Below, in pieces: positions 1-64,000 of a stretch of 64,000 nt of DNA. Origin of the DNA: Spinacia oleracea. Its lineage: Eukaryota > Streptophyta > Magnoliopsida > Caryophyllales > Amaranthaceae. The stretch lies in NCBI RefSeq assembly GCF_020520425.1, contig NC_079489.1, positions 20,546,001 through 20,610,000 of the forward strand. The letters run 5' to 3'. Positions within the stretch are counted from its first letter, which is position 1, and the number at the start of each line of letters is the position of its first letter. A model generated the notes under the pieces. It saw only the letters and a list, made by a program, of their open reading frames with translations. It was not told where the DNA came from and made no database searches. The position numbers and the translations under genes were made by a program.

Positions 1-1139
1 GTTGCTGCTGCTTGATTTATGTTTTTCTGTAGCTTGATTATTGTTGTTGCTGCTGCTTGATTATTGTTGTTGTTGTTGCTGTATTTTTTGTTTCTGGTTA
101 CTGCACTTGTGTGAATGTTCTAACCACCACATTTTGTATGTTTTACTTGATTCAGGAACACCCTAGGCACCATGAAGAATAACCAAAATGTTGCTGGGCA
201 TGAATCAGAAGGTGGCAGTGATCGAGTTATTACTCCCACAACAGGTGACGAATCACGAGGTATTAGTACGATTACAAAACTAGAAATGTGTTTTTGTTTT
301 TACTTTCATATTTTTATAAAACCAATTTAATTTAAATAAAATAATAAAAGAAAAATGATTAACTTTTATGCCCGTGTAAACGAAATATAAGACCAAAAAT
401 ATATGTATAACTTATATCATGCCTGTAATTTCACATTTTATTTTATTGCGTACGCAAAAATATATGTATAACTAATACCTGATATTATAACCCACAACTC
501 GAGCACTGAATTTGTAAAGTTACCATCATGGAATCAGTATAGAGAGAGAATCTGACAGTAAAAGAGGAGGCAAGTACTTCACCAAAAGGCAAATTGTACC
601 ACCACTCTAAAGTTCTTTTCATCTTTTTCTCTTACACAATTCTACATTTCTGCTCAAACTAAAAAACAACCAATTAAATTTATGTTCCCATTATGTTTTA
701 TATGGTTGAATCTAGTAGTTTTGATGATTGAATTAAAATTGTTAAGATGGCAATAATTGAATTCAGCTGAATTATTGTGAGTGTTATAATGAGGGAACAA
801 AAACATGATCAGGAATCTATATTTACTTTTACACCAGCAGGAACTTCAGATTGCTAGAATTACGTCACATTTTCATTGAAAATTTTGTATAGCAGGGACT
901 TTTGGAAGTCCTTCACTAATTGTGAATTGTAGATGTTCTGACAGAAGTTGTGAGTGCTACCATTTTCCAGTAGTAGTGTTGCATATCCCTTTTCCCATGA
1001 TGTCTTGTTACCCTCATGGTTGGTAACTTGCCTTCTAGGTTTAAAGCAGCTAGCTTTACCCTTTGGACATCAAATAACTCATCAAGCTCAAAAACCTGAT
1101 TGTAACACTCACAACTATACAACCAAGATTTAAGATTTG

Positions 1140-2090
1140 TCCCATCAAACCTAGGAAACTATAGGGACTTCTTTTAAACCTTTTACATGATTAATATGCT
1201 TAGTTTTAAGTTTTCAAGACACATTCCAATTTATTTTTGCACATTTAAGGCTCATTGGGTCGTTATAGGTCATATTTAGGCTAAAATGACATTTTTGCTT
1301 CCAACTTTGAACTAACAAACTTAAGAACTCATTTCAAACTTATTACATGATTCATATGATTAGTTTTAAATTTCCAAGACTCAATCCAATCTATTTATGC
1401 ACATTTGAGACTTGTTAGGTTGTTATAGGTCATATTTAGGCTAAATGAGACATTTTCGCTCCCAACTTTGAACTAAAGAACCTAAAGACTCATTTTAAAC
1501 CCTTTACATGATTAATATGATTAGTTTTAAGTTTCCAAGATTCCTTCCGGACTTGTTTGGCCGTTATAGGTCATATTTAGGCTAAAATGACATTTTTGCT
1601 CCCAACTTTGAACTAACGAACGTAAGGACTCACTTCCAACTTATTACATGATTAATATGATTAGTTTTAAATTTCTAAGACTCAATACGATCGATTTATG
1701 CACATTTTAGACTTGTTTGGTGGTTATAGGTCATATTTAGGCTAAAATAAGGCATTTTCGCTCCCAACTTTGAACTAAAGAACCTAAAGACTCAGTTTAA
1801 AACCTTTACATGATTAACATGCTTAGTTTTAAGTTTCAAAGACTCCTTACAATCTATTTACGCACATTTAAGGCTCATTGGGTCGTTATAGGTCATATTT
1901 AGACTAAAATGACATTTTCGTTTCCAACTTTGAACTAAAGAACTTAAGGACTCAATTCAAACTTATTACATAATTAATATGATTAGTTTTAAAGTTTTCA
2001 ATACTCATTCGAATCTATTTCTGCACATTTAAGGCTTATTTGGTCGTTATAGATCATATTTAGACTAAAATGTCATATAATCTAATTCTC
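1140..2090. repeat. Tandem array, about 160-bp unit, six copies
   Basis: The landmark (T/A)TTACATGATTAATATG recurs at about 1182, 1342, 1503, 1643, 1805 and 1965, giving spacings of 160, 161, 140, 162 and 160. A second landmark, GTTATAGGTCATATTTAG, keeps the same rhythm. Odd and even copies differ (AAACCTTTTACATG against AAACTTATTACATG), so the array looks like repeats of a roughly 320-bp dimer. One copy is about 20 bp short. The array lies inside the CACTA element. Confidence 0.85.
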
Positions 2091-2460
2091 CCATCTAATT
2101 TTGTTTTTGAAGGTATATACTCCGAAAAATGCGCCTTATGCTAGTGAGGAATTGATGTGGTTCGTGAGCAATTGGCTAAGTTTTTTTACCAGCAAGTATT
2201 TATTATTGGCCGAGCGCTTGGTCGAGTTGTTTGATATTAAAATGTATGCGTACATTGAAATTGGAACGAACAAATATTTAAATGTAGTACCTGCACTTTG
2301 GTTTTGGGATATATCAATATACAAAACAACAGTTACTGTTTTTATATTTGTTATACATATTGCAATATTCTATTATTGTTGTGATAGGTTTCTATATTTG
2401 GTGCAAGACACTCTAGGTATCCCTAAACAAAATTAAAATTTTCCCGCCAAAAGTGTTTTG

Positions 2461-2751
2461 TTGCAGCGTACATATATGTGTATGCTGCAACAAGGGTGTA
2501 AAATTTGGCAAAATTCCAGACTTGTTGCAGCGTACAAATAGATGTACCCTGCAATAGGTGGGGTCTTTTGCAGCGTACACGAATTTGTACGCTACAACAA
2601 GTCAAGATTTTAGCCAAAATTTTGACACTTGTTGCAGCGTACATGCATATGTACGCTGCAAAAATGTACTTTTTGCAGCGAACATTGTACGCTGCAACAA
2701 GTTCAGACTTGTTGCAGGCCCCCCAGTTGCAGCATACGATGTACGCTGCAA
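2461..2751. repeat. Six subterminal palindromes of the CACTA element
   Basis: Units TTGCAGCGTACA-N-TGTACGCTGCAA occur at 2461-2490, 2525-2554, 2568-2597, 2632-2661, 2673-2697 and 2727-2751, each a short inverted repeat with a few bases between the arms. In En/Spm-type elements, repeated subterminal motifs near both ends are the transposase binding sites; that role is inferred here. Arms vary by one to three bases. Confidence 0.85.
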
Positions 2752-2931
2752 CAGGGGTCTAAAAGCCCGTTGCAATAAAGGTTTTTTCTACTAGTGTACC
2801 CGTTCTAAAAATTTGTTACCCGGCACCGGAACCTGTTGCAACAGGTTCCCAAATTTATTACCCGAAACCAGAACCTGTTCTAACAGGTTCCGGTTTCGAT
2901 TCAGGATACCCTGACTTTTTGCTCACCCCTA

Positions 2932-3340
2932 TTGTTGAGAATTGTTCAATTATGCAGAGCCTTTTTATGGGAAGGAAAATATGTCTTATCAAAGTCTCCC
3001 CCAATCTCATGGGATTGGATTTGTAATCCCAAGAAGTTTGGGGGGTTGTGTGTTAGAAATTGTGTAACTGGGAACAAAACTGCCTTAGGTAATTATGTAT
3101 GGCAAATTGCCATGAAAAGTGATACTCTTTGGGTTAAATGTGTTCATTATGTATACTCAAGCATGATGATTAGTGGAAGCACATCCCACAAAAGGATGTC
3201 AGTTGGGGATGGAAGTGCATGGTTAAAATTAGAGATGAATTGAAAGTTGGGTTTGAGACTCAAAACTGGCTAATTGGGGGGAAGCATTTTTGTAGATAGA
3301 TGTTTTGATATTAATATACTTACCTACTTACCAAAAAATT
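2932..3340 (+). pseudogene. LINE fragment (zf-RVT region)
   Basis: The 2932-3243 frame contains FLWEGKY, WDWICNPKKFGGL and ALGNYVWQIA. These match the region after the reverse transcriptase in plant L1-type ORF2 proteins (the xWxxVCxPKxxGGLGxR motif and the start of zf-RVT). Similarity continues out of frame for another 100 bp. There is no RT core and no endonuclease. It is a short decayed relic between the CACTA end and the LRAT gene. Confidence 0.75.
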
Positions 3341-4938
3341 ATCAAAAAAAATAACGAGATGATAAATGATACTACTCCGAGGACGCCTGGATCACGGGTA
3401 ATAAGAGTGAAAATATTAGGGGAGGAAAATTTCTGACTTATTTACTTGCTTGGAATGAGGGTATATTCTCCTTAAAATGGGATGGACAGTTACCTAGAAA
3501 CCCCCCCCCCCCCCCCCTAGTGTAACTTTTCTCCTCCTAATAATTACTCCGTAGATCAACTCTCTAATAAGACTCTCCCATATCCATTTTTTTCGGCAAA
3601 GATTATTCTCGACATTTTAGAGTCTAATATCACTTCTTCTTTAACTTCATCCTCTTCCATTTTCCCTCTCCTACTTAACCACCATAAAGAACACCAATTA
3701 ACCGTTGTCGTTTCTACAACATGGTTTATGAAAGTTTCTGGACAACCTTCGGTGCAACTTTTTTTTTTAAAAATTGGGGATTGTGTGATGGTGGTTGGGT
3801 TTGTGAGGTAGTGGTTGGCGAGGTAATGATCGGATTTGCGAGGTGATGATTGTGTTTGTGGGGTATATGCAACGGGTTAACAAACTGGTGGGGTCTATTT
3901 GGCTTTTCAAGGTCGTATTGCTAGTGAAGTGTTAGGGGAAAGAACATTTAATCATTACCCCATGATTCATTCCAAACCAGGATAATTACATGTTATCCCT
4001 TAACTTATCCTCCAATAGAAATTAACTTGGTAAATTTTACTCCCTACCTTGTTAATTAAGGGAAATCCAGGCGTGCCCCCTCCGTACTAACAGTTGTAAG
4101 GTTTAATTGTAAGAAGTGAACAGTACTATTCAGGATTAACTAAATAAATTCTTACATTTTTTTCTTGATTAATTGTAATGACATGGTAATCGCGTTATTT
4201 TGTCATAAATAAAAATACATAAGAAATGAAAATGAAAAAAACAAAACAAAACAAAACCACTTATACTCCAATTTATGACAAGCAAAATCTAAGTTGTAAC
4301 GGACCAATAAGTCGGCACCTTTCTTGCAATAGTTACTTCTCTAAAATCCTCCAATAAAACGGTTCGAAAATAAAAGAGACCGTCTCACAAAGTAGTCAGG
4401 CTGGATTAACCCCAAAGTTCACAAGAAAATCATCTACTCATTAGCTTCGGGTGATATTTTCATAAGCTTCTAAACTCTGCATTGACTATTGAAAGCTTTC
4501 ATATATCAAAAATTTATACGCCATAGTTTTCTCAATAAATCATGCGTTTGATGAGATAATACAAATAAGGTAAAATTAAATTATTAGCGGATTGGATAAG
4601 TTATTCCATAATAGAGATGGAGAAATTTAATACGGATATGTTTTTTCTTTTTGAAGATAGAGAATTAATTAGTCATTCAAACATATTTTAGTCTTCTTAT
4701 TTTTTATTTTTTATTTTTTTTTCCAATTGGAATATCCATGGCATAATATAAAGGAAAAAACTCAATCAAAAATTCAAAATCGTACGAGTACTTCATAAAG
4801 ACATAAACTATTAATCTCCCATTAGCGTTGTATTGCTGCCTTAATCACGAAGAAAAGGAAAAAGTTGGGTTCTTTCTTCGGCTTTCATTATTGTTTTTTC
4901 ATAGATCTGCAATTTTCGCCCAAATTTTCATTAAAAAA
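3341..4938. other. Intergenic DNA, promoter and 5' leader of the LRAT gene
   Basis: No gene is seen. There is a run of 17 C at 3501-3517. GACGCCTGGAT near 3384 and its complement ATCCAGGCGT near 4066 might bound a small inverted-repeat element, but no target duplication was found. The last 150 bp before the ATG at 4939 are pyrimidine-rich, as expected for a plant 5' leader. A TATA box was not assigned. Confidence 0.4.
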
Positions 4939-7900
4939 ATGGGAGTTTTTTCGAATAAAATTTCAAAGGATACCCTGAAACAAGGAGATCACATCTATTC
5001 TTGGAGAAACGCCTATCTTTACTCTCATCATGGTATTCCTTTTCTTCTTCTTCTCTCTCCCTTGGCTGGTTATTTTTAGAGGGTTACTAATTTTAGCAAA
5101 TTTAGCCACGATTTTGAGACCCCAATTTCATCAATGGGGAATTTGCATGTTTGGTGTAATTGGGTTTTGATGGTCTCTTTCAATTTTGGCTTTATTAAAA
5201 CTTTCTAATTTTAGGTTGAATGAAATTTGGGTGCTTCAATGTGTTCTCTTTCTTAAAACAATATTGAGGGTGTGACAAATGTATATTTTTAGTGGATTTG
5301 CTGTTTTTTTTTTAAAAACAAAATTATTATTTGTACTTAATTAAGATATTGTTGTGTCTTATGGGAGTATTTCTATTTTGAGAAAGGGAGGCTGGTTGCA
5401 TTTTTTTTGTTTAGTGAATTATTATCTGTACTGAATTATTATTTCTATTTTATGACATTGCTGTGTCTTATTGGAGTATTTCTATCAGTGCTGATTAGTT
5501 TCAGCTAATTGCTGGATTAGTTTGGATGAATGTGAAATGACAGGTTTTCTCCCTTTGAGTGATGGACAAATTTGTAGGATTAAGCTGATCAGTTTGTGAG
5601 GGCTTTCATTTGGCCTGAGAATAAGCATGTAGAAGTAGTCTAGTGTACTAGCATGACTAATACTTGAAATAGCGCGACAGATAGTATGTTCTGCATCATC
5701 TGCAGTACGAAAGGACGTAAATTTAGTCTACCCGTTGCTTTGATCGGGAGTAGTGATTTAAATTATGAAGTCATGAGGAGAAGCACTATGAGCCTTCATC
5801 TCAAAAGTATACAGACTCAATAAAAACAGTAATGGTATTTGGTATGACTATTATTTTGTCAAAGTCACTTTGTGTATGCATCATTTTGTTGTGCTCTACG
5901 CCTTGAATTGTTGTTGTAGTTGCAGTTTCTGATGTATGTAATGTCCGTAGTTGTCCTACATTGTACCTCAACAATTCTGTTACTTCGTGTATGTTTGTTT
6001 CTACCAAACTATTCTTTCTTGTATGGAGTTGCGTTTTATCCAGCTCTTAGGATATAGCGCAGCAATACAGGTTTAGGATTGAAACATCGGAAAGTCATGG
6101 AAAATTAACATACATTCTTCTAAAATGTATTTTCCTCTGTTAGATAAAAATGGTCTGGGTGTGAAAGTATTGATATTTAATCTTTTTCTTTTTAATCTAA
6201 TAAGTAGGACAGGAAAGTATTTAGTATGCCATTCTTTTCTAATTATCTTTATTTAAAAGCATGTTCTAAGAGAAATATTGACATTAAAAGGCGGCACACG
6301 GACTAGAAACTTGTGAATTTCCAATGTTGTTTCAATATGGTTGAAGGCATTAATGGTACCTTCTCAGATAGCTTGTAGTAGGCTTATACTGGCTTTCCTA
6401 TATTCTTATGAGCCATGGAAAATCCAATTCTGTGGATTCAGAAGTGATGTACTGATGTGTATGTAAACAAAAGTTTTACTCAAAACATGAATCCTGATAA
6501 GAGCTAGGTATACTTTTAGATATGTAATGCAATCTTGATGATTGCAGACCATAATGTTTTAAAAAATTTGCATTTCTCGATTGAAACGCTGTATACTGTG
6601 GGAGCTATCTCTTTTTAAGCAAAACACAACTAGTGTGCATTCAAGGAGCTGTGGGTTAAGTGTAGTTTTGGTTCCCTGTTTAAGATTTTGTTGGAAAAAT
6701 AAAAAATATAGTGTATTTCACTGGATAAGTGAAATTGGGATGTATTGGATGTGGAAGTTGTTTAGCCCCATTCTTTTATCCAATAGACCCAAGGCACTGT
6801 CTTTTCCATCAAAAATAATACTATGCCCCTAAATTATTTTTGTTGCCGTCGTTTCTTGGACGTTAACGGAAAAAAATGCCTAACCTTCTTTGACTTATAA
6901 CTTAAAGCTGTTTTTCAATAAAGGGTAAGATATTTTAGAAGTTAGACCTTGGAGAACACATGAAAGTGAAATGCTAATGTTTACGTTCAAGGTAAATAAG
7001 GGTCTCATATACTTTTAAATTTTAATCTTGCCTTCAAGACATCACATATTCTTACTGCTCATAATTTTAGCGAATTTTAAGTTTAAGTAAAAGAAAAGCG
7101 TTGTACAGCAAGAATTGGTTTACTTGCAGTTCTGACAATTACCTTAATATTTTGACCATTGGTGGTGTGATTCTTGCATGAGGCTTTCAAGAGTATCATC
7201 AATATTGTTCAAGAGTACCATCACATATTCTTGGATTGAGGAAAAAATGGCGTTGGATAGGACAGAGTGGAGGGAGAAAATATACGTTGATGACGTTATT
7301 TGATTTATACATCTTCCATTTTGACTCTCTTAGTTTACTTCTTGCGTTTTTTTTTCAAGCTCACTTTTATATGCTATTTTCAAATATACTTGTGGTATTT
7401 ATTTTGAATTTTCTCGTTTTAAGCTTTACTCATGTTTACTACCCCTTATAATATTTTTTCAATAACATATATATTTACCTCTTACTTTACTTTCACTTTC
7501 CCCCTCTTCCTCGTTTATTCTTTAACTTCCCGTTCCTGTCTTGTTTGAGTGGTCACATTGACGATCTCCTATGTCGATTCATGTTAGCCGACCCCAAATC
7601 ATTTTAGGGACTAAGGCTTTGTTGTTGGTGGTGGTGGTGTGATTCTTGCACGAGGCTTTCAAGAGTATCATCAATATTGGTCTTTCATAACTTGCAAGTG
7701 CTTACCTGGCTTTGGTGTAATCTGTAACAGGCATATATGCTGGCGATGGAAAGGTGATCCACTTTACAAGAGGACCAGGCCAGGAAATAGGCACGGGAAC
7801 TTTTCTAGACAATGTCGTCTTCAGCTCATCACCTTCCTCTGACCGCACAAAAGATCCATGTCCTGTATGTGGTGACCAATCAAACCTAAGTGGTGTCATT

Positions 7901-8572
7901 TCATCCTGCCTTGACTGTTTCCTCTGGGATGGAGAACTTTACCTGTTTGAATACAAGGTATCTCCTGCTTTCTTCTTAGCAAAAGCACGTGGTGGAACCT
8001 GTACAATGGCCCCCTCAGACACACCAGAAGATGTTGTTTCCCGTGCTTCTTTTCTCCTAGAAAATGGGTTTGGTAGTTACAACATCTTCAAGAACAACTG
8101 TGAGGATTTTGCCATTTATTGCAAGACGGGTTTGCTTGTGATAACAGACATCAGTGTGGGGCGAAGTGGACAAGCCACAGCTTTCGTAGCTGCAGTGAGT
8201 GCCGTTGTCTCTTCCCCACTAAGATTCTTGACCACCAGTTGTGGTGGGTTGGCAGCTGTGGGGTGTGGTATGTATTGTGTTAGCAGGTTGGTGTCTGACA
8301 TTGGAATGAGGCGAGATGTCATGAAGGTCCCTGTCCAGAGGCTTGTTATGCGCTGTGATTTAGACCAGGCAGCTGAGACTGAAACTGCTAAACTAGGGCA
8401 TGTTAGCAGTTGTAAAGTAGATCAGCCAAGTGAAACTGAAACTGGTAAACTAGGGCATGTTAGCAGTTGTGAAGTCGATCAGCCCAGTGAAACTGAAACT
8501 GCTAAACTAGGGCATGTTAGCAGTTGTGAAGTAGATCAGCCAAGTGACACTGCAACTTCTAAACAAGACTAG
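4939..8572 (+). CDS. LRAT/NC-domain protein (LEAD-SENSITIVE 1-like)
   Basis: Two exons, 4939-5032 and 7731-8572 (936 nt, 311 residues). The GT at 5033 and AG at 7729 join HHG|IYAGDG in frame. The start ATG gives MGVFSNKIS, the usual N-terminus of this plant family. The LRAT domain covers about residues 14-160: GDHIYSWR near 16, the His-containing HHGIYAGDGKVIHF near 30-43, and NCEDFAIYC with the candidate catalytic Cys at 155. It belongs to the NlpC/P60-LRAT superfamily of thiol acyltransferase-like or protease-like folds. The activity of the plant NC-domain proteins is poorly defined. A Gly/Ala/Cys-rich hydrophobic stretch follows (about 165-215) and may be membrane-associated. Residues 245-301 are three 19-residue repeats not usual for the family. 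The 2.7-kb intron carries an RTE insertion. The gene converges on L18. Confidence 0.92.
7208..7632 (+). mobile_element. RTE-type LINE, 5'-truncated, in LRAT gene intron
   Basis: The insert starts with the tail of an RTE ORF: from 7248 the frame reads MALDRTEWREKIYVDDVI then stop, like the conserved C-terminus of RTE reverse transcriptase proteins. It ends with GTTAGCCGACCCCAAATC and a TTG/GTG run, a familiar plant RTE 3' end. It is flanked by a 47-bp direct repeat (7161-7207 and 7633-7679) with one mismatch. The near-identical long target duplication suggests a recent insertion. Confidence 0.85.
8369..8539 (+). repeat. 57-bp coding tandem repeat in LRAT gene
   Basis: Three 57-bp units (8369-8425, 8426-8482, 8483-8539) encode a 19-residue repeat of the form (P/A)(S/A)ETETxKLGHVSSC(E/K)VDQ. 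A partial fourth unit (PSDTATSK) runs to the stop, and a degenerate CDLDQ precedes the first. The units differ by only a few bases, so the expansion is recent. Each unit has one Cys and is acidic. Confidence 0.95.
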
Positions 8573-9400
8573 TAGTATTTGGCTGTCTTCATCAAGGCCA
8601 GATTGTTGATGCTTTCATATCCTCTGGCGAATTTTAGGTTATTATCCGTGTTTCTGGTGTGGTATTATCTTATTGATCGTATTTATCATAAAATTCTATG
8701 ATTTGTGGAAATGTAATATCTGAAGTCACTTGTGCTCGTTGGAAGTTGGCGATTTGAACTTTGGGGAAATGGAAATTGATGTAAATACTTGTGTACAAGA
8801 AAAAAAATTCTCTGCACAAGTTATTTTCTTGGATGTCATCCGATTTTATTCGGAATACTAACCATATTGCTTTAAGATATTCTCTCTAGAATGAGGATTT
8901 AGCTTAGTGATTGAAATTGAAAGTCTTGAGCGCCTGAAAGTTCAGGACTGAATTGCATTATATACCTGTATCCTTTAAATTCAAATACTAGCCACATTGT
9001 ATATCCTCCTGATGTTTTTTGTACAAACCAAAGCAGAAAAAGGTATAAATATGTTTCAACATCCTGGAAAATATGCAGTAACCATGCTGAACTTCACTGA
9101 TCCTTGATTAATACCTGCTAACCCCTATTGAACTCTATTGTGAGGCCTGTGTCTATGGCATTGTTACAGTAGGTTTGCCCATACAGTTTAATAATTAATC
9201 AAAATAAGGAATAAACCTTTAAATGAGTAAACCAGAACATTAATTGACAACGATGATACTTCCTCAACACCATTTTCAGTGTACCAAAAATAAATGACTT
9301 TTTACGTTTCAACTACAAATTCTTTGCTAAGTAGCTGAGAAACTAAACAGACTGGGAAAAAAGAAAAATCTCTCACAGAAAGGGGAATCTAGTTTTAGCT
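8573..9400. other. Convergent 3' regions of LRAT gene and rpl18
   Basis: This stretch holds the 3' untranslated regions of the plus-strand LRAT gene and the minus-strand L18 gene. AT-rich poly(A)-signal-like stretches occur, for example near 8690 on the plus strand. No other gene or element is seen. Confidence 0.5.
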
Positions 9401-12211
9401 TCAGAATACAAGGCCATGTTCTCGGGCTGCATCAGCGAGGGCTTTAACACGACCATGGTAAGGGTAACCACCTCGGTCGAAGGCCACCTTAGTTATTCCT
9501 TTCTCCAAACAACTTTTGGCAATCATTTCACCTATCTTCTGCGCCACTTCCTGTCATTGAATTAGACTATAATCAGCATAACAATCCAGAAAAAAATGAA
9601 CTCCAAATTTCTTTTCAAACAAAAGCAAAGATAAGCATTCCATGTAGGACTGTCAACAGTATAAAAAAAAACCAACTTCTGAAAGTGGCCCACAAGTTTG
9701 GAGCAACCAATAGAAATGTGGCCGGTTTCTTGTTAACGGATGGAGGTAGTAATGTTCTCGCCCTATGGAAATGTATGGAATAGAAGTACGTGAAACAGCT
9801 GATTGTCGCTTCAAACAAAATCTCATTATTGAACATAGTGATAATAGATTTAACCAGCATAGCAAATTCAACATACTTTATCATGTTTCTTAAGGATACT
9901 GCCATACTGGATACGTAAAGCAATCCAGGAAACAAAGATTATTTTATCCCTTATAGAATCCTGTGAAAAAATACAGAAAAAAACAAAGCAATGTTCTCTG
10001 AGACAGTGTACTTACAACTGTGGGACCTGCAGAATAGTCGATGTTCTCTGAGATAGCTTTCTGCATTGTAGAAGCTGCAGCAAGAGTATGCATTTTAGTA
10101 TCATCAATCACTTGCACATAGAGATGCTTGTTGGAGCGGAAAACGCAGAGTCTTGGCCTTTCTGGTGTCCCTTCTACCTGAGGAACATCAAACATTAGTG
10201 TTGGAAGAAAGTGTGATGTTAACTCCCAAGAGAGTAGAGTTGGATTCCAAGATACAGAAGTTATACGCCCAAAAACAAGTTACATTAAACAAGAATTAGA
10301 ATTGAGTAGAAAAGTTCAAAAAAAAGATAAAGAAGAGGCAGGGAGAGAGAGAGAGGGGGGGGGGGGGGGGGGGGGGGGGTTGGTTGAACAAGTGCTGGCA
10401 GTACTATATGCGCTTAGTTACCTTCCTTTGAAAAAACTATAAATCTATAACAATTCAAGAAAGAAAAATAAACTGCTCCAAGTCCATACCATATTCATGA
10501 TGAATCTGTTATGATCTCATTTTTCAGCACTAAAAAGGCTTGTGTATCACAAATTGTGTTCTACAACTTGACCAGTTGTATCGAATCACTAGGGGTGCTA
10601 AGTTATTTTGAAACCCCTCACTTATTATCAGGTTACTTTCCCAAATCAACTACTATGACAGTCAGTTAAAATATCTGGCTTTAAGCATTAGCTGGACTTC
10701 GGTCACATGACACAGGTGGTTGAGGAGACAGATAAAAGTGCAAACAAACAGGATATGAGATACCACTATAAGTACGTTTAGCACAAACCATTTTATTTTG
10801 CTCTCATTAATATCCTTACCTTCATTATATCTCTTTTTTATCTTCAAAGCAAATATCAAGTATGATTGAACTGATACATAATCCCTCTGAAATGACTTTT
10901 TTGTAGATTACAAAAAAGCTTAATCCTTACACTAAATAGTTTTGCATGTATAGCATTTGTCAAGACTCTAAGTCACTCATTCCTTCCTTAAAAAAAGTAG
11001 TCGACTTCCCCAATTGTAGAACCGTGGAAAGAAACTAGATAATCGTTAAGCTTTGCTCTATTACTAAGTATAATATTCTAATAGCTTCAAATAATGATAT
11101 TGTCATGAACTCATGATACATCATACATTAATACCATTAGAAATTTCAACTATTGCATTAAGTGTCCTACTGTTGAGACTACGAGTATAACAAACTAGAG
11201 GTGGAAATAGCTCATCAAGTTCTTCAATACTACTTCTATGATACTCCAATGATTGCAGAAAGAGGTTATCTTGTAGCCTACCTCATGAATCCTTCAGATG
11301 GTGAAGAATGCAAAGCTCATCTTGCACCACATGTTAGAAACCAACACTTCGCACACACCAAAACATAGACCCTCGATAGACTACCAACAATAACAGACAC
11401 GAGAAGCAAAGAACACTCAACATTCAATTCATTAGGTCATTTATATGCATCTGCCACATCTTTCACTCACATGAAACCTCCCCAATCTAGAGAGCTTTCC
11501 AGTCACAAGATGAACATTATGCTCCTAACACATGATTGCGGCTATCAAAATCAGTAAATCACAATGCACAAAACATTTCTAAACTAACTTTCCCTTGCAT
11601 TATCTTATAGGTCACACCTTTTTCATCCCACTCCACACACCAACAACTTCTAATTTTTCGGGTCATATTCATCAAAACTCTAAACTCACTAAAACTTAAC
11701 TTTCAATTGACAAAATTTCATAATTCACTTCGATTCCTAAACCAATCTCACACTCTCACCAAGAACCATACACTAATCTTTAACTCCCACATTCTTCATT
11801 ATCATCAAGACCCTAAAATTCAACTTCAAAATGACCAACTATCACAATTCACTTCATCTAGCAAAAATGTTGCCACATACAACTAAATGAAATTTTCACA
11901 ATCACATTTCAAAACCCAACAAAAATTGAAGGCAAAGGGTCAAACCCCAGAAGCTAAACAAACCCAGAATTTTTTTGAAAAATAAATTGATGAATATTTA
12001 AAAGAGAAAAGTGGTAAATTACCTTCTTCCTAATTCGAACATGGCGGGCAGTGCGGTCTTCGCGGCGAGTGTGGGCCTTAGCTTGGATGAGTGGGAGGGT
12101 TTGTGGGCGGAAATTGACGAACTTCGGCGGCAATGACAGTTGTTGCACGGAAGAAGAAGAAGAAGATGCTAAAGTGCTATGGAAGAATGACAGTGATGTT
12201 GCCGCAGCCAT
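9401..12211 (-). CDS. RPL18: Plastid 50S ribosomal protein L18 (nuclear-encoded)
   Basis: Three exons in minus order: 12211-12023, 10177-10016 and 9550-9401 (501 nt, 166 residues), all phase 0 with GT/AG borders; exon 2 ends at GTT|GTAAGT. Residues 1-45 or so are Ser/Ala-rich and look like a chloroplast transit peptide. The mature part has the bacterial uL18 signatures: [64 protein letters not shown] and the C-terminal [20 protein letters not shown]. uL18 binds 5S rRNA in the large-subunit central protuberance; this copy should act in plastid ribosomes. Intron 1 is 1.8 kb, intron 2 is 465 bp. Confidence 0.95.
10342..10379. repeat. GA microsatellite running into poly-G
   Basis: A (GA)n stretch passes into 25 consecutive G (10355-10379) inside intron 1 of the L18 gene. 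Homopolymer length may be unreliable in assembly. Confidence 0.9.
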
Positions 12212-13196
12212 GCCTGAAAATTTTCTGAGCTTTTTTGCTCACTTCTCTCTTTGCTCCTATCTCTTCTATATTTTCTGGTTTATCTTCTTCATTGCCATTC
12301 CCCCGCCTTTTTATCGTTAGCCACCTTATCCTTTATTTTATTTATTATTTTTAATTTTTTTGGGTTCTTTTTTGGGTGTTGGGGCAAAATGTGATTTATC
12401 ATTTATGCATCTGGGTGTACAATTTTTAAATGAACATTTAATTTAAATATAAAGATCATATTATTTATACCGAAAGAATATATAGAAAATGAACATACAT
12501 TTCAAATCTAAATGAACAAACATTTTAAATCTAGTATATTACAATATTTCACTTGTATGCGTACATCAAAATCATGCTCCATGTCTATCAAGTGCTAAAT
12601 AAATGTTCATTAGGGTGTACATTGAGCACTATACACCCGGGTATATAATTTATTAGGGGGATGCAGGAGAAAATTAAGGCCGATTTATCAAAATTCAGGT
12701 TAACATAATTAAGGTGAAAATTGCTTGACATAGTTTACTCATAAGAATATTTCATAATCGTCATTAGTAGTAGCAGCCAGCAGGAGTTGTAAAACTGGAA
12801 TTACATCAAATTCTTTCACACTTTTTCCCTTGAAAATAAATTTATGGTTTCATGTCAAAAAAAACAAAAAAAACAAAAATTTGAAACTAAAAAACCTTCG
12901 TTTATGGTTATCCTTTGTCCTTTTTTGACCCAAACCTTGCACACATGACCCTTGCACACATGACCCTTGCACCATGAATGCATCAATAAAACTTCAGTGT
13001 TTTTCTTTCATTTCTCATCGTTTACTTTACGATTCTACCATTTTAACAGAAACTCAATAAATAAATAAAAACTAATGATTACATTGATTAGCCATTATAA
13101 TAACTAAAATTTATTTTACAACTCAAAATTTGAGGAGCCTGAAGTTAAAAGATGCAAAAGTTCCCCCAAGAACCCCTACATTACCAATCATATCTA
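12212..13196. other. L18 promoter and RH50 3' region
   Basis: Both neighbours are on the minus strand, so this holds the L18 promoter and leader (near 12212-12400) and the RH50 3' untranslated region (near 13196). Between them is AT-rich DNA. CTTGCACACATGAC is repeated at about 12946-12970. No gene is seen. Confidence 0.45.
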
Positions 13197-16100
13197 TCAC
13201 CATTCATAAGCAGAGGAAGGCACTTCATGCAAAGGATGTCCCTTTTGGTTTCTGTCAATGATCCTTCTTGCCAGAGAAACTTGCTTACCTATCACAAACA
13301 CAAAGGCCTTCCCTACACCTCCAGCACCTCTTGCTGTTCTTCCAACACGCCGTACATATTCACTTGGATCACGAGGGTAGTCAAATAGTACAACATGATC
13401 CACACTGGGAAAGTCTATTCCTCGAGATGCTCTTCAACAATTTTCCAACACCCAAAAATTAGTTTCGGCCAATTAACTAAACTAAAACCTAAATAGAGAA
13501 GGGTCAATTTATTTTTGTTCAGAAGTATCTGTGACTAACCTGTCAGTACAAATTAGAAACAGAGAACGGTTTTCTGTAACCGGACTGAGGAACTCCTTCA
13601 TATTCCTGAGCCTTGTTTCTTGCTCCAGAGCAGAATGAAATGGAAGAACCCGTATCTGATTTTCCTTTCTATCAAGACGCCTCAGGACATTCTCAACCTT
13701 TCGACAAGTCTCAATCTACAAATATTAAAGAGGGTATGAGAGAGGAATCCAAGGTGTGAGCCACCGAAAATGAAAGTAGCCAAGTTACCTTGTTGCAGAA
13801 GATAATAGTCCTAGAAACTCGACTCTCCTCTGCAAGCCTCAAAAGAGCAGACTTCTTATTGGAAAATGCTGTTTCTGGGGTCTTTTCTGACTCTTCATTT
13901 CCACTACAATCTACAAGAACCTGCTCAGCAACAATAACTGATTGAGTCTGCCACATTTTCATTTATTTTGGAAAATTTCAGATCACATAGGAAAAGAAAT
14001 GGGGCCATGAGGCTGACTCTAGAGGCATGTAATTTCACTTACAAGTTACAACCTACAAGGAACAGTCTCTGTCCCAACTTATGCAATAGTACTTTCACGT
14101 TTTAGTCAAGGCAATATCTCTCTACCTTTAAGAATCAAAAGATGAACAAGTCGTTTTAGTCGAGCCTTTTTGGTTCTCTTAAAATTAAAAGCAAAAATCT
14201 CCTCATTTATGTTATTAAAGTTGAAGCTTCCATCTAGCATACTATGATAGTATGATACTACTAGCTGCCTGATGCATAAATTAAAGAATGACAATCAACA
14301 GATAGTCCCCAAAGAGGTTGCTGAAATAAATGTGATAGTACAATACCCACCTCTTCAAGGCCAGAACTCGTCCGGTGCATTCCAGGTCCCATGACTACCT
14401 CACTATCTGGGAAGGTCTCAACAAGTTTGTTATAAATTTCCACAGGTAATGTGGCAGTCACAAAGAGATACTGCGTAGTAACTGGTGCCTTGTTAGTTAG
14501 ACTCAGCAAAGCTTGTTCAAAATCCTCATCATTATAGAGTATATCAACTTCATCCAACACAGCACTGTGACATTAATTTAAGAGTAAGATGAAAGTGAAA
14601 CCACTCAGCTATTACTAGAGTAAGCTTAGAAGAACGAAAGCAAAGTGAAGGCAAATAAAATAAGCCCTTACTAAGGCCACCTGTTCAATAAATTCCACTA
14701 ACCCAATAAGAAACAACCAGAGAATTCACAACAAAAACATTCCCCAGGACTTAATTGTGAATTTACATTACAAGACCATGTACTTTAAACTTAAATTTTC
14801 ATATAAATTGACTAAGTTTGCTTGTGATGTGCTGATAGAAAGGACAAAAGGTAATTGTAACGAAAGGGAAATGTTCATAAAAGTTTGCATGTGTATCTCT
14901 TAGATATAACAGAATAAAATGTAAAAGAAAGTGTACAGGAAAACTTGGCATAACAACGAATTTAAAAACCACTCAGAAGTTAGACATAGAAAGCAAGGAA
15001 CTTGCACCTATAAAAAGAACACTTTTTTTCTATTCATGGGAAGCTTGATGTTATCATATAAACTTGAGGCCTTGGCATTAACAATTGATATATAACAGTA
15101 ACTTTTAATCCCATTAAGCAAGCACCTAATTGTATTACTGTTCCATCAATTTTATCTATAAACCTAATATACCGCCTGCAAGAAAGGTATATTGACAGCT
15201 TTGTTGATGGGTTAGCTGTTAGTCAATCAATAGACTACTAGACTATGCTGCCATCTTTTGTGAATCCTTGCAATGAATTTCATTACTCGTTCCTGCCCAA
15301 GACTTTTGTCTCATAAATCCAGGATGTGTATATATACAAGTAGTTAGTAATGATGGTTTTTCACTCTATCATACAGGTTAAACCATCAGCATTGGAGGAC
15401 AATGTTAATAAAAAAAATATCCTTATATACTTCGAACACAGTGCGTCATCATCAGAGCAAAATTTTCATTTGTTTTCTCTTGTTTGTCTACAAGCTCTAA
15501 AATAATCACTTGATCATATTTCCCTCTAAGGCTTTAATAACCTAATCCTTACAAAGAGGACATTCACTTGCATTATGGCTGCAAGTGCAAATTGTACTTT
15601 CAACTCTCTTCTCTAGCAAGATCAACAGAAAATAAGGGAAAACAAAAGGCAAATAATTACAACTTCCATCTGTCATGTTCTTCAGAGTGCTCTAAAAGTT
15701 AAGAGTGTGCTTTGCATTATTTCTAACTCAATCGTGAACATTCATGCTAGAGGTGGAAAACTGGCCGTTCAAATTGGGTTTGATTTAGGTTAATTCAGTT
15801 TGGGTCATATTCGGGTGATGAGCCATTCCATTTCCTAAACATCAATTCAGTCGGGGTCATATTTGGGTCTGTTACAAAATTTAAACGCTTTGAAAAACTA
15901 ATCAGTATTAGTAATAATAAATTTTGAATTGGGTCGAGTCAAAATGTTTAATTCTGGATAATTCAATTTTCTCAGATATAAGTCATATACCCATATCTAT
16001 AATCCACAGCACAGCCAACAAAGTTCCAAAACTGGTAATTCAATAGCTAATGTTTTTTAAAAAGTGGTTGAGACTTGAGACAACCTTGCCACAGACAACA

Positions 16101-19100
16101 AACTAAACAAGAAGAAAAAGAGTGTTATTTGTTTGTAAGCACTTTAGGGGCAGTTTGGTTCAGCGCAAGGGAACGAGAGGTATCAAGAAAGATAAAGAAA
16201 ACGAAAGAAATAAAAACCCCTTAAAACGCAGTAGGGAAAGTGGAGAAATTTCTAAACAATCTCCTTGATTGGCGAAATATGCCAATCATGTGGCATTTTC
16301 GTAAATATAATGAAATAATATACAATCTAAAAATATATACAAAGTTTAATTGTTAATTTTTTTTTAAAAAGAATAATTTTTGTTATAAAAGAGATTGTAT
16401 ATTTGATATACTGATATACATACTATATATTTTGATAATATATTTACTAAAATGCCCCTTGATATGCTTTGCTCGCCAATCAACAAGATTAACTGGGCGA
16501 AGCTCAGGAAAGTGAAAGGAATGCAAGCTTTGGTAAAGAAAAAAGAAAAAAAAAATTAAAGGTCATCTTCTGACTTCCAACCCCAGCCACTTCTCCCACA
16601 TTTGTTCAAAGTTAATTTTTTTTCCCAATATCTTCCCCTCCACCCTTTAATCTCTCACTCCTCCATTTTCCTTTTACCTTAGTCAACTTCCAATTTTTTC
16701 CCCAATCTCTTCTCCTCTTTTAGGTCATGTTCTGGTGGGGTTGGGGTTGGGGTGGTTGTTGGGACCGATGCCAATTGGTGGTGATGTTGTGGTGGTGATG
16801 TTGTGGTGGTGATGGTGAGATAAGGGTGTCAAATTTGGGCGGTTGTTCAGGGTTCGGAAACTTAGGCCGTGGGGGTGAGAGTGAGGTGGCAACGGGTAGG
16901 CTGTAGGTGGTGGGAGTGTGGCGGTTGGTGAGTGTTGTTTCAAATGTTGAAGAAGAGAGCAAGCTCTTCATGGTGTTCAGGATCTTGATGGTTTGATGGT
17001 CAAGATAAAAATATTGAGCTATGCAAGTGTGAAGTACAATCCAGGTATGAGTCCATACACGGCAAAATGGACGGTTAGTTGTCGGAAAATGGAGGTTCCC
17101 GGAAGAGGGTGTGTTGAGAGTCTTGAGACTCCTTAAATAGGAGTTAGTGGCTAGTGAAGTGCTTAATGGGTCAGTTCGTGGCCAGTTAAGTTCCTAAGTT
17201 TAAGCCTTTAACATCAGTAGTTTAGTCAATAAACATGTGATTGTTTGTAAATAAGTGGTCCTAGTTTTTAGCTTTTACAGTTATTCATTATTCTATTTAT
17301 CGTAGCTTGTACGTAATTCAGTGGAATGAAGTTGACTAGTTGAGATTATTTTCTATTTTCCCATTAAGCTTTTTACTTCATTTCCCAACAGTGAGGAGGT
17401 TAGGGGCTTGTGGAATGTAAAAGAGGATAGAGGGAAATGGGGTGTTACTCAGGTCCCAAGTTCCACTTGATGGGAAGAGTTTACGGGGAACTCCAAAAGG
17501 AAAAGTGGGGAAAGAGAAATTAAATACAAAGTACCTAACCAAACAGTCATTAACAGAAATGCGGGTTAGTTACCTTTTCCTTTTCTGATCCCCCCTACCA
17601 AACGCCCCCTAAATGGTTTCAAAGATTCTCTACTCTTTAGATAAATGCAACTCCAATTGGTTTCTTCACAAGAAATCTCAAGTGAATCCTCATCGACCAC
17701 ATGGTAAACAAGATAATAGATTGTCTCACGTAGAAGCAGGTGTAATCATTACTTTTACGAGAGATGATATTATAAAAATGCTCCTTTTACTGTCACATAA
17801 ACACACACACACACACAAAGTTAACAAGGAATATATTGATTAATAGTTTAATACTTTTGAAGAAACTTCGAATAGTTTTTGACTATTCAGTAGCAAGTCT
17901 ACAGCATCTGAACCACCCCATACCGGCCTTGACAGAATGTATACTGGGTTGTTTTTGTCTAGAAAAATAAACTACACAGAAGAAAGATCATATCGTCTTA
18001 AGAGAGAGAGAGGTAAGGAAATATACCATCTAAGATTTGTTAACTGCAAAAACCCTTCTTTGATTAAGTACATGAAACGACCCGGTGTGGCAATAAGCAC
18101 GTCTAAATCCTGTTCAAGACTCTGCAACTGAGTTCGCTGTCGGAAACCTCCTGTTGCAACCATAGAGCGGAAGGGAACACCAAGTTTTGAGATGGATCGA
18201 CAATTTTGCAGAACCTGCATTTAAACAAAGGAGAAATAGAGCGCAGGCTCAGTCTAACAACACCCAAAAACAAGATACTCTAGAACCATTGTCATAGAAC
18301 CAGCCAAGAACAGGATTTTAGAATACACCTGACCAGTTATTCTAATTTTAGCCAAACATGCTCTATGCTTCCTGCATATCCTACCTTATGCAATTCAGAA
18401 ATTGACATAAATTAGTGAGTCTTTAGTTAATAAGGAGTATATGCTTATCATATGTCCTGATGAAAAAAATAATCGAGATAAAAAACCATTAAACAAAGAA
18501 AAGGATGTGTTTCTTGAGTAGTTTTCGGGAAAAAAACAAGGATATTTTAGAGGATGTATGTCAATATGTGATCATTATTAGAACTTAGAAACATAAGAAA
18601 TGCCTTATAAAAACCATTATGTTATGAATGAGCAATAACAGCCACAGGCGTAAAATACAGAATATAAGCATATAAAACACCAAAAGATGCACAAGAAAAT
18701 AAGATGGGAGTCATGGCACATTATCAGCTTACCTGGGAAGCAAGCTCAGCAGTTGGGACTAATATTACAGCTCGTGGACTTTTTGGTGCCGACTTACTAT
18801 GTCCTCCAAGCTCTTCTTGTCTAAGACGTTGAATAACTGGAGCAAGGTATGCCAATGTTTTTCCTGATCCACTTTGATCAGCTATAATGCAGCTCTTCCC
18901 TTCTACAACAGAACAATATGCCATTGCCTGCATTCAGAAATACCAAGTGATAGTAAGTCTAATAAAGTGTATATAGCAAAAATCTAGTACACAACACACA
19001 ATGAACAACAATCAAAATCTAAAATTTGAAGAAGGCCGTTGTACACTTTTTAAGTATTTCCAAAGCATCAGTTGAGTGAAGTTTAAAGAGTGTTTCGCAA

Positions 19101-22100
19101 GTATTGCGAAGTACAATAAATGAGTTGGTATTAACCTATATTATGCAAGTACAGTGAGAATACAAAAGATGATAGGATAAATATGCATTAACCTATAATA
19201 TTACTTAAGGAGGATACTATAATTGAACTAGCCGAATGAGGAAGGTAAGCAATATCTTTGGGACAGAGGGAGCATATTGTTTGAGACATCAATGGTCAAG
19301 CTGCATTTCAGCTGTTCAATCCCTAGTAAACCTAAAATATCATGTAGAAGATGTACTTGACTGTGTCTTTTGTCTACCCTTTAGGATTATTATAATAAAT
19401 TTCAAGATCTCCATATGTGAGTTGTTTCTTTTTCCTGCCAATTTTGTCTAGGGATGGCTAAATGAAGAATAATCTTCCATAGAGTAAGATCAAGAATTTA
19501 TTACCAGCAAAGGTCTAGAAACCCTTACTGAGTCACTTAAGTAATTTATCTATTTTTATGATACATTAAATCAGCTAATATGATGACTCGCCCAGTCAGT
19601 AAAGATGGATCACAGTAAGATTAACATCATGATGTTTGAGTTGAATCGGATTCCACATTGCCATTGAATCGGAAAAGAAGAGATCTAAAGAGACCTAGAT
19701 ACTTAGAGTGTGATTCTTTAGTCTAGGCCATGAATATAGGCCATAGACTAATCATCAAAAATTTGTATTTTAAAGGGTTTGAGACTTTCAGTAAACAGAG
19801 TTGGCTTTGCCATAAAAAAACAAAAAAAAAGAGCATCACTTTCTGTCATTTCCACTTGGACACTGAGGCTTTGAACATTTCACCTTTATGACTCTATGCA
19901 AACAGTGTCATGAAAAGCTAGTTCAAAATACGTAAACATAAGGGGTGCTCAAGTTCAACTCACACCTAAAACAAGGTTTCGTAAGTTAAAATATCGGATT
20001 AGTTCCAATAAGTTTGCATAAACAAATTTCAGGAGAATAGATATAGAACAAAGCCTAACTTCATAGGTTCACAGGCATGGCATAGATCATGAACTGGCAA
20101 TAGCTTTCAGGGTAGCATTCTTAGAAGTTTGAATTCCCCCTCAACCAAGCTCCTCACAAGCAACTCTTACTGTACAGTTAATCTCGTTGAATAAAAGATC
20201 TTTTGAGCTGTAAGCTAGCGGAAAAAAAGAGCTATTTATTCACAAAAATTTCTATGGGCCTCATTAGTCATTTTTCTAGGTACTAAAATAAAATGTGAGG
20301 AGTTTTCTCAGTCACTCCCAAATCTAGAGCTTAGAATTGATGAAAGGCAGTTAGATATCTTATCTCCTTAAGGCTTCACATCTGTCTTTTTTAACAGAAC
20401 CAAAAAGGTTACCTTAGGTATCTGTTAACGGACTGAATAATTTCTCACAGCACCCTGAATTTCCATGCTTCTTTTTTGACGTGGGGAATCAAGCTTCACA
20501 CAAGTAAAACTGATTTAACTGTCCGACTCATTGAATAGACGATAGTTTTTCCTTTTAGCACCCTAGTCTTGTGCTCTCAGCTAACGTAAAGAAACCTTAA
20601 TTCACCGAAATTGCTAGGTATCAGTCGTCATCCTTAATGGTACCATGATCAAATTCCAGTTGCCCATTCCCGACTTTCGGCTTATAATTGATGAAAAGAA
20701 AAGTTGGATGTCATATCTCCATTAAATAAGGCTTCACATCCCACGTATTTAATAGAATTATAGTACTGAAAAGGTCACAACAGCCACCGATCAATGGACA
20801 GAACGTAATACTCATAACACACTGAATTTTTCTGTGCTTTTCTAATGACAGATAACAGATGAACCATTGCCTTTCCAATAAAAGTCCATCACAAACTTAA
20901 CCATAATCACAAAGGTAATATCTGTATATCTGACCTTGAACGCACACATATTGCATGCTGGAGTTTCTTAGAGGAACTAGGGTAATCGTATGGCATGGGC
21001 ATGGAAAATACATCCATCCATATTAATTTGCATCTCAAATTTGAAAAGAAAAACTCCAAAACACAAGGTTCCTACAAATAAAGACTCAAAATAGCTATCA
21101 AACCCACTGAACCCACATGACCTTTTGCACACAAGATTCCACATCCAGGATCAATAAGCTGAAGATCTGCTAGAAAAGCATTAGAACATATTTTCTTTTT
21201 TCAAGTTCAAACTTCAGCAATTATGAAAAGGAGTCACTTTGAACCATTAAAATAAATGACACAATTGACAAAAAATCTACTGTTTGCAAGAACAAGAAAA
21301 CACAAACTTCACTGGATGTTATACAACAGGTGTACATTATCAAAAAAAATATATATATACAACAGGTATACAAATTCTCTAAATAAGACAAGTAGCTTAA
21401 AAACTCTAAATGAACTTTTACAAGCAATCAAATTGATGTACCTGAACGTGTGAAGGGCGAACAAAGTCCTGTGCTCTCAGAGCCTCAATCATGTCATCGC
21501 CACAGCCTAATTCCCTAAATGATTTTCGGCTGAAAAAGTCACTCCCAGCATCATATTTACGAGTAGGTTTTGGGTCTCTTATTTCACCCCTATCACTACG
21601 TCTAGGTTCTCTACCATTCCATCCTTTTGAAAAAGTCAAGTTTTCCTTAGACTCGAAAGGTTTATTTGATGATTTATTGTCTATTAACTGCTCAATGCCA
21701 CTCTTAACAGAAACGTTTTTATTTCTGATCCAGACGGCTTGAGGAGCCGACGATACAATAGGATCATCATCATCATCATCATATTCATCATCATCAGAGT
21801 CATCATCATCTAGTTCATCCATATCTGGTTCCTCGTACCTATGCTCGTTGGTTTTCTCCTTTTCCTTTGAAACCTTTCTTACAATGCTTTTTATCTTGAC
21901 AGCTTTCAACCTTCCAACACCCTTGGACAATCTCAGAGTAGTAGTAGACGAAATACCATTTTTATGACCAACAGATGGAGGCTCACTGAGGCCACTGCCT
22001 ATAAATAATAATACATAGAAAAGCATAAAAATGTTTATAATGAAATATAAACTCGAGGATTAAGATAAAAATGCGTAGTACTTTGATCTATCACAACTCA

Positions 22101-23157
22101 TATCAGACACTTTGTAATAATCCAATTAAACGATTAATAGGGATCTTTGCATAAACCAGCTTAATGTGTGGGGTGTGTTGCAACTACAATAGGAATAGAA
22201 CATCAAACGACACAATAAACTCTAAGGTTAATTCTCATTCATCACCATAGGCGAAAGGTTATGATTGTACAGAAATAACTCCCAAATAACGATGCAATAC
22301 ATCCTTAAAAACACCCTAACTTTCTCAGTAGAAAATTCCATTAGTTCATCCTTTAACAACAACTATTCAAGTCACACCTCCAACACCCTTTTTCCTTTTT
22401 TCCTTGTCTCCATATAGAGATGTCCCCAAATCTTCACACCACTTGACCTCAAACATGGAATTCCTGATTACCGGCATCTAAAAGTTAAACTTTACAGCAA
22501 ACATTAACTAAAGTGTATAGATTCCGAAAAACCGCATAAATTATACTCCGTAAAATCTATATTATCCTTATCAAACAAGCTTAACATAACACTAGTTCAT
22601 TAGACAAACTTTGCAAGCTGAAAAGATGTACCTCCTAGATTTTCCCTGGCACTCGAGGATTTATTCTGATTCTTACTAGGATTCCATGAAAGAACTTTCT
22701 TTGATGGAATTGAAGGCTCAACATCATCAACTCCACCCCACAGAATCACTCTCTCTCCACTCTTCTCATCAATCAACTCGTATGCCCCCGGCGTATCCAT
22801 TGGCTTCTTCTTGTAACCAGCTCTAACCCTAAAATTCGCACTTCTGCGAAATCCGAAAATTGTTCAGATAATATAACTGCATACTCAAAATCAACTGGAA
22901 ATGCATAATTACAAACTGTGGATGAATTTCAGCATGTGAATTGACGAGATATTGAGAAAGAACTGAAACCGGAAAAGAAATTGAAGTTCAGACCTTGTAT
23001 TTGGCGAGGAAATGGCGGGAATGGCGGGAAGCTTCGGCTTTGCGGAAAGTTGAGGACGCCATGGCTGAAATGAACGGAAGTTCTGTGAAAGTAGTGATAT
23101 GAATTCCTGTGGAGGAGAAGTGAAGAGGCTGTGCAAAGATGATGAGGTCGCCGCCAT
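13197..23157 (-). CDS. RH50: DEAD-box RNA helicase 50, chloroplast type
   Basis: Nine exons in minus order: 23157-22994, 22843-22632, 21998-21442, 18927-18733, 18214-18027, 14564-14351, 13920-13789, 13715-13540, 13431-13197 (2073 nt, 690 residues). All phases agree. A Ser/Pro-rich N-terminus looks like a transit peptide; an Asp-rich stretch precedes the helicase core. Motifs: ADQSGSGKT (327-335, Walker A, Lys334), PTAELASQ (369-376), ATPGR (418-422), LDEVD (442-446, in place of DEAD), TATL (475-478, in place of SAT), then [17 protein letters not shown] and [11 protein letters not shown]. The DEVD and TAT variants and the LVDCSG segment fit the RH50 clade. Arabidopsis RH50 acts in plastid rRNA maturation; that role is inferred. 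Introns 3 (2.5 kb) and 5 (3.8 kb class, 14565-18026) are long and repeat-rich. The last-exon acceptor (TTGAAG) is the least certain border. Confidence 0.93.
16143..17613. mobile_element. TIR element in RH50 intron 5
   Basis: TTTAGGGGCAGTTTGGTTC at 16143 and ACCAAACGCCCCCTAAA ending at 17613 are imperfect inverted repeats of the GGGGCxGTTTGGT type common in plant non-autonomous elements. The interior is non-coding, with GGTGGTGATGTTGT repeats near 16780-16815. I could not settle the target duplication, so the superfamily is open. Confidence 0.5.
16261..16487. mobile_element. Small MITE nested in the intron element
   Basis: CTCCTTGATTGGCGA (16261-16275) is mirrored by TCGCCAATCAACAAG (16473-16487), 14 of 15 matching. 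The 230-bp AT-rich interior is non-coding. It lies inside the larger 16143-17613 element, so it inserted later or was carried along. Confidence 0.55.
20310..20840. repeat. Diverged direct duplication in RH50 intron 3
   Basis: Two stretches of about 170 bp (about 20310-20475 and 20660-20840) share an ordered series of motifs: ATTGATGAAA, ATATCTCC, AAGGCTTCACATC, AAAAGGT, a GGAC(T/A)GAA stretch and CTGAATTT. Identity is moderate. No element type recognised. Confidence 0.4.
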
Positions 23158-23301
23158 GGATGAACTTCTGAGCTCGTTTTGCTACCTTTAAGTTTCTCTG
23201 TCCTACAGTGTTGAAGAAGGAAGAGTGAACTCCTTGCTGTGTGTGCCTGTCTTGCCCTCTGTTCGTTCGGGAGCAAATGAGATAACATGGTTAATTGGTT
23301 A

Positions 23302-23541
23302 CTCACTCCGTTGGGTAGATATTTTAATAAGTAAATAAATATGGACTATGTTATTTTGGGGTAAGAGTTACGGTGGTTTTCTGAAATTATTTGTTTAATA
23401 CGATGGTGGGTCATGTGGTAAATTAGATGTATTATTTAATTAGAGAGTGAGATTGATAAGTTACTAAAAATGTCAAGTGTATCTCTTAACTAAATACGGC
23501 CGGAAAAAAAAAGTGTATCTCTCAAATACATACAGAGGGAG
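23302..23541. mobile_element. Stowaway-like MITE in the RH50 promoter
   Basis: The left end TA|CTCACTCCGTTGG (from 23300) and the right end CATACAGAGGGAG|TA (to 23543) match the Tc1/mariner Stowaway pattern CTCCCTCCGT with a TA target. It is about 240 bp and AT-rich, some 145 bp upstream of the RH50 ATG, so it may lie in or next to that promoter. Confidence 0.6.
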
Positions 23542-24766
23542 TATCAAAGAGGGGAGACGAATAGCGTGGCATTTGATTTTTATTCATTTAATCTCAAAGT
23601 TTATTCATTTAAATCACTTTTTTATTTTCACTTTTCTCCCTTACCAATTTAATTAAGAAAATACCATGTTATTTACATTATTCATAAATCACAATTATTG
23701 ATAAATATTTTGGAAAATTAGTGACATAATTATTTCTTTGGGACGGTAAACAAAGGCTCCCCCATTAAGGGGGTGGGTTTGACTCTTTGGTTAGGATATG
23801 TTTGAAGGAAAAAAAAGCCCCGAAGTTTATACCCGATTCTACATGGACGGTATCACGTGAATGAGTTTTTACATCAATGTAAAAATTGGGAATAATTTGA
23901 TTTTAGCCATTTTTAAAGTAACCGTTCAATAAGTTGAATAAAAAAAAAGGTTAATTTCAATTAAAATTAGCTGAAGCAAACAGAGACAGAGTAGAGATTG
24001 GAGAGCCCCAATCTTGTATTCTTGTACACATGTTACATTGTTACATGTACAATTAGAGCAAGCTATGTGTACCTAATATTTCATTTATCTTATTCAATAA
24101 TTTTTGCTCATTTGTAGATTTAGAAATGAGAAGAACAAATATAATCTTGGTTAACTTATAAATAAATATAATTCTTTATTGGTACTGAAATAGGATTAGC
24201 TGGTACCCAAATAAGTAGATACAGAGTACAATTTTATAAGTACCAAATAGAGTTTTCTAGGCTTGCTGAAGTGCATGCTTCTGCATACTGCATTCCTTTA
24301 CAGCCATTGATTCAACATACTAGACACCGCATTTCAACCATTTTCAGTACATATGCTTGGCCTCTAGCTATACACTTCTAAATTTACAGTACAAATGCTT
24401 GGCCTCTAGCTCTACACTTCCAAATTTAAATCAATGGACCTGTATAATCCACAGACTCGTTGAACATTGAAGCTTTCCAACAAAAACTAAAGCGCGCTTA
24501 ACACAAGCATAAATGCTATTAAGTAAACAAATTCCAATTTTAACTACAATAGGTACGCGCGTCTACATCCCCTCGAGAAATCTATATTGTCTTTCAAACA
24601 GACGAAGAAAACATTTTTATTGATATAGAATATCAAGTACGAAGTACATGGTATTTGAGCATTTGGTATGTATTTCTGTGGTATCATGTGCCAACACTAG
24701 CTATATTGGTATTTTTTTTGGGGTGGGGGAGTGAAGGGTGTGTGTGTAGAAAATTGAATGTGGGTT
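23542..24766. other. RH50 upstream / pectin acetylesterase 3' region
   Basis: AT-rich DNA between two minus-strand genes. GACGAATAGCGTGGCATT at 23556-23573 is an exact copy of the right terminus of the Mutator-like element at 37247-37264, so it is probably an orphan transposon end. A 42-bp tandem duplication lies at 24345-24428. No gene is seen. Confidence 0.45.
24345..24428. repeat. 42-bp direct duplication
   Basis: Two adjacent 42-bp units, 24345-24386 and 24387-24428, sharing GCTTGGCCTCTAGCT and ACACTTC, differ at about four positions. They are downstream of the pectin acetylesterase stop codon, possibly within its 3' untranslated region. Confidence 0.85.
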
Positions 24767-27700
24767 TCAAAGATGTTGAAAAACCAAATTGTGACAAGTT
24801 CTGTCACAAGGATAAGGGCAGTCAATGATTTTGGTCTCAGCTCGATCAAAATACCAGTTGCCGACTGCGTCTGCGATCCCCTGCATATTATGAATAACTT
24901 ATGTTAGCACAATTCGTGGACTGTGAACAATGGTGCACCAAAAGAACATATGTGTACAACCAAAAGAACATGCCATATTTATTATACTTTTTTGTTATAA
25001 AAAAATAATATATTATTTTACTTTTTATTATATAAATATAAATATGTTCATGTGCGTTCTTTTTACATCAGGTATTGTTCTTTTAGCTATGTACTTCAGT
25101 ACTTGTGTTCTTTAAGGTGCACCATGGCCACCTTCTAAATTGCGATATTAGCATGCTTGTCCAGAAAGTAAACAAAAAGGGCATTTTTGTATACTTATGG
25201 GGCACAAATGGAATGACAAGAGTGGATATTGGATGACAATATTATTCAATCCATGCAAATATGCAATAGCTCAAGGAGTTAGAAACATGTATTGTTTTTC
25301 TTGGAGAAAAGCACAATGGCCAGCCTAATATACCCACAGTTGAAGTTCAATCCTTTTACCTATATAACTATATTGGCTACATACAAAGTACGGCGTATAA
25401 ATTAAGGAACTACAAGGGCCATTAATAAAAGGCAATGCATGCTGTATCATTGACCATAACAAAACTACGAGAGATAAAGAGGATTACATACTTTATTTCC
25501 GATATGAGGTGAACCGGGAGCACGCCATGTATCCTGTCTCTCAGTCTGGCCATGAGCGAAGCATGAATTAATGAAATACCCGTTCTTTCTGAACTTGCCA
25601 AAGCGCGTTATTGCACCCAGCATCTGTCTTCTAAAACCTGTTTCAAATGGTTCATTCCAGTGTCAATGATATGTGCCAATGGAAGCCTATCAAAAAAGAA
25701 AGAAAAACTAACAAAAACATCGGGGAAAAAGATCGATAAGACAGCAAGTGAAAAAAAGAGGTGACCTTGGAGAAATCGCATTTGTGGAGCACTGCAGTGT
25801 GCATTATTCAACTTGCAAGCATACCATTTTCCTTGAGGATCAGAAGATGCAGGAGCCAAACTTGCCTGAATCTGGTTGAAGCAAAATTTAGGATCATAGG
25901 TGGGTGAGTTTTAAATCTTAATTTAAGGCCAATTTTTATTTTTTCTAGTATAAATTTGAACAAAATACAGTAATGGTTTGCAGGCACATTTATGCAGTCT
26001 TTGATCGTTGCCGACAAGACATTGCCGGGATCATTTTATCATGAATGAACAAGAACTTGAGAGCTACTTCCTAAATGTACTACATCCTTGCAAGAGGTGA
26101 TAATGAATATTAACGGGTATATTACTATAAAGTTATGCTATATTGACTGGCCTTATTTATGGAATGGGTACGTTCTCACTTATTGACAAAACAGAAAACG
26201 GCAGGAGAACAGACCAAAGCCGTGCAACAGGTGATAATAAATCCACAAATCCAATGTTATCCATTCCTAAGTTCTTTGGTAACTAGCTGATTCCATATTT
26301 ATCTCTACACTTTCCCCGTAGTCCACTAGTAGTCTGGTACCCTAACTAGTAATTACACTTAGAATATACAGGTTGTCCACACTGCTGCACTTTGACAGAC
26401 ATATTGTTCATCTTAAACAGATTCAAGTCAAAGACGAAAACGCCAAAAATTAAGACTCACCTGCCATGCATCATATGCTGCATTAACGAGAAATAATGGC
26501 GTCTTTACATCTGCTATTAAACGATGGGGGAAGAAGCACTGACAAGAGAATGAACGTTAACAAGATGTTAGGCTTAGGACAGGAAATAAAACAAAGGTTT
26601 TTAATCCTATTATTAATGCAGATTACATGCTTGCTAGAAAGATGTGTTACCATGATTGGATTTAGGCGACTAGTACAGCTGCGAGGAAGGTGTGGACCCA
26701 CACCCTGCAATATTCACAAGATGGCCATGCATTAGTATCTAATAAATGTAAAGCCAAAGAGATAATGTAATTGTAATGTAATCGTAATATAATCGTAGAT
26801 ATTCTTATGTATATCGTAGATTGTTTTAATGTAAACGTAATAAGAATATCTACGATTATTTACATAATCTATCAGTTGCATATGAGTTAACATATCTACT
26901 AATGTCAATTAAGAATAATACCTGCAACCGAACAAGACTCCCGAATAATTTTCTCATAGTGCGATGACCCGCCACGTCAATTCTGTGAAACCAAATACAA
27001 CAATATGTATCAAGAATGCCAGATGTGTAAGAGAAAATATATGTTCAATACAATATATATTTGCGTATTACATTGAAGCTTTCGTTTTTTTTCTTTTGTT
27101 AACAAGCTCTTTCAACCATTCCTTATTCCATTTTCTGCTTTCCCTTTCAGCAATGATCATGATGCAAAAAAAAAAAAGTACATTTGCCAACTACATTTAT
27201 CAGAATAATATTGTCATAGATTGTCATACTTTGTTTATAAGATTAGTACAATTTACACCATTTGAATATTATTGAAAGACAGTTACAAAAGCTTATAAAC
27301 AGTAGAATACTGTATCGTGATTAAACTATGAATGAAGGACATGATTAGTTGATTAGTATTCGGTTACTTAAAATTAAGGCTCTTACGCATCAAGGAACAA
27401 CCCAGCATCACTTAGGCACTTGACTCTTGTATGTCCTGGGAACAATGAACGGAACTCATCACAATGAAGAATCGATGCCACACCTCCAGCCGAACATCCA
27501 GAGAGTAGAGCCTATAAAAAGAATAGTTAACTTTTGCAGAACCCCAGACACGCATGGTTCCTTCTAGAACAAAAGAAAATCATTACCTGATTTGCATACC
27601 TCATTCCTAGCGACTTTAATTCTTCCATAGCAGCTGAATATATGCGCTGTCCTCTAAAGTACAATTGTGCTTTCTACAGAAACAATATTACATTGATAAA

Positions 27701-29682
27701 TCTTAAGGTAGCAAGAGTATCTGTATTCTTGATAATGCAAATATTACTAACAAATATACGAAGTATGTAGTTAGGAATTAGGACAGATTTTAACTGGCTA
27801 GTTTGTCAAAATAGACCTTCTGTTATCAATTTTCTTGTGACCTTTTTGAGTTTTCTATCTTTTGGTCTTTCAGTGGTTTTATGGTATCTTCAATTTCTTT
27901 CAATAAACATAGACCCTGGTTATACAAACCTCATTTTGGCTGTCCCCACTGAATGAGCCGCCATCACAATAACGAATCTTCACTCGGTTCCAATTGTAAA
28001 AATCTGCAGAAAACCATTGAATCATAATTGAAGCACAATAACTGTTAGAACTAGAACAGAAATCCAACAGAGACCAGAAAGAAAAAAGAAAATCTGCTGG
28101 TGACAAAATATTTACCAGGATTTTCTGAAAGCTTATTGCTAAGTAATCCCGGAAATGCTAAGAATTTCTCCATGTACTTTGAGGAACCATGACGTGTTTT
28201 CTTTCTATATACACAATTTCTGATTGTATCACACCATCCTCCCCCCTGTTAATTATCATCTCAAGCGACAAAATCAGTAGTGCAACCAACATGGGGGGAA
28301 ATAGATTCCAACTTGTAGAGCATATTAGCTGAAAAGCAGCAATGCTAGCAAGATGTCGCTGAATAGTCAAGATTTTTAACGCACCTCAAGTTGAACTAGC
28401 CAACTGTTTGCCCCTGATCCGTATCCCCGGTGGAGATGGTAACCCGGTAATGATCCATCCAAGCAGACTGCATGTCAAAACAAATAAAATTTATAAACAT
28501 AAAAAGCAACTATGCTTGTTGGGTCTTTCGTGTCTGAATAAGGTGAAAGACACTTGGACTATTCATAAAAGTGTCAGACTCAGGTATAGATCCAACAGTG
28601 ACACAGAAACTTCAAAACTTGAAGATATGGGGAACCAATTAATACGAGACTTCAAAGTTATGATTTGGACATGCGATTCTATCTAACTGGGTAGTGGCTA
28701 GCATTAAGGTGTCCACAGTCCACACTCATTCATGAGTGTAAACTCTGTCAAGTTGTATGCTGAATTGAGCTAAAACAAAGGATCAGAACAGCTATGGAGG
28801 GGTTGAGTAAAAGTGACTGAAATAGTGAAATGTGATTCATGTACTTCAAAGAACTGATAAATTATTAGTGTAAAATAGAAAGCCCTTCTAGTAACCAAAT
28901 GTTAATGTCCAAGTTATCGTGGCGTGATCCAATCAATAACGATTTTTTCCAGATTATAGTCCCTTCCCAAACATGAAGCTGGCATTGATGATTAAATTGC
29001 ACAATTGCCATTAAACTTCTCCTTTGTCCTCTAAATTACCAAGTTCTTTCCTAGCTAATGCATCTTATTACTCATCCAATTACCCAAAGGCAATAATGTG
29101 TATATGCAGCTTAACTAAAACTAGCATAACAACTCCTTAGAACTGTAATCACCCACAGGACAAATCACAAAACTCAGCATTGAAGCTCTACAATTCAATC
29201 ACAAGCATCGAGAAGTCGGCATCCACCCCCAGCAACATATTTGCATCAAGGAATTGAACTAAAACCGTAAGAAAAATCATTCATTCAAGCCACTCAACAG
29301 AAAAACAAATGCTCAACCAGAAAAACCCAGAAAAAACCAATCAACTGACAAATACAGAAACAAAAACTATGATTCAAAAGACAAATTAAAAGAGAAAAAA
29401 CAAATTTATTGATAATTATGAGATAAAAAATATAGAAATGAAGAGTATACCAGCTCCTTTAGCAGCAGCAGAAGAAATGAGAGTGAGACCCACCATAAGA
29501 GGTTTATTATCAAGAACCCACCCATACTTCTGCTCATCATAAGCAACCATCTCTGTCACATTTAATCCCTCAAAACAATCCACTTTTTGCCATGAAATTA
29601 ACACAATTATAACACCTAAAACCCAGAAAATCTTCATGGGTTTTACTAAAAATAACCTCAAATTTCCCAGTTTAGGCATCAT
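24767..29682 (-). CDS. Pectin acetylesterase (CE13)
   Basis: Twelve exons in minus order: 29682-29451, 28467-28385, 28245-28116, 28003-27930, 27673-27587, 27511-27387, 26982-26922, 26704-26651, 26538-26461, 25871-25766, 25637-25492, 24880-24767 (1290 nt, 429 residues). It removes acetyl esters from cell-wall pectin and should be secreted: residues about 16-37 form a hydrophobic signal peptide or anchor. A second Met at 16 could be the start. Family motifs in order: [24 protein letters not shown] (nucleophile Ser209), NAAYDAWQ (Asp305), SCFAHGQ (His372) and a Cys-rich C-terminus ([12 protein letters not shown]). All exon phases agree. Length is normal for the plant family. Which paralogue cannot be told by eye. 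Confidence 0.94.
26790..26858. repeat. 18-bp perfect inverted repeat in an intron
   Basis: TAATCGTAGATATTCTTA (26790-26807) is mirrored exactly at 26841-26858, with a 33-bp spacer. It lies in the pectin acetylesterase intron between exons 7 and 8, among GTAATCGTAAT repeats. It could be a MITE core or a hairpin in the pre-mRNA. Confidence 0.85.
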
Positions 29683-31433
29683 AATTCCTGCTTAATCTCA
29701 CTTAAAAAATTAAATTAAAAAAATTCCCTTTTTTAGAGCAAGATTTTTTCATTGATGAAAAGGAGATTTAATTTGAGTTTTAATAAGCACAAAAAATGAA
29801 TGTGAAATGGGCGCCACCAAGAAAAGGACAAAGGCCGGGAGGTGAAAAATGTGATTGCATTGCAGCTGGACTTTACAGTTGTTGTTCACGGAATTGATGG
29901 TATGTTAGTTATTACTGTATTAATTAGTAATTATATTATAAAGCATTAATTTATAATGGGCGAAATTCCCGGGTAAAATCTTTGTCATTCTTCTTGGTAA
30001 AAGGAGTGTCAAAACCGAAATTAGCAGACATAAGTATATTGTTTTTGGTAAAGAAATCTAGTATTTGTATTGTCGGTGACATCTTTCTAGGAAAAGTGAT
30101 GACTTGATGAGTTGATATTTGATGGTGGTGCTAATGTGCTATGGTGGAATTATGGTACTTTGGTAGGGTATTAGATCTTAGGTTTCATGGCCACCAGTTG
30201 GGCTTCTTTGTCTACAAAATTGAGGGGTCCTAAGTCTTCACTGATCGAAAGAAAACAACAAATTGTTTGACATGTGTTCGATGAACGAACGTCAAGGCGG
30301 GCCGCATGGGTGGTAGCTTACTGGTCAAACGTAGGGTGCAAATGAGCCGAGTTTCAATAAACTACTCGCGTTCAGGCTTAATTAAAGCTCGTTCATGTTC
30401 TTTTGTTTAATAAATGAGGCTAAGGTTGAACAAATTTTGAAGCTCGTTTAATAAACGAGCTTGAACATGAACATATGTATGCTCGTTCATTTATGTTAAT
30501 GAACAACTCGTTTATTTATGTTCATTAACACGCTCATCTATTTGGGTCATAATCAAATTTTTCATACATAATTGTATGATCATAGATAAAAATCGTATTC
30601 TGGCTTTAATTTTAACAACCAAAAAATATATATATCATAGAATAAAACTATTTTGAATTTAAATGGCTAAATTAGTGCACGCTCAAGATTATGTTATCAA
30701 ATGGTTAAACTTTAAAGTGCAAAGCTCCTCAACATCCTCCCGCAATCGTAAAGGCAGTTTCACGAACGTTTGCGATTGAAAACATAAAAGTATCCTACTG
30801 GTTAGCACCAGATCAATCGGATGAACTAGTACTTCTTCATCTTCATTGAAGTCAATATGCACAACTTTGTGATGTCGACTCCAATAAAAAAAACCTTAAG
30901 CAAGAACGTCATTCTTTTCGAACCTGCAATTTATTTTTCTATCCCTTGATGAGAATGTCTTTCTATTCGAATTCACCAAACATCTCAACATAACAAGAAC
31001 ACCCTTTTTTTCGAACCGGTTAGTTTCTCTTCTCTTGAGAGAAATCATGCTCAATCCATCATTGGTTTTCTCTCTCTTTATGAGAACGTCTCTCTTTTCG
31101 AACTCACCAAAAATCTCAACATAACGAGAAACCCTTCTTTCCGAACCCGTTAGTTTCTCTACTCTTGAGCGAAATCATGCTCAATCAGTCATTGGTTTTT
31201 CGAAGGAAAACCAATCTCAAATCCTTCTTTGGATTTTTGAAGCAAAACCAAACTCAGATTTGTACTCGAGTTGGATGTGATCCCAAGTACAAGTCTTTTC
31301 TCCAACACAAACTCATCTTCTACCTATTATTCACAGCGGAAGTATTATATTAACTATAAATTCCGCCGGTGGGTTTATTTTTCTAACCCACCGACAGGCG
31401 GAAAATTTTATAGAGGGTACCTAGGATCTCCTT
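29683..31433. other. Pectin acetylesterase upstream region, repeat-rich
   Basis: No gene is seen. 29683-29830 is the probable 5' leader and promoter of the pectin acetylesterase. A palindrome-rich block lies at 30350-30560, including GCTCGTTTAATAAACGAGC at 30442-30460 (arms extend to 30440-30462) and a GTTCATGTTC/GAACATGAAC pair around it. Its repeated GCTCGTT(T/C)AT motifs look like part of a non-autonomous transposon. A tandem duplication follows at 30968-31207. Confidence 0.45.
30968..31207. repeat. Tandem duplication, about 131-bp unit
   Basis: CGAATTCACCAAACATCTC at 30968 and CGAACTCACCAAAAATCTC at 31099 begin two adjacent similar units that share TTAGTTTCTCT, CTCTTGAG and AAATCATGCTCAATC. 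A weaker partial unit precedes them near 30907. No coding potential seen. Confidence 0.75.
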
Positions 31434-31448
31434 AGGCTTTTGATACCA

Positions 31449-34400
31449 TGACAAATGTTGCTCAAAAGCCTAAACTTATCACTCACCAACGTAAATACTT
31501 AGAGTGCATCATATATATAAGTTAACTCCTAGTCTAACTCAAATTCAACTACGTTTGTACGCTAATCGTAATATGTAATACTATCCTTTGCATATTAGGA
31601 TACTAACATTACTCTAATTCTATATCGTAACACCCCCCCTCAAAGTGGAGCATGAAGATCTCGACTGGCCATCTTGCCAACAAAAAATTCAAATTATGCA
31701 TTTCATAATGCCTTTGTTAAAATATCTACTAACTGCACCTTTGTAGATACATATGATGGACAAATGCTTCCTTCCTTAATTGCGTCTCGTATAAAATGAC
31801 AGCCTACCTCAACATGCTTTGTCCTCTCACGAAACACTGGATTTTGTGTTGTGTGACGTGCAGACTGACTATCACAAAACACATTCATACCTTGCTTGTG
31901 CTCCACCCTTTAATCTCTAAGTAGTTGTTTCAACCACTTCAGTTCACATGTGAGTGTTACCATTGAACAATACTCTTCCTCTCCTGGCAGGCGCGACACC
32001 GTATGTTGTTTCTTAGTTTTCTAGGACACCAAGTAATACCACAACCCTATTAATGAACGAGGGCGTTAGTGGGAAACTAGCCCAATCTGAGTCACACAAT
32101 CCTTCTAAACGCAATGCACTATCAAAACGTATAAGGATGCCTTGTCCCAAACATTTTTTTAAGTATCATACTACTCTCAAAGTTGTTTCCCAATGCTCCT
32201 CATTTGACGCCTGCATAAATTGTGATAAAATATGCACTTGAATATGCCAAGTCTGTCCTTATTAACAAAATATTTCAGATGGCCTATATCCTTCATTTTA
32301 AAACATTGACTCAAGTAAGATTTGAAGTTGTTCAGTGCAAATATGTTTTTTCCTGCAGTGATCATATCATCAACGTACATGAGTAATGAGTAATCTGAAT
32401 TCATGTTTGAATCCACACTACTTCAAGGCAATAGATAATTTCTCAAACCAACACCGAGGTGCCTGTTTCAAACCATAAAATGAATTTTTCATCCTGCAAA
32501 CTATGTCAGTATTATCTTTTCAAAATCCAAGCGGAATTTTCATATAGATTTCTTCCTCTAAGTCACCATGTAAGAAAGCATTATGCACATCCATTTGGTG
32601 TACCTCCTAATTTTTCACTGCTGCAACAACCAAGAAAGTTCGTATTGTTGACATTTTAGCAACCGGAGCAAAAGTCTCCTTATAATACGTACCTTCTACC
32701 TGATGATTGCCTAAGAAGACCAATTGTGCCTTGTTCCGGATCAAGTTGTCGTCCTCATCTTTTTTTTTTTCGTATACACCCACTTTCTTCCTAGTGCTTT
32801 CTTTCCCGGGGGTAATTTTTCTAGTATCCATGTCCCCTGCCCTTCAAGAGCTTTGATCTCGACAACCATTGCCGCTCTCCATGCTTCATGTTTCATTGCC
32901 TCTTTAAATGTTTTTAGGGCTTTGCTGTCTGTTATCGCTGCAATTAAATTTCTATGTTTTGCAGAAAATCATTCATTATTAACAAAATATTTTATAGAAT
33001 AAGGAGTACATAAGGAAGTCACTATCGAGGATGAATTTCCCAATGAACTATTATTTTTCCGTATAGTGTGCATGACGTAGTCACATATTTTGAAAGAAGA
33101 ATATTTTGTTCGTTTCCCTCTCCCCAACTCCTCCTCATTATCCTTACCTACTGTCTCAACAATACTACTTCCCAACTTCGTAGCATTGTTGTTGATGCCC
33201 CTAGCTACCTAGCCCATTGTTGCATGTTCTACTGTCGAAGCAGAGGAGTGGGGCGTTGCCTGGCCTGCTGTCGCAATAGAGGAATGGGGTGCCTCCTGCA
33301 GTGCCTCATCAGTGCCTCAATGCAGCGCATCTTCAGCGCCTCGATGCATTGCCTTAACGTCTTAGTATCTCCTTATGGTTGCAGCGCCTCGTCTTGTGGA
33401 TGCAGCGCCTCACTTTCCGACCCTGCATCTATACGCACCAACACCCCTTCATGCCTCTTCTTTTGTTTAATGGAAGCGTGGCGCTGCTGCTTTCCCTCAT
33501 GACTACGTAATACCAACGCATCATCATCATTATCATAAATCATCACAAGTGTCTTATTCTCATCCCTAACAACATCCTCCGTCATACTTTCATTATAGGG
33601 AAATACTTTTTCATGAAATCTAACATCGCGGGACACAAAAAATTCTTGAGTTTCCAAGTCAAACAATTTCCACCATTTCCTACCAAATGGATAGCTAATG
33701 AGAATACATCGTCTACCCTGAGAATAAAATTTGTCCCCTTTACTCCGTTGATTGTAAGCGTACCAAAGGCACCTAAAAGTACAAATTAACTCATACGACA
33801 GAAATTTTCCGAATAACATCTCATACGGAGTTTTATTATCAAGCAAAGGAGTAGGATTCCTATTAATCAATTAACATGCCGACAAAACAGACTCCCCCCA
33901 AAAGTTTCTTAGGCAAATTTGATTGAAACCGTAATATACGGGCGACATTTAAAGTGTTGATGTTTTCGTTCTACCCCACCATTCTACTGAGGAGTACCAA
34001 CACATGATGATTCAAACAAAATACCACTCTTAAAGAAATAACCTTTCATGCAGTTAAATTCCGTCCCATTATCACTTCGTATCACCTTAATATCCTGATT
34101 AAACTGGCGTTTACTCATTATATCAAAATTCATAAACATGTCCTCCACCTCATTTTTATCATGAATCAAATAAATCCACACAGCTCTAGAGAAATCATCA
34201 ACAATAGTGAAAAAAATACCGAGCTCCACAAGACGAACTTGTCTTGTAAGCCACCCACGGATTTAAATGTATTAACTCAAACATTCTACCAGCTTTATTC
34301 TCACTAATAGGAACACTAATTCTAGTATGCTTTTCATGAGGGCATGCATCACATACTTTATTATTTGTCCGAACAACATTGTGTAACTGAGGTATAATCA

Positions 34401-34938
34401 AAATTTCTCTAACGCATATCCCATTCGTTGATGCCACAATTCCACTACACAATATGTTCCAAGTGCACACACCTCGACGGACGGTACGCCACGGAAAAAA
34501 ATAGTCCATGTGCTCGTTCACCCAGGACAATCATCCTCCTCATCGATCGGTCTTGTGAGGCCTGCCTTCGTAGCCGCGCCTTGCTGGCCTTGAGTTCCTT
34601 GTTGCCCAGTAAGTTTATGTGCACTCACCGCTGCTACTACTCCTCGGCCTCCTCTACTTTCAGTCCGTCCATACCCTGCTTCCTTAGCAAGGATCTCCTT
34701 CTTCGATGGTTTGTCGTTGTTAATAGCCATGGAAGATGACTACTGAAGTGCAAACATGACAAATATTGCTCAAAGGCTTAAACATATCATTCACCAACGT
34801 ATATACTTATAGTACATCATATAAAGAAGTTAACTCCTAGTCTAACTCTAACTTCAAGTTTGTACGGTAATCTTAATACGCAATACTATCCTTTGCATAC
34901 CATGATACTAATATTATTCTAATTCCATATCGTAACAC
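31449..34938 (-). mobile_element. Ty1/copia retrotransposon, decayed
   Basis: Two LTR-like ends, 31449-31632 and 34757-34938, begin and end TGTTACGATAT / TTTGTCA on the minus strand and differ at roughly one position in seven. By usual plant rates that is several million years, if they are a true pair. Between them, on the minus strand and in copia order, are gag-like, GAG-pre-integrase, integrase (TIVDDFSRAVWIYLI, IRSDNGTEF), reverse transcriptase (YVDDMI) and RNase H ([13 protein letters not shown]) pieces. The body is shorter than a full copia element and broken in many places. A stretch resembling the initiator-tRNA-Met binding site lies just outside the left LTR (about 31434-31447), so the structure may come from recombination between two copies. 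No target duplication found. Confidence 0.85.
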
Positions 34939-35042
34939 TATTATTCCGGTTCGGTTACCCATATTTTGATTTCCGAGTTCGATTTAGGCTTTTCGATTTA
35001 TTTTGCACAAACCTACTATTTAACGGCCTGAAACAACAAGGC

Positions 35043-35624
35043 TTAAGGGGCCGTTTGGTTGGAAAAGGGGAAAGGAAAATAGAATGAGAATGGAAATCAA
35101 GGAGAATGGAAAGAAAACCCTTTGTTTAAGAATGGTGATTGGTTTCCCCATTCTTATCCCCTCCCTCTCTCCTAAATAATAAATAATAAATAAGAAATAA
35201 TAAATAACTAATTATAAATATTAAATTAAAAATTAATAATAATTAACTACTCCGTATAAAAATTAAAAATTAATAATAATAAATAAATAAGTAAAAAAAG
35301 TAAATAAATAAATAATTGATTATATATGATTTAATATTATATGTTATATATTATTTATTTATTGTTATTTATTATTTTTTGTTTGTTATTTATTATTCCG
35401 TATTTGTTATGAAAAGAGGGTGGTCAAGGGAATGAGAATGTCAAATCTTTGTGGGGGGTGGGGGTAAGGTATCATTGTAGAGAGATTTGGGGGTAAGTGA
35501 AAAAGAAAAGAGGGTAAAGGGAATGACAAAAACTACCAAAACAAACAACAATAAAGGGAATGAAACTCCGTCATTCCCTTTCTCTTTCCCTTTCTTGAAG
35601 ACCCCCAACCCAACGCCCACTTAA
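35043..35624. mobile_element. Non-autonomous TIR element (about 580 bp)
   Basis: TTAAGGGGCCGTTTGGTTGG (35043-35062) is mirrored by CCAACCCAACGCCCACTTAA (35605-35624). Inside the ends are complementary purine-rich and pyrimidine-rich blocks (GGAAAGGAAAATAG against CATTCCCTTTCTC). The core is an AATAAATA-rich stretch. No coding capacity; superfamily uncertain. Confidence 0.6.
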
Positions 35625-35644
35625 TTCGCCCCCTTTACTTTTAG

Positions 35645-37266
35645 GGCATTACTATTCGACGTCCATTTTTACGCAAAACGCCCACCTTTATTTAAGGAAA
35701 TGTCCCTTTTGTCCCTCTCATCCCACCCCACCCCACTCTCACTCATCCCCACTTCTCCACTCACTTACCCCACTTTCTCTCACTAGACCCACCACCAAAT
35801 TCCGGCAACCACTATTTTTATCGGCCCCACTTTAGCCACCGCCATCATAAGCCCGCCAACCACCACCTCAATTCATATCATTGTCACTCCCTCCACTCCG
35901 TGAGCTCAACCATCGGCACCTCCACCGTCGCCGCCACCACCACCACCTTTTATCGTCATCATCGTGATTGAAGTGAAATTTTGGCCGAGAACATAAATGA
36001 ATTTTTATTATGTTTGTTTATATGTTGACTAGAATTAAGTTTGTTTGTTGACTATAATTAAGTTAATAATCAGTTAAGGAAAAAAAATTCGACTGTGTTC
36101 TGGAAAAATTATTTATTGACGTTATAATTAATAAATGTCCCTAAAAAAAGAACCTATTTAATAATACAAAACAAAATATAAAAATATTAATTAAATAATA
36201 ATTACAAATGTAATAAATTTTTGACGAAGAATTAATTCGGGAAAAATGACGTATTAACAAAAAAAAATTACGTAATAGGGCTGACATCCCTATCTTGTCC
36301 TAGGGAGGGAATTGGGATGGGAGCCCTATTCCGTGTTTAATAATGGCGACAAAATTGAAAAACACGGAATAGGACTGAGATCCCTATCTTGTCTTAGGGC
36401 TGGAGTTGGGATAGGAGCCCTATTCGGTGTTTTGTAATGACAAACAAGAATGACAAAAAACATGGAATAGGGCTGAGATCCCTATTTCGGCCTAGGGCGG
36501 GAATAGGGGTGGGAGCCCTATTCCATATAAACGGACAAAAAAAAAACATGCAACATATACGCGGAATAAGGTTGAGATCCCTATTCCATTCCTAGGAATG
36601 GAATAGGGTTCTTAGCCCTATTCCATGTAAAACACGGAATAAGGTCAAGATCCCTATTCCATATTTTACATGGAATAGGGTTGAAATTCCTATTCCATAC
36701 CTAGTTAAGAATAGGGCCAATATTCCTATTCCTACCTAGGAAGGGAATAGTGTTCTTAGCCCTATTCCATGTAAAACATGGAATAAGGTCAAGATCCCTA
36801 TTCCGTGTTTTACATGGAATAAGGTCAAGATCCCTATCCCGTGTTTTACATGGAATAGGGTTGAAATTCCTATTCCATACCTAGGTAAGAATAGGATTTC
36901 TGGCCCTATTCCGAAAAAAAAAAAATCTAACATGTAACTCGGCCGTCGACGATGGTGGAGGCGGCATCCCTTCTACTTGAACCGACGAGCTAGCCTTTAA
37001 CTTTTTCTTTGGACCCTTTTCAAACTCGTTCATTGTGATGCGCCGACATTGGTGGGTGGAAGTGGTGGATGATGGTGGTGGGTGCCGGTAGTGGTGGCGC
37101 CGGTGGGAAAGAGGTGGAGATATTATGAAAAGAGAAAGTGATGTATGAGTTGGAGTGGGGTTTGGGATGGGGGGTGGGGTGGGGTGTATAAGGGTAATAT
37201 CGGGTTTTTACCGTTAAAAAAGCGGGCGACATGCATAAAAGCGGGCGACGAATAGCGTGGCATTAC
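35645..37266. mobile_element. Mutator-like non-autonomous element with long TIRs
   Basis: The ends share TATTCG(A/T)CG and then a long imperfect inverted repeat of about 110 bp: a C-rich left arm (CACCCCACCCCACTCTCACTC, about 35720) against a G-rich right arm (about 37150-37190). GGCATTAC occurs directly at both outer edges (35645-35652 and 37259-37266) and may be the target duplication. However, an 18-bp copy of the right end elsewhere (23556) also carries GGCATT, so it may belong to the terminus. The interior is non-coding, with a self-complementary array. Confidence 0.5.
36270..36915. repeat. Self-complementary GAATAGGG/CCCTATTC array
   Basis: Many alternating copies of GGAATAGGG and CCCTATTCC, usually with GAGATCC or GGAGCC between them. 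Units are about 60-70 bp and each can fold on itself; ACCTAGG lies at several fold centres. The array fills the middle of the Mutator-like element. A transcript of it would be strongly double-stranded. Confidence 0.8.
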
Positions 37267-37444
37267 TTTTATTATAGAAAATTATACTTACTAGTTACTA
37301 CTCACGTATTTAAAAATTTGTGCAATTTAACTCTAGACTCGTTTCTTTTGGACTTTCTTCTTCTTTATAATTTCAGTCACTTCAATTTAGATTCATCCGG
37401 TCAAACTTGCGCACTTGGGCCAAATCAAATTTATGATGTCTCTT

Positions 37445-37713
37445 CACTACAAGAAATTGTACTATTAACGACGGAAAATCCCGTCGCAAAAGGCCAATAA
37501 TGGTTGATTAACGACGGGATTTTCCGTCGCGAACCCGTCATAAAAGAGGGTCGTCGTTAATGGTAAATTCCGTCGTTAACCCGTCGTAAAAGACATTTGC
37601 GACGGTTGTTCCCGTCTTTGTTGGGTTGTTATCCCCGTCGCAAAAGCCCTTTTGCGACGGGATTTTTCCTCGTCGTTATTAGGTTGTCATAAAAGATACA
37701 AATTCTTGTAGTG
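37445..37713. mobile_element. CACTA-type MITE, copy 1 (269 bp)
   Basis: Begins CACTACAAGAAATTGTA and ends TACAAATTCTTGTAGTG, flanked by a CTT target duplication (37442-37444 and 37714-37716). The interior has repeated GACGGG and CCCGTCG motifs in both orientations, like CACTA subterminal sites. No coding capacity. Two relatives lie in HYH intron 2. Confidence 0.9.
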
Positions 37714-37856
37714 CTTGAAACTAATTTGTTCCCTTCTTTTACGATACTTCCTCATTGGTAAAAACATTAAACTTAACTTTTCTTATAATTAAATTAGTGA
37801 CTAATTTTATTTACATATGTCATAAAGGGCAAAAAGTCAGCATGCTTAATTATTGG

Positions 37857-40800
37857 TAGGCCTGGTTATTGGACAGGGTAGTCCAATGGGCATAAGGATC
37901 GGGTCAATGTTAAAAGGGTCTTGACCCTTTATCTTCTTATTGGACAGGGCCCTTATAGGGTATTTTCTTATAGGGCTTTTATAGGGTTTTTTAAAAAGCC
38001 CAATAACCTTAAAAAAAAAATACAAAGGGTCAAGAAAAATACCCAATAATTTCAAAGTTACCAAAAAAAATCATAGAAAAAAAAATTAAAAAGTTGCCAG
38101 AAAGAAAAACACGCTCTTTTGCTTTCTCTCTCCTCCTCCATACTCGATCTATCTAAGCTTTCTCTCTCCTCATTTCCTCACCGATTATACTTTTGGTATC
38201 CCGTTGCTGTTCTTCTACTGTCGATTTTCGATAATTTTCTCTCTCTTCTTAGATTGTACTTTCATTGATTATCGGGAATTTCTCAGGTATGATTACGCTA
38301 GAACCCTAGTTTTTTTTTGAAATTTTGATTGAGGGTTTTATTTTTGATGTTTCTATTAGTGATTACGGAGTACGGAGTATATGCTATTTTTTAGATTAAT
38401 GGGTTAAAGATTGTTAGAAATTAGGGTCTTTTTGGGGGTAAAATTTGCATTTTTTAGAAATTAGAAAAGCTTATTTCTACAAACTTAATGCTGGCAAATG
38501 TAACGAGTTAGTATCAGCTTATGCTAGCAAAAGTGTAACACCCCGACAATTCTCTCTTTTCTAAACTAACCTTTTTATATAAAACGTAGAGAATTATCAA
38601 GGCATTATCGCCCGTGTGAAAACGTACGGCTTATTCAGAATTTTGCAGCGGAAAACATAAAACTAACTTTTAGGTTCATAAATAATCTTATTACATATTA
38701 GGCCCAAAACCAATTAACTGAAATAAGGAAATACGAATAGTACGACAAATTTCAAATTTAAGTTAACAAACCAAATCACTTAATAAGGCAAATATAACTA
38801 CAAGCTCTCTAATCCCGATCCCAATGATGCATCATCTTCAAACCTGTAGATGGGCAACGCTTATTGATCCTTAGAGACTGCTCACCAAAGATGGGTCATC
38901 ACAGGATCAATAAGGAATAGCCATGATCAACACACACACAAACAAAGCACGTAATCAGCAAAGCTGAGTACTACATATTAAAACAATAATAATCCTAACA
39001 TGATACTATTAACGAACAACCCTAACATGATACTAATGAACATAAACAAGGGCAGACAAAACATGATAATTTGACGACCATACTTAACTAGACTAGGCTA
39101 GACTGGACTTTAATAACAATAATATTATTTTAGTTGAAATAGACAATGGACCGAGTTTTCTAGCTAGAGGCTTCACTAAGGAAGACGAGGTACGGGCGCG
39201 ACTCCGTAACCTCAGTGACCTGCGATATCGAGGAATGTTTGAATAAAAATAGGACACGATGATCAATCCGGTCCGAATTAAAGGCCATGGGCTACCACCA
39301 TGAACCCCAACTCCTGTTTGTCCGTCACTTTAGACGTGCACAGTCTAAAGCTATTGCTTTTCAGTTTCACTTTACATGATTTACAAATTGAAACCCTGTT
39401 ATGACTCAACAATCACATAAGGCATACAAACCACATGTATTCACAACTGTTTTTATCTTGGAATTAAGTAAGTGATCATAAAGGGATCAAACAAGACTCA
39501 TTCCAATTAAATCCAACCTTTCCTTTAATACTGATTAACCCCTCTATATGGGTATAAGGTTTCAACTTACTAAACAAGGTCCTCGGCCCTCATAAAGTAG
39601 TGAAAAGATAAAAGGGAACAACAATCAACTGATCTGAATCAATATATACAAAGTAATCTAGTGTTCCCAATCAAACATGTTTGCATCAATCATCCATACT
39701 AACATGTTATAATTCTCATAATGCAATATAGGTTCAATATGTCCATGCAACAGTATTAAACATGCAATTTCAACCTGACTAAGTTCGTCAATAATATCAA
39801 CATCACCAAGTTCAACAATACTATCAACATAGCCAAGTTCAACAACAAATTCAACATGGTTTCAACAATTAGCACACATTCCAAGCACACAGGTATGTAC
39901 GTACCTTGTGTAAACAAACTGCGAGACCACTTTAATAATTTAAAAGTCGCCTACGGAGAATTCTCCACCTAACAACAACCAATATAAACTCATATCAATT
40001 CACATTGAATTTTCAGCAACATTAGGGAGCTTCAAACCCTTCCTAAACATAATTAGAACATTCCCCAATGTCAATACTTAGCTACTAAACCTCCTAGCAT
40101 AGTGATTACTACACTAATGATCACCAATTATCATAAACTTCAATAAACATGCCCTTTACAAATTTCCAGCAATATAAGGTGATTTAAAACTACTCCAAAT
40201 ATATTCAACATGTCTAAAATCATAAAAATAATAATTTAATAACTTATAATCATCCTACCATGAACTTAAAATATTAAAACCTTAAAATTAATTCAAATTC
40301 TCGTTTCAAACCAATTATATAATCTGAAAATTAAATTATTAATTAAACAAATATTAAAATCTGAAATTCGTAACTAAATCATAAAAATCATAAACTTATT
40401 CAACCAAAACATGAATTAAAGTGATAAAGTATAATTAAAACATTAATTAGCTTTAAGGTTTAAGGATTAACCAAAGAGGGAGATAAGGAGCTGGCCGGCG
40501 GCGGACTGCACGACAGCATGAACAGGTGGTCGCGGAGGCAGCGCGACGGCGGCGCAGGTGGTCGAGAGAAGCCTGGGCGGCGCGTGCTAGTGGTGGTGCG
40601 TGCGAGAGGAGCAAGCAAAGAGAAAAGAAAAAGAAGAAGAAGCCGACGGCCAGTGTAGTGGCGCTGCAGCAGGAGGGCGGCACAACACAACAAGGATGGT
40701 GGTGGTAGGAGAAGCGACGGTGGAGCTGGTTTGAAGGTCGCGGCTGGGCCGCGGCGGCTGTCGTTGGTTCAAGCAAACAGAAGCGACGAGTTGAGGAAGT

Positions 40801-41999
40801 GAGAAAATGAACACAAGAAACAAAAGGGAGGAGAACGACGAGAGGGGAGAGGAAGAAGGATTACCGGCGGCGAGAACACGGCGGTGCTCCGGCGGCTGGG
40901 AAGCAACAATGACGGCAGTGACGTGAAGAGAAGCAAGATCTTGAGGCTTTGAGAGTTCACGTGAGTTTTGCAAGGGTTTTGGTTTTGATTTTTTTTTTAC
41001 GTGAAATAGGAAAAAGGGAAAGATTGAGTTTTGGGTTTTATTGTTTGGGCTTTTCCAAGTGGCTTAGAATTAAGATTTAGCTTTTATGATTCGAATCCAA
41101 AACTGAATAGGGATCATTTTCTAAATTCAATCAATTTTCGTAATTCAAATTCTTTTCAACTTAAAATTCTAAAATCATTTTCAATTTCGTAAATCGTTGA
41201 AAATATTAAAATGTAATAAATAGATATACGTTAATTATATATTTATTTCCAAAATTCATAAATTCTTATTTAAATATATTAAATATACGTTAAACTATAT
41301 AAATGAAATGTATAAAATTACGGGGGATTACAAAAAGATGAGAAATTTACCGTTATGAGTTATGAACTAAAAGAGATAGAATTTTTGATGTATTTCTTAC
41401 TTATGCAGTTGGCACTTGAAATTTTAGATCATATGTTTTTCTGATTTTGGAGCATGTTATCAACTTTCTTAAAGTTTTGAATGAATCGATCAGCAGATTT
41501 TATCAACTTATATTCTTGTGGGGTAATATAGTATGCTGTAATTTGTATTTCTAGCCTTTTAATTGGGTTTTATTTTCATGATCGATCCTTCTATAAGTTT
41601 ACTTAGGTTGATGGGTTGAGTTTGAAGTTTGGAGTAGTCGACATATTGACCAAAATTAAGAAATTGATATCTTACTTTTGTTTTAAATGTATCTTTACTT
41701 TGGGTGTAAAACACCATCATCTACGTGCCTCCAAGCTTTGTTTCTTATATTGCACAACTTTTGAATTTACATAGCTATTTGGCTAGTTGGCTGTATGAGA
41801 TGATTCGCCCATTTACATAGCATTACAACTTTCAAGTACGTGACCCGCTATTGACCCTATTAGCTTTTGGTTATGACCCTGACCCGACCCTGACCCTTAT
41901 GACCCTGACCCTGACCCTGACCCGCTTGTATTTTACTATGACCCGCAAATGACCCGCCCCGCAAATGACCCGCCCCGACCCGCCCAATAACCAGGCCTA
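37857..41999. mobile_element. Non-autonomous hAT element
   Basis: A perfect 16-bp terminal inverted repeat, TAGGCCTGGTTATTGG at 37857-37872 and its complement at 41984-41999, is flanked by an 8-bp target duplication ATTATTGG (37849-37856 and 42000-42007). Both fit the hAT superfamily (ends of the YARNG type). Subterminal GGGTC/GACCC motifs are frequent, with a (GACCCT)n run near 41875-41975. No transposase is seen. Without the later solo LTR the element is about 1.34 kb. Confidence 0.9.
38534..41332 (+). mobile_element. Solo LTR (2.8 kb) nested in the hAT element
   Basis: Starts TGTAACACCCCG and ends GGGGGATTACA, with a 5-bp target duplication AAAAG (38529-38533 and 41333-41337). TGTAACACCCC termini and multi-kilobase LTRs are common in plant Ty3/gypsy elements; the family is inferred and the strand is nominal. 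A GC-rich block (about 40480-40930) stands out from the AT-rich rest. No internal domain is present, so this is what remains after LTR-LTR recombination. Confidence 0.8.
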
Positions 42000-42200
42000 A
42001 TTATTGGCAATTTCATGAATTTTGGCTTATGGATTCAGAATATTCAGAAACATATAATAAATCAAATTCTATAAAACAAATTGCAACTAATTAAAATTTA
42101 GGGGTACATAAATCTATAATGTGAAGCTTATTTTTCATTTACAATTGTACTCGAATCTTTTGCTCAGGGTTCGGATCCAGCTGATCGAGGGGGTGGATGG

Positions 42201-43040
42201 TTGGTTGAATCCAGCCCAACTCCTCTTCTCCAGAGACAGGTTGTGATGGGCTTGCCTGCTCGTCAAAACACTGGGCCCAATTCTATGTGGGCTTTTTCGA
42301 GGCAAGCTGGGCCAAGAAACGGGTTTCACTCTCAATTCATTTCTAGGCCGGGTGGGGTCATTTGTCAAGGCCCGGCTTTTCCTGACCCGTTTGAGGCGGG
42401 GCCAAGTAATTGGCATGGTCTTCATGAGGGATCTCCAACGCCGCAGAACTCGCCGGAAAGGGAACAACAGCAAAGGGGATCGCCGTCGCCTTCACTGTCG
42501 GATTCTTTTCCCAACCGCCCAGCGCCGGCAGACGTTGATTATGACGCTGATTCATCGTCATCAGCCTTCCACTTTTCTACAACTCCGACAAATCCAGATT
42601 CCCCTCATTCAGGTTTGGCGGTTCTTCATCATCACACTGACTCTGAATCTTCTTCTGGTTCTGATACTGGGCCGACGCCAATGGACTACTCCCCACAATC
42701 AATGGCTGGTTCTCACAATTCTACTTTCTCTGATGAGTCGTCTTCTCCGTCAGTCCATAACAACATATCAATGCCTCTGAAATTATCTCGTAAAGGAGAT
42801 AGGGTGTGGAAATGGGTGAAGAATATATGTCCGGTGAAGCGTAAGTCTCGAGATGGTGGTCGGGGTTCTGGTTCGCACGTCTCTCCTTGTTGTTCGCTTG
42901 CTCTTCCGGTGAAGAAGAGGATGTGTTGTGCGTGTTCCAAGGGTCTCAATTCGGCTCCTGTGGTTTCTGCTTCTGTTCCTCATAGGGGTGATGGGTTAGG
43001 TATTGTGGTCGACCTTAATGGGCCACCAGCTGATCAGTGA
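42201..43040 (+). CDS. LINE ORF1, C-terminal part
   Basis: An open frame of 279 codons, extending upstream of 42201 to about 42168. It is rich in Ser, Pro and Gly, with a basic segment (WKWVKNICPVKRKSRDGG) and a Cys-containing stretch near its end. Plant L1 ORF1 proteins usually have an RNA-binding domain and CCHC knuckle followed by such a disordered tail. Here only the tail remains, so the element was truncated within ORF1. Its TGA (43038-43040) overlaps the first codon of ORF2. Confidence 0.7.
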   Translation: MVESSPTPLLQRQVVMGLPARQNTGPNSMWAFSRQAGPRNGFHSQFISRPGGVICQGPAFPDPFEAGPSNWHGLHEGSPTPQNSPEREQQQRGSPSPSLSDSFPNRPAPADVDYDADSSSSAFHFSTTPTNPDSPHSGLAVLHHHTDSESSSGSDTGPTPMDYSPQSMAGSHNSTFSDESSSPSVHNNISMPLKLSRKGDRVWKWVKNICPVKRKSRDGGRGSGSHVSPCCSLALPVKKRMCCACSKGLNSAPVVSASVPHRGDGLGIVVDLNGPPADQ

Positions 43041-46000
43041 AAATATGTTCCTGGAACTGTAGGGGTTTGGGTAATGCGGACTCCCCTAAGGTTCCTTACT
43101 TGGCTTCGTTAGTCCGCTCTTTTGGTGTGGATATTATGTTTATTATGGAAACTATGGTGTCTTTAGGTAGTTCTTGTCAAAAGTTGTCTTCCCTGTCATT
43201 TTCTGGGTCTTGCGGGGTTGATGCGGAGGGTTTAAGTGGTGGTTTGCTTTTGTTGTGGTCTTCGAATGTACAAATATCTCCTATTTCCGTGTCGAGTCGT
43301 TTTGTACTTTGTTCTTGTACAAATGTTGTGGATAATGAAATAAGCTATATGTTGTTTGTGTACGGTGCGCCTCATTTGCAGGACCGATATTTAGTTTGGA
43401 ATGATATTGCAGCTATCATTTTAAACTATCCGAATATCCTTTTGATTGGAGACTTTAATCAGGTCGAGTTTCTAAATGACAAATTGGGAGGCTCTCGGGT
43501 TATTCCAGGGAGGCTTGAATTCATTCAATGGCGGTTAGAAAATGGATTGATTGACATTCCTTTTTCTGGCTCGCCATTTACCTGGACTAATAACCACCAT
43601 GATAATACTGTTTCTTTTGAGCGATTAGATAAGGCGTATGCCTCGTCAGACTGGTTGCGGATGTGCCCTGATGCTTCTGTCATCCATCAACCTATATTCC
43701 TCTCGGATCATTCAGCAATTATTCTAAGTTCGGACGCAGCTGTCTGTGCTCGTCGTCCTTATAGGATTGAAAATTGGTGTCTGCATGCTAAACCTGTCGT
43801 GGAATTTGTTATTTCCACTTGGAATCAACACTTTCTGGGTTCTCCTATGTTTGCTTTGTGTTCAAAGCTTTCGTTGATTCGCAATTTCTTGTTAACTTGG
43901 TGTGTTCAGAATCGACGGCTTTGGGGAATTAATTGGAGGGAGGTGAATTCTATGGTGGCTACTGCGGCCTCATCTATTGCGCCTAGCCCTTCGGCTTCTC
44001 TCTTTATTACTTCTAAGAACGAATGTGTTGCTAGAACGCAGGCTATGTTTATGTATTGGCGTCAGCGATGTAAGATTAAATGGGATGCGTTTGGTGATAT
44101 TCATTCTCGACTCATTTTTGCTTCGGTTCAGGCTAGAAAAAGGAAAAATTTTATTCATAGCCTGCAAAATAATGAGGGCACGACTGTACGGGATGGCCCT
44201 CAGCTTCGCCAGCTTATCTCAGATTTCTATTTAGATTTGTTTGAGGCTCATAAGCCTGATGTTCCTCCTTTGGAGTACGATTGGGGTTCACTTCACCTTC
44301 CTTCTTTATCTGTTGAGGATAAGGGTCTTCTCATGAGTCCTTTTTCTGGAAATGACATCCGTCATGCTATGTTCCATATTTCGGATAATAAATCTCCAGG
44401 CCCTGATGGGTTTTCAGCTGCTTTTTTTAAGCTTCACTGGAATGTTGTTGGAGACCATGTTATCCAGGCTATTCAATTTTTCTTCGCTCACGGCTTCATG
44501 CTTAAAAATTGGAATCGTACTTTCTTGATTCTTCTTCCTAAGGTACTGTATCCGGAGTCTGTCTCTCAGTTTCCACCGATTGGGCTTTGCAATGTCATTT
44601 ATAAGTGTATTGCGAAATGTCTCACCCATAGGATGCGTTTGGTCTTGCCGTCTCTGATCAGTGATACTCAGAATGCTTTTGTCCCGGGTCGCTTAATGTC
44701 GGATGAATGCCTTGTGGCCCATGAACTCATGTCTTACATTAATCGAATTAAAGCAAAGAAGAAATTTTGGGCCGTTGTAAAGTTGGATATGAATAAGGCC
44801 TATGACAGAGTTCGTTGGGATTTTCTTTTTCAGGCCCTGCATGAGTTTGGGTTTCCTCCTTATTGGGTTAACATCATTCGTCAATGTGTTACATCAGTTT
44901 CTTATCAGGTGTTGGTTAATGGTGAGCCGTCTCGCTCCTTCACTCCCAAGTGTGGTTTGCGTCAAGGGGATCCGTTATCTCCATATCTGTTTGTTCTATG
45001 TATGGAAGTTATGTCGGCACTATTGCGTCGTGCGGAGCAGGAGCACCTTATTCAAGGCATCTCAGTTTGTAGGGGAGCTCCTTCGATTTCGCACCTGTTC
45101 TTTGCTGATGATTCACTGCTGTTCTTCCGGGTTTCGCCTAGGGAGTGCGATCAGGTGATCTCTATTCTTGAAGAGTTCAGCGGTTTATTAGGTCAGGTGA
45201 TTAATTATCAAAAGTCTTTTGTCAAATTTAGTCCTAATACTCCTCAAGATTATCGTGATTACTTGGCGGCCTCTCTTCGCCTTGGCCAACGATCTTCGCT
45301 GGGTCCCTACTTGGGAGTACCGGTTGACATTGGTCGCTCGAAGTGTTCGGTTTTTTTTGACCTGGTGGATATCATAGCTCGTAAGCTGGCTAATTTTTCG
45401 TCCCTTCACCTGTCCGCGGCGGCAAAGTTGGTAGTTATCAATTCAGTGTTGGTAGCTTCGATTACTCATGTGCTTTCAGTGTTCTTGATCCCGAAATCAA
45501 TTTGTGACCGCATTGACAGTTTATGTCTTCGGTTTTGGTGGCGCTCTTCAGCTGCTTCGAAGGGTATGGCTATGGTGTCGTCTTCACTTCTTCACCTTCC
45601 TAAGGGTATGGGAGGATTGGGAGTCAGGAAGATTAGCACTTTCAATCAGGCTTTGCTAGCAAAAACTGCCTGGCGCATTGTTCACCACCCTCAGTTGTTG
45701 GTCTCTCGTTTGTATCAAACTCGGTATCCTGCTCTTGCTATTCATCCTCCTTCGACTAGGGTGTCTTGTCCATCTTGGGGTTTTAGGAGTCTTTCTCGGG
45801 GTTTCCAAGTGCTTGACCAAGGTATTGCTTGGAAGCCTAGTGCGGGTTCTCGGATTCGTATTCTTCAGGATACGTGGGTCTCTATGGATCGTATTTCGTT
45901 TAGATCTTCGGTGAATGGGTTGGATTGTCCTACCCATGTTTCTTCTTTACTTGATCCGCGTTCTTACGCGTGGAATATTGGTATGGTTCGTCGTTTTTTC

Positions 46001-46672
46001 CTGGATAAGATTTCATCTCAGATTCTGGCTCTGGAGCGTCCAACCTCGGAAACGGATGATTTCTTATATTGGAAATTTGCTCTGGATGGGAAATTCACGG
46101 TTCGTTCGGCTTATGCGATGCTTTTGCGTTCTTCTCATCATGCTGCTGGGGTGACTTCTCTTCCCTCTTCTTCCTGGTGGAAGCATTTCTGGGGCTTGGA
46201 TATCATTCCACGGTTTAAGCTTTTCTTTTGGAAACTGCTTCACCAGGCTTTGCCGCTGGCAACCTTCCTTTGCCAAAGAGGTTTGCCAGTTGACCCTCTT
46301 TGTTCATTATGCAATCAGGACCCTGAAAGTGATTTACATTTATTCCGGGATTGTCCTTTGCTTTTGAATCTTTGGTCATCTGGCCCTCTTCGTATGTTTT
46401 GTCCTTCAGTTGCTTTGGATAGGTTTATTCCCTTGTGTGTTAAGTTTGTTAATAACCTGTCATCTGGACCGTTGGGTCTGTTGGATTGCTTCATTTCGAT
46501 GCTTTGGGCAATCTGGGTTTTGCGTAATCACGCTCGGTTTCGTAATATCCCTGGGACCCGGGAGCATTTCATGTTATGGTTGAGGGTTGGAGAGGTCGCT
46601 GCTTTGAGGTTCGTTTGCTTCGCCGTAGTTCTAAGGAGTCTCCGTTGTTTCAAGGGAGCTCTTCCCGGGTGA
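43037..46672 (+). CDS. LINE ORF2: endonuclease, reverse transcriptase, zf-RVT
   Basis: 1211 codons without a stop. An APE-type endonuclease fills about residues 1-235 (WNCRGLG, GDFNQ, SDHSAI). Reverse transcriptase lies at about 450-740 (KSPGPDGF near 452, GLRQGDPLSPYLF, FADD near 689). The zf-RVT domain lies at about 1020-1110 (WWKHFWGL, CSLCNQDPESDLHLFRDCP). The frame opens with GTG overlapping the ORF1 stop (GTGA); a usual plant LINE would have ATG here, so either the start codon has mutated or ORF2 is made by reinitiation. The RNase H domain that should follow is in another frame from 46576, implying one small indel around 46580-46670. Confidence 0.9.
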   Translation: MKICSWNCRGLGNADSPKVPYLASLVRSFGVDIMFIMETMVSLGSSCQKLSSLSFSGSCGVDAEGLSGGLLLLWSSNVQISPISVSSRFVLCSCTNVVDNEISYMLFVYGAPHLQDRYLVWNDIAAIILNYPNILLIGDFNQVEFLNDKLGGSRVIPGRLEFIQWRLENGLIDIPFSGSPFTWTNNHHDNTVSFERLDKAYASSDWLRMCPDASVIHQPIFLSDHSAIILSSDAAVCARRPYRIENWCLHAKPVVEFVISTWNQHFLGSPMFALCSKLSLIRNFLLTWCVQNRRLWGINWREVNSMVATAASSIAPSPSASLFITSKNECVARTQAMFMYWRQRCKIKWDAFGDIHSRLIFASVQARKRKNFIHSLQNNEGTTVRDGPQLRQLISDFYLDLFEAHKPDVPPLEYDWGSLHLPSLSVEDKGLLMSPFSGNDIRHAMFHISDNKSPGPDGFSAAFFKLHWNVVGDHVIQAIQFFFAHGFMLKNWNRTFLILLPKVLYPESVSQFPPIGLCNVIYKCIAKCLTHRMRLVLPSLISDTQNAFVPGRLMSDECLVAHELMSYINRIKAKKKFWAVVKLDMNKAYDRVRWDFLFQALHEFGFPPYWVNIIRQCVTSVSYQVLVNGEPSRSFTPKCGLRQGDPLSPYLFVLCMEVMSALLRRAEQEHLIQGISVCRGAPSISHLFFADDSLLFFRVSPRECDQVISILEEFSGLLGQVINYQKSFVKFSPNTPQDYRDYLAASLRLGQRSSLGPYLGVPVDIGRSKCSVFFDLVDIIARKLANFSSLHLSAAAKLVVINSVLVASITHVLSVFLIPKSICDRIDSLCLRFWWRSSAASKGMAMVSSSLLHLPKGMGGLGVRKISTFNQALLAKTAWRIVHHPQLLVSRLYQTRYPALAIHPPSTRVSCPSWGFRSLSRGFQVLDQGIAWKPSAGSRIRILQDTWVSMDRISFRSSVNGLDCPTHVSSLLDPRSYAWNIGMVRRFFLDKISSQILALERPTSETDDFLYWKFALDGKFTVRSAYAMLLRSSHHAAGVTSLPSSSWWKHFWGLDIIPRFKLFFWKLLHQALPLATFLCQRGLPVDPLCSLCNQDPESDLHLFRDCPLLLNLWSSGPLRMFCPSVALDRFIPLCVKFVNNLSSGPLGLLDCFISMLWAIWVLRNHARFRNIPGTREHFMLWLRVGEVAALRFVCFAVVLRSLRCFKGALPG

Positions 46673-47139
46673 CTGCTATTTCCGGGTTGTCAAATCTGTC
46701 CGCGGGGCCTACTGGCATTACTGTGGACATTTGTCTTCTGTCGGATGGGGCTTGGGTTTCTAGTAATAATAATGCAGGGATTGGCTGGATTCTGCAGGAC
46801 CCGATTTCGTTGATTCAACTAGGGGGCGGAGCTCAAGCTTGTGTTTTGGCTTCCGCTCTTCAGGCAGAACTGATCGCTTGTTTACGAGGCGTTCAAATGG
46901 CAGTTAGGAGGGGTTATTCACGTCTTTTAATTTATTCGGACTCCTCGATCTTAGTAGGTTTGCTGAACGGATCTTCTCCAGGTCCAGTCTCGGTTATCCG
47001 GTTGGTTTGCCAGTTGCGGGACACTCTTCATTCTCTAACCTGGTTTTCAGTTCGTAAGGTCTCTCGCCAGTTGATTTATCCGGCTCACATTCTGGCCACT
47101 TCTGCTCGGCGTCGACAGCTTCTGTGTCACCACTTTTAA
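46576..47139 (+). pseudogene. LINE RNase H domain, frame-shifted from ORF2
   Basis: The frame contains the RNase H sites LSDGAW (Asp), LQAELIAC (Glu) and IYSDSS (Asp), and a terminal AHILA motif. It overlaps the end of ORF2 by about 97 bases in a different frame. Plant L1 elements normally carry RNase H as the ORF2 C-terminus, so this is most likely one frameshift rather than a separate gene. Confidence 0.8.
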
Positions 47140-47207
47140 TTTTTAGGTGCCTTTGTTTGTTTTTTTCGTGTTGTCTTTCTTTGTTAGTCCTCTTGTCAAA
47201 AAAAATA

Positions 47208-47491
47208 ATATATATTAAAGAAGAAAAAATAGTACGGAGTACATTTGTTTACAATATAAATTCTATCGCTATCCCCAAATTACCACTGAGCTACTCATAC
47301 GAAATATTTCATCTATGACGTGGACAGTATGTGTTCGGTTAAACCCACTAAATCAATATATATTAATAAAAAATCATTGTATTTATTTGATACTTATACA
47401 ACTTACGAAGTACCACGTATATGTATATTCATATAATAAAATAAATAAATAAAGCAGTTACATCCGGTTAGTCTAGTAAATTAGATGATAA
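47208..47491. other. AT-rich spacer between two LINEs
   Basis: No gene or element seen. It is the flank of the first LINE tail and carries the left target duplication of the second LINE at its right edge (47492-47508). Confidence 0.5.
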
Positions 47492-47508
47492 GTTATATCT
47501 CTATACTT

Positions 47509-50500
47509 ATTTTTTTTTTTTTTTAAGAAGGTAAGAAAAAAGACTTAGGTTCCCCTTCGCACAAGGGTGAAACCTAAGCTGTCACTTTGAACAATATTAT
47601 CTAAGTTAGGGCTAGAGTTCGGGGTGATACACAATGGTTCAACAATAAGATGTCCTACATTAGCTATCCAATCTGCTGCTCTATTTGCTTCACGGAAGAT
47701 ATGCTTGATATGGGTAGAGTGAAAATGCTGAAGAAGAGTCCTGCTATCTTGAATAATGTTTTGAAGCTTCCACGGGGGATTCCAGATTCCTTTTAGCGAG
47801 TTGATCACAAGTAGGTTGTCACCTTCGATGTAGATGTCTTTAATATTCAGTTTGATAGCCTCTTGGATGCCCTTATGAAGGGCTAGGGCTTCTGCCATGT
47901 AGACTTGCGAGTTACCCAGGTTAAAAGATTTGGCGATGACCGTATCTCCATTGTTGTTTCTGATGATGATACCTCCTGCTGCTGATGAGTCTTTTCGTGA
48001 TCCGTCGAAGTTGAGTTTGAAGGCGCCCAGTGGGGGCGGGAACCACCGCACAAGAATGGGATGTGGGGTGGTTGGAAGAGAAGTGGAAGGATGATGAGTG
48101 TTGAAATGGTTAACTCTAAGTTGTTGTGAGTCAATCTGGAGTCTAAGCTCCCATTCTTTGAAGGTGTTAAGAGCTTTAAAATAGCAGCGGCAGGGGGAAA
48201 GCTTATTGTTGGAGAACACTAAGGCATTCCTTTCCTTCCAAATAGTCCAGCAAACGGTAATGAACTTCCTGAGCGCAACTTGGTTCCGTCTAAGGTAGTC
48301 TAAAGTTTTGAAGAAATCCGTCATAGGGAAGGAGAAATCGAACCAATTTTTAGTTAGTCTATGCATCCAGACATTTTTTGTGTGCTCACAATTGAGAAAG
48401 AGATGATTAATATTCTCACTGGGATGGTTACATCTAGGGCAACAACTTGAGGGAATAATTTTCCTATGAAAAAGAGTTTCTTTAGTTGGAATACTTTTAT
48501 GGCAAATTTGCCATAAAAAGATCTTTAGTTTTGGAGCTATATTGAGTTTCCAAATCCATCTAAACTCCCATTTTTTATCAAAGACTGGGAGTTCGTGGGC
48601 AAGCCAGGTAGCGGATTTAACTGAGAACTCTCCAGAGTTTGTGCAGCCCCAAATGGGGTTGTCAGGCAGTTCATTAACAGGGATAGGGATCCCTTTAATT
48701 TTTTGCACCAACTCAGGTGAGAGGAACGAAGAAAGTTTCCTTATATCCCAATTTTTGGATTCATCAATGAACGAGTTCACGTAGACGTCTCCCCTATTAC
48801 TATTTGGGGAGTTGCAAGGGAGATCAGAAAGGGCATATTGACCAACCCAGTTATCTTTCCAGAAATTGATGTGATTCCCATTGCCAATCTTCCATCTAAT
48901 TCCTTTCCTCAAAATCTCCCTTTGGTTTAAAATGCTGATCCAAATAGGAGAGTCTTTAATTTTTCTCTTGGCAGAGAAGAAATTTGTGTTCTGAAGATAT
49001 TTTTTCCTCATGATTTTTGCCCAAAGGTTATTTTCGTCTGTTAGGATTTTCCAGCCTAGTTTTGCGATGAAAGCTCTATTCAGAGGGTAGGTTCTTCTTA
49101 AACCTAGCCCTCCTTGATCCTTAGGCTGACAGACTTTGTTCCAGGCAATGAGAGGGAGTTCATTACCTGACTTGGATTGGTTCCAAAAAAATTGGCGATG
49201 AATATTATCCAATTGATGGCACGTCTTCCTTGGAAGTAGGAAGGAAGAGCAAATGTAGGACGGGAGGGCTTCAAGGTTGCTTTGAATGAGCGTTGTTCTA
49301 CATGCTTTGGATAGAAAGTTAGCTTGCCAGGAGTTTATACAGCGTTCATTTTTTTGCATGATGCGTAGATAGTCAGATCTTGTAGGTGTGAAACTTGAGA
49401 AGTGAGCTCCCAGATATCGACCTAGAGACCCAGATTTATGCATATTAAAAATGCTGGCCAATGCATCTCTCTTGGGGTGGTTGATATTCTTTGAGAAGAT
49501 AATAGCTGATTTATGGAAATTCACTAATTGGCCTGAGAGTTTACAGAAGTCAGTGATGACTTTGAGTAAGTTATGGCATGCGGAGTTAGTGGCTTTACAT
49601 AAAAGTAGGCTATCGTCTGCAAACATTAAACATGGGATTTTTATAGTTTGTGGCGCTATTTTAAATCCGAGCCCTAGGTTAGGTCTCGCACTGGCATTAT
49701 TCAGCATGATTATAAAAACTTCCATGCATAAAATAAAAAGGTAAGGAGATAGCGGGTCTCCTTGTCTTAACCCTCTAGACGGGGTAAAAACATCCGTGGC
49801 TGAGTTGTTAACTTTGATAGAGTACGAAACTGTAGTCACAGTTGCTTTCGCCCAGTTTATCCAGGTTGTAGGAAAGCCCATTTTGTCAAGAGTAGCCCAA
49901 AGGAAATCCCATTCTATTCTGTCATAAGCTTTTTCCATGTCCAGTTTAAGAGCACACCATCCAACTTTGGATTTTGATTTCTTAAAAACATTGAGGATCT
50001 CCTGGACTAAAAGCAAATTATCATGGATGGACCTGCCAGGGGTGAAGGCGTTTTGGAAGGGGCTTATGTGTTTTTGAAGAATAGGACTTAGTCTAGAGAC
50101 TAGGAGTTTAGAGATAGCTTTATAGATCGTGCCGCAGAGGCTGATTGGTCTGAAATGATTGGGGTTCTCTGGGTTATCATTTTTGGGGATAAGAGCTATA
50201 AGAGTGTGATTCAGAAAAGGCGGCATTTTTCCGTGTGAGAAAAAGCTCTTTATTGCTAATGTAACTTCAGGGCCGATTGTTTTCCAGTAGGTTTGAAAAA
50301 ACTTTGGCCCAAATCCATCTGATCCTGGTGCCTTGAGCGGGTTCATAGTAAAGAAACTATTTTTAATCTCCTCGTCTGAGAAGGGGGCGATGAGACTAAG
50401 CCTATCGGAATCAGAAATTAATTGTGGGAGAAAATCTAGGTTAATTATACGCCCAGGCTGAACGGATGTTTTGAATCTATCTTGAAAGGAGTTAAAGAGG

Positions 50501-51436
50501 ATGTTTTGAACGTTCACTTGCCCCTCCTCCCAATGGTTGTCAGCATTCTTTAGTCGATAGATGTGGTTTTTCGCGGCTCTTTGTTTCATGAGTTGGTGGA
50601 AAAATCTCGTGTTTCTGTCTCCTTGATTCAGCCAAGTTTTTTTTGCAGAATTTTTCCACAAGTGTTGTTTTTGTAAGAGGATCTTTTCTCGTTGTTTGAG
50701 CATTCTTAAAAGGTGGTTTTGCCAGATAGGGTTGAACGGTTGGGTTATAAGCTTATCTTCAAGTTCTTGAATTTTATCTGCATTAGTTTTAAGTTGCATG
50801 GTCTTGTGTGAGAATTTTCCTTTCGCCCAATTTTTTAGGTCGCCTTTTATGTTGGTTAGTTTGGATCTTATTCTAAAGAATCTTGAACCTTGAGTATTGC
50901 AGTTCCAATGCTTTTTAACAATTTTAGCTGGTTCATCCTCGAGAGTCCAAGAATTTTGGAATCTGAACAATCTATTCACCATAATGGTCTCTGAGTTTGT
51001 ATCAAAGAACATTGGGGCATGATCTGAGCTAGTAAAGGTACCATATTTAACTGATGCGTTGGGGAATTTATCAGTGAAGATATTGCTTGCGACGGCCCTA
51101 TCTAGCCGTTGATACAAGCCTGGGTGGGATTGGGATTTCCAGGAGTACGATTGTTGTATGCACGCTATGTCTGTCGCATTTGAACGAGTAAGAAACCTTG
51201 GAAGTCTCTGGCATTGTCTTTGTGAGACTGGGTTGCCTCCACATTTATCCGAATTATGTAAAAGTTCGTTAAAGTCGTCGACGAGGATCCAGGGAATATG
51301 AATGTTTTCATAGAAGGTAGATATCAGCTCTCAGAATTGGTCTTTATCGTTGTTTTGTGCCGGGAAATAAGCCCCAGAGACAAGAATTTGCTCATTGGTT
51401 GGTTTATAAAGAACGTTAAGGTGAGCACATCTATCT
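47509..51436 (-). mobile_element. L1-type LINE with 17-bp target duplication
   Basis: On the minus strand the element runs from inside the endonuclease domain (51436) to a poly-A tail (T run at 47510-47524). It is flanked by GTTATATCTCTATACTT (47492-47508) and GTTATATCTCTCTACTT (51437-51453), 16 of 17 identical, which is the target duplication. So it is one 5'-truncated insertion of 3.9 kb. It lies 115 bp downstream of the HYH stop codon in the same orientation. Confidence 0.93.
47545..51330 (-). CDS. LINE ORF2: partial endonuclease, RT, RNase H
   Basis: An open minus-strand frame of about 1260 codons without a stop; the segment from 51117 alone is 1190 codons. In order: endonuclease C-terminus (DDFNELLHNSDKC, where GDFN is usual; LDRAVAS; SSDHAP), reverse transcriptase (LKAPGSDGFGPKFF, RGLRQGDPLSPYLF, FADDSLL), zf-RVT (CCPRCNHPSENINHLFLNCE) and a complete RNase H with all acidic residues (NFDGS, MAEALAL, IYIEGD, REANRAAD). 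One in-frame TGA at 51331-51333 cuts it from the remaining 34 upstream codons. No ORF1. The intact length suggests a young insertion, dead on arrival through 5' truncation. Confidence 0.9.
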   Translation of the reverse strand, partial: ELISTFYENIHIPWILVDDFNELLHNSDKCGGNPVSQRQCQRLPRFLTRSNATDIACIQQSYSWKSQSHPGLYQRLDRAVASNIFTDKFPNASVKYGTFTSSDHAPMFFDTNSETIMVNRLFRFQNSWTLEDEPAKIVKKHWNCNTQGSRFFRIRSKLTNIKGDLKNWAKGKFSHKTMQLKTNADKIQELEDKLITQPFNPIWQNHLLRMLKQREKILLQKQHLWKNSAKKTWLNQGDRNTRFFHQLMKQRAAKNHIYRLKNADNHWEEGQVNVQNILFNSFQDRFKTSVQPGRIINLDFLPQLISDSDRLSLIAPFSDEEIKNSFFTMNPLKAPGSDGFGPKFFQTYWKTIGPEVTLAIKSFFSHGKMPPFLNHTLIALIPKNDNPENPNHFRPISLCGTIYKAISKLLVSRLSPILQKHISPFQNAFTPGRSIHDNLLLVQEILNVFKKSKSKVGWCALKLDMEKAYDRIEWDFLWATLDKMGFPTTWINWAKATVTTVSYSIKVNNSATDVFTPSRGLRQGDPLSPYLFILCMEVFIIMLNNASARPNLGLGFKIAPQTIKIPCLMFADDSLLLCKATNSACHNLLKVITDFCKLSGQLVNFHKSAIIFSKNINHPKRDALASIFNMHKSGSLGRYLGAHFSSFTPTRSDYLRIMQKNERCINSWQANFLSKACRTTLIQSNLEALPSYICSSFLLPRKTCHQLDNIHRQFFWNQSKSGNELPLIAWNKVCQPKDQGGLGLRRTYPLNRAFIAKLGWKILTDENNLWAKIMRKKYLQNTNFFSAKRKIKDSPIWISILNQREILRKGIRWKIGNGNHINFWKDNWVGQYALSDLPCNSPNSNRGDVYVNSFIDESKNWDIRKLSSFLSPELVQKIKGIPIPVNELPDNPIWGCTNSGEFSVKSATWLAHELPVFDKKWEFRWIWKLNIAPKLKIFLWQICHKSIPTKETLFHRKIIPSSCCPRCNHPSENINHLFLNCEHTKNVWMHRLTKNWFDFSFPMTDFFKTLDYLRRNQVALRKFITVCWTIWKERNALVFSNNKLSPCRCYFKALNTFKEWELRLQIDSQQLRVNHFNTHHPSTSLPTTPHPILVRWFPPPLGAFKLNFDGSRKDSSAAGGIIIRNNNGDTVIAKSFNLGNSQVYMAEALALHKGIQEAIKLNIKDIYIEGDNLLVINSLKGIWNPPWKLQNIIQDSRTLLQHFHSTHIKHIFREANRAADWIANVGHLIVEPLCITPNSSPNLDNIVQSDSLGFTLVRRGT

Positions 51437-51568
51437 GTTATATCTCTCTACTTGATTTTACAAAATCTTGCATTCACAAGATTTCTATTATATCTTAAAA
51501 CATCTATGAGTAGGAATTTGAAAAATAAGAAAATAGAAATGCAAAATTCAAATCGAGCACATCATTGA

Positions 51569-54500
51569 TCACTTGGGCTCTTCACTTTCGTCAGTCTTTG
51601 GTCTGGTGTTCATGAGTATCTGCAATTAAATAACTAATCATCTCAAAATTCCATTTGCTAAAATAGATCAATAATAACAACTTATTTTAACGGGAAGAAA
51701 ACAAAAAGGTAATGATATATGCAACCCTTAGGACTATAAAATAAGAACAAATTTAACTCTTTTTCTTAGTTGAAATTAATTTAGGATTGCATAATTAATG
51801 CTTAATATACTACGTATGTTAATTTTTTTCAGCTTTTTAATAATTAAATTATCAAGGGGGTTTTGTCTTAAAACTTTATTCACATGTCATATAAGCATTT
51901 CACTAATACAAAATATTTTATAATTATATAACTTATTATTGATACTCTTTAAGATTTAATCAAATTTAGCTCTTTACTCCTCAAATTTAAGACTTGTAAA
52001 TTTATGTGCCATATTATTTTATCTTCTTATTCAACTCATACATTGAGTCTTAAGTAGGGTGTTGCATGGTTATTAAAGACTAGATTTCTATCAAGACTCA
52101 TCCACTTCAATTATGCTACAATTTTCTTAGTCTGATCTTAACTTCATAATTACACTTCATTGCTAAGCTAGCTGGCTGGTAATTAAGCCTTGTAGGTGTC
52201 TAATTAAGCTTTGTAGGTGTGTTTAAGACTATAATTTATACATAAAAATATCAAAACTTGACCAAACAGTAACTATCGAGGGCATGTGCACGGTAAATCA
52301 CATATTCGTATCTCCACTCTCTCATTTATTATTTGTACTCCGTAATGCCTTTTGGCTCATCCACCCCACAAAAAGAAAATAAAAAAATACGAAATGTCAA
52401 ATGATTTAGGTATTGTACTCTCCCTAATTCAAGATATACATTAAGTACACATGAGTACATGACCTTTTAAGTCAAACTTTGATAAAGTTTATTAATTTGT
52501 CCAAGTTGTAATAGGAGTAAATATCATTATGTATTTTTGTGTACATGTTTGTTTTAAAGAAATTAAGTAAATTCTACCAAATACCAACCTTTTCGAACTG
52601 TTTTTTCGCTGAACAAAATTAGTAATTTCTTATGCACTGTTGTCAATTCAATGAGAAGTTACCAAATTTCAAGGATTATATCGTATTTAACTAATTGAAT
52701 TTGATCATGTTTATTGTTTTAAGCAAATTGTATACGAGAGCGTGGAAATAGTCAATAAAACGACAATATTAATAAAGTATGTACCTTGCGAAGCATGGTG
52801 TTTTCGTTAGAGAGGGTAGAAATTTTCTCTTCTAATTTGAAGTTTTTGTCAAGCAATTCATTGGCTCTTGACTCTAAATCATTCACATAAACCTTTTTTC
52901 TTTCACGTGCTTGTTGAGCAGACACTCTGTTCCTTAACAACCTGCATGCATGGATTTAACGTACCCTTAATTCCATTATAACATGAAAGACGTATTTGTA
53001 ACGTAATTACAAATTTAAACTTTTTAATTACACAATTAAATTAATTAAAATTAAAGGATGATAATTCAAATGTCAATATCTGTTGTAAGACTTATAACGT
53101 TACTACAAGAATTTGTATCTTTAACGACAACCTAATTATGACGGGTCAAGACGGGAAAAACCGTCACAAATGTCTTTTACGACGGGTTAACGACGTGATT
53201 TTCTATTAACGACGACCCCCTTTTATGACTGGTTCGCGACCGGAAATCCCGTCATTAATCAACGATTATTAGCCTTTAGCGATCAGATTTCCCGTCGTTA
53301 ATGGTACAATATTTTGTAATGTTAGTTGATCGAGGACAAAGAAAACAACCATTGAACCATTAGCAACGTAACTTTGTCTAGTGGTTGGACTTGGAGCTCC
53401 ACGTACTTAAATAAATAATCGCAATATATATGGTCAAAGGACTCAAAGAAAAATTTGAAAATAGAGAAAAAGTACGCCCAGATATTGCAATATCTATTGA
53501 AGAAGGAAGTATACTTACCTACGTACAAAATATTTATTACCAAAAAAATAGGGATTGCTATTTGTTAATTAACAGTACTATATACGTGTTTTTCTTGGCG
53601 TGAAATTCATTTCAGAATTGTTGCATTTATGAAAAAGGAAAGGCTACAAAACTAACACATCATCATCACTCATCAACAAAGCATTTCAAATATAAATGTA
53701 ATAAAGGTGATACGTATACGTACACTACAAGAAATTGTACCATTTACGATGGGAAATCCCGTCGCTAAAGGCCAATAATCGTTGATTAATGTCGGGATTT
53801 TCTGTCGCGAACCCGTCGTAAAAGGGGGCCGTCGTTAATGGAAATCCCGTCATAAACCCGTCGTAAAAGACATTTGGGACGGTTGTTCCCGTCTCTGTTT
53901 GGTTGTTAGCCCCGTCACAAAAGGCTTTTATGACGAGATTTTTGACCCGTCGTAATTAGGTTGTCGTTAAAGGTGCAAATGCTTGTAGTGGTAGGGATTG
54001 ATAATTTTATGAAGTAATATAATTATTACTTAAATTCATATATATGAATTGGGACAATGTGGGATTATATAACACTATTTTTTTTTTTAAAAAAATAACT
54101 ACTACGTACCTTATAATTTTTTTTGTCTTGATTTATATTTTTTCTTAGTGGTAGCTTCTTGTGTTAATGTCACGATAAGTTTTATTATATATCCAGTTGT
54201 CCGTACCTTATAAAGTTCAACCGAAACTAGTTATAATATCCCATAAACATCAGGTTATAACATTACAGGTTTGTATCTCCGGCCGATAGATCTCCCATTG
54301 GAAAATGTTTACTATACATATACATAGGCTTATTAAGACCTCCATGTACTCTTTAGTACGGCGTATTGGTTACACCTATTATTAACAGGGACTTGAACAA
54401 AGTTTCAACCATTGATGGAAAAAGTTATAAAAATTTGGAATTACATACCAAGATAAATCTAACAAGCTAGAAAAAAATTTGTCAATTTGCCATTATCCCT

Positions 54501-55080
54501 CTTTATGAATAAATAAATAAATAAAAAATAAAAAACATAAGACCTCTTCACATTAGTTCTAACAAGTAATTAATTTCAATTTCAATAAATTACCAACTAA
54601 ATAAATTCTTGCAATTAATAAAGAAAAAACATATATTGTTGATCATGACTCAAATTGAAGATGAAAACAAACCTCTTAAGTCTTCTATATTCCTTATCAG
54701 CAGGATTACGGCCTCTTTTACGCTTAGGAGGCGCTACTTCGCCACCATTATCGTTATTATTAGAGCTTTGTAAACTTCCTTGATTCATTAACATCTGTCT
54801 ATCCTCTTCTTCCATTGCCGCCTCCATATCCGGCACCATAAACAATTCTTCATCATCACTTTCCTCTACATAATAATAGCATTCCAACCAAATCAATTTC
54901 TTTTAGTATTTCATAACAAATCAAGATATATATATTAAAAAATACAAGATATATTTTGTTTATATACAAAAAATAAAAGAAGAATTGAAGAAGAATAAAC
55001 CAATAACCTAAGTTGCTATTATTTCCTGTTGTAGTAATAGAAGTTGTAGGAAGAAGTGGCAAAATTGCAGGTTGAGCCAT
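51569..55080 (-). CDS. HYH: HY5-like bZIP transcription factor HYH
   Basis: Four exons in minus order: 55080-55008, 54865-54673, 52941-52785, 51619-51569 (474 nt, 157 residues), all phases agreeing. It binds ACGT-core promoter elements and acts with HY5 in light signalling in the nucleus. The COP1-binding motif [14 protein letters not shown] lies at 25-38. The basic region [18 protein letters not shown] continues into [16 protein letters not shown], with Asn93 and Arg101 at the bZIP N-x7-R positions. Leu111, 118, 125, 132 and 139 form the zipper. The end [15 protein letters not shown] matches HYH rather than HY5. Arabidopsis HYH is 149 residues. Intron 2 holds two CACTA MITEs, and a LINE lies just past the stop. 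Confidence 0.94.
53101..53321. mobile_element. CACTA-type MITE, copy 2, reversed, in HYH intron 2
   Basis: About 221 bp running TACTACAAGAATTTGTATC to TACAATATTTTGTAATG, matching copies 1 and 3 in reverse orientation (ACGACAACCTAATTA comes first; the GACGGG/CCCGTCG motifs are shared). Both termini are slightly decayed and no target duplication is visible, so it is probably the oldest of the three. Confidence 0.8.
53723..53990. mobile_element. CACTA-type MITE, copy 3 (268 bp), in HYH intron 2
   Basis: Starts CACTACAAGAAATTGTAC and ends GCAAATGCTTGTAGTG, with a GTA target duplication (53720-53722 and 53991-53993). It shares nearly its whole length with the 37445 copy and has the same orientation. 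Non-coding. Confidence 0.9.
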
Positions 55081-55173
55081 GATCGATCAAATAACTATAT
55101 AAGATACTATTAATTCTAATTTTTTTGAGAATATTATATAAAGTTGAGCTAAATATATTTCATTTTTGTTTAT

Positions 55174-55184
55174 GTATTTATATA
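55174..55184 (-). promoter_or_regulatory. Probable HYH TATA box
   Basis: On the minus strand TATATAAATAC lies about 95-104 bp upstream of the HYH ATG. This is a normal distance for a plant TATA box with a short leader. No transcript data are available to confirm it. Confidence 0.45.
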
Positions 55185-55252
55185 AAAACAAAAGGGGAAT
55201 ATAAATATATAGGGTACGTAAAAATTACACGTAGTACAAGTGGTTTTTGGAT

Positions 55253-55289
55253 AACGTGGACTTGGGGAGACAAAAATATGGTGACGTTG
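55253..55289. promoter_or_regulatory. ACGT-core sites upstream of HYH
   Basis: AACGTGG at 55253-55259 and TGACGTTG at 55282-55289 are ACGT-core sequences of the kind bound by HY5/HYH bZIP factors. They lie some 170-210 bp upstream of the HYH ATG, which fits auto- or cross-regulation by HY5-type proteins, but such short sites also occur by chance. Confidence 0.3.
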
Positions 55290-56066
55290 CTACTCGGTTG
55301 CTAGCTAATCAAATTAAAGTACTTCCTATGTTTAATTTAATTATCACATTTTGACTTTTGATATTATTTATATTATATAGTATAATTTGACTATTGATTT
55401 ATACAAAGAAAAAACATATATAATTGTATGATATTTTGTTATATTCGTCTCATTGTATATTTTCAAAGAGTATCAATTCTTTTACTTATATAGTTAAAGA
55501 TACTATGGTATAAAGTGATGTATTGACAAACTTGATAAAAAAAATAAGTCAACTAAATAAAAACAGGAAGTACTGATGGAGTATAATCTGTGTTCTAAAC
55601 TTTTTTAAAATGATAATGTTTTGTTCATTCAAACAAATAATTAAATGAACTACTTAAGTATTAGCCTAGTGGCTAAAACGATAGCCTCTATACGATAGGT
55701 TAAAGGTTTAAATTTTTATCATGTTTTATTTATAATTTGCATTTCTTGCTCATTTACGCAAAAAATAACAATTAAATGAGAGTAGTTTACAAATTAATCC
55801 TCCAAAGATGAGAAGATTTGAAATGGGGGAAAATGGGAGGTGTTGAAGTGAGTAGGAGAGAGAAAGCGAGAGATCAATTGGTAGAAGATGAAACACGTAG
55901 GTGCATGTATAGCCATGTTTCCATGTTTGTTTTGTCAAAAGTTGCACTCTTTAGCTTTCTTGTTAAGCCATATGAAAGGAAGCAATCAATTAAATTGTTT
56001 TCCTTCTTTTCTTTTTATTTTTGTTTCTAGGGAAATCATAATTTTCTTTTGGACTTTTCAATGAAA
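55290..56066. other. AT-rich DNA upstream of HYH
   Basis: No convincing gene. Short open frames here have no recognisable domain. It is probably distal promoter and neutral spacer up to the Helitron. Confidence 0.4.
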
Positions 56067-56373
56067 TCTATACTAATATATTAAAAGACGTTTATGAAAA
56101 AGTATATGTGTCACGTATACCCCTCCTTATTACGCCATGTCACCGCTAATAAATATCATAGCATGTTGGCAACCAAAAAAAATCATGTAGCAAGGATCAA
56201 ACATCAAACCTCATGGATTAAAGTTTTGCTTCTTACCATCTTAACTAGCCATAATGTATGTTATATTTTCCCATATAAATATAAAATACAATCTTTTAAA
56301 AATGGGCACATTTTTACAAAAACTAAACCCTAGCAAAAGTAAAACCCGGAGCAACGCCCGGGCCACACACTAG
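56067..56373 (+). mobile_element. Short non-autonomous Helitron (307 bp)
   Basis: Begins TCTATACTAATATATTAAAA after an A and ends with a hairpin (CCCGG-AGCAACGC-CCGGG at about 56344-56361) followed by CACACACTAGT before a T. A 5' TC, a 3' hairpin then CTAG(T/R), A|T insertion and no target duplication are the Helitron hallmarks. No Rep/helicase is present. Confidence 0.85.
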
Positions 56374-56885
56374 TTGTTCATTTAAAAGTTGCTATTTTTT
56401 GACACGTTTACATAAATAACTCATTAGAATTTATCATAATCTACGTTAATTTTAAAAATCTTTCTTGTTTACTTCTTTTTTTTTTGAAAAAATTGATTAT
56501 AATAATCAAATTTTTGGGCCGTTCTCTTTTATTAATTCCACATATAATTTTATTTTAAAAATAATTCGAACGTTAATAGTCACTCGCTTTCAACAGTCGC
56601 ACATGACTGATAACCAGTCGAAAGGGTAATATTGATCATAATTTTTAAAGAAAATAATCCTACGCTCTCACCTCCTTCTTTATCTCCAGTCATCATCATC
56701 TCACCATTGCCCCTTTCTCTCCTTTCGTCTTGCCTCCATGGCTCCATCATCATCAATTCTTTATCTTCAATCACAAGTGACTGCCTTCCTCTTTCCCCAA
56801 TTCTTTTCTCCATTTCATGTGGTGACGCAAAATTATTTACCAGGAGAGACAAAGAAGAAGCAGAGAGGAATATAGAGGGAGTTGG
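56374..56885. other. Spacer between the Helitron and the LTR nest
   Basis: Mixed AT-rich and pyrimidine-rich DNA. The pair of overlapping open frames at 56580-56904 comes from a TCTCC-rich stretch and shows no domain. Nothing else is seen. Confidence 0.4.
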
Positions 56886-59800
56886 TGTTGGAAATTCTCA
56901 TTAGGAAACACATAGAAAAGAGTGTAAAATAAGAGAGTCCCACATTGGAAAAACTCTTCATATTCTCCTTGTTTATTAATTGGGGTGTGGATGTAACTCT
57001 TGTTTGAGAAAGTGTGAGAATGGTATGTGTTGGAGTTTTACTCCTTTCGGTCTATGTTGAAAAACTCCAAATTATGTTGCTTCAAAAGAATTAAAGTTTC
57101 CGTAAATACAATGTGGTTTTTCCTATTATGAATCATAAATTTTGGAGCATAATTATTGAATTGATTGTGTAATTCAACTAATTGATTTGTTGGCCATTAT
57201 TACCTTAATTGCTTCCTCTATTTATGGCCTAATTGATGACCAATTAATAGCCTTCCATATTTGTTGATTCTTTTGGCCTATTTAAAAAGGCAATTGATTC
57301 TTCCTCCAGACACAGAAGAGAAAACCTTATTCATCTTCTCCAAAACTACAAACACAAAATCGACTATTGTTCTGGGTATTGCTTAAGGGTGTTCTCAATC
57401 TTCGTATCCGTCCACACCGGAAATGAGGAGTCGTGTAACCCTAGGGGTTGATTGCCATGAGTCCGCGTGTGTGTAGCGGGGCAAATTCAACTTTAGGGCA
57501 GTGATTGGTGTCACGCCACGACATAATTTCAGATAAGCCATTCAAATTTAATCTGCTATTAGTCATATCTCCTACAATCTAAAGTTGAATTTGCCTTTTT
57601 ATTATTATGGCTAATAGTACTGTGTTAAAATGTTGTTGTTACGAGGATTATCTGTCTAAATGCGATTCAATCGCTGCCGCAAGGAACAAAATTTTACTGT
57701 TGTTTTGTTTGATCGGTATAGTTCAAGGGTTTGATAATAATAATAATATCAAAACCCAAATATACATTGGCATACATGTTTGTTGTACTTCGTATATTTG
57801 TGCGGCTAGAGCTTCTATAACCCACGTTTTTTTCTACCTAGTCAAACTTTTCTCATATTTTAAATTACAAATTTCATCAGTTTTTTCGATCCAGTAGTTA
57901 ATGCATTCTTGCTCCCATTAATCAATGACGGGAAAAGTTAGTAATGTTGTGGTGTTCTTTATCTCTTGTTCCTGTTCAATTGCTTTCTGATAATTTTAGG
58001 CAACAAGAAAGATGTTAAAAAATTTAGTGCACACAAGGTGTTCGACGGAATGTCTGAACCAGTTGCAATGAAGGATCAGGAACTGATGGGCTTAGTTTCG
58101 GAAGTACACTGGGGGATTTATGACGAGGTGCAAGTTGGCTACGTGCGTGGCTAGTAGAAGCACCAAGCATTGATCCGGAAAAGTGAAACATGGTCGTATA
58201 CTCGGAAAAACTCAGAAACATGTTGATAGTACTCTAAAAGTACTGTTTTTAAACATGATAAAGAGTAAGAAAGCGAGGTATGAGATACAATGAGGTTAAT
58301 GCTAATTCTATTTTTTTTTGGTAAGTTTTGCAGTGGCATTATATAATCAAATCAAGTTCTGATTAAAAATGATGAACACAATGCTTATCAAAGAGTAGTA
58401 ATGAAGTCCAGATCTAACTAGTGGCTCCAACATGTTTCGTACAAGTCAGGGAAGTTTCTTCCCTGCATTTTATTTTGGCAAACTCTAAGTTATTACATAA
58501 TATGTACGGAGTAGTAAAGTTCCCTTCCTTGCGTGGTATGTTATTACTATGTTTTGATACTTTAACAGTTTGATGGTCAATGTGGTGTGCTCTCCATTAA
58601 TCATTGAAATGTACTTTGCAGTTATGGGCAAACGAGTATGCTTGAAATGCCCATTGGTTTAATTGAAAGTGATAATTCTATTATGGTGTTGAGTGTCCAT
58701 ATCATTGGATTCTACCATTAGAAAAGTTTTTGGATGTTAGCTCATTGTGGGGGTAAGGTGATTTTTCTGTTTCTCCACATTTTTATTACATATTACTATG
58801 TATGTGGGTTGTCAAGTACTATGAGTTGATTGTAAAATGTGAACTCCATTGTTGGTGAAGCCGACTCCATAAGTATTATGTGTTGTGGCTTACAAGCTAT
58901 AATTGAGAGAGCTTGTAATGTAATTAGAATATATATACATGCTTGAGGCATGGATATTGATCATGAAAAATTATGATATCATGTGAAAATGAGAGGAATA
59001 TGAGATTCTCATCAAAGGCCTTTGTATAAATTTTTTTGCTGGAGTCAGCATTGAGGAATGGATTTAAAGCCTATGTGGAGTGAATTGTGATTGATACCCG
59101 TCTTAAAAATAACTAAGTTCAATGGGTCAAACGAAGTCACAAAAGAACTCAAGTAATGTACTACAACCATTCCTATTAATAAAAGTGATGTAGTATTTTT
59201 TCTACTGTCATATGTGTAAGGTTGAGCCAAGGATCTTAATAAGTTTATAGCCTTGTAAAGGTGGTTTGTGACAGTACAAACTTGATGAGCTTACCTATGT
59301 GAATGTGGGGGTTACGCCCAATCCCCTATGAGGTTCCTTAGGCTAGGACCTCTAGAGCGTTCATGAAAAACCAGGCATATGTGGGGCATTGACTATTAAA
59401 GTTCGCGAGAACACTACTTGTTTTGAGAAAAGTTTGGTGCGCTCTTGTGTTACTACAATCCCCATGCAAGGTTCAAGGGTAATTCTACCTTACATGGTTG
59501 TATGACATACTAGTATGCACTAGGTATCAATTCAAATCCACAAGACATTGATACTTGTAAAACTAAGTATCCCTTGCCCAGAACATCTTCTCTTAATAAA
59601 GCCTATTTTCTTTTGAATCATGTGGGGGAATGTTGGAGTTTTACTCCTTTCGGTCTATGTTGAAAAACTCCAAATTATGTTGCTTCAAAAGAATTAAAGT
59701 TTCCGTAAATACAATGTGGTTTTTCCTATTATGAATCATAAATTTTGGAGCATAATTATTGAATTGATTTTGTAATTCAACTAATTGATTTGTTGGCCAT

Positions 59801-61238
59801 TATTACCTTAATTGCTTCCTCTATTTATGGCCTAATTGATGACCAATTAATAGCCTTCCATATTTGTTGATTCTTTTGGCCTATTTAAAAAGGCAATTGA
59901 TTCTTCCTCCAGACACAGAAGAGAAAACCTTATTCATCTTCTCCAAAACTACAAACACAAAATCGACTATTGTTCTGGGTATTGCTTAAGGGTGTTCTCA
60001 ATCTTCGTATCCGTCCACACCGGAAATGAGGAGTCGTGTAACCCTAGGGGTTGATTACCATGAGTCCGCGTGTGTGTAGCGGGGCAAATTCAACTTTAGG
60101 GCAGTGATTGGTGTCACGCCACGACATAATTTCAGATAAGCCATTCAAATTTAATCTGCTATTAGTCATATCTCCTACAGTATGGTGGACACGTAACACA
60201 CATGCACGGGCTCGGGCTGTGGCCCGTAGTACTTGGTACTTGGGAAAGCGGTTCGCAGGCGTGGAGTGGGTTTTGTGGGTGATTACGAGAATCTGTGCAT
60301 TTTTCTGCCGTTACAATCTTCATTTTTCCAGCTGTTTATGATTGTTGCTCTCCTTAATTCTGATTAATCATAATTTCGGTTCATTTTCCAAAACACTGAA
60401 ATATTCAAACACATTCCCAGAAAAATACAAACACACATTCTTTCATGGTTTTGAGCATATGTTTTGACTTCTTCTGGTTTTGTGAGTGCACACAAAGTCG
60501 GCGTTGCGCTAATCCCGGAGGGAGACCGCATTCTGTTCTACTGCACCGGGAGGTAGCGCGGAATCGTCTTTTAGGACAGTGGGTGTCCACGACGCAACAA
60601 TTGTTCATTAATCGGTTCATCAACCAGATAAGTTTGTTCTAATTTTTGTATTATCACGACAATCTAAAAGACGACTATTATGGCTATGAATTCGAAATTT
60701 CTTAATCCTGACATGTCGAAATTGGAACCTCTTGATGGCAAGAATTATAAACGTTGGGTTGTTAGGATGAGATTTTATTTGGAACAAATTGATGTTGCTT
60801 ATGTGATTGGTGATGTTGTCGAACCTGATGATGAAACCGAATTGCATGCTTTTGAGTATAAATTTGCTAAAGATGATAGGCCATGTAAGGGCATATTGTT
60901 GCATCATATATCGAATGCATTTCTTGATATCTATATGGGTTATAATCATGCCAGGCATATTTGGGATGAATTAGATACGAAGTATGGAACTGATGATGCT
61001 GGTACTAAACGTTATTATGTTGGTAAGTGGTTAGGCTTTCAAGTTGAGGATGATAAACCAATTATAGATCAGATTCATACTTATGAAAATGTGTGCATTT
61101 CTAAGGCTACTGAAGGCCTTCAAATATGTGATATTTCTCTTGCTATTGTGTTGATTGAGAAACTCCGCCTATCATGGAAAGATTTTCGTAATCAGTTAAT
61201 GCATAAGAATAAACACCTTACCTTAGAGGAGCTTATAG
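56886..61238 (+). mobile_element. Ty1/copia-type element: 5' LTR and gag, interrupted
   Basis: The 5' LTR starts TGTTGGAAATTCTC at 56886 and ends at about 60661 (CACGACA). It is split by the 57028-60179 element and is about 620 bp without it. The gag starts at 60680 with MAMNSKFLNPDMSK and contains copia gag features (LDGKNYKRWVVRMRFYLEQ, IWDELDTKYG), running to 61238 where a second element is inserted. The expected tRNA-Met site is absent after the LTR. The stretch CTAAAAGACGA (60664-60674) stands in its place and is complementary to 60564-60574 in the LTR. The rest of the element is not visible here. Confidence 0.8.
57028..60179 (+). mobile_element. Young non-autonomous LTR element, complete ends
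   Basis: Two 549-bp LTRs (57028-57576 and 59631-60179), TGTTGGAG...CTCCTACA, differ at only about two positions. The target duplication is GTATG (57023-57027 and 60180-60184). The LTR has a TATA-like TATTTAAAAAGG near 57280. A polypurine GTGGGGGAA precedes the 3' LTR. The 2.05-kb interior encodes no gag or pol. It has an ATG frame at 57607-57897 and an open, codon-like stretch at 57966-58154 that I cannot place. Ends look whole; age by LTR identity is well under a million years at usual plant rates. Instead of a tRNA site, CTAAAGTTGAATTTGCC (57579-57595) follows the LTR and is complementary to 57480-57496. Confidence 0.93.
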
Positions 61239-62511
61239 TGATGGAAACGTGTCCTTCACCCAAGGTGCATTAGTCCATACTAAGGTTCAGATTAATTTCG
61301 AATAATAAATTCAGTAAAATCAAGTGATCGGAACAGCTAGCTGGAGCATTACTTCCGATCAGTGAGTTATAATCCTTATTAGGCTCACAGCTTACGCTTG
61401 ACTGAACCTACAATGTCACACCAATGATATAAAACAGATCTCCGGATTAAATGAATTGGAAATTAATTTAATGGATTTTCGGGAAATTAGTTTGGAAAAT
61501 ATAAATATACAATAAGACATAGGATCGGAATCGTATATCGCATTGCGTATATTCGTAAGCTAGGAGAAACGAATAATCGTATCGTACGACATTGGATCAT
61601 CAAGTACTTTACGATAAATAATGACCGTAAGGCATTAGACGCAAAACACGAGAAGGGACAAGCAACGTAGCGGCCAAAGAGCCAAGAGCGCAAGCGCTCA
61701 AGGCCCGCATGCCACATCGTTGCCAGCACGCGCAGAGCAGGCCCATGGCCTCGCGGTTGGACACACATAGAAGCAACAATAGCAGCGCCAACCAAGCGCG
61801 GCCCAAAGCCCACGCGCGGGAGGCTGTGCTGTGCGAGTGGGCTTGCTGGACGGTTGAAGGCTAAGTGCCTTTGGCCGGTTATCTTAATAACCCTAAGGGT
61901 TATTTCCCTAATTTTTACTTGTTGTTTTCCTAATACCTTAAGTTATACACTAAACCCTAGCACAACTTGAGATTCCCAATTCTCTCTGTGTGGCACCATA
62001 ATGTGTTCATCCCAAAAGCCTAAACCCTTGATTAAAGATCTAAGCTATCAATACTCAAGGCGGATCTGCACGTGTCGGTGGAAGTTTGTAGAGGAACTAC
62101 GTTGGGAGTTCTCGTTCGTGTTCGTAGAATAATTCGGTAGTACACGTTACAAAAGTATGTATTGCTTAAACTATACTTTTTACATGGATCCTTGATTCAG
62201 GATTATTCCGCTAATTAATATGTTAATTAGATTGACTGTAAATCCCATCAGTGGTATCATGAGCTTCATGTATTTAAAGTACTTTTTAGAAAATTTTCAT
62301 GTTTTGAATCTGGTCGAATTTTATGTTTTTCTTTTCTCTTCGAATATTTTTCCGAATTATTGGATGAATCGTGAAAAAACTGTTGCTTTCGAAAAGTATC
62401 GGATTTTCGATTTTTCTAAGCCTAAATTGACTGGAACCGACGTTCTAAGTTGAACTCCTAAGACCGGATCTGCGAAATTCAGCCCCGAAGTATGAATTTT
62501 TGGGCATTTTT
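61239..62511 (+). mobile_element. LTR element inserted in gag: 5' LTR and leader
   Basis: The LTR runs from TGATGGAAACGTGTCC at about 61239 to CCCATCA at about 62250. It is followed at 62252 by TGGTATCATGAGC, a primer site for initiator tRNA-Met of the usual copia kind. Its start resembles the LTR of the next element (shared GACTGAACC, GGCGGATC and GC-rich blocks), so the two are related families. Only about 260 bp of interior is seen before the next insertion. Confidence 0.75.
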
Positions 62512-64000
62512 TGTTAGGTTATGATACATATGACAATTCATAAATCATGCGGAAAAACCATAAAGCCAGGAAAGCATATTATTTACACATAATCATTTAG
62601 CATAGAATGGATGCATACATGTTGTAGCGTGCCTTCCCTAGCTGCACCCGAACCGAACAAGAACAAGTCTTTAGGACTCCAAATGTCGTCCCTCCGTAGA
62701 TAGTCCACAGTACGTCCGGATCCGCCTCAAGTTAGACCAACTAGAATCGCCCATAAGGTGCTTAGGAAATTCGGCTAGTGTTTTCAAGTGTATGGCTGAT
62801 TTTTTTTTTTTTTCAAAAACTTACCCTTTGAATACTTCAATCGTACCCATAAATTGTGACCCTAGGCACCTATTTATAGGAGTATGGAAAAGGAATTGTA
62901 ATCCTACTAGGATGTGGATTTGCTAGTTAGAACTTTATTAGGACTCTAAATAACAAAACAAATCTAATAGGATTAAGATTTTAATCTTTGCACAAATCCT
63001 AATAGGATTAGGATTTCCCGCACAAGCATTGCACAAGCCGTGCACCCGCGCAAGCCTTGCGGCCCACGACAGGCGCACAGCCCACGCTGTTGTGCTCTCG
63101 CGGGCGCGCGCCCTTGGCTGGGCCGGGCCTTGCGCTGGGCCTGGTCGAGGCGTGCGTTGGTGCGTGCGGCTCGCTGGGCGATGGCCTGGCTTCGTGCTGG
63201 GCCTTCGTCTAGCGGGCCTCGTCCGATGATAATTCGTACGATACGCTTCCGATTAAATTCTCGATTCCGGAATTCATTTCCGATACGAACAATATTTAAT
63301 ATTTCCGATTCCGGAATTAATTTCCGTTTCGAACAAATATTTAATATTTCCGTTTCCGGAATTATTTTCCGATTCCGATAATATTTCCGATTCTGACAAT
63401 ATTTCCGTTTCCGGCAATATTTCCGATTTAGGCAATATTTCCATTTCCGATAATATTTTCCGATACGTACCATGTTTCCGTTTCCGGCAACATCTACGAC
63501 TTGGATAATATTTATATTTCCGATACGATCCATATTTCCGTTTCCGGCAATATCATCGTTTCCGGAGTATTCATTTCTTGCTTGTGACGATCTCAGCTCC
63601 CACTGAAACCAAGATCCGTCGATTCCGAATATCCATAGATAGAGTATTTAATGCCATTAAATACTTGATCCGTTTACGTACTATTTGTGTGACCCTACGG
63701 GTTCAGTCAAGAGTAAGCTGTGGATTAATATCATTAATTCCACTTGAACTGAAGCGGCCTCTAGCTAGGCATTCAGCTCACTTGATCTCACTGAATTATT
63801 AACTTGTTAATTAATACTGAACCGCTTTTATTAGACGTAACATAGAATGCATACTTGGACCAAGGGCATTATTTCCTTCAATCTCCCACTTGTCCTTAGG
63901 GACAAGTGTGAATTTCCTAATTCCTTTGTCGCTCGATGCTTGCTCTTGAACATAACGTAAGAGTTGTCATCCTTATTATGTCCAGAGGTGTTTCTCGGTT
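62512..64000 (-). mobile_element. LTR element, 3' LTR and start of interior, runs off window
   Basis: Read on the minus strand: a polypurine-like GGACAAGTGGGAGAT (about 63881-63896) is followed by an LTR starting TGAAGGAAATAATGCC at 63880 and ending ATAACCTAACA at 62512, about 1.37 kb. The element body continues to the right beyond the window. It is inserted in the leader of the preceding element. The LTR contains a GC-rich block (about 63040-63220) and a short-period array (about 63245-63560). Confidence 0.75.
63245..63560. repeat. AATATTTCCGTTTCCGG-type short array in the LTR
   Basis: About a dozen imperfect units of 17-32 bp built on (G/C)(A/G)ATAATATTTCCG and TTTCCGG(A/C)A lie inside the 62512-63880 LTR. 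The related LTR at 61239 lacks a comparable array, so it expanded after the families split. Confidence 0.8.

Follow-up and report, generated by a model that had tools for sequence, protein, structure and literature searches.

The window, a stretch of 64,000 nucleotides from the spinach genome, contains two LTR retrotransposons, one inserted into the other, and in each of them a short word near the end of the 5' LTR is complementary to the sequence just beyond that LTR. The features of the two elements are:

about 56886-57027: 5' part of the host 5' LTR, split off by the nested element
57028-60179, + strand: young nested element
57028-57576 and 59631-60179, + strand: LTRs of the nested element, 549 bp, 2 mismatches
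57279-57285, + strand: TATA-like word TATTTAA, 204 bases upstream of the start of the nested 14-base primer (the same distance as in the related copy L016)
57480-57496, + strand: putative nested self-primer, found again in the element's 3' LTR at 60083-60099
57501-57514, + strand: predicted hairpin GTGA(TTGGTG)TCAC behind the nested primer, from the fold of the window copy
57579-57595, + strand: putative primer binding site (PBS) in the nested element, pairing over 17 bases with 57480-57496, 82 bases between
60180-60661, + strand: 3' part of the host 5' LTR
60564-60574, + strand: putative host self-primer TCGTCTTTTAG, on the U5 side of the 5' LTR
60579-60590, + strand: predicted host hairpin GTGG(GTGT)CCAC, 4 bases behind the primer 3' end
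60664-60674, + strand: putative host PBS CTAAAAGACGA, exact reverse complement of 60564-60574
60680-61270, + strand: start of the host gag (Retrotran_gag_2), an open frame of 201 codons with its ATG at 60680

A preliminary description of this DNA had claimed that the two host words pair exactly and that they sit within a conserved frame. Both the words and their coordinates proved correct, with 89 bases between the exact reverse complements, and the frame is present as well: TTTAGGACAGTG stands on the LTR side, and ACA, AT and CTAAA follow one another on the other side, succeeded by ATTATGGCTA. The bases TTTAG form the 3' end of the host self-primer and lie opposite the first bases of the PBS, which begins after AT, 2 bases past the LTR end at 60661 (..ACA). 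The nested element lies inside the host 5' LTR, both parts of which match related copies, and is flanked by a 5-bp target duplication, GTATG; its LTRs have TG..CA ends, and it was the one element examined for these hallmarks. Its pair comprises, over 14 bases, AAATTCAACTTTAG (57483-57496) and CTAAAGTTGAATTT (57579-57592). The complementary run is 17 in L016, as in the nested element itself, and the nested form of the hairpin recurs in related junctions.

By their domains the elements are Ty1/copia, an assignment made with Pfam from pieces of related elements and, in the window itself, from the gag of the host copy. Among these pieces, gag was found in both of those scanned for it (the window host and L014), RVT_2 in four of four, and integrase in two of two, in both cases placed between gag and the reverse transcriptase, which is the Ty1/copia order.

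We searched 894,210,420 bases of genome sequence for the frame around the pair. The pattern TTTAGGNCAGTG..TCTAAA matched 318 places, against 8 for a reversed-pattern control, and the narrower CTTTAGGGCAGTG..TCTAAAG matched 90 places against none. Loci were gathered through the patterns and through gag homology (the best 150 of 1237 and the best 150 of 2111 candidates), and their junctions were anchored by the frame; these anchors fix most of the TTTAG/CTAAA core, demand no further complementarity, and reach only families in which the core is unaltered. Loci L001-L069 and L090-L149 gave 123 junctions, the window being read apart. Because loci partly overlap (L010 and L057 are one copy, and L008 and L039 contain the host element of the window), the junctions were collapsed to 94 distinct sequences.

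Uninterrupted pairing of at least 11 bases was observed in 80 of the 94 distinct junctions, and the remaining 14 still had 11-13 pairs over the first 14 places, except for L005, where a one-base deletion in the LTR word leaves 6 of 14 places paired. Families that keep the frame and lack the complementarity would, according to the preliminary description, speak against the pairing; apart from the deletion in L005, no such case occurs among the 94. A junction was found in 66 of the first 69 loci, with L002, L005 and L052 giving none. At the expected place, a run of at least 12 bases was found in 13 of 20 gag-anchored loci; L095 and L096 have other DNA upstream of a shortened U5, and L091, L101, L104, L105 and L106 have substitutions in the primer or the PBS. 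A pattern with a pyrimidine after CTAAA matched a single place, in L069, a mutated copy of a known family. In L002, at about locus positions 1501-1560, the PBS is present, the adjoining U5 seems to have been replaced by other DNA, and no primer was found.

To place these junctions and tRNA-primed elements under a common rule, we followed Neumann et al. and took the longest complementary run starting 0-5 bases past the LTR end. Sixty junctions had the 280 bases of upstream sequence used here; 51 of these reached 10 bases and 50 reached 11. The word of a tRNA-Met PBS occurs at 1733 places in the same genome, and none of 20 such junctions reached 8 bases (longest run 7); these were hand-picked for varied spacer bases on contig C1 from the listed part of the 1733, and some may belong to one family. 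When the upstream letters of the 94 junctions were shuffled, with the primer-to-PBS stretch as a shorter target, the longest run was 8.

As the TTTAG/CTAAA core is largely fixed by the anchors, only pairs 6 and beyond constitute a free test. Over pairs 6-13 a mean of 7.64 of 8 were formed, compared with 5.26 when the PBSs were redealt (maximum 5.96 in 2000 shuffles). Four main primer types were found, each matching its own PBS: AATCGTCTTTTAG with CTAAAAGACGATT, AATTGTCTTTTAG with CTAAAAGACAATT, AAATTCAACTTTAG with CTAAAGTTGAATTT, and AAATTCGACTTTAG with CTAAAGTCGAATTT; the others are point variants or, in L005, the one-base deletion. The matched changes read AATCGTC/GACGATT, AATTGTC/GACAATT, AAATTCAAC/GTTGAATTT and AAATTCGAC/GTCGAATTT, and change on both sides is most pronounced in five adjacent pairs. 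By our count at least three separate events are represented, one between the first two types, one between the last two, and one between both groups. We grouped the elements into five families of our own definition, two of which have one primer type in common; they differ in primer-to-PBS spacing (mostly 74-76, 81-83 and 87-93), and in comparisons of gag with P0002, relatives outside the P0002 family fell mostly near 80% or at 47-51% among the matches listed.

Across the 29 distinct primer-PBS combinations, 91.4% of cells were paired, against 78.4% after shuffling and at most 57.3% in slid controls, and 58 cells were changed on both sides, against 25.5 after shuffling. Measures that count pairs or types fell within the shuffle range (103 and 60 of 500). 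The joint change of the variable part that the preliminary description had noted in one further family is seen at the same pairs in all five families found, and when these families were scored against chance, as it had suggested, none of 500 shuffles equaled either the pairing or the number of two-sided changes. Pairing, its position and its covariation are observed in several families. The earlier reading of compensatory change holds insofar as the pairing matters; it does not require two independent compensatory mutations, because self-priming would itself copy LTR sequence into the PBS. The covariation supports pairing and use as a primer, and would not by itself indicate selection on two independent mutations. 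We also considered PBS matches of 15-17 bases, present in 5 of the 94 junctions, as proof of such recopying from the LTR, and rejected them as comprising too few independent events.

RNAalifold, given 11 R-U5-PBS sequences that we chose as representatives, recovered the primer-PBS helix unaided, with 12 pairs, five of them changed on both sides and none broken. Behind the primer it also predicted a hairpin of the form GTGN..NCAC; the fourth pair of this stem varies with the family (G-C in the host, A-U or U-A in others). The hairpin pattern matches 91 of the 94 junctions and all four pairs are formed in 89 of these 91, scored as the best of four loop lengths, with a second register tying in one family; since pattern and anchor between them largely dictate three of the pairs, the fourth alone is a real test. 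The hairpin is in this sense a predicted, covarying structure. A third predicted helix lies upstream (TTCTGGG with CCTGGAG), and its changes are one-sided. Taken together over the 11 sequences, the three helices were 98.5% paired against 87.2% after shuffling (0 of 500 shuffles as high), and counts of pairs and of types were within the shuffle range (176 and 440 of 500). When copies were folded singly, the primer-PBS helix was part of the minimum-energy structure in six of six; for four of the six no shuffle folded as well, and for the host copy of the window and L010, 11 and 21 of 200 shuffles did. Rfam gave no match in window positions 56800-61300. The 11 aligned sequences share conserved motifs of the R region resembling TTYTGGGCAT and ACCCTGGAGG (columns 64-73 and 138-147); these might pair with each other, although their changes are one-sided.

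TATA-like words, sought with a loose pattern, lie 187-206 bases upstream of the primer in five of six distinct elements; the sixth, L012, has none nearby. With the RNA start assumed to lie 25-35 bases beyond such a word, the primer appears to be internal, at about base 150-180 from the predicted RNA start. An internal cut would leave only 74-93 bases of template for the first piece of DNA, so that R would have to reach past the cut, or the primer would have to act on a second RNA. A genome search for polyadenylated copies, which could have placed the end of R (the R/U5 border), found none and was uninformative.

We consider it very probable that the pair is the site at which self-primed reverse transcription begins in these Ty1/copia elements, a reading that is supported by the coincidence of the pairing edge with the two-base gap after the LTR. 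In the proposed sequence of events, 11-17 bases of R/U5 would fold onto the PBS, 2 bases past the LTR end, enclosing 74-93 bases of U5. A nuclease would then cut the RNA at the 3' side of the primer, between TTTAG and the following G or A and beside the conserved hairpin, and the freed 3' end would be extended across U5 by the reverse transcriptase of the element. Synthesis of the second DNA strand would copy the still-attached primer and so rewrite the PBS from the LTR, by which both sides would remain matched while families diverge. That this amounts to a layout other than that of Tf1, with an internal primer (about 150-180 bases), an internal cut placed by the hairpin, a PBS rewritten in each cycle, and an LTR and PBS evolving in concert, is a suggestion we put forward tentatively, and with some doubt.

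Several other explanations of the pair were weighed. Chance, or common descent of two short words that serve no function, would account for the invariance of TTTAG/CTAAA in the 29 combinations, although this core is part of the search anchors; it is contradicted by the four matched primer types and by the pairs beyond the core, which change on both sides together to a degree reached in none of 500 shuffles, and the slid controls, which keep the relatedness of the sequences that shuffles ignore, never exceeded 57.3% paired. We regard it as extremely improbable. A PBS for the 3' end of a tRNA would begin with TGG, the complement of the tRNA CCA end, whereas the PBS starts with CTAAA in both elements of the window and in the anchored junctions. 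Priming by a half-tRNA, as in Bianca, Osser and Bryco, would require that the LTR resemble a piece of the tRNA by coincidence or capture. Such PBSs exist in plant Ty1/copia elements (PMC6317226), and a core common to the families found, though again part of the anchors, speaks for this reading; however, when the four primers were compared with 20 tRNA genes, they matched at no more than 10 of 14 bases, equaled in 7 of 200 shuffles. A separate tRNA variant would also be needed for each of the four PBS types, with a copy of it in the corresponding LTR, and we hold this explanation to be highly improbable. The genes compared, 20 among 63 listed, represent Lys, Asn, Cys, Arg, Ile, Asp and Gly, with no Met or Leu; within this thin sample of seven amino acids, the pair of conserved tRNA-like matches that the preliminary description had raised as an alternative finds no support. 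ARAGORN detected no tRNA in eight loci or in the window stretch.

Alternatively, the pair could be a structural helix between U5 and the leader, comparable to retroviral U5-IR/leader stems, with a tRNA or tRNA fragment as the actual primer. The fold lends this some plausibility, as it also contains the hairpin and the possible upstream helix, and structure in this region may therefore extend past the PBS pair. Such a helix would nevertheless occupy the place of the PBS itself, 2 bases past the LTR end, which any primer needs and which here is without the TGG start of a tRNA 3'-end PBS, and all 20 tRNA-Met PBS junctions tested (listed places on one contig) were without such a pairing; we think a purely structural role very improbable. 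Closer to self-priming within one molecule is self-priming in trans, by the cut or the 3' end of a second element RNA. Given its position within R/U5 and its second copy in the 3' LTR (for the nested element, 60083-60099), the primer could also be supplied by the annealing 3' end of another RNA, and this would ease the strand-transfer problem posed by an internal primer. A fold within one molecule accords with the hairpin and with a spacing confined to 74-93 bases, although both are also compatible with use in trans. We judge trans priming unlikely, while noting that it is compatible with the pair as the site of self-primed initiation.

Self-priming as a phenomenon is not new, having been predicted for TAR elements of Ty1/copia in 2019. 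Neumann et al. (PMC6317226) predicted it for 12% of the plant LTR elements surveyed, including TAR, and refer to a previous suggestion of it for Houba and Osr-1, two members of the TAR lineage of plant Ty1/copia. TAR elements have been reported from spinach (PMC6337768), in a repeat paper from which the word self-priming is absent. A PBS of the TAR type, complementary over at least 10 bases to the 5' LTR and starting 0-5 bases past it, was found at 51 of 60 junctions, and on account of this PBS type membership in the TAR lineage is likely; the elements also resemble TAR in being Ty1/copia of a flowering plant. In contrast to our elements, TAR is not described in the portion of PMC6317226 consulted as having a hairpin behind its primer or as showing covariation between primer and PBS.

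The model system for self-priming is Tf1/Tj1 of fission yeasts (PMC4600332), in which the PBS matches the mRNA at its 5' end (PMC4600332, PMC5445492). A PBS complementary to the upstream RNA of the element itself, and a primer made by a cut, would be common to both systems, the cut being conjectural here. The primer lies at the mRNA 5' end in Tf1/Tj1, whereas here it is apparently internal, judging from the TATA-like boxes, and elements of the Tf1 type belong to Ty3/gypsy, those described here to Ty1/copia. According to a title in the references of PMC6317226, the self-primer of Tf1 escapes removal. Another title, cited in PMC4600332, speaks of an RNA structure that is required and that resembles the U5-IR stem-loop of retroviruses; going by that title, the hairpin found here recalls it. 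The fungal GalEa elements, also Ty1/copia without a tRNA PBS, have a Conserved Hairpin Site instead and thus a conserved pairing at the place of the PBS (PMC5445492). In GalEa, as that source presents it, the two arms are both located at the LTR end or beyond it, and U5 was not found to contain a complementary repeat, whereas here one arm lies in the LTR.

The less expected features are the apparently internal primer and the covarying hairpin. None of the titles and abstracts on self-priming that were covered reports covariation, or a hairpin beside the primer, for elements of this kind. Self-priming in plant Ty1/copia has so far been predicted from complementarity (PMC6317226); the matched changes in several families, together with the negative control of tRNA-Met PBSs, make a comparative case for it. 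Details that can be tested are now named, namely the 3' end of the primer, its internal position and the adjoining hairpin. Elements equipped with a primer of their own would have no dependence on host tRNA at the priming step. Such independence would also bear on host control by tRNA fragments.

Two further loci, G000:C3:23381758-23398318 and G000:C4:100748610-100786407, contain copies from a family closely related to that of the host, arranged head to tail mostly at steps of about 5.3 kb, and look like tandem arrays. The nested element, in which no ORF of at least 200 aa was found (region between the LTRs, 57577-59630), has the primer type, the hairpin and a similar U5 in common with coding families, by which it may be mobilized. 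Elsewhere in the window, ORFs of 1211 and 1190 aa are present at 43037-46672 (+) and 47545-51117 (-), respectively.
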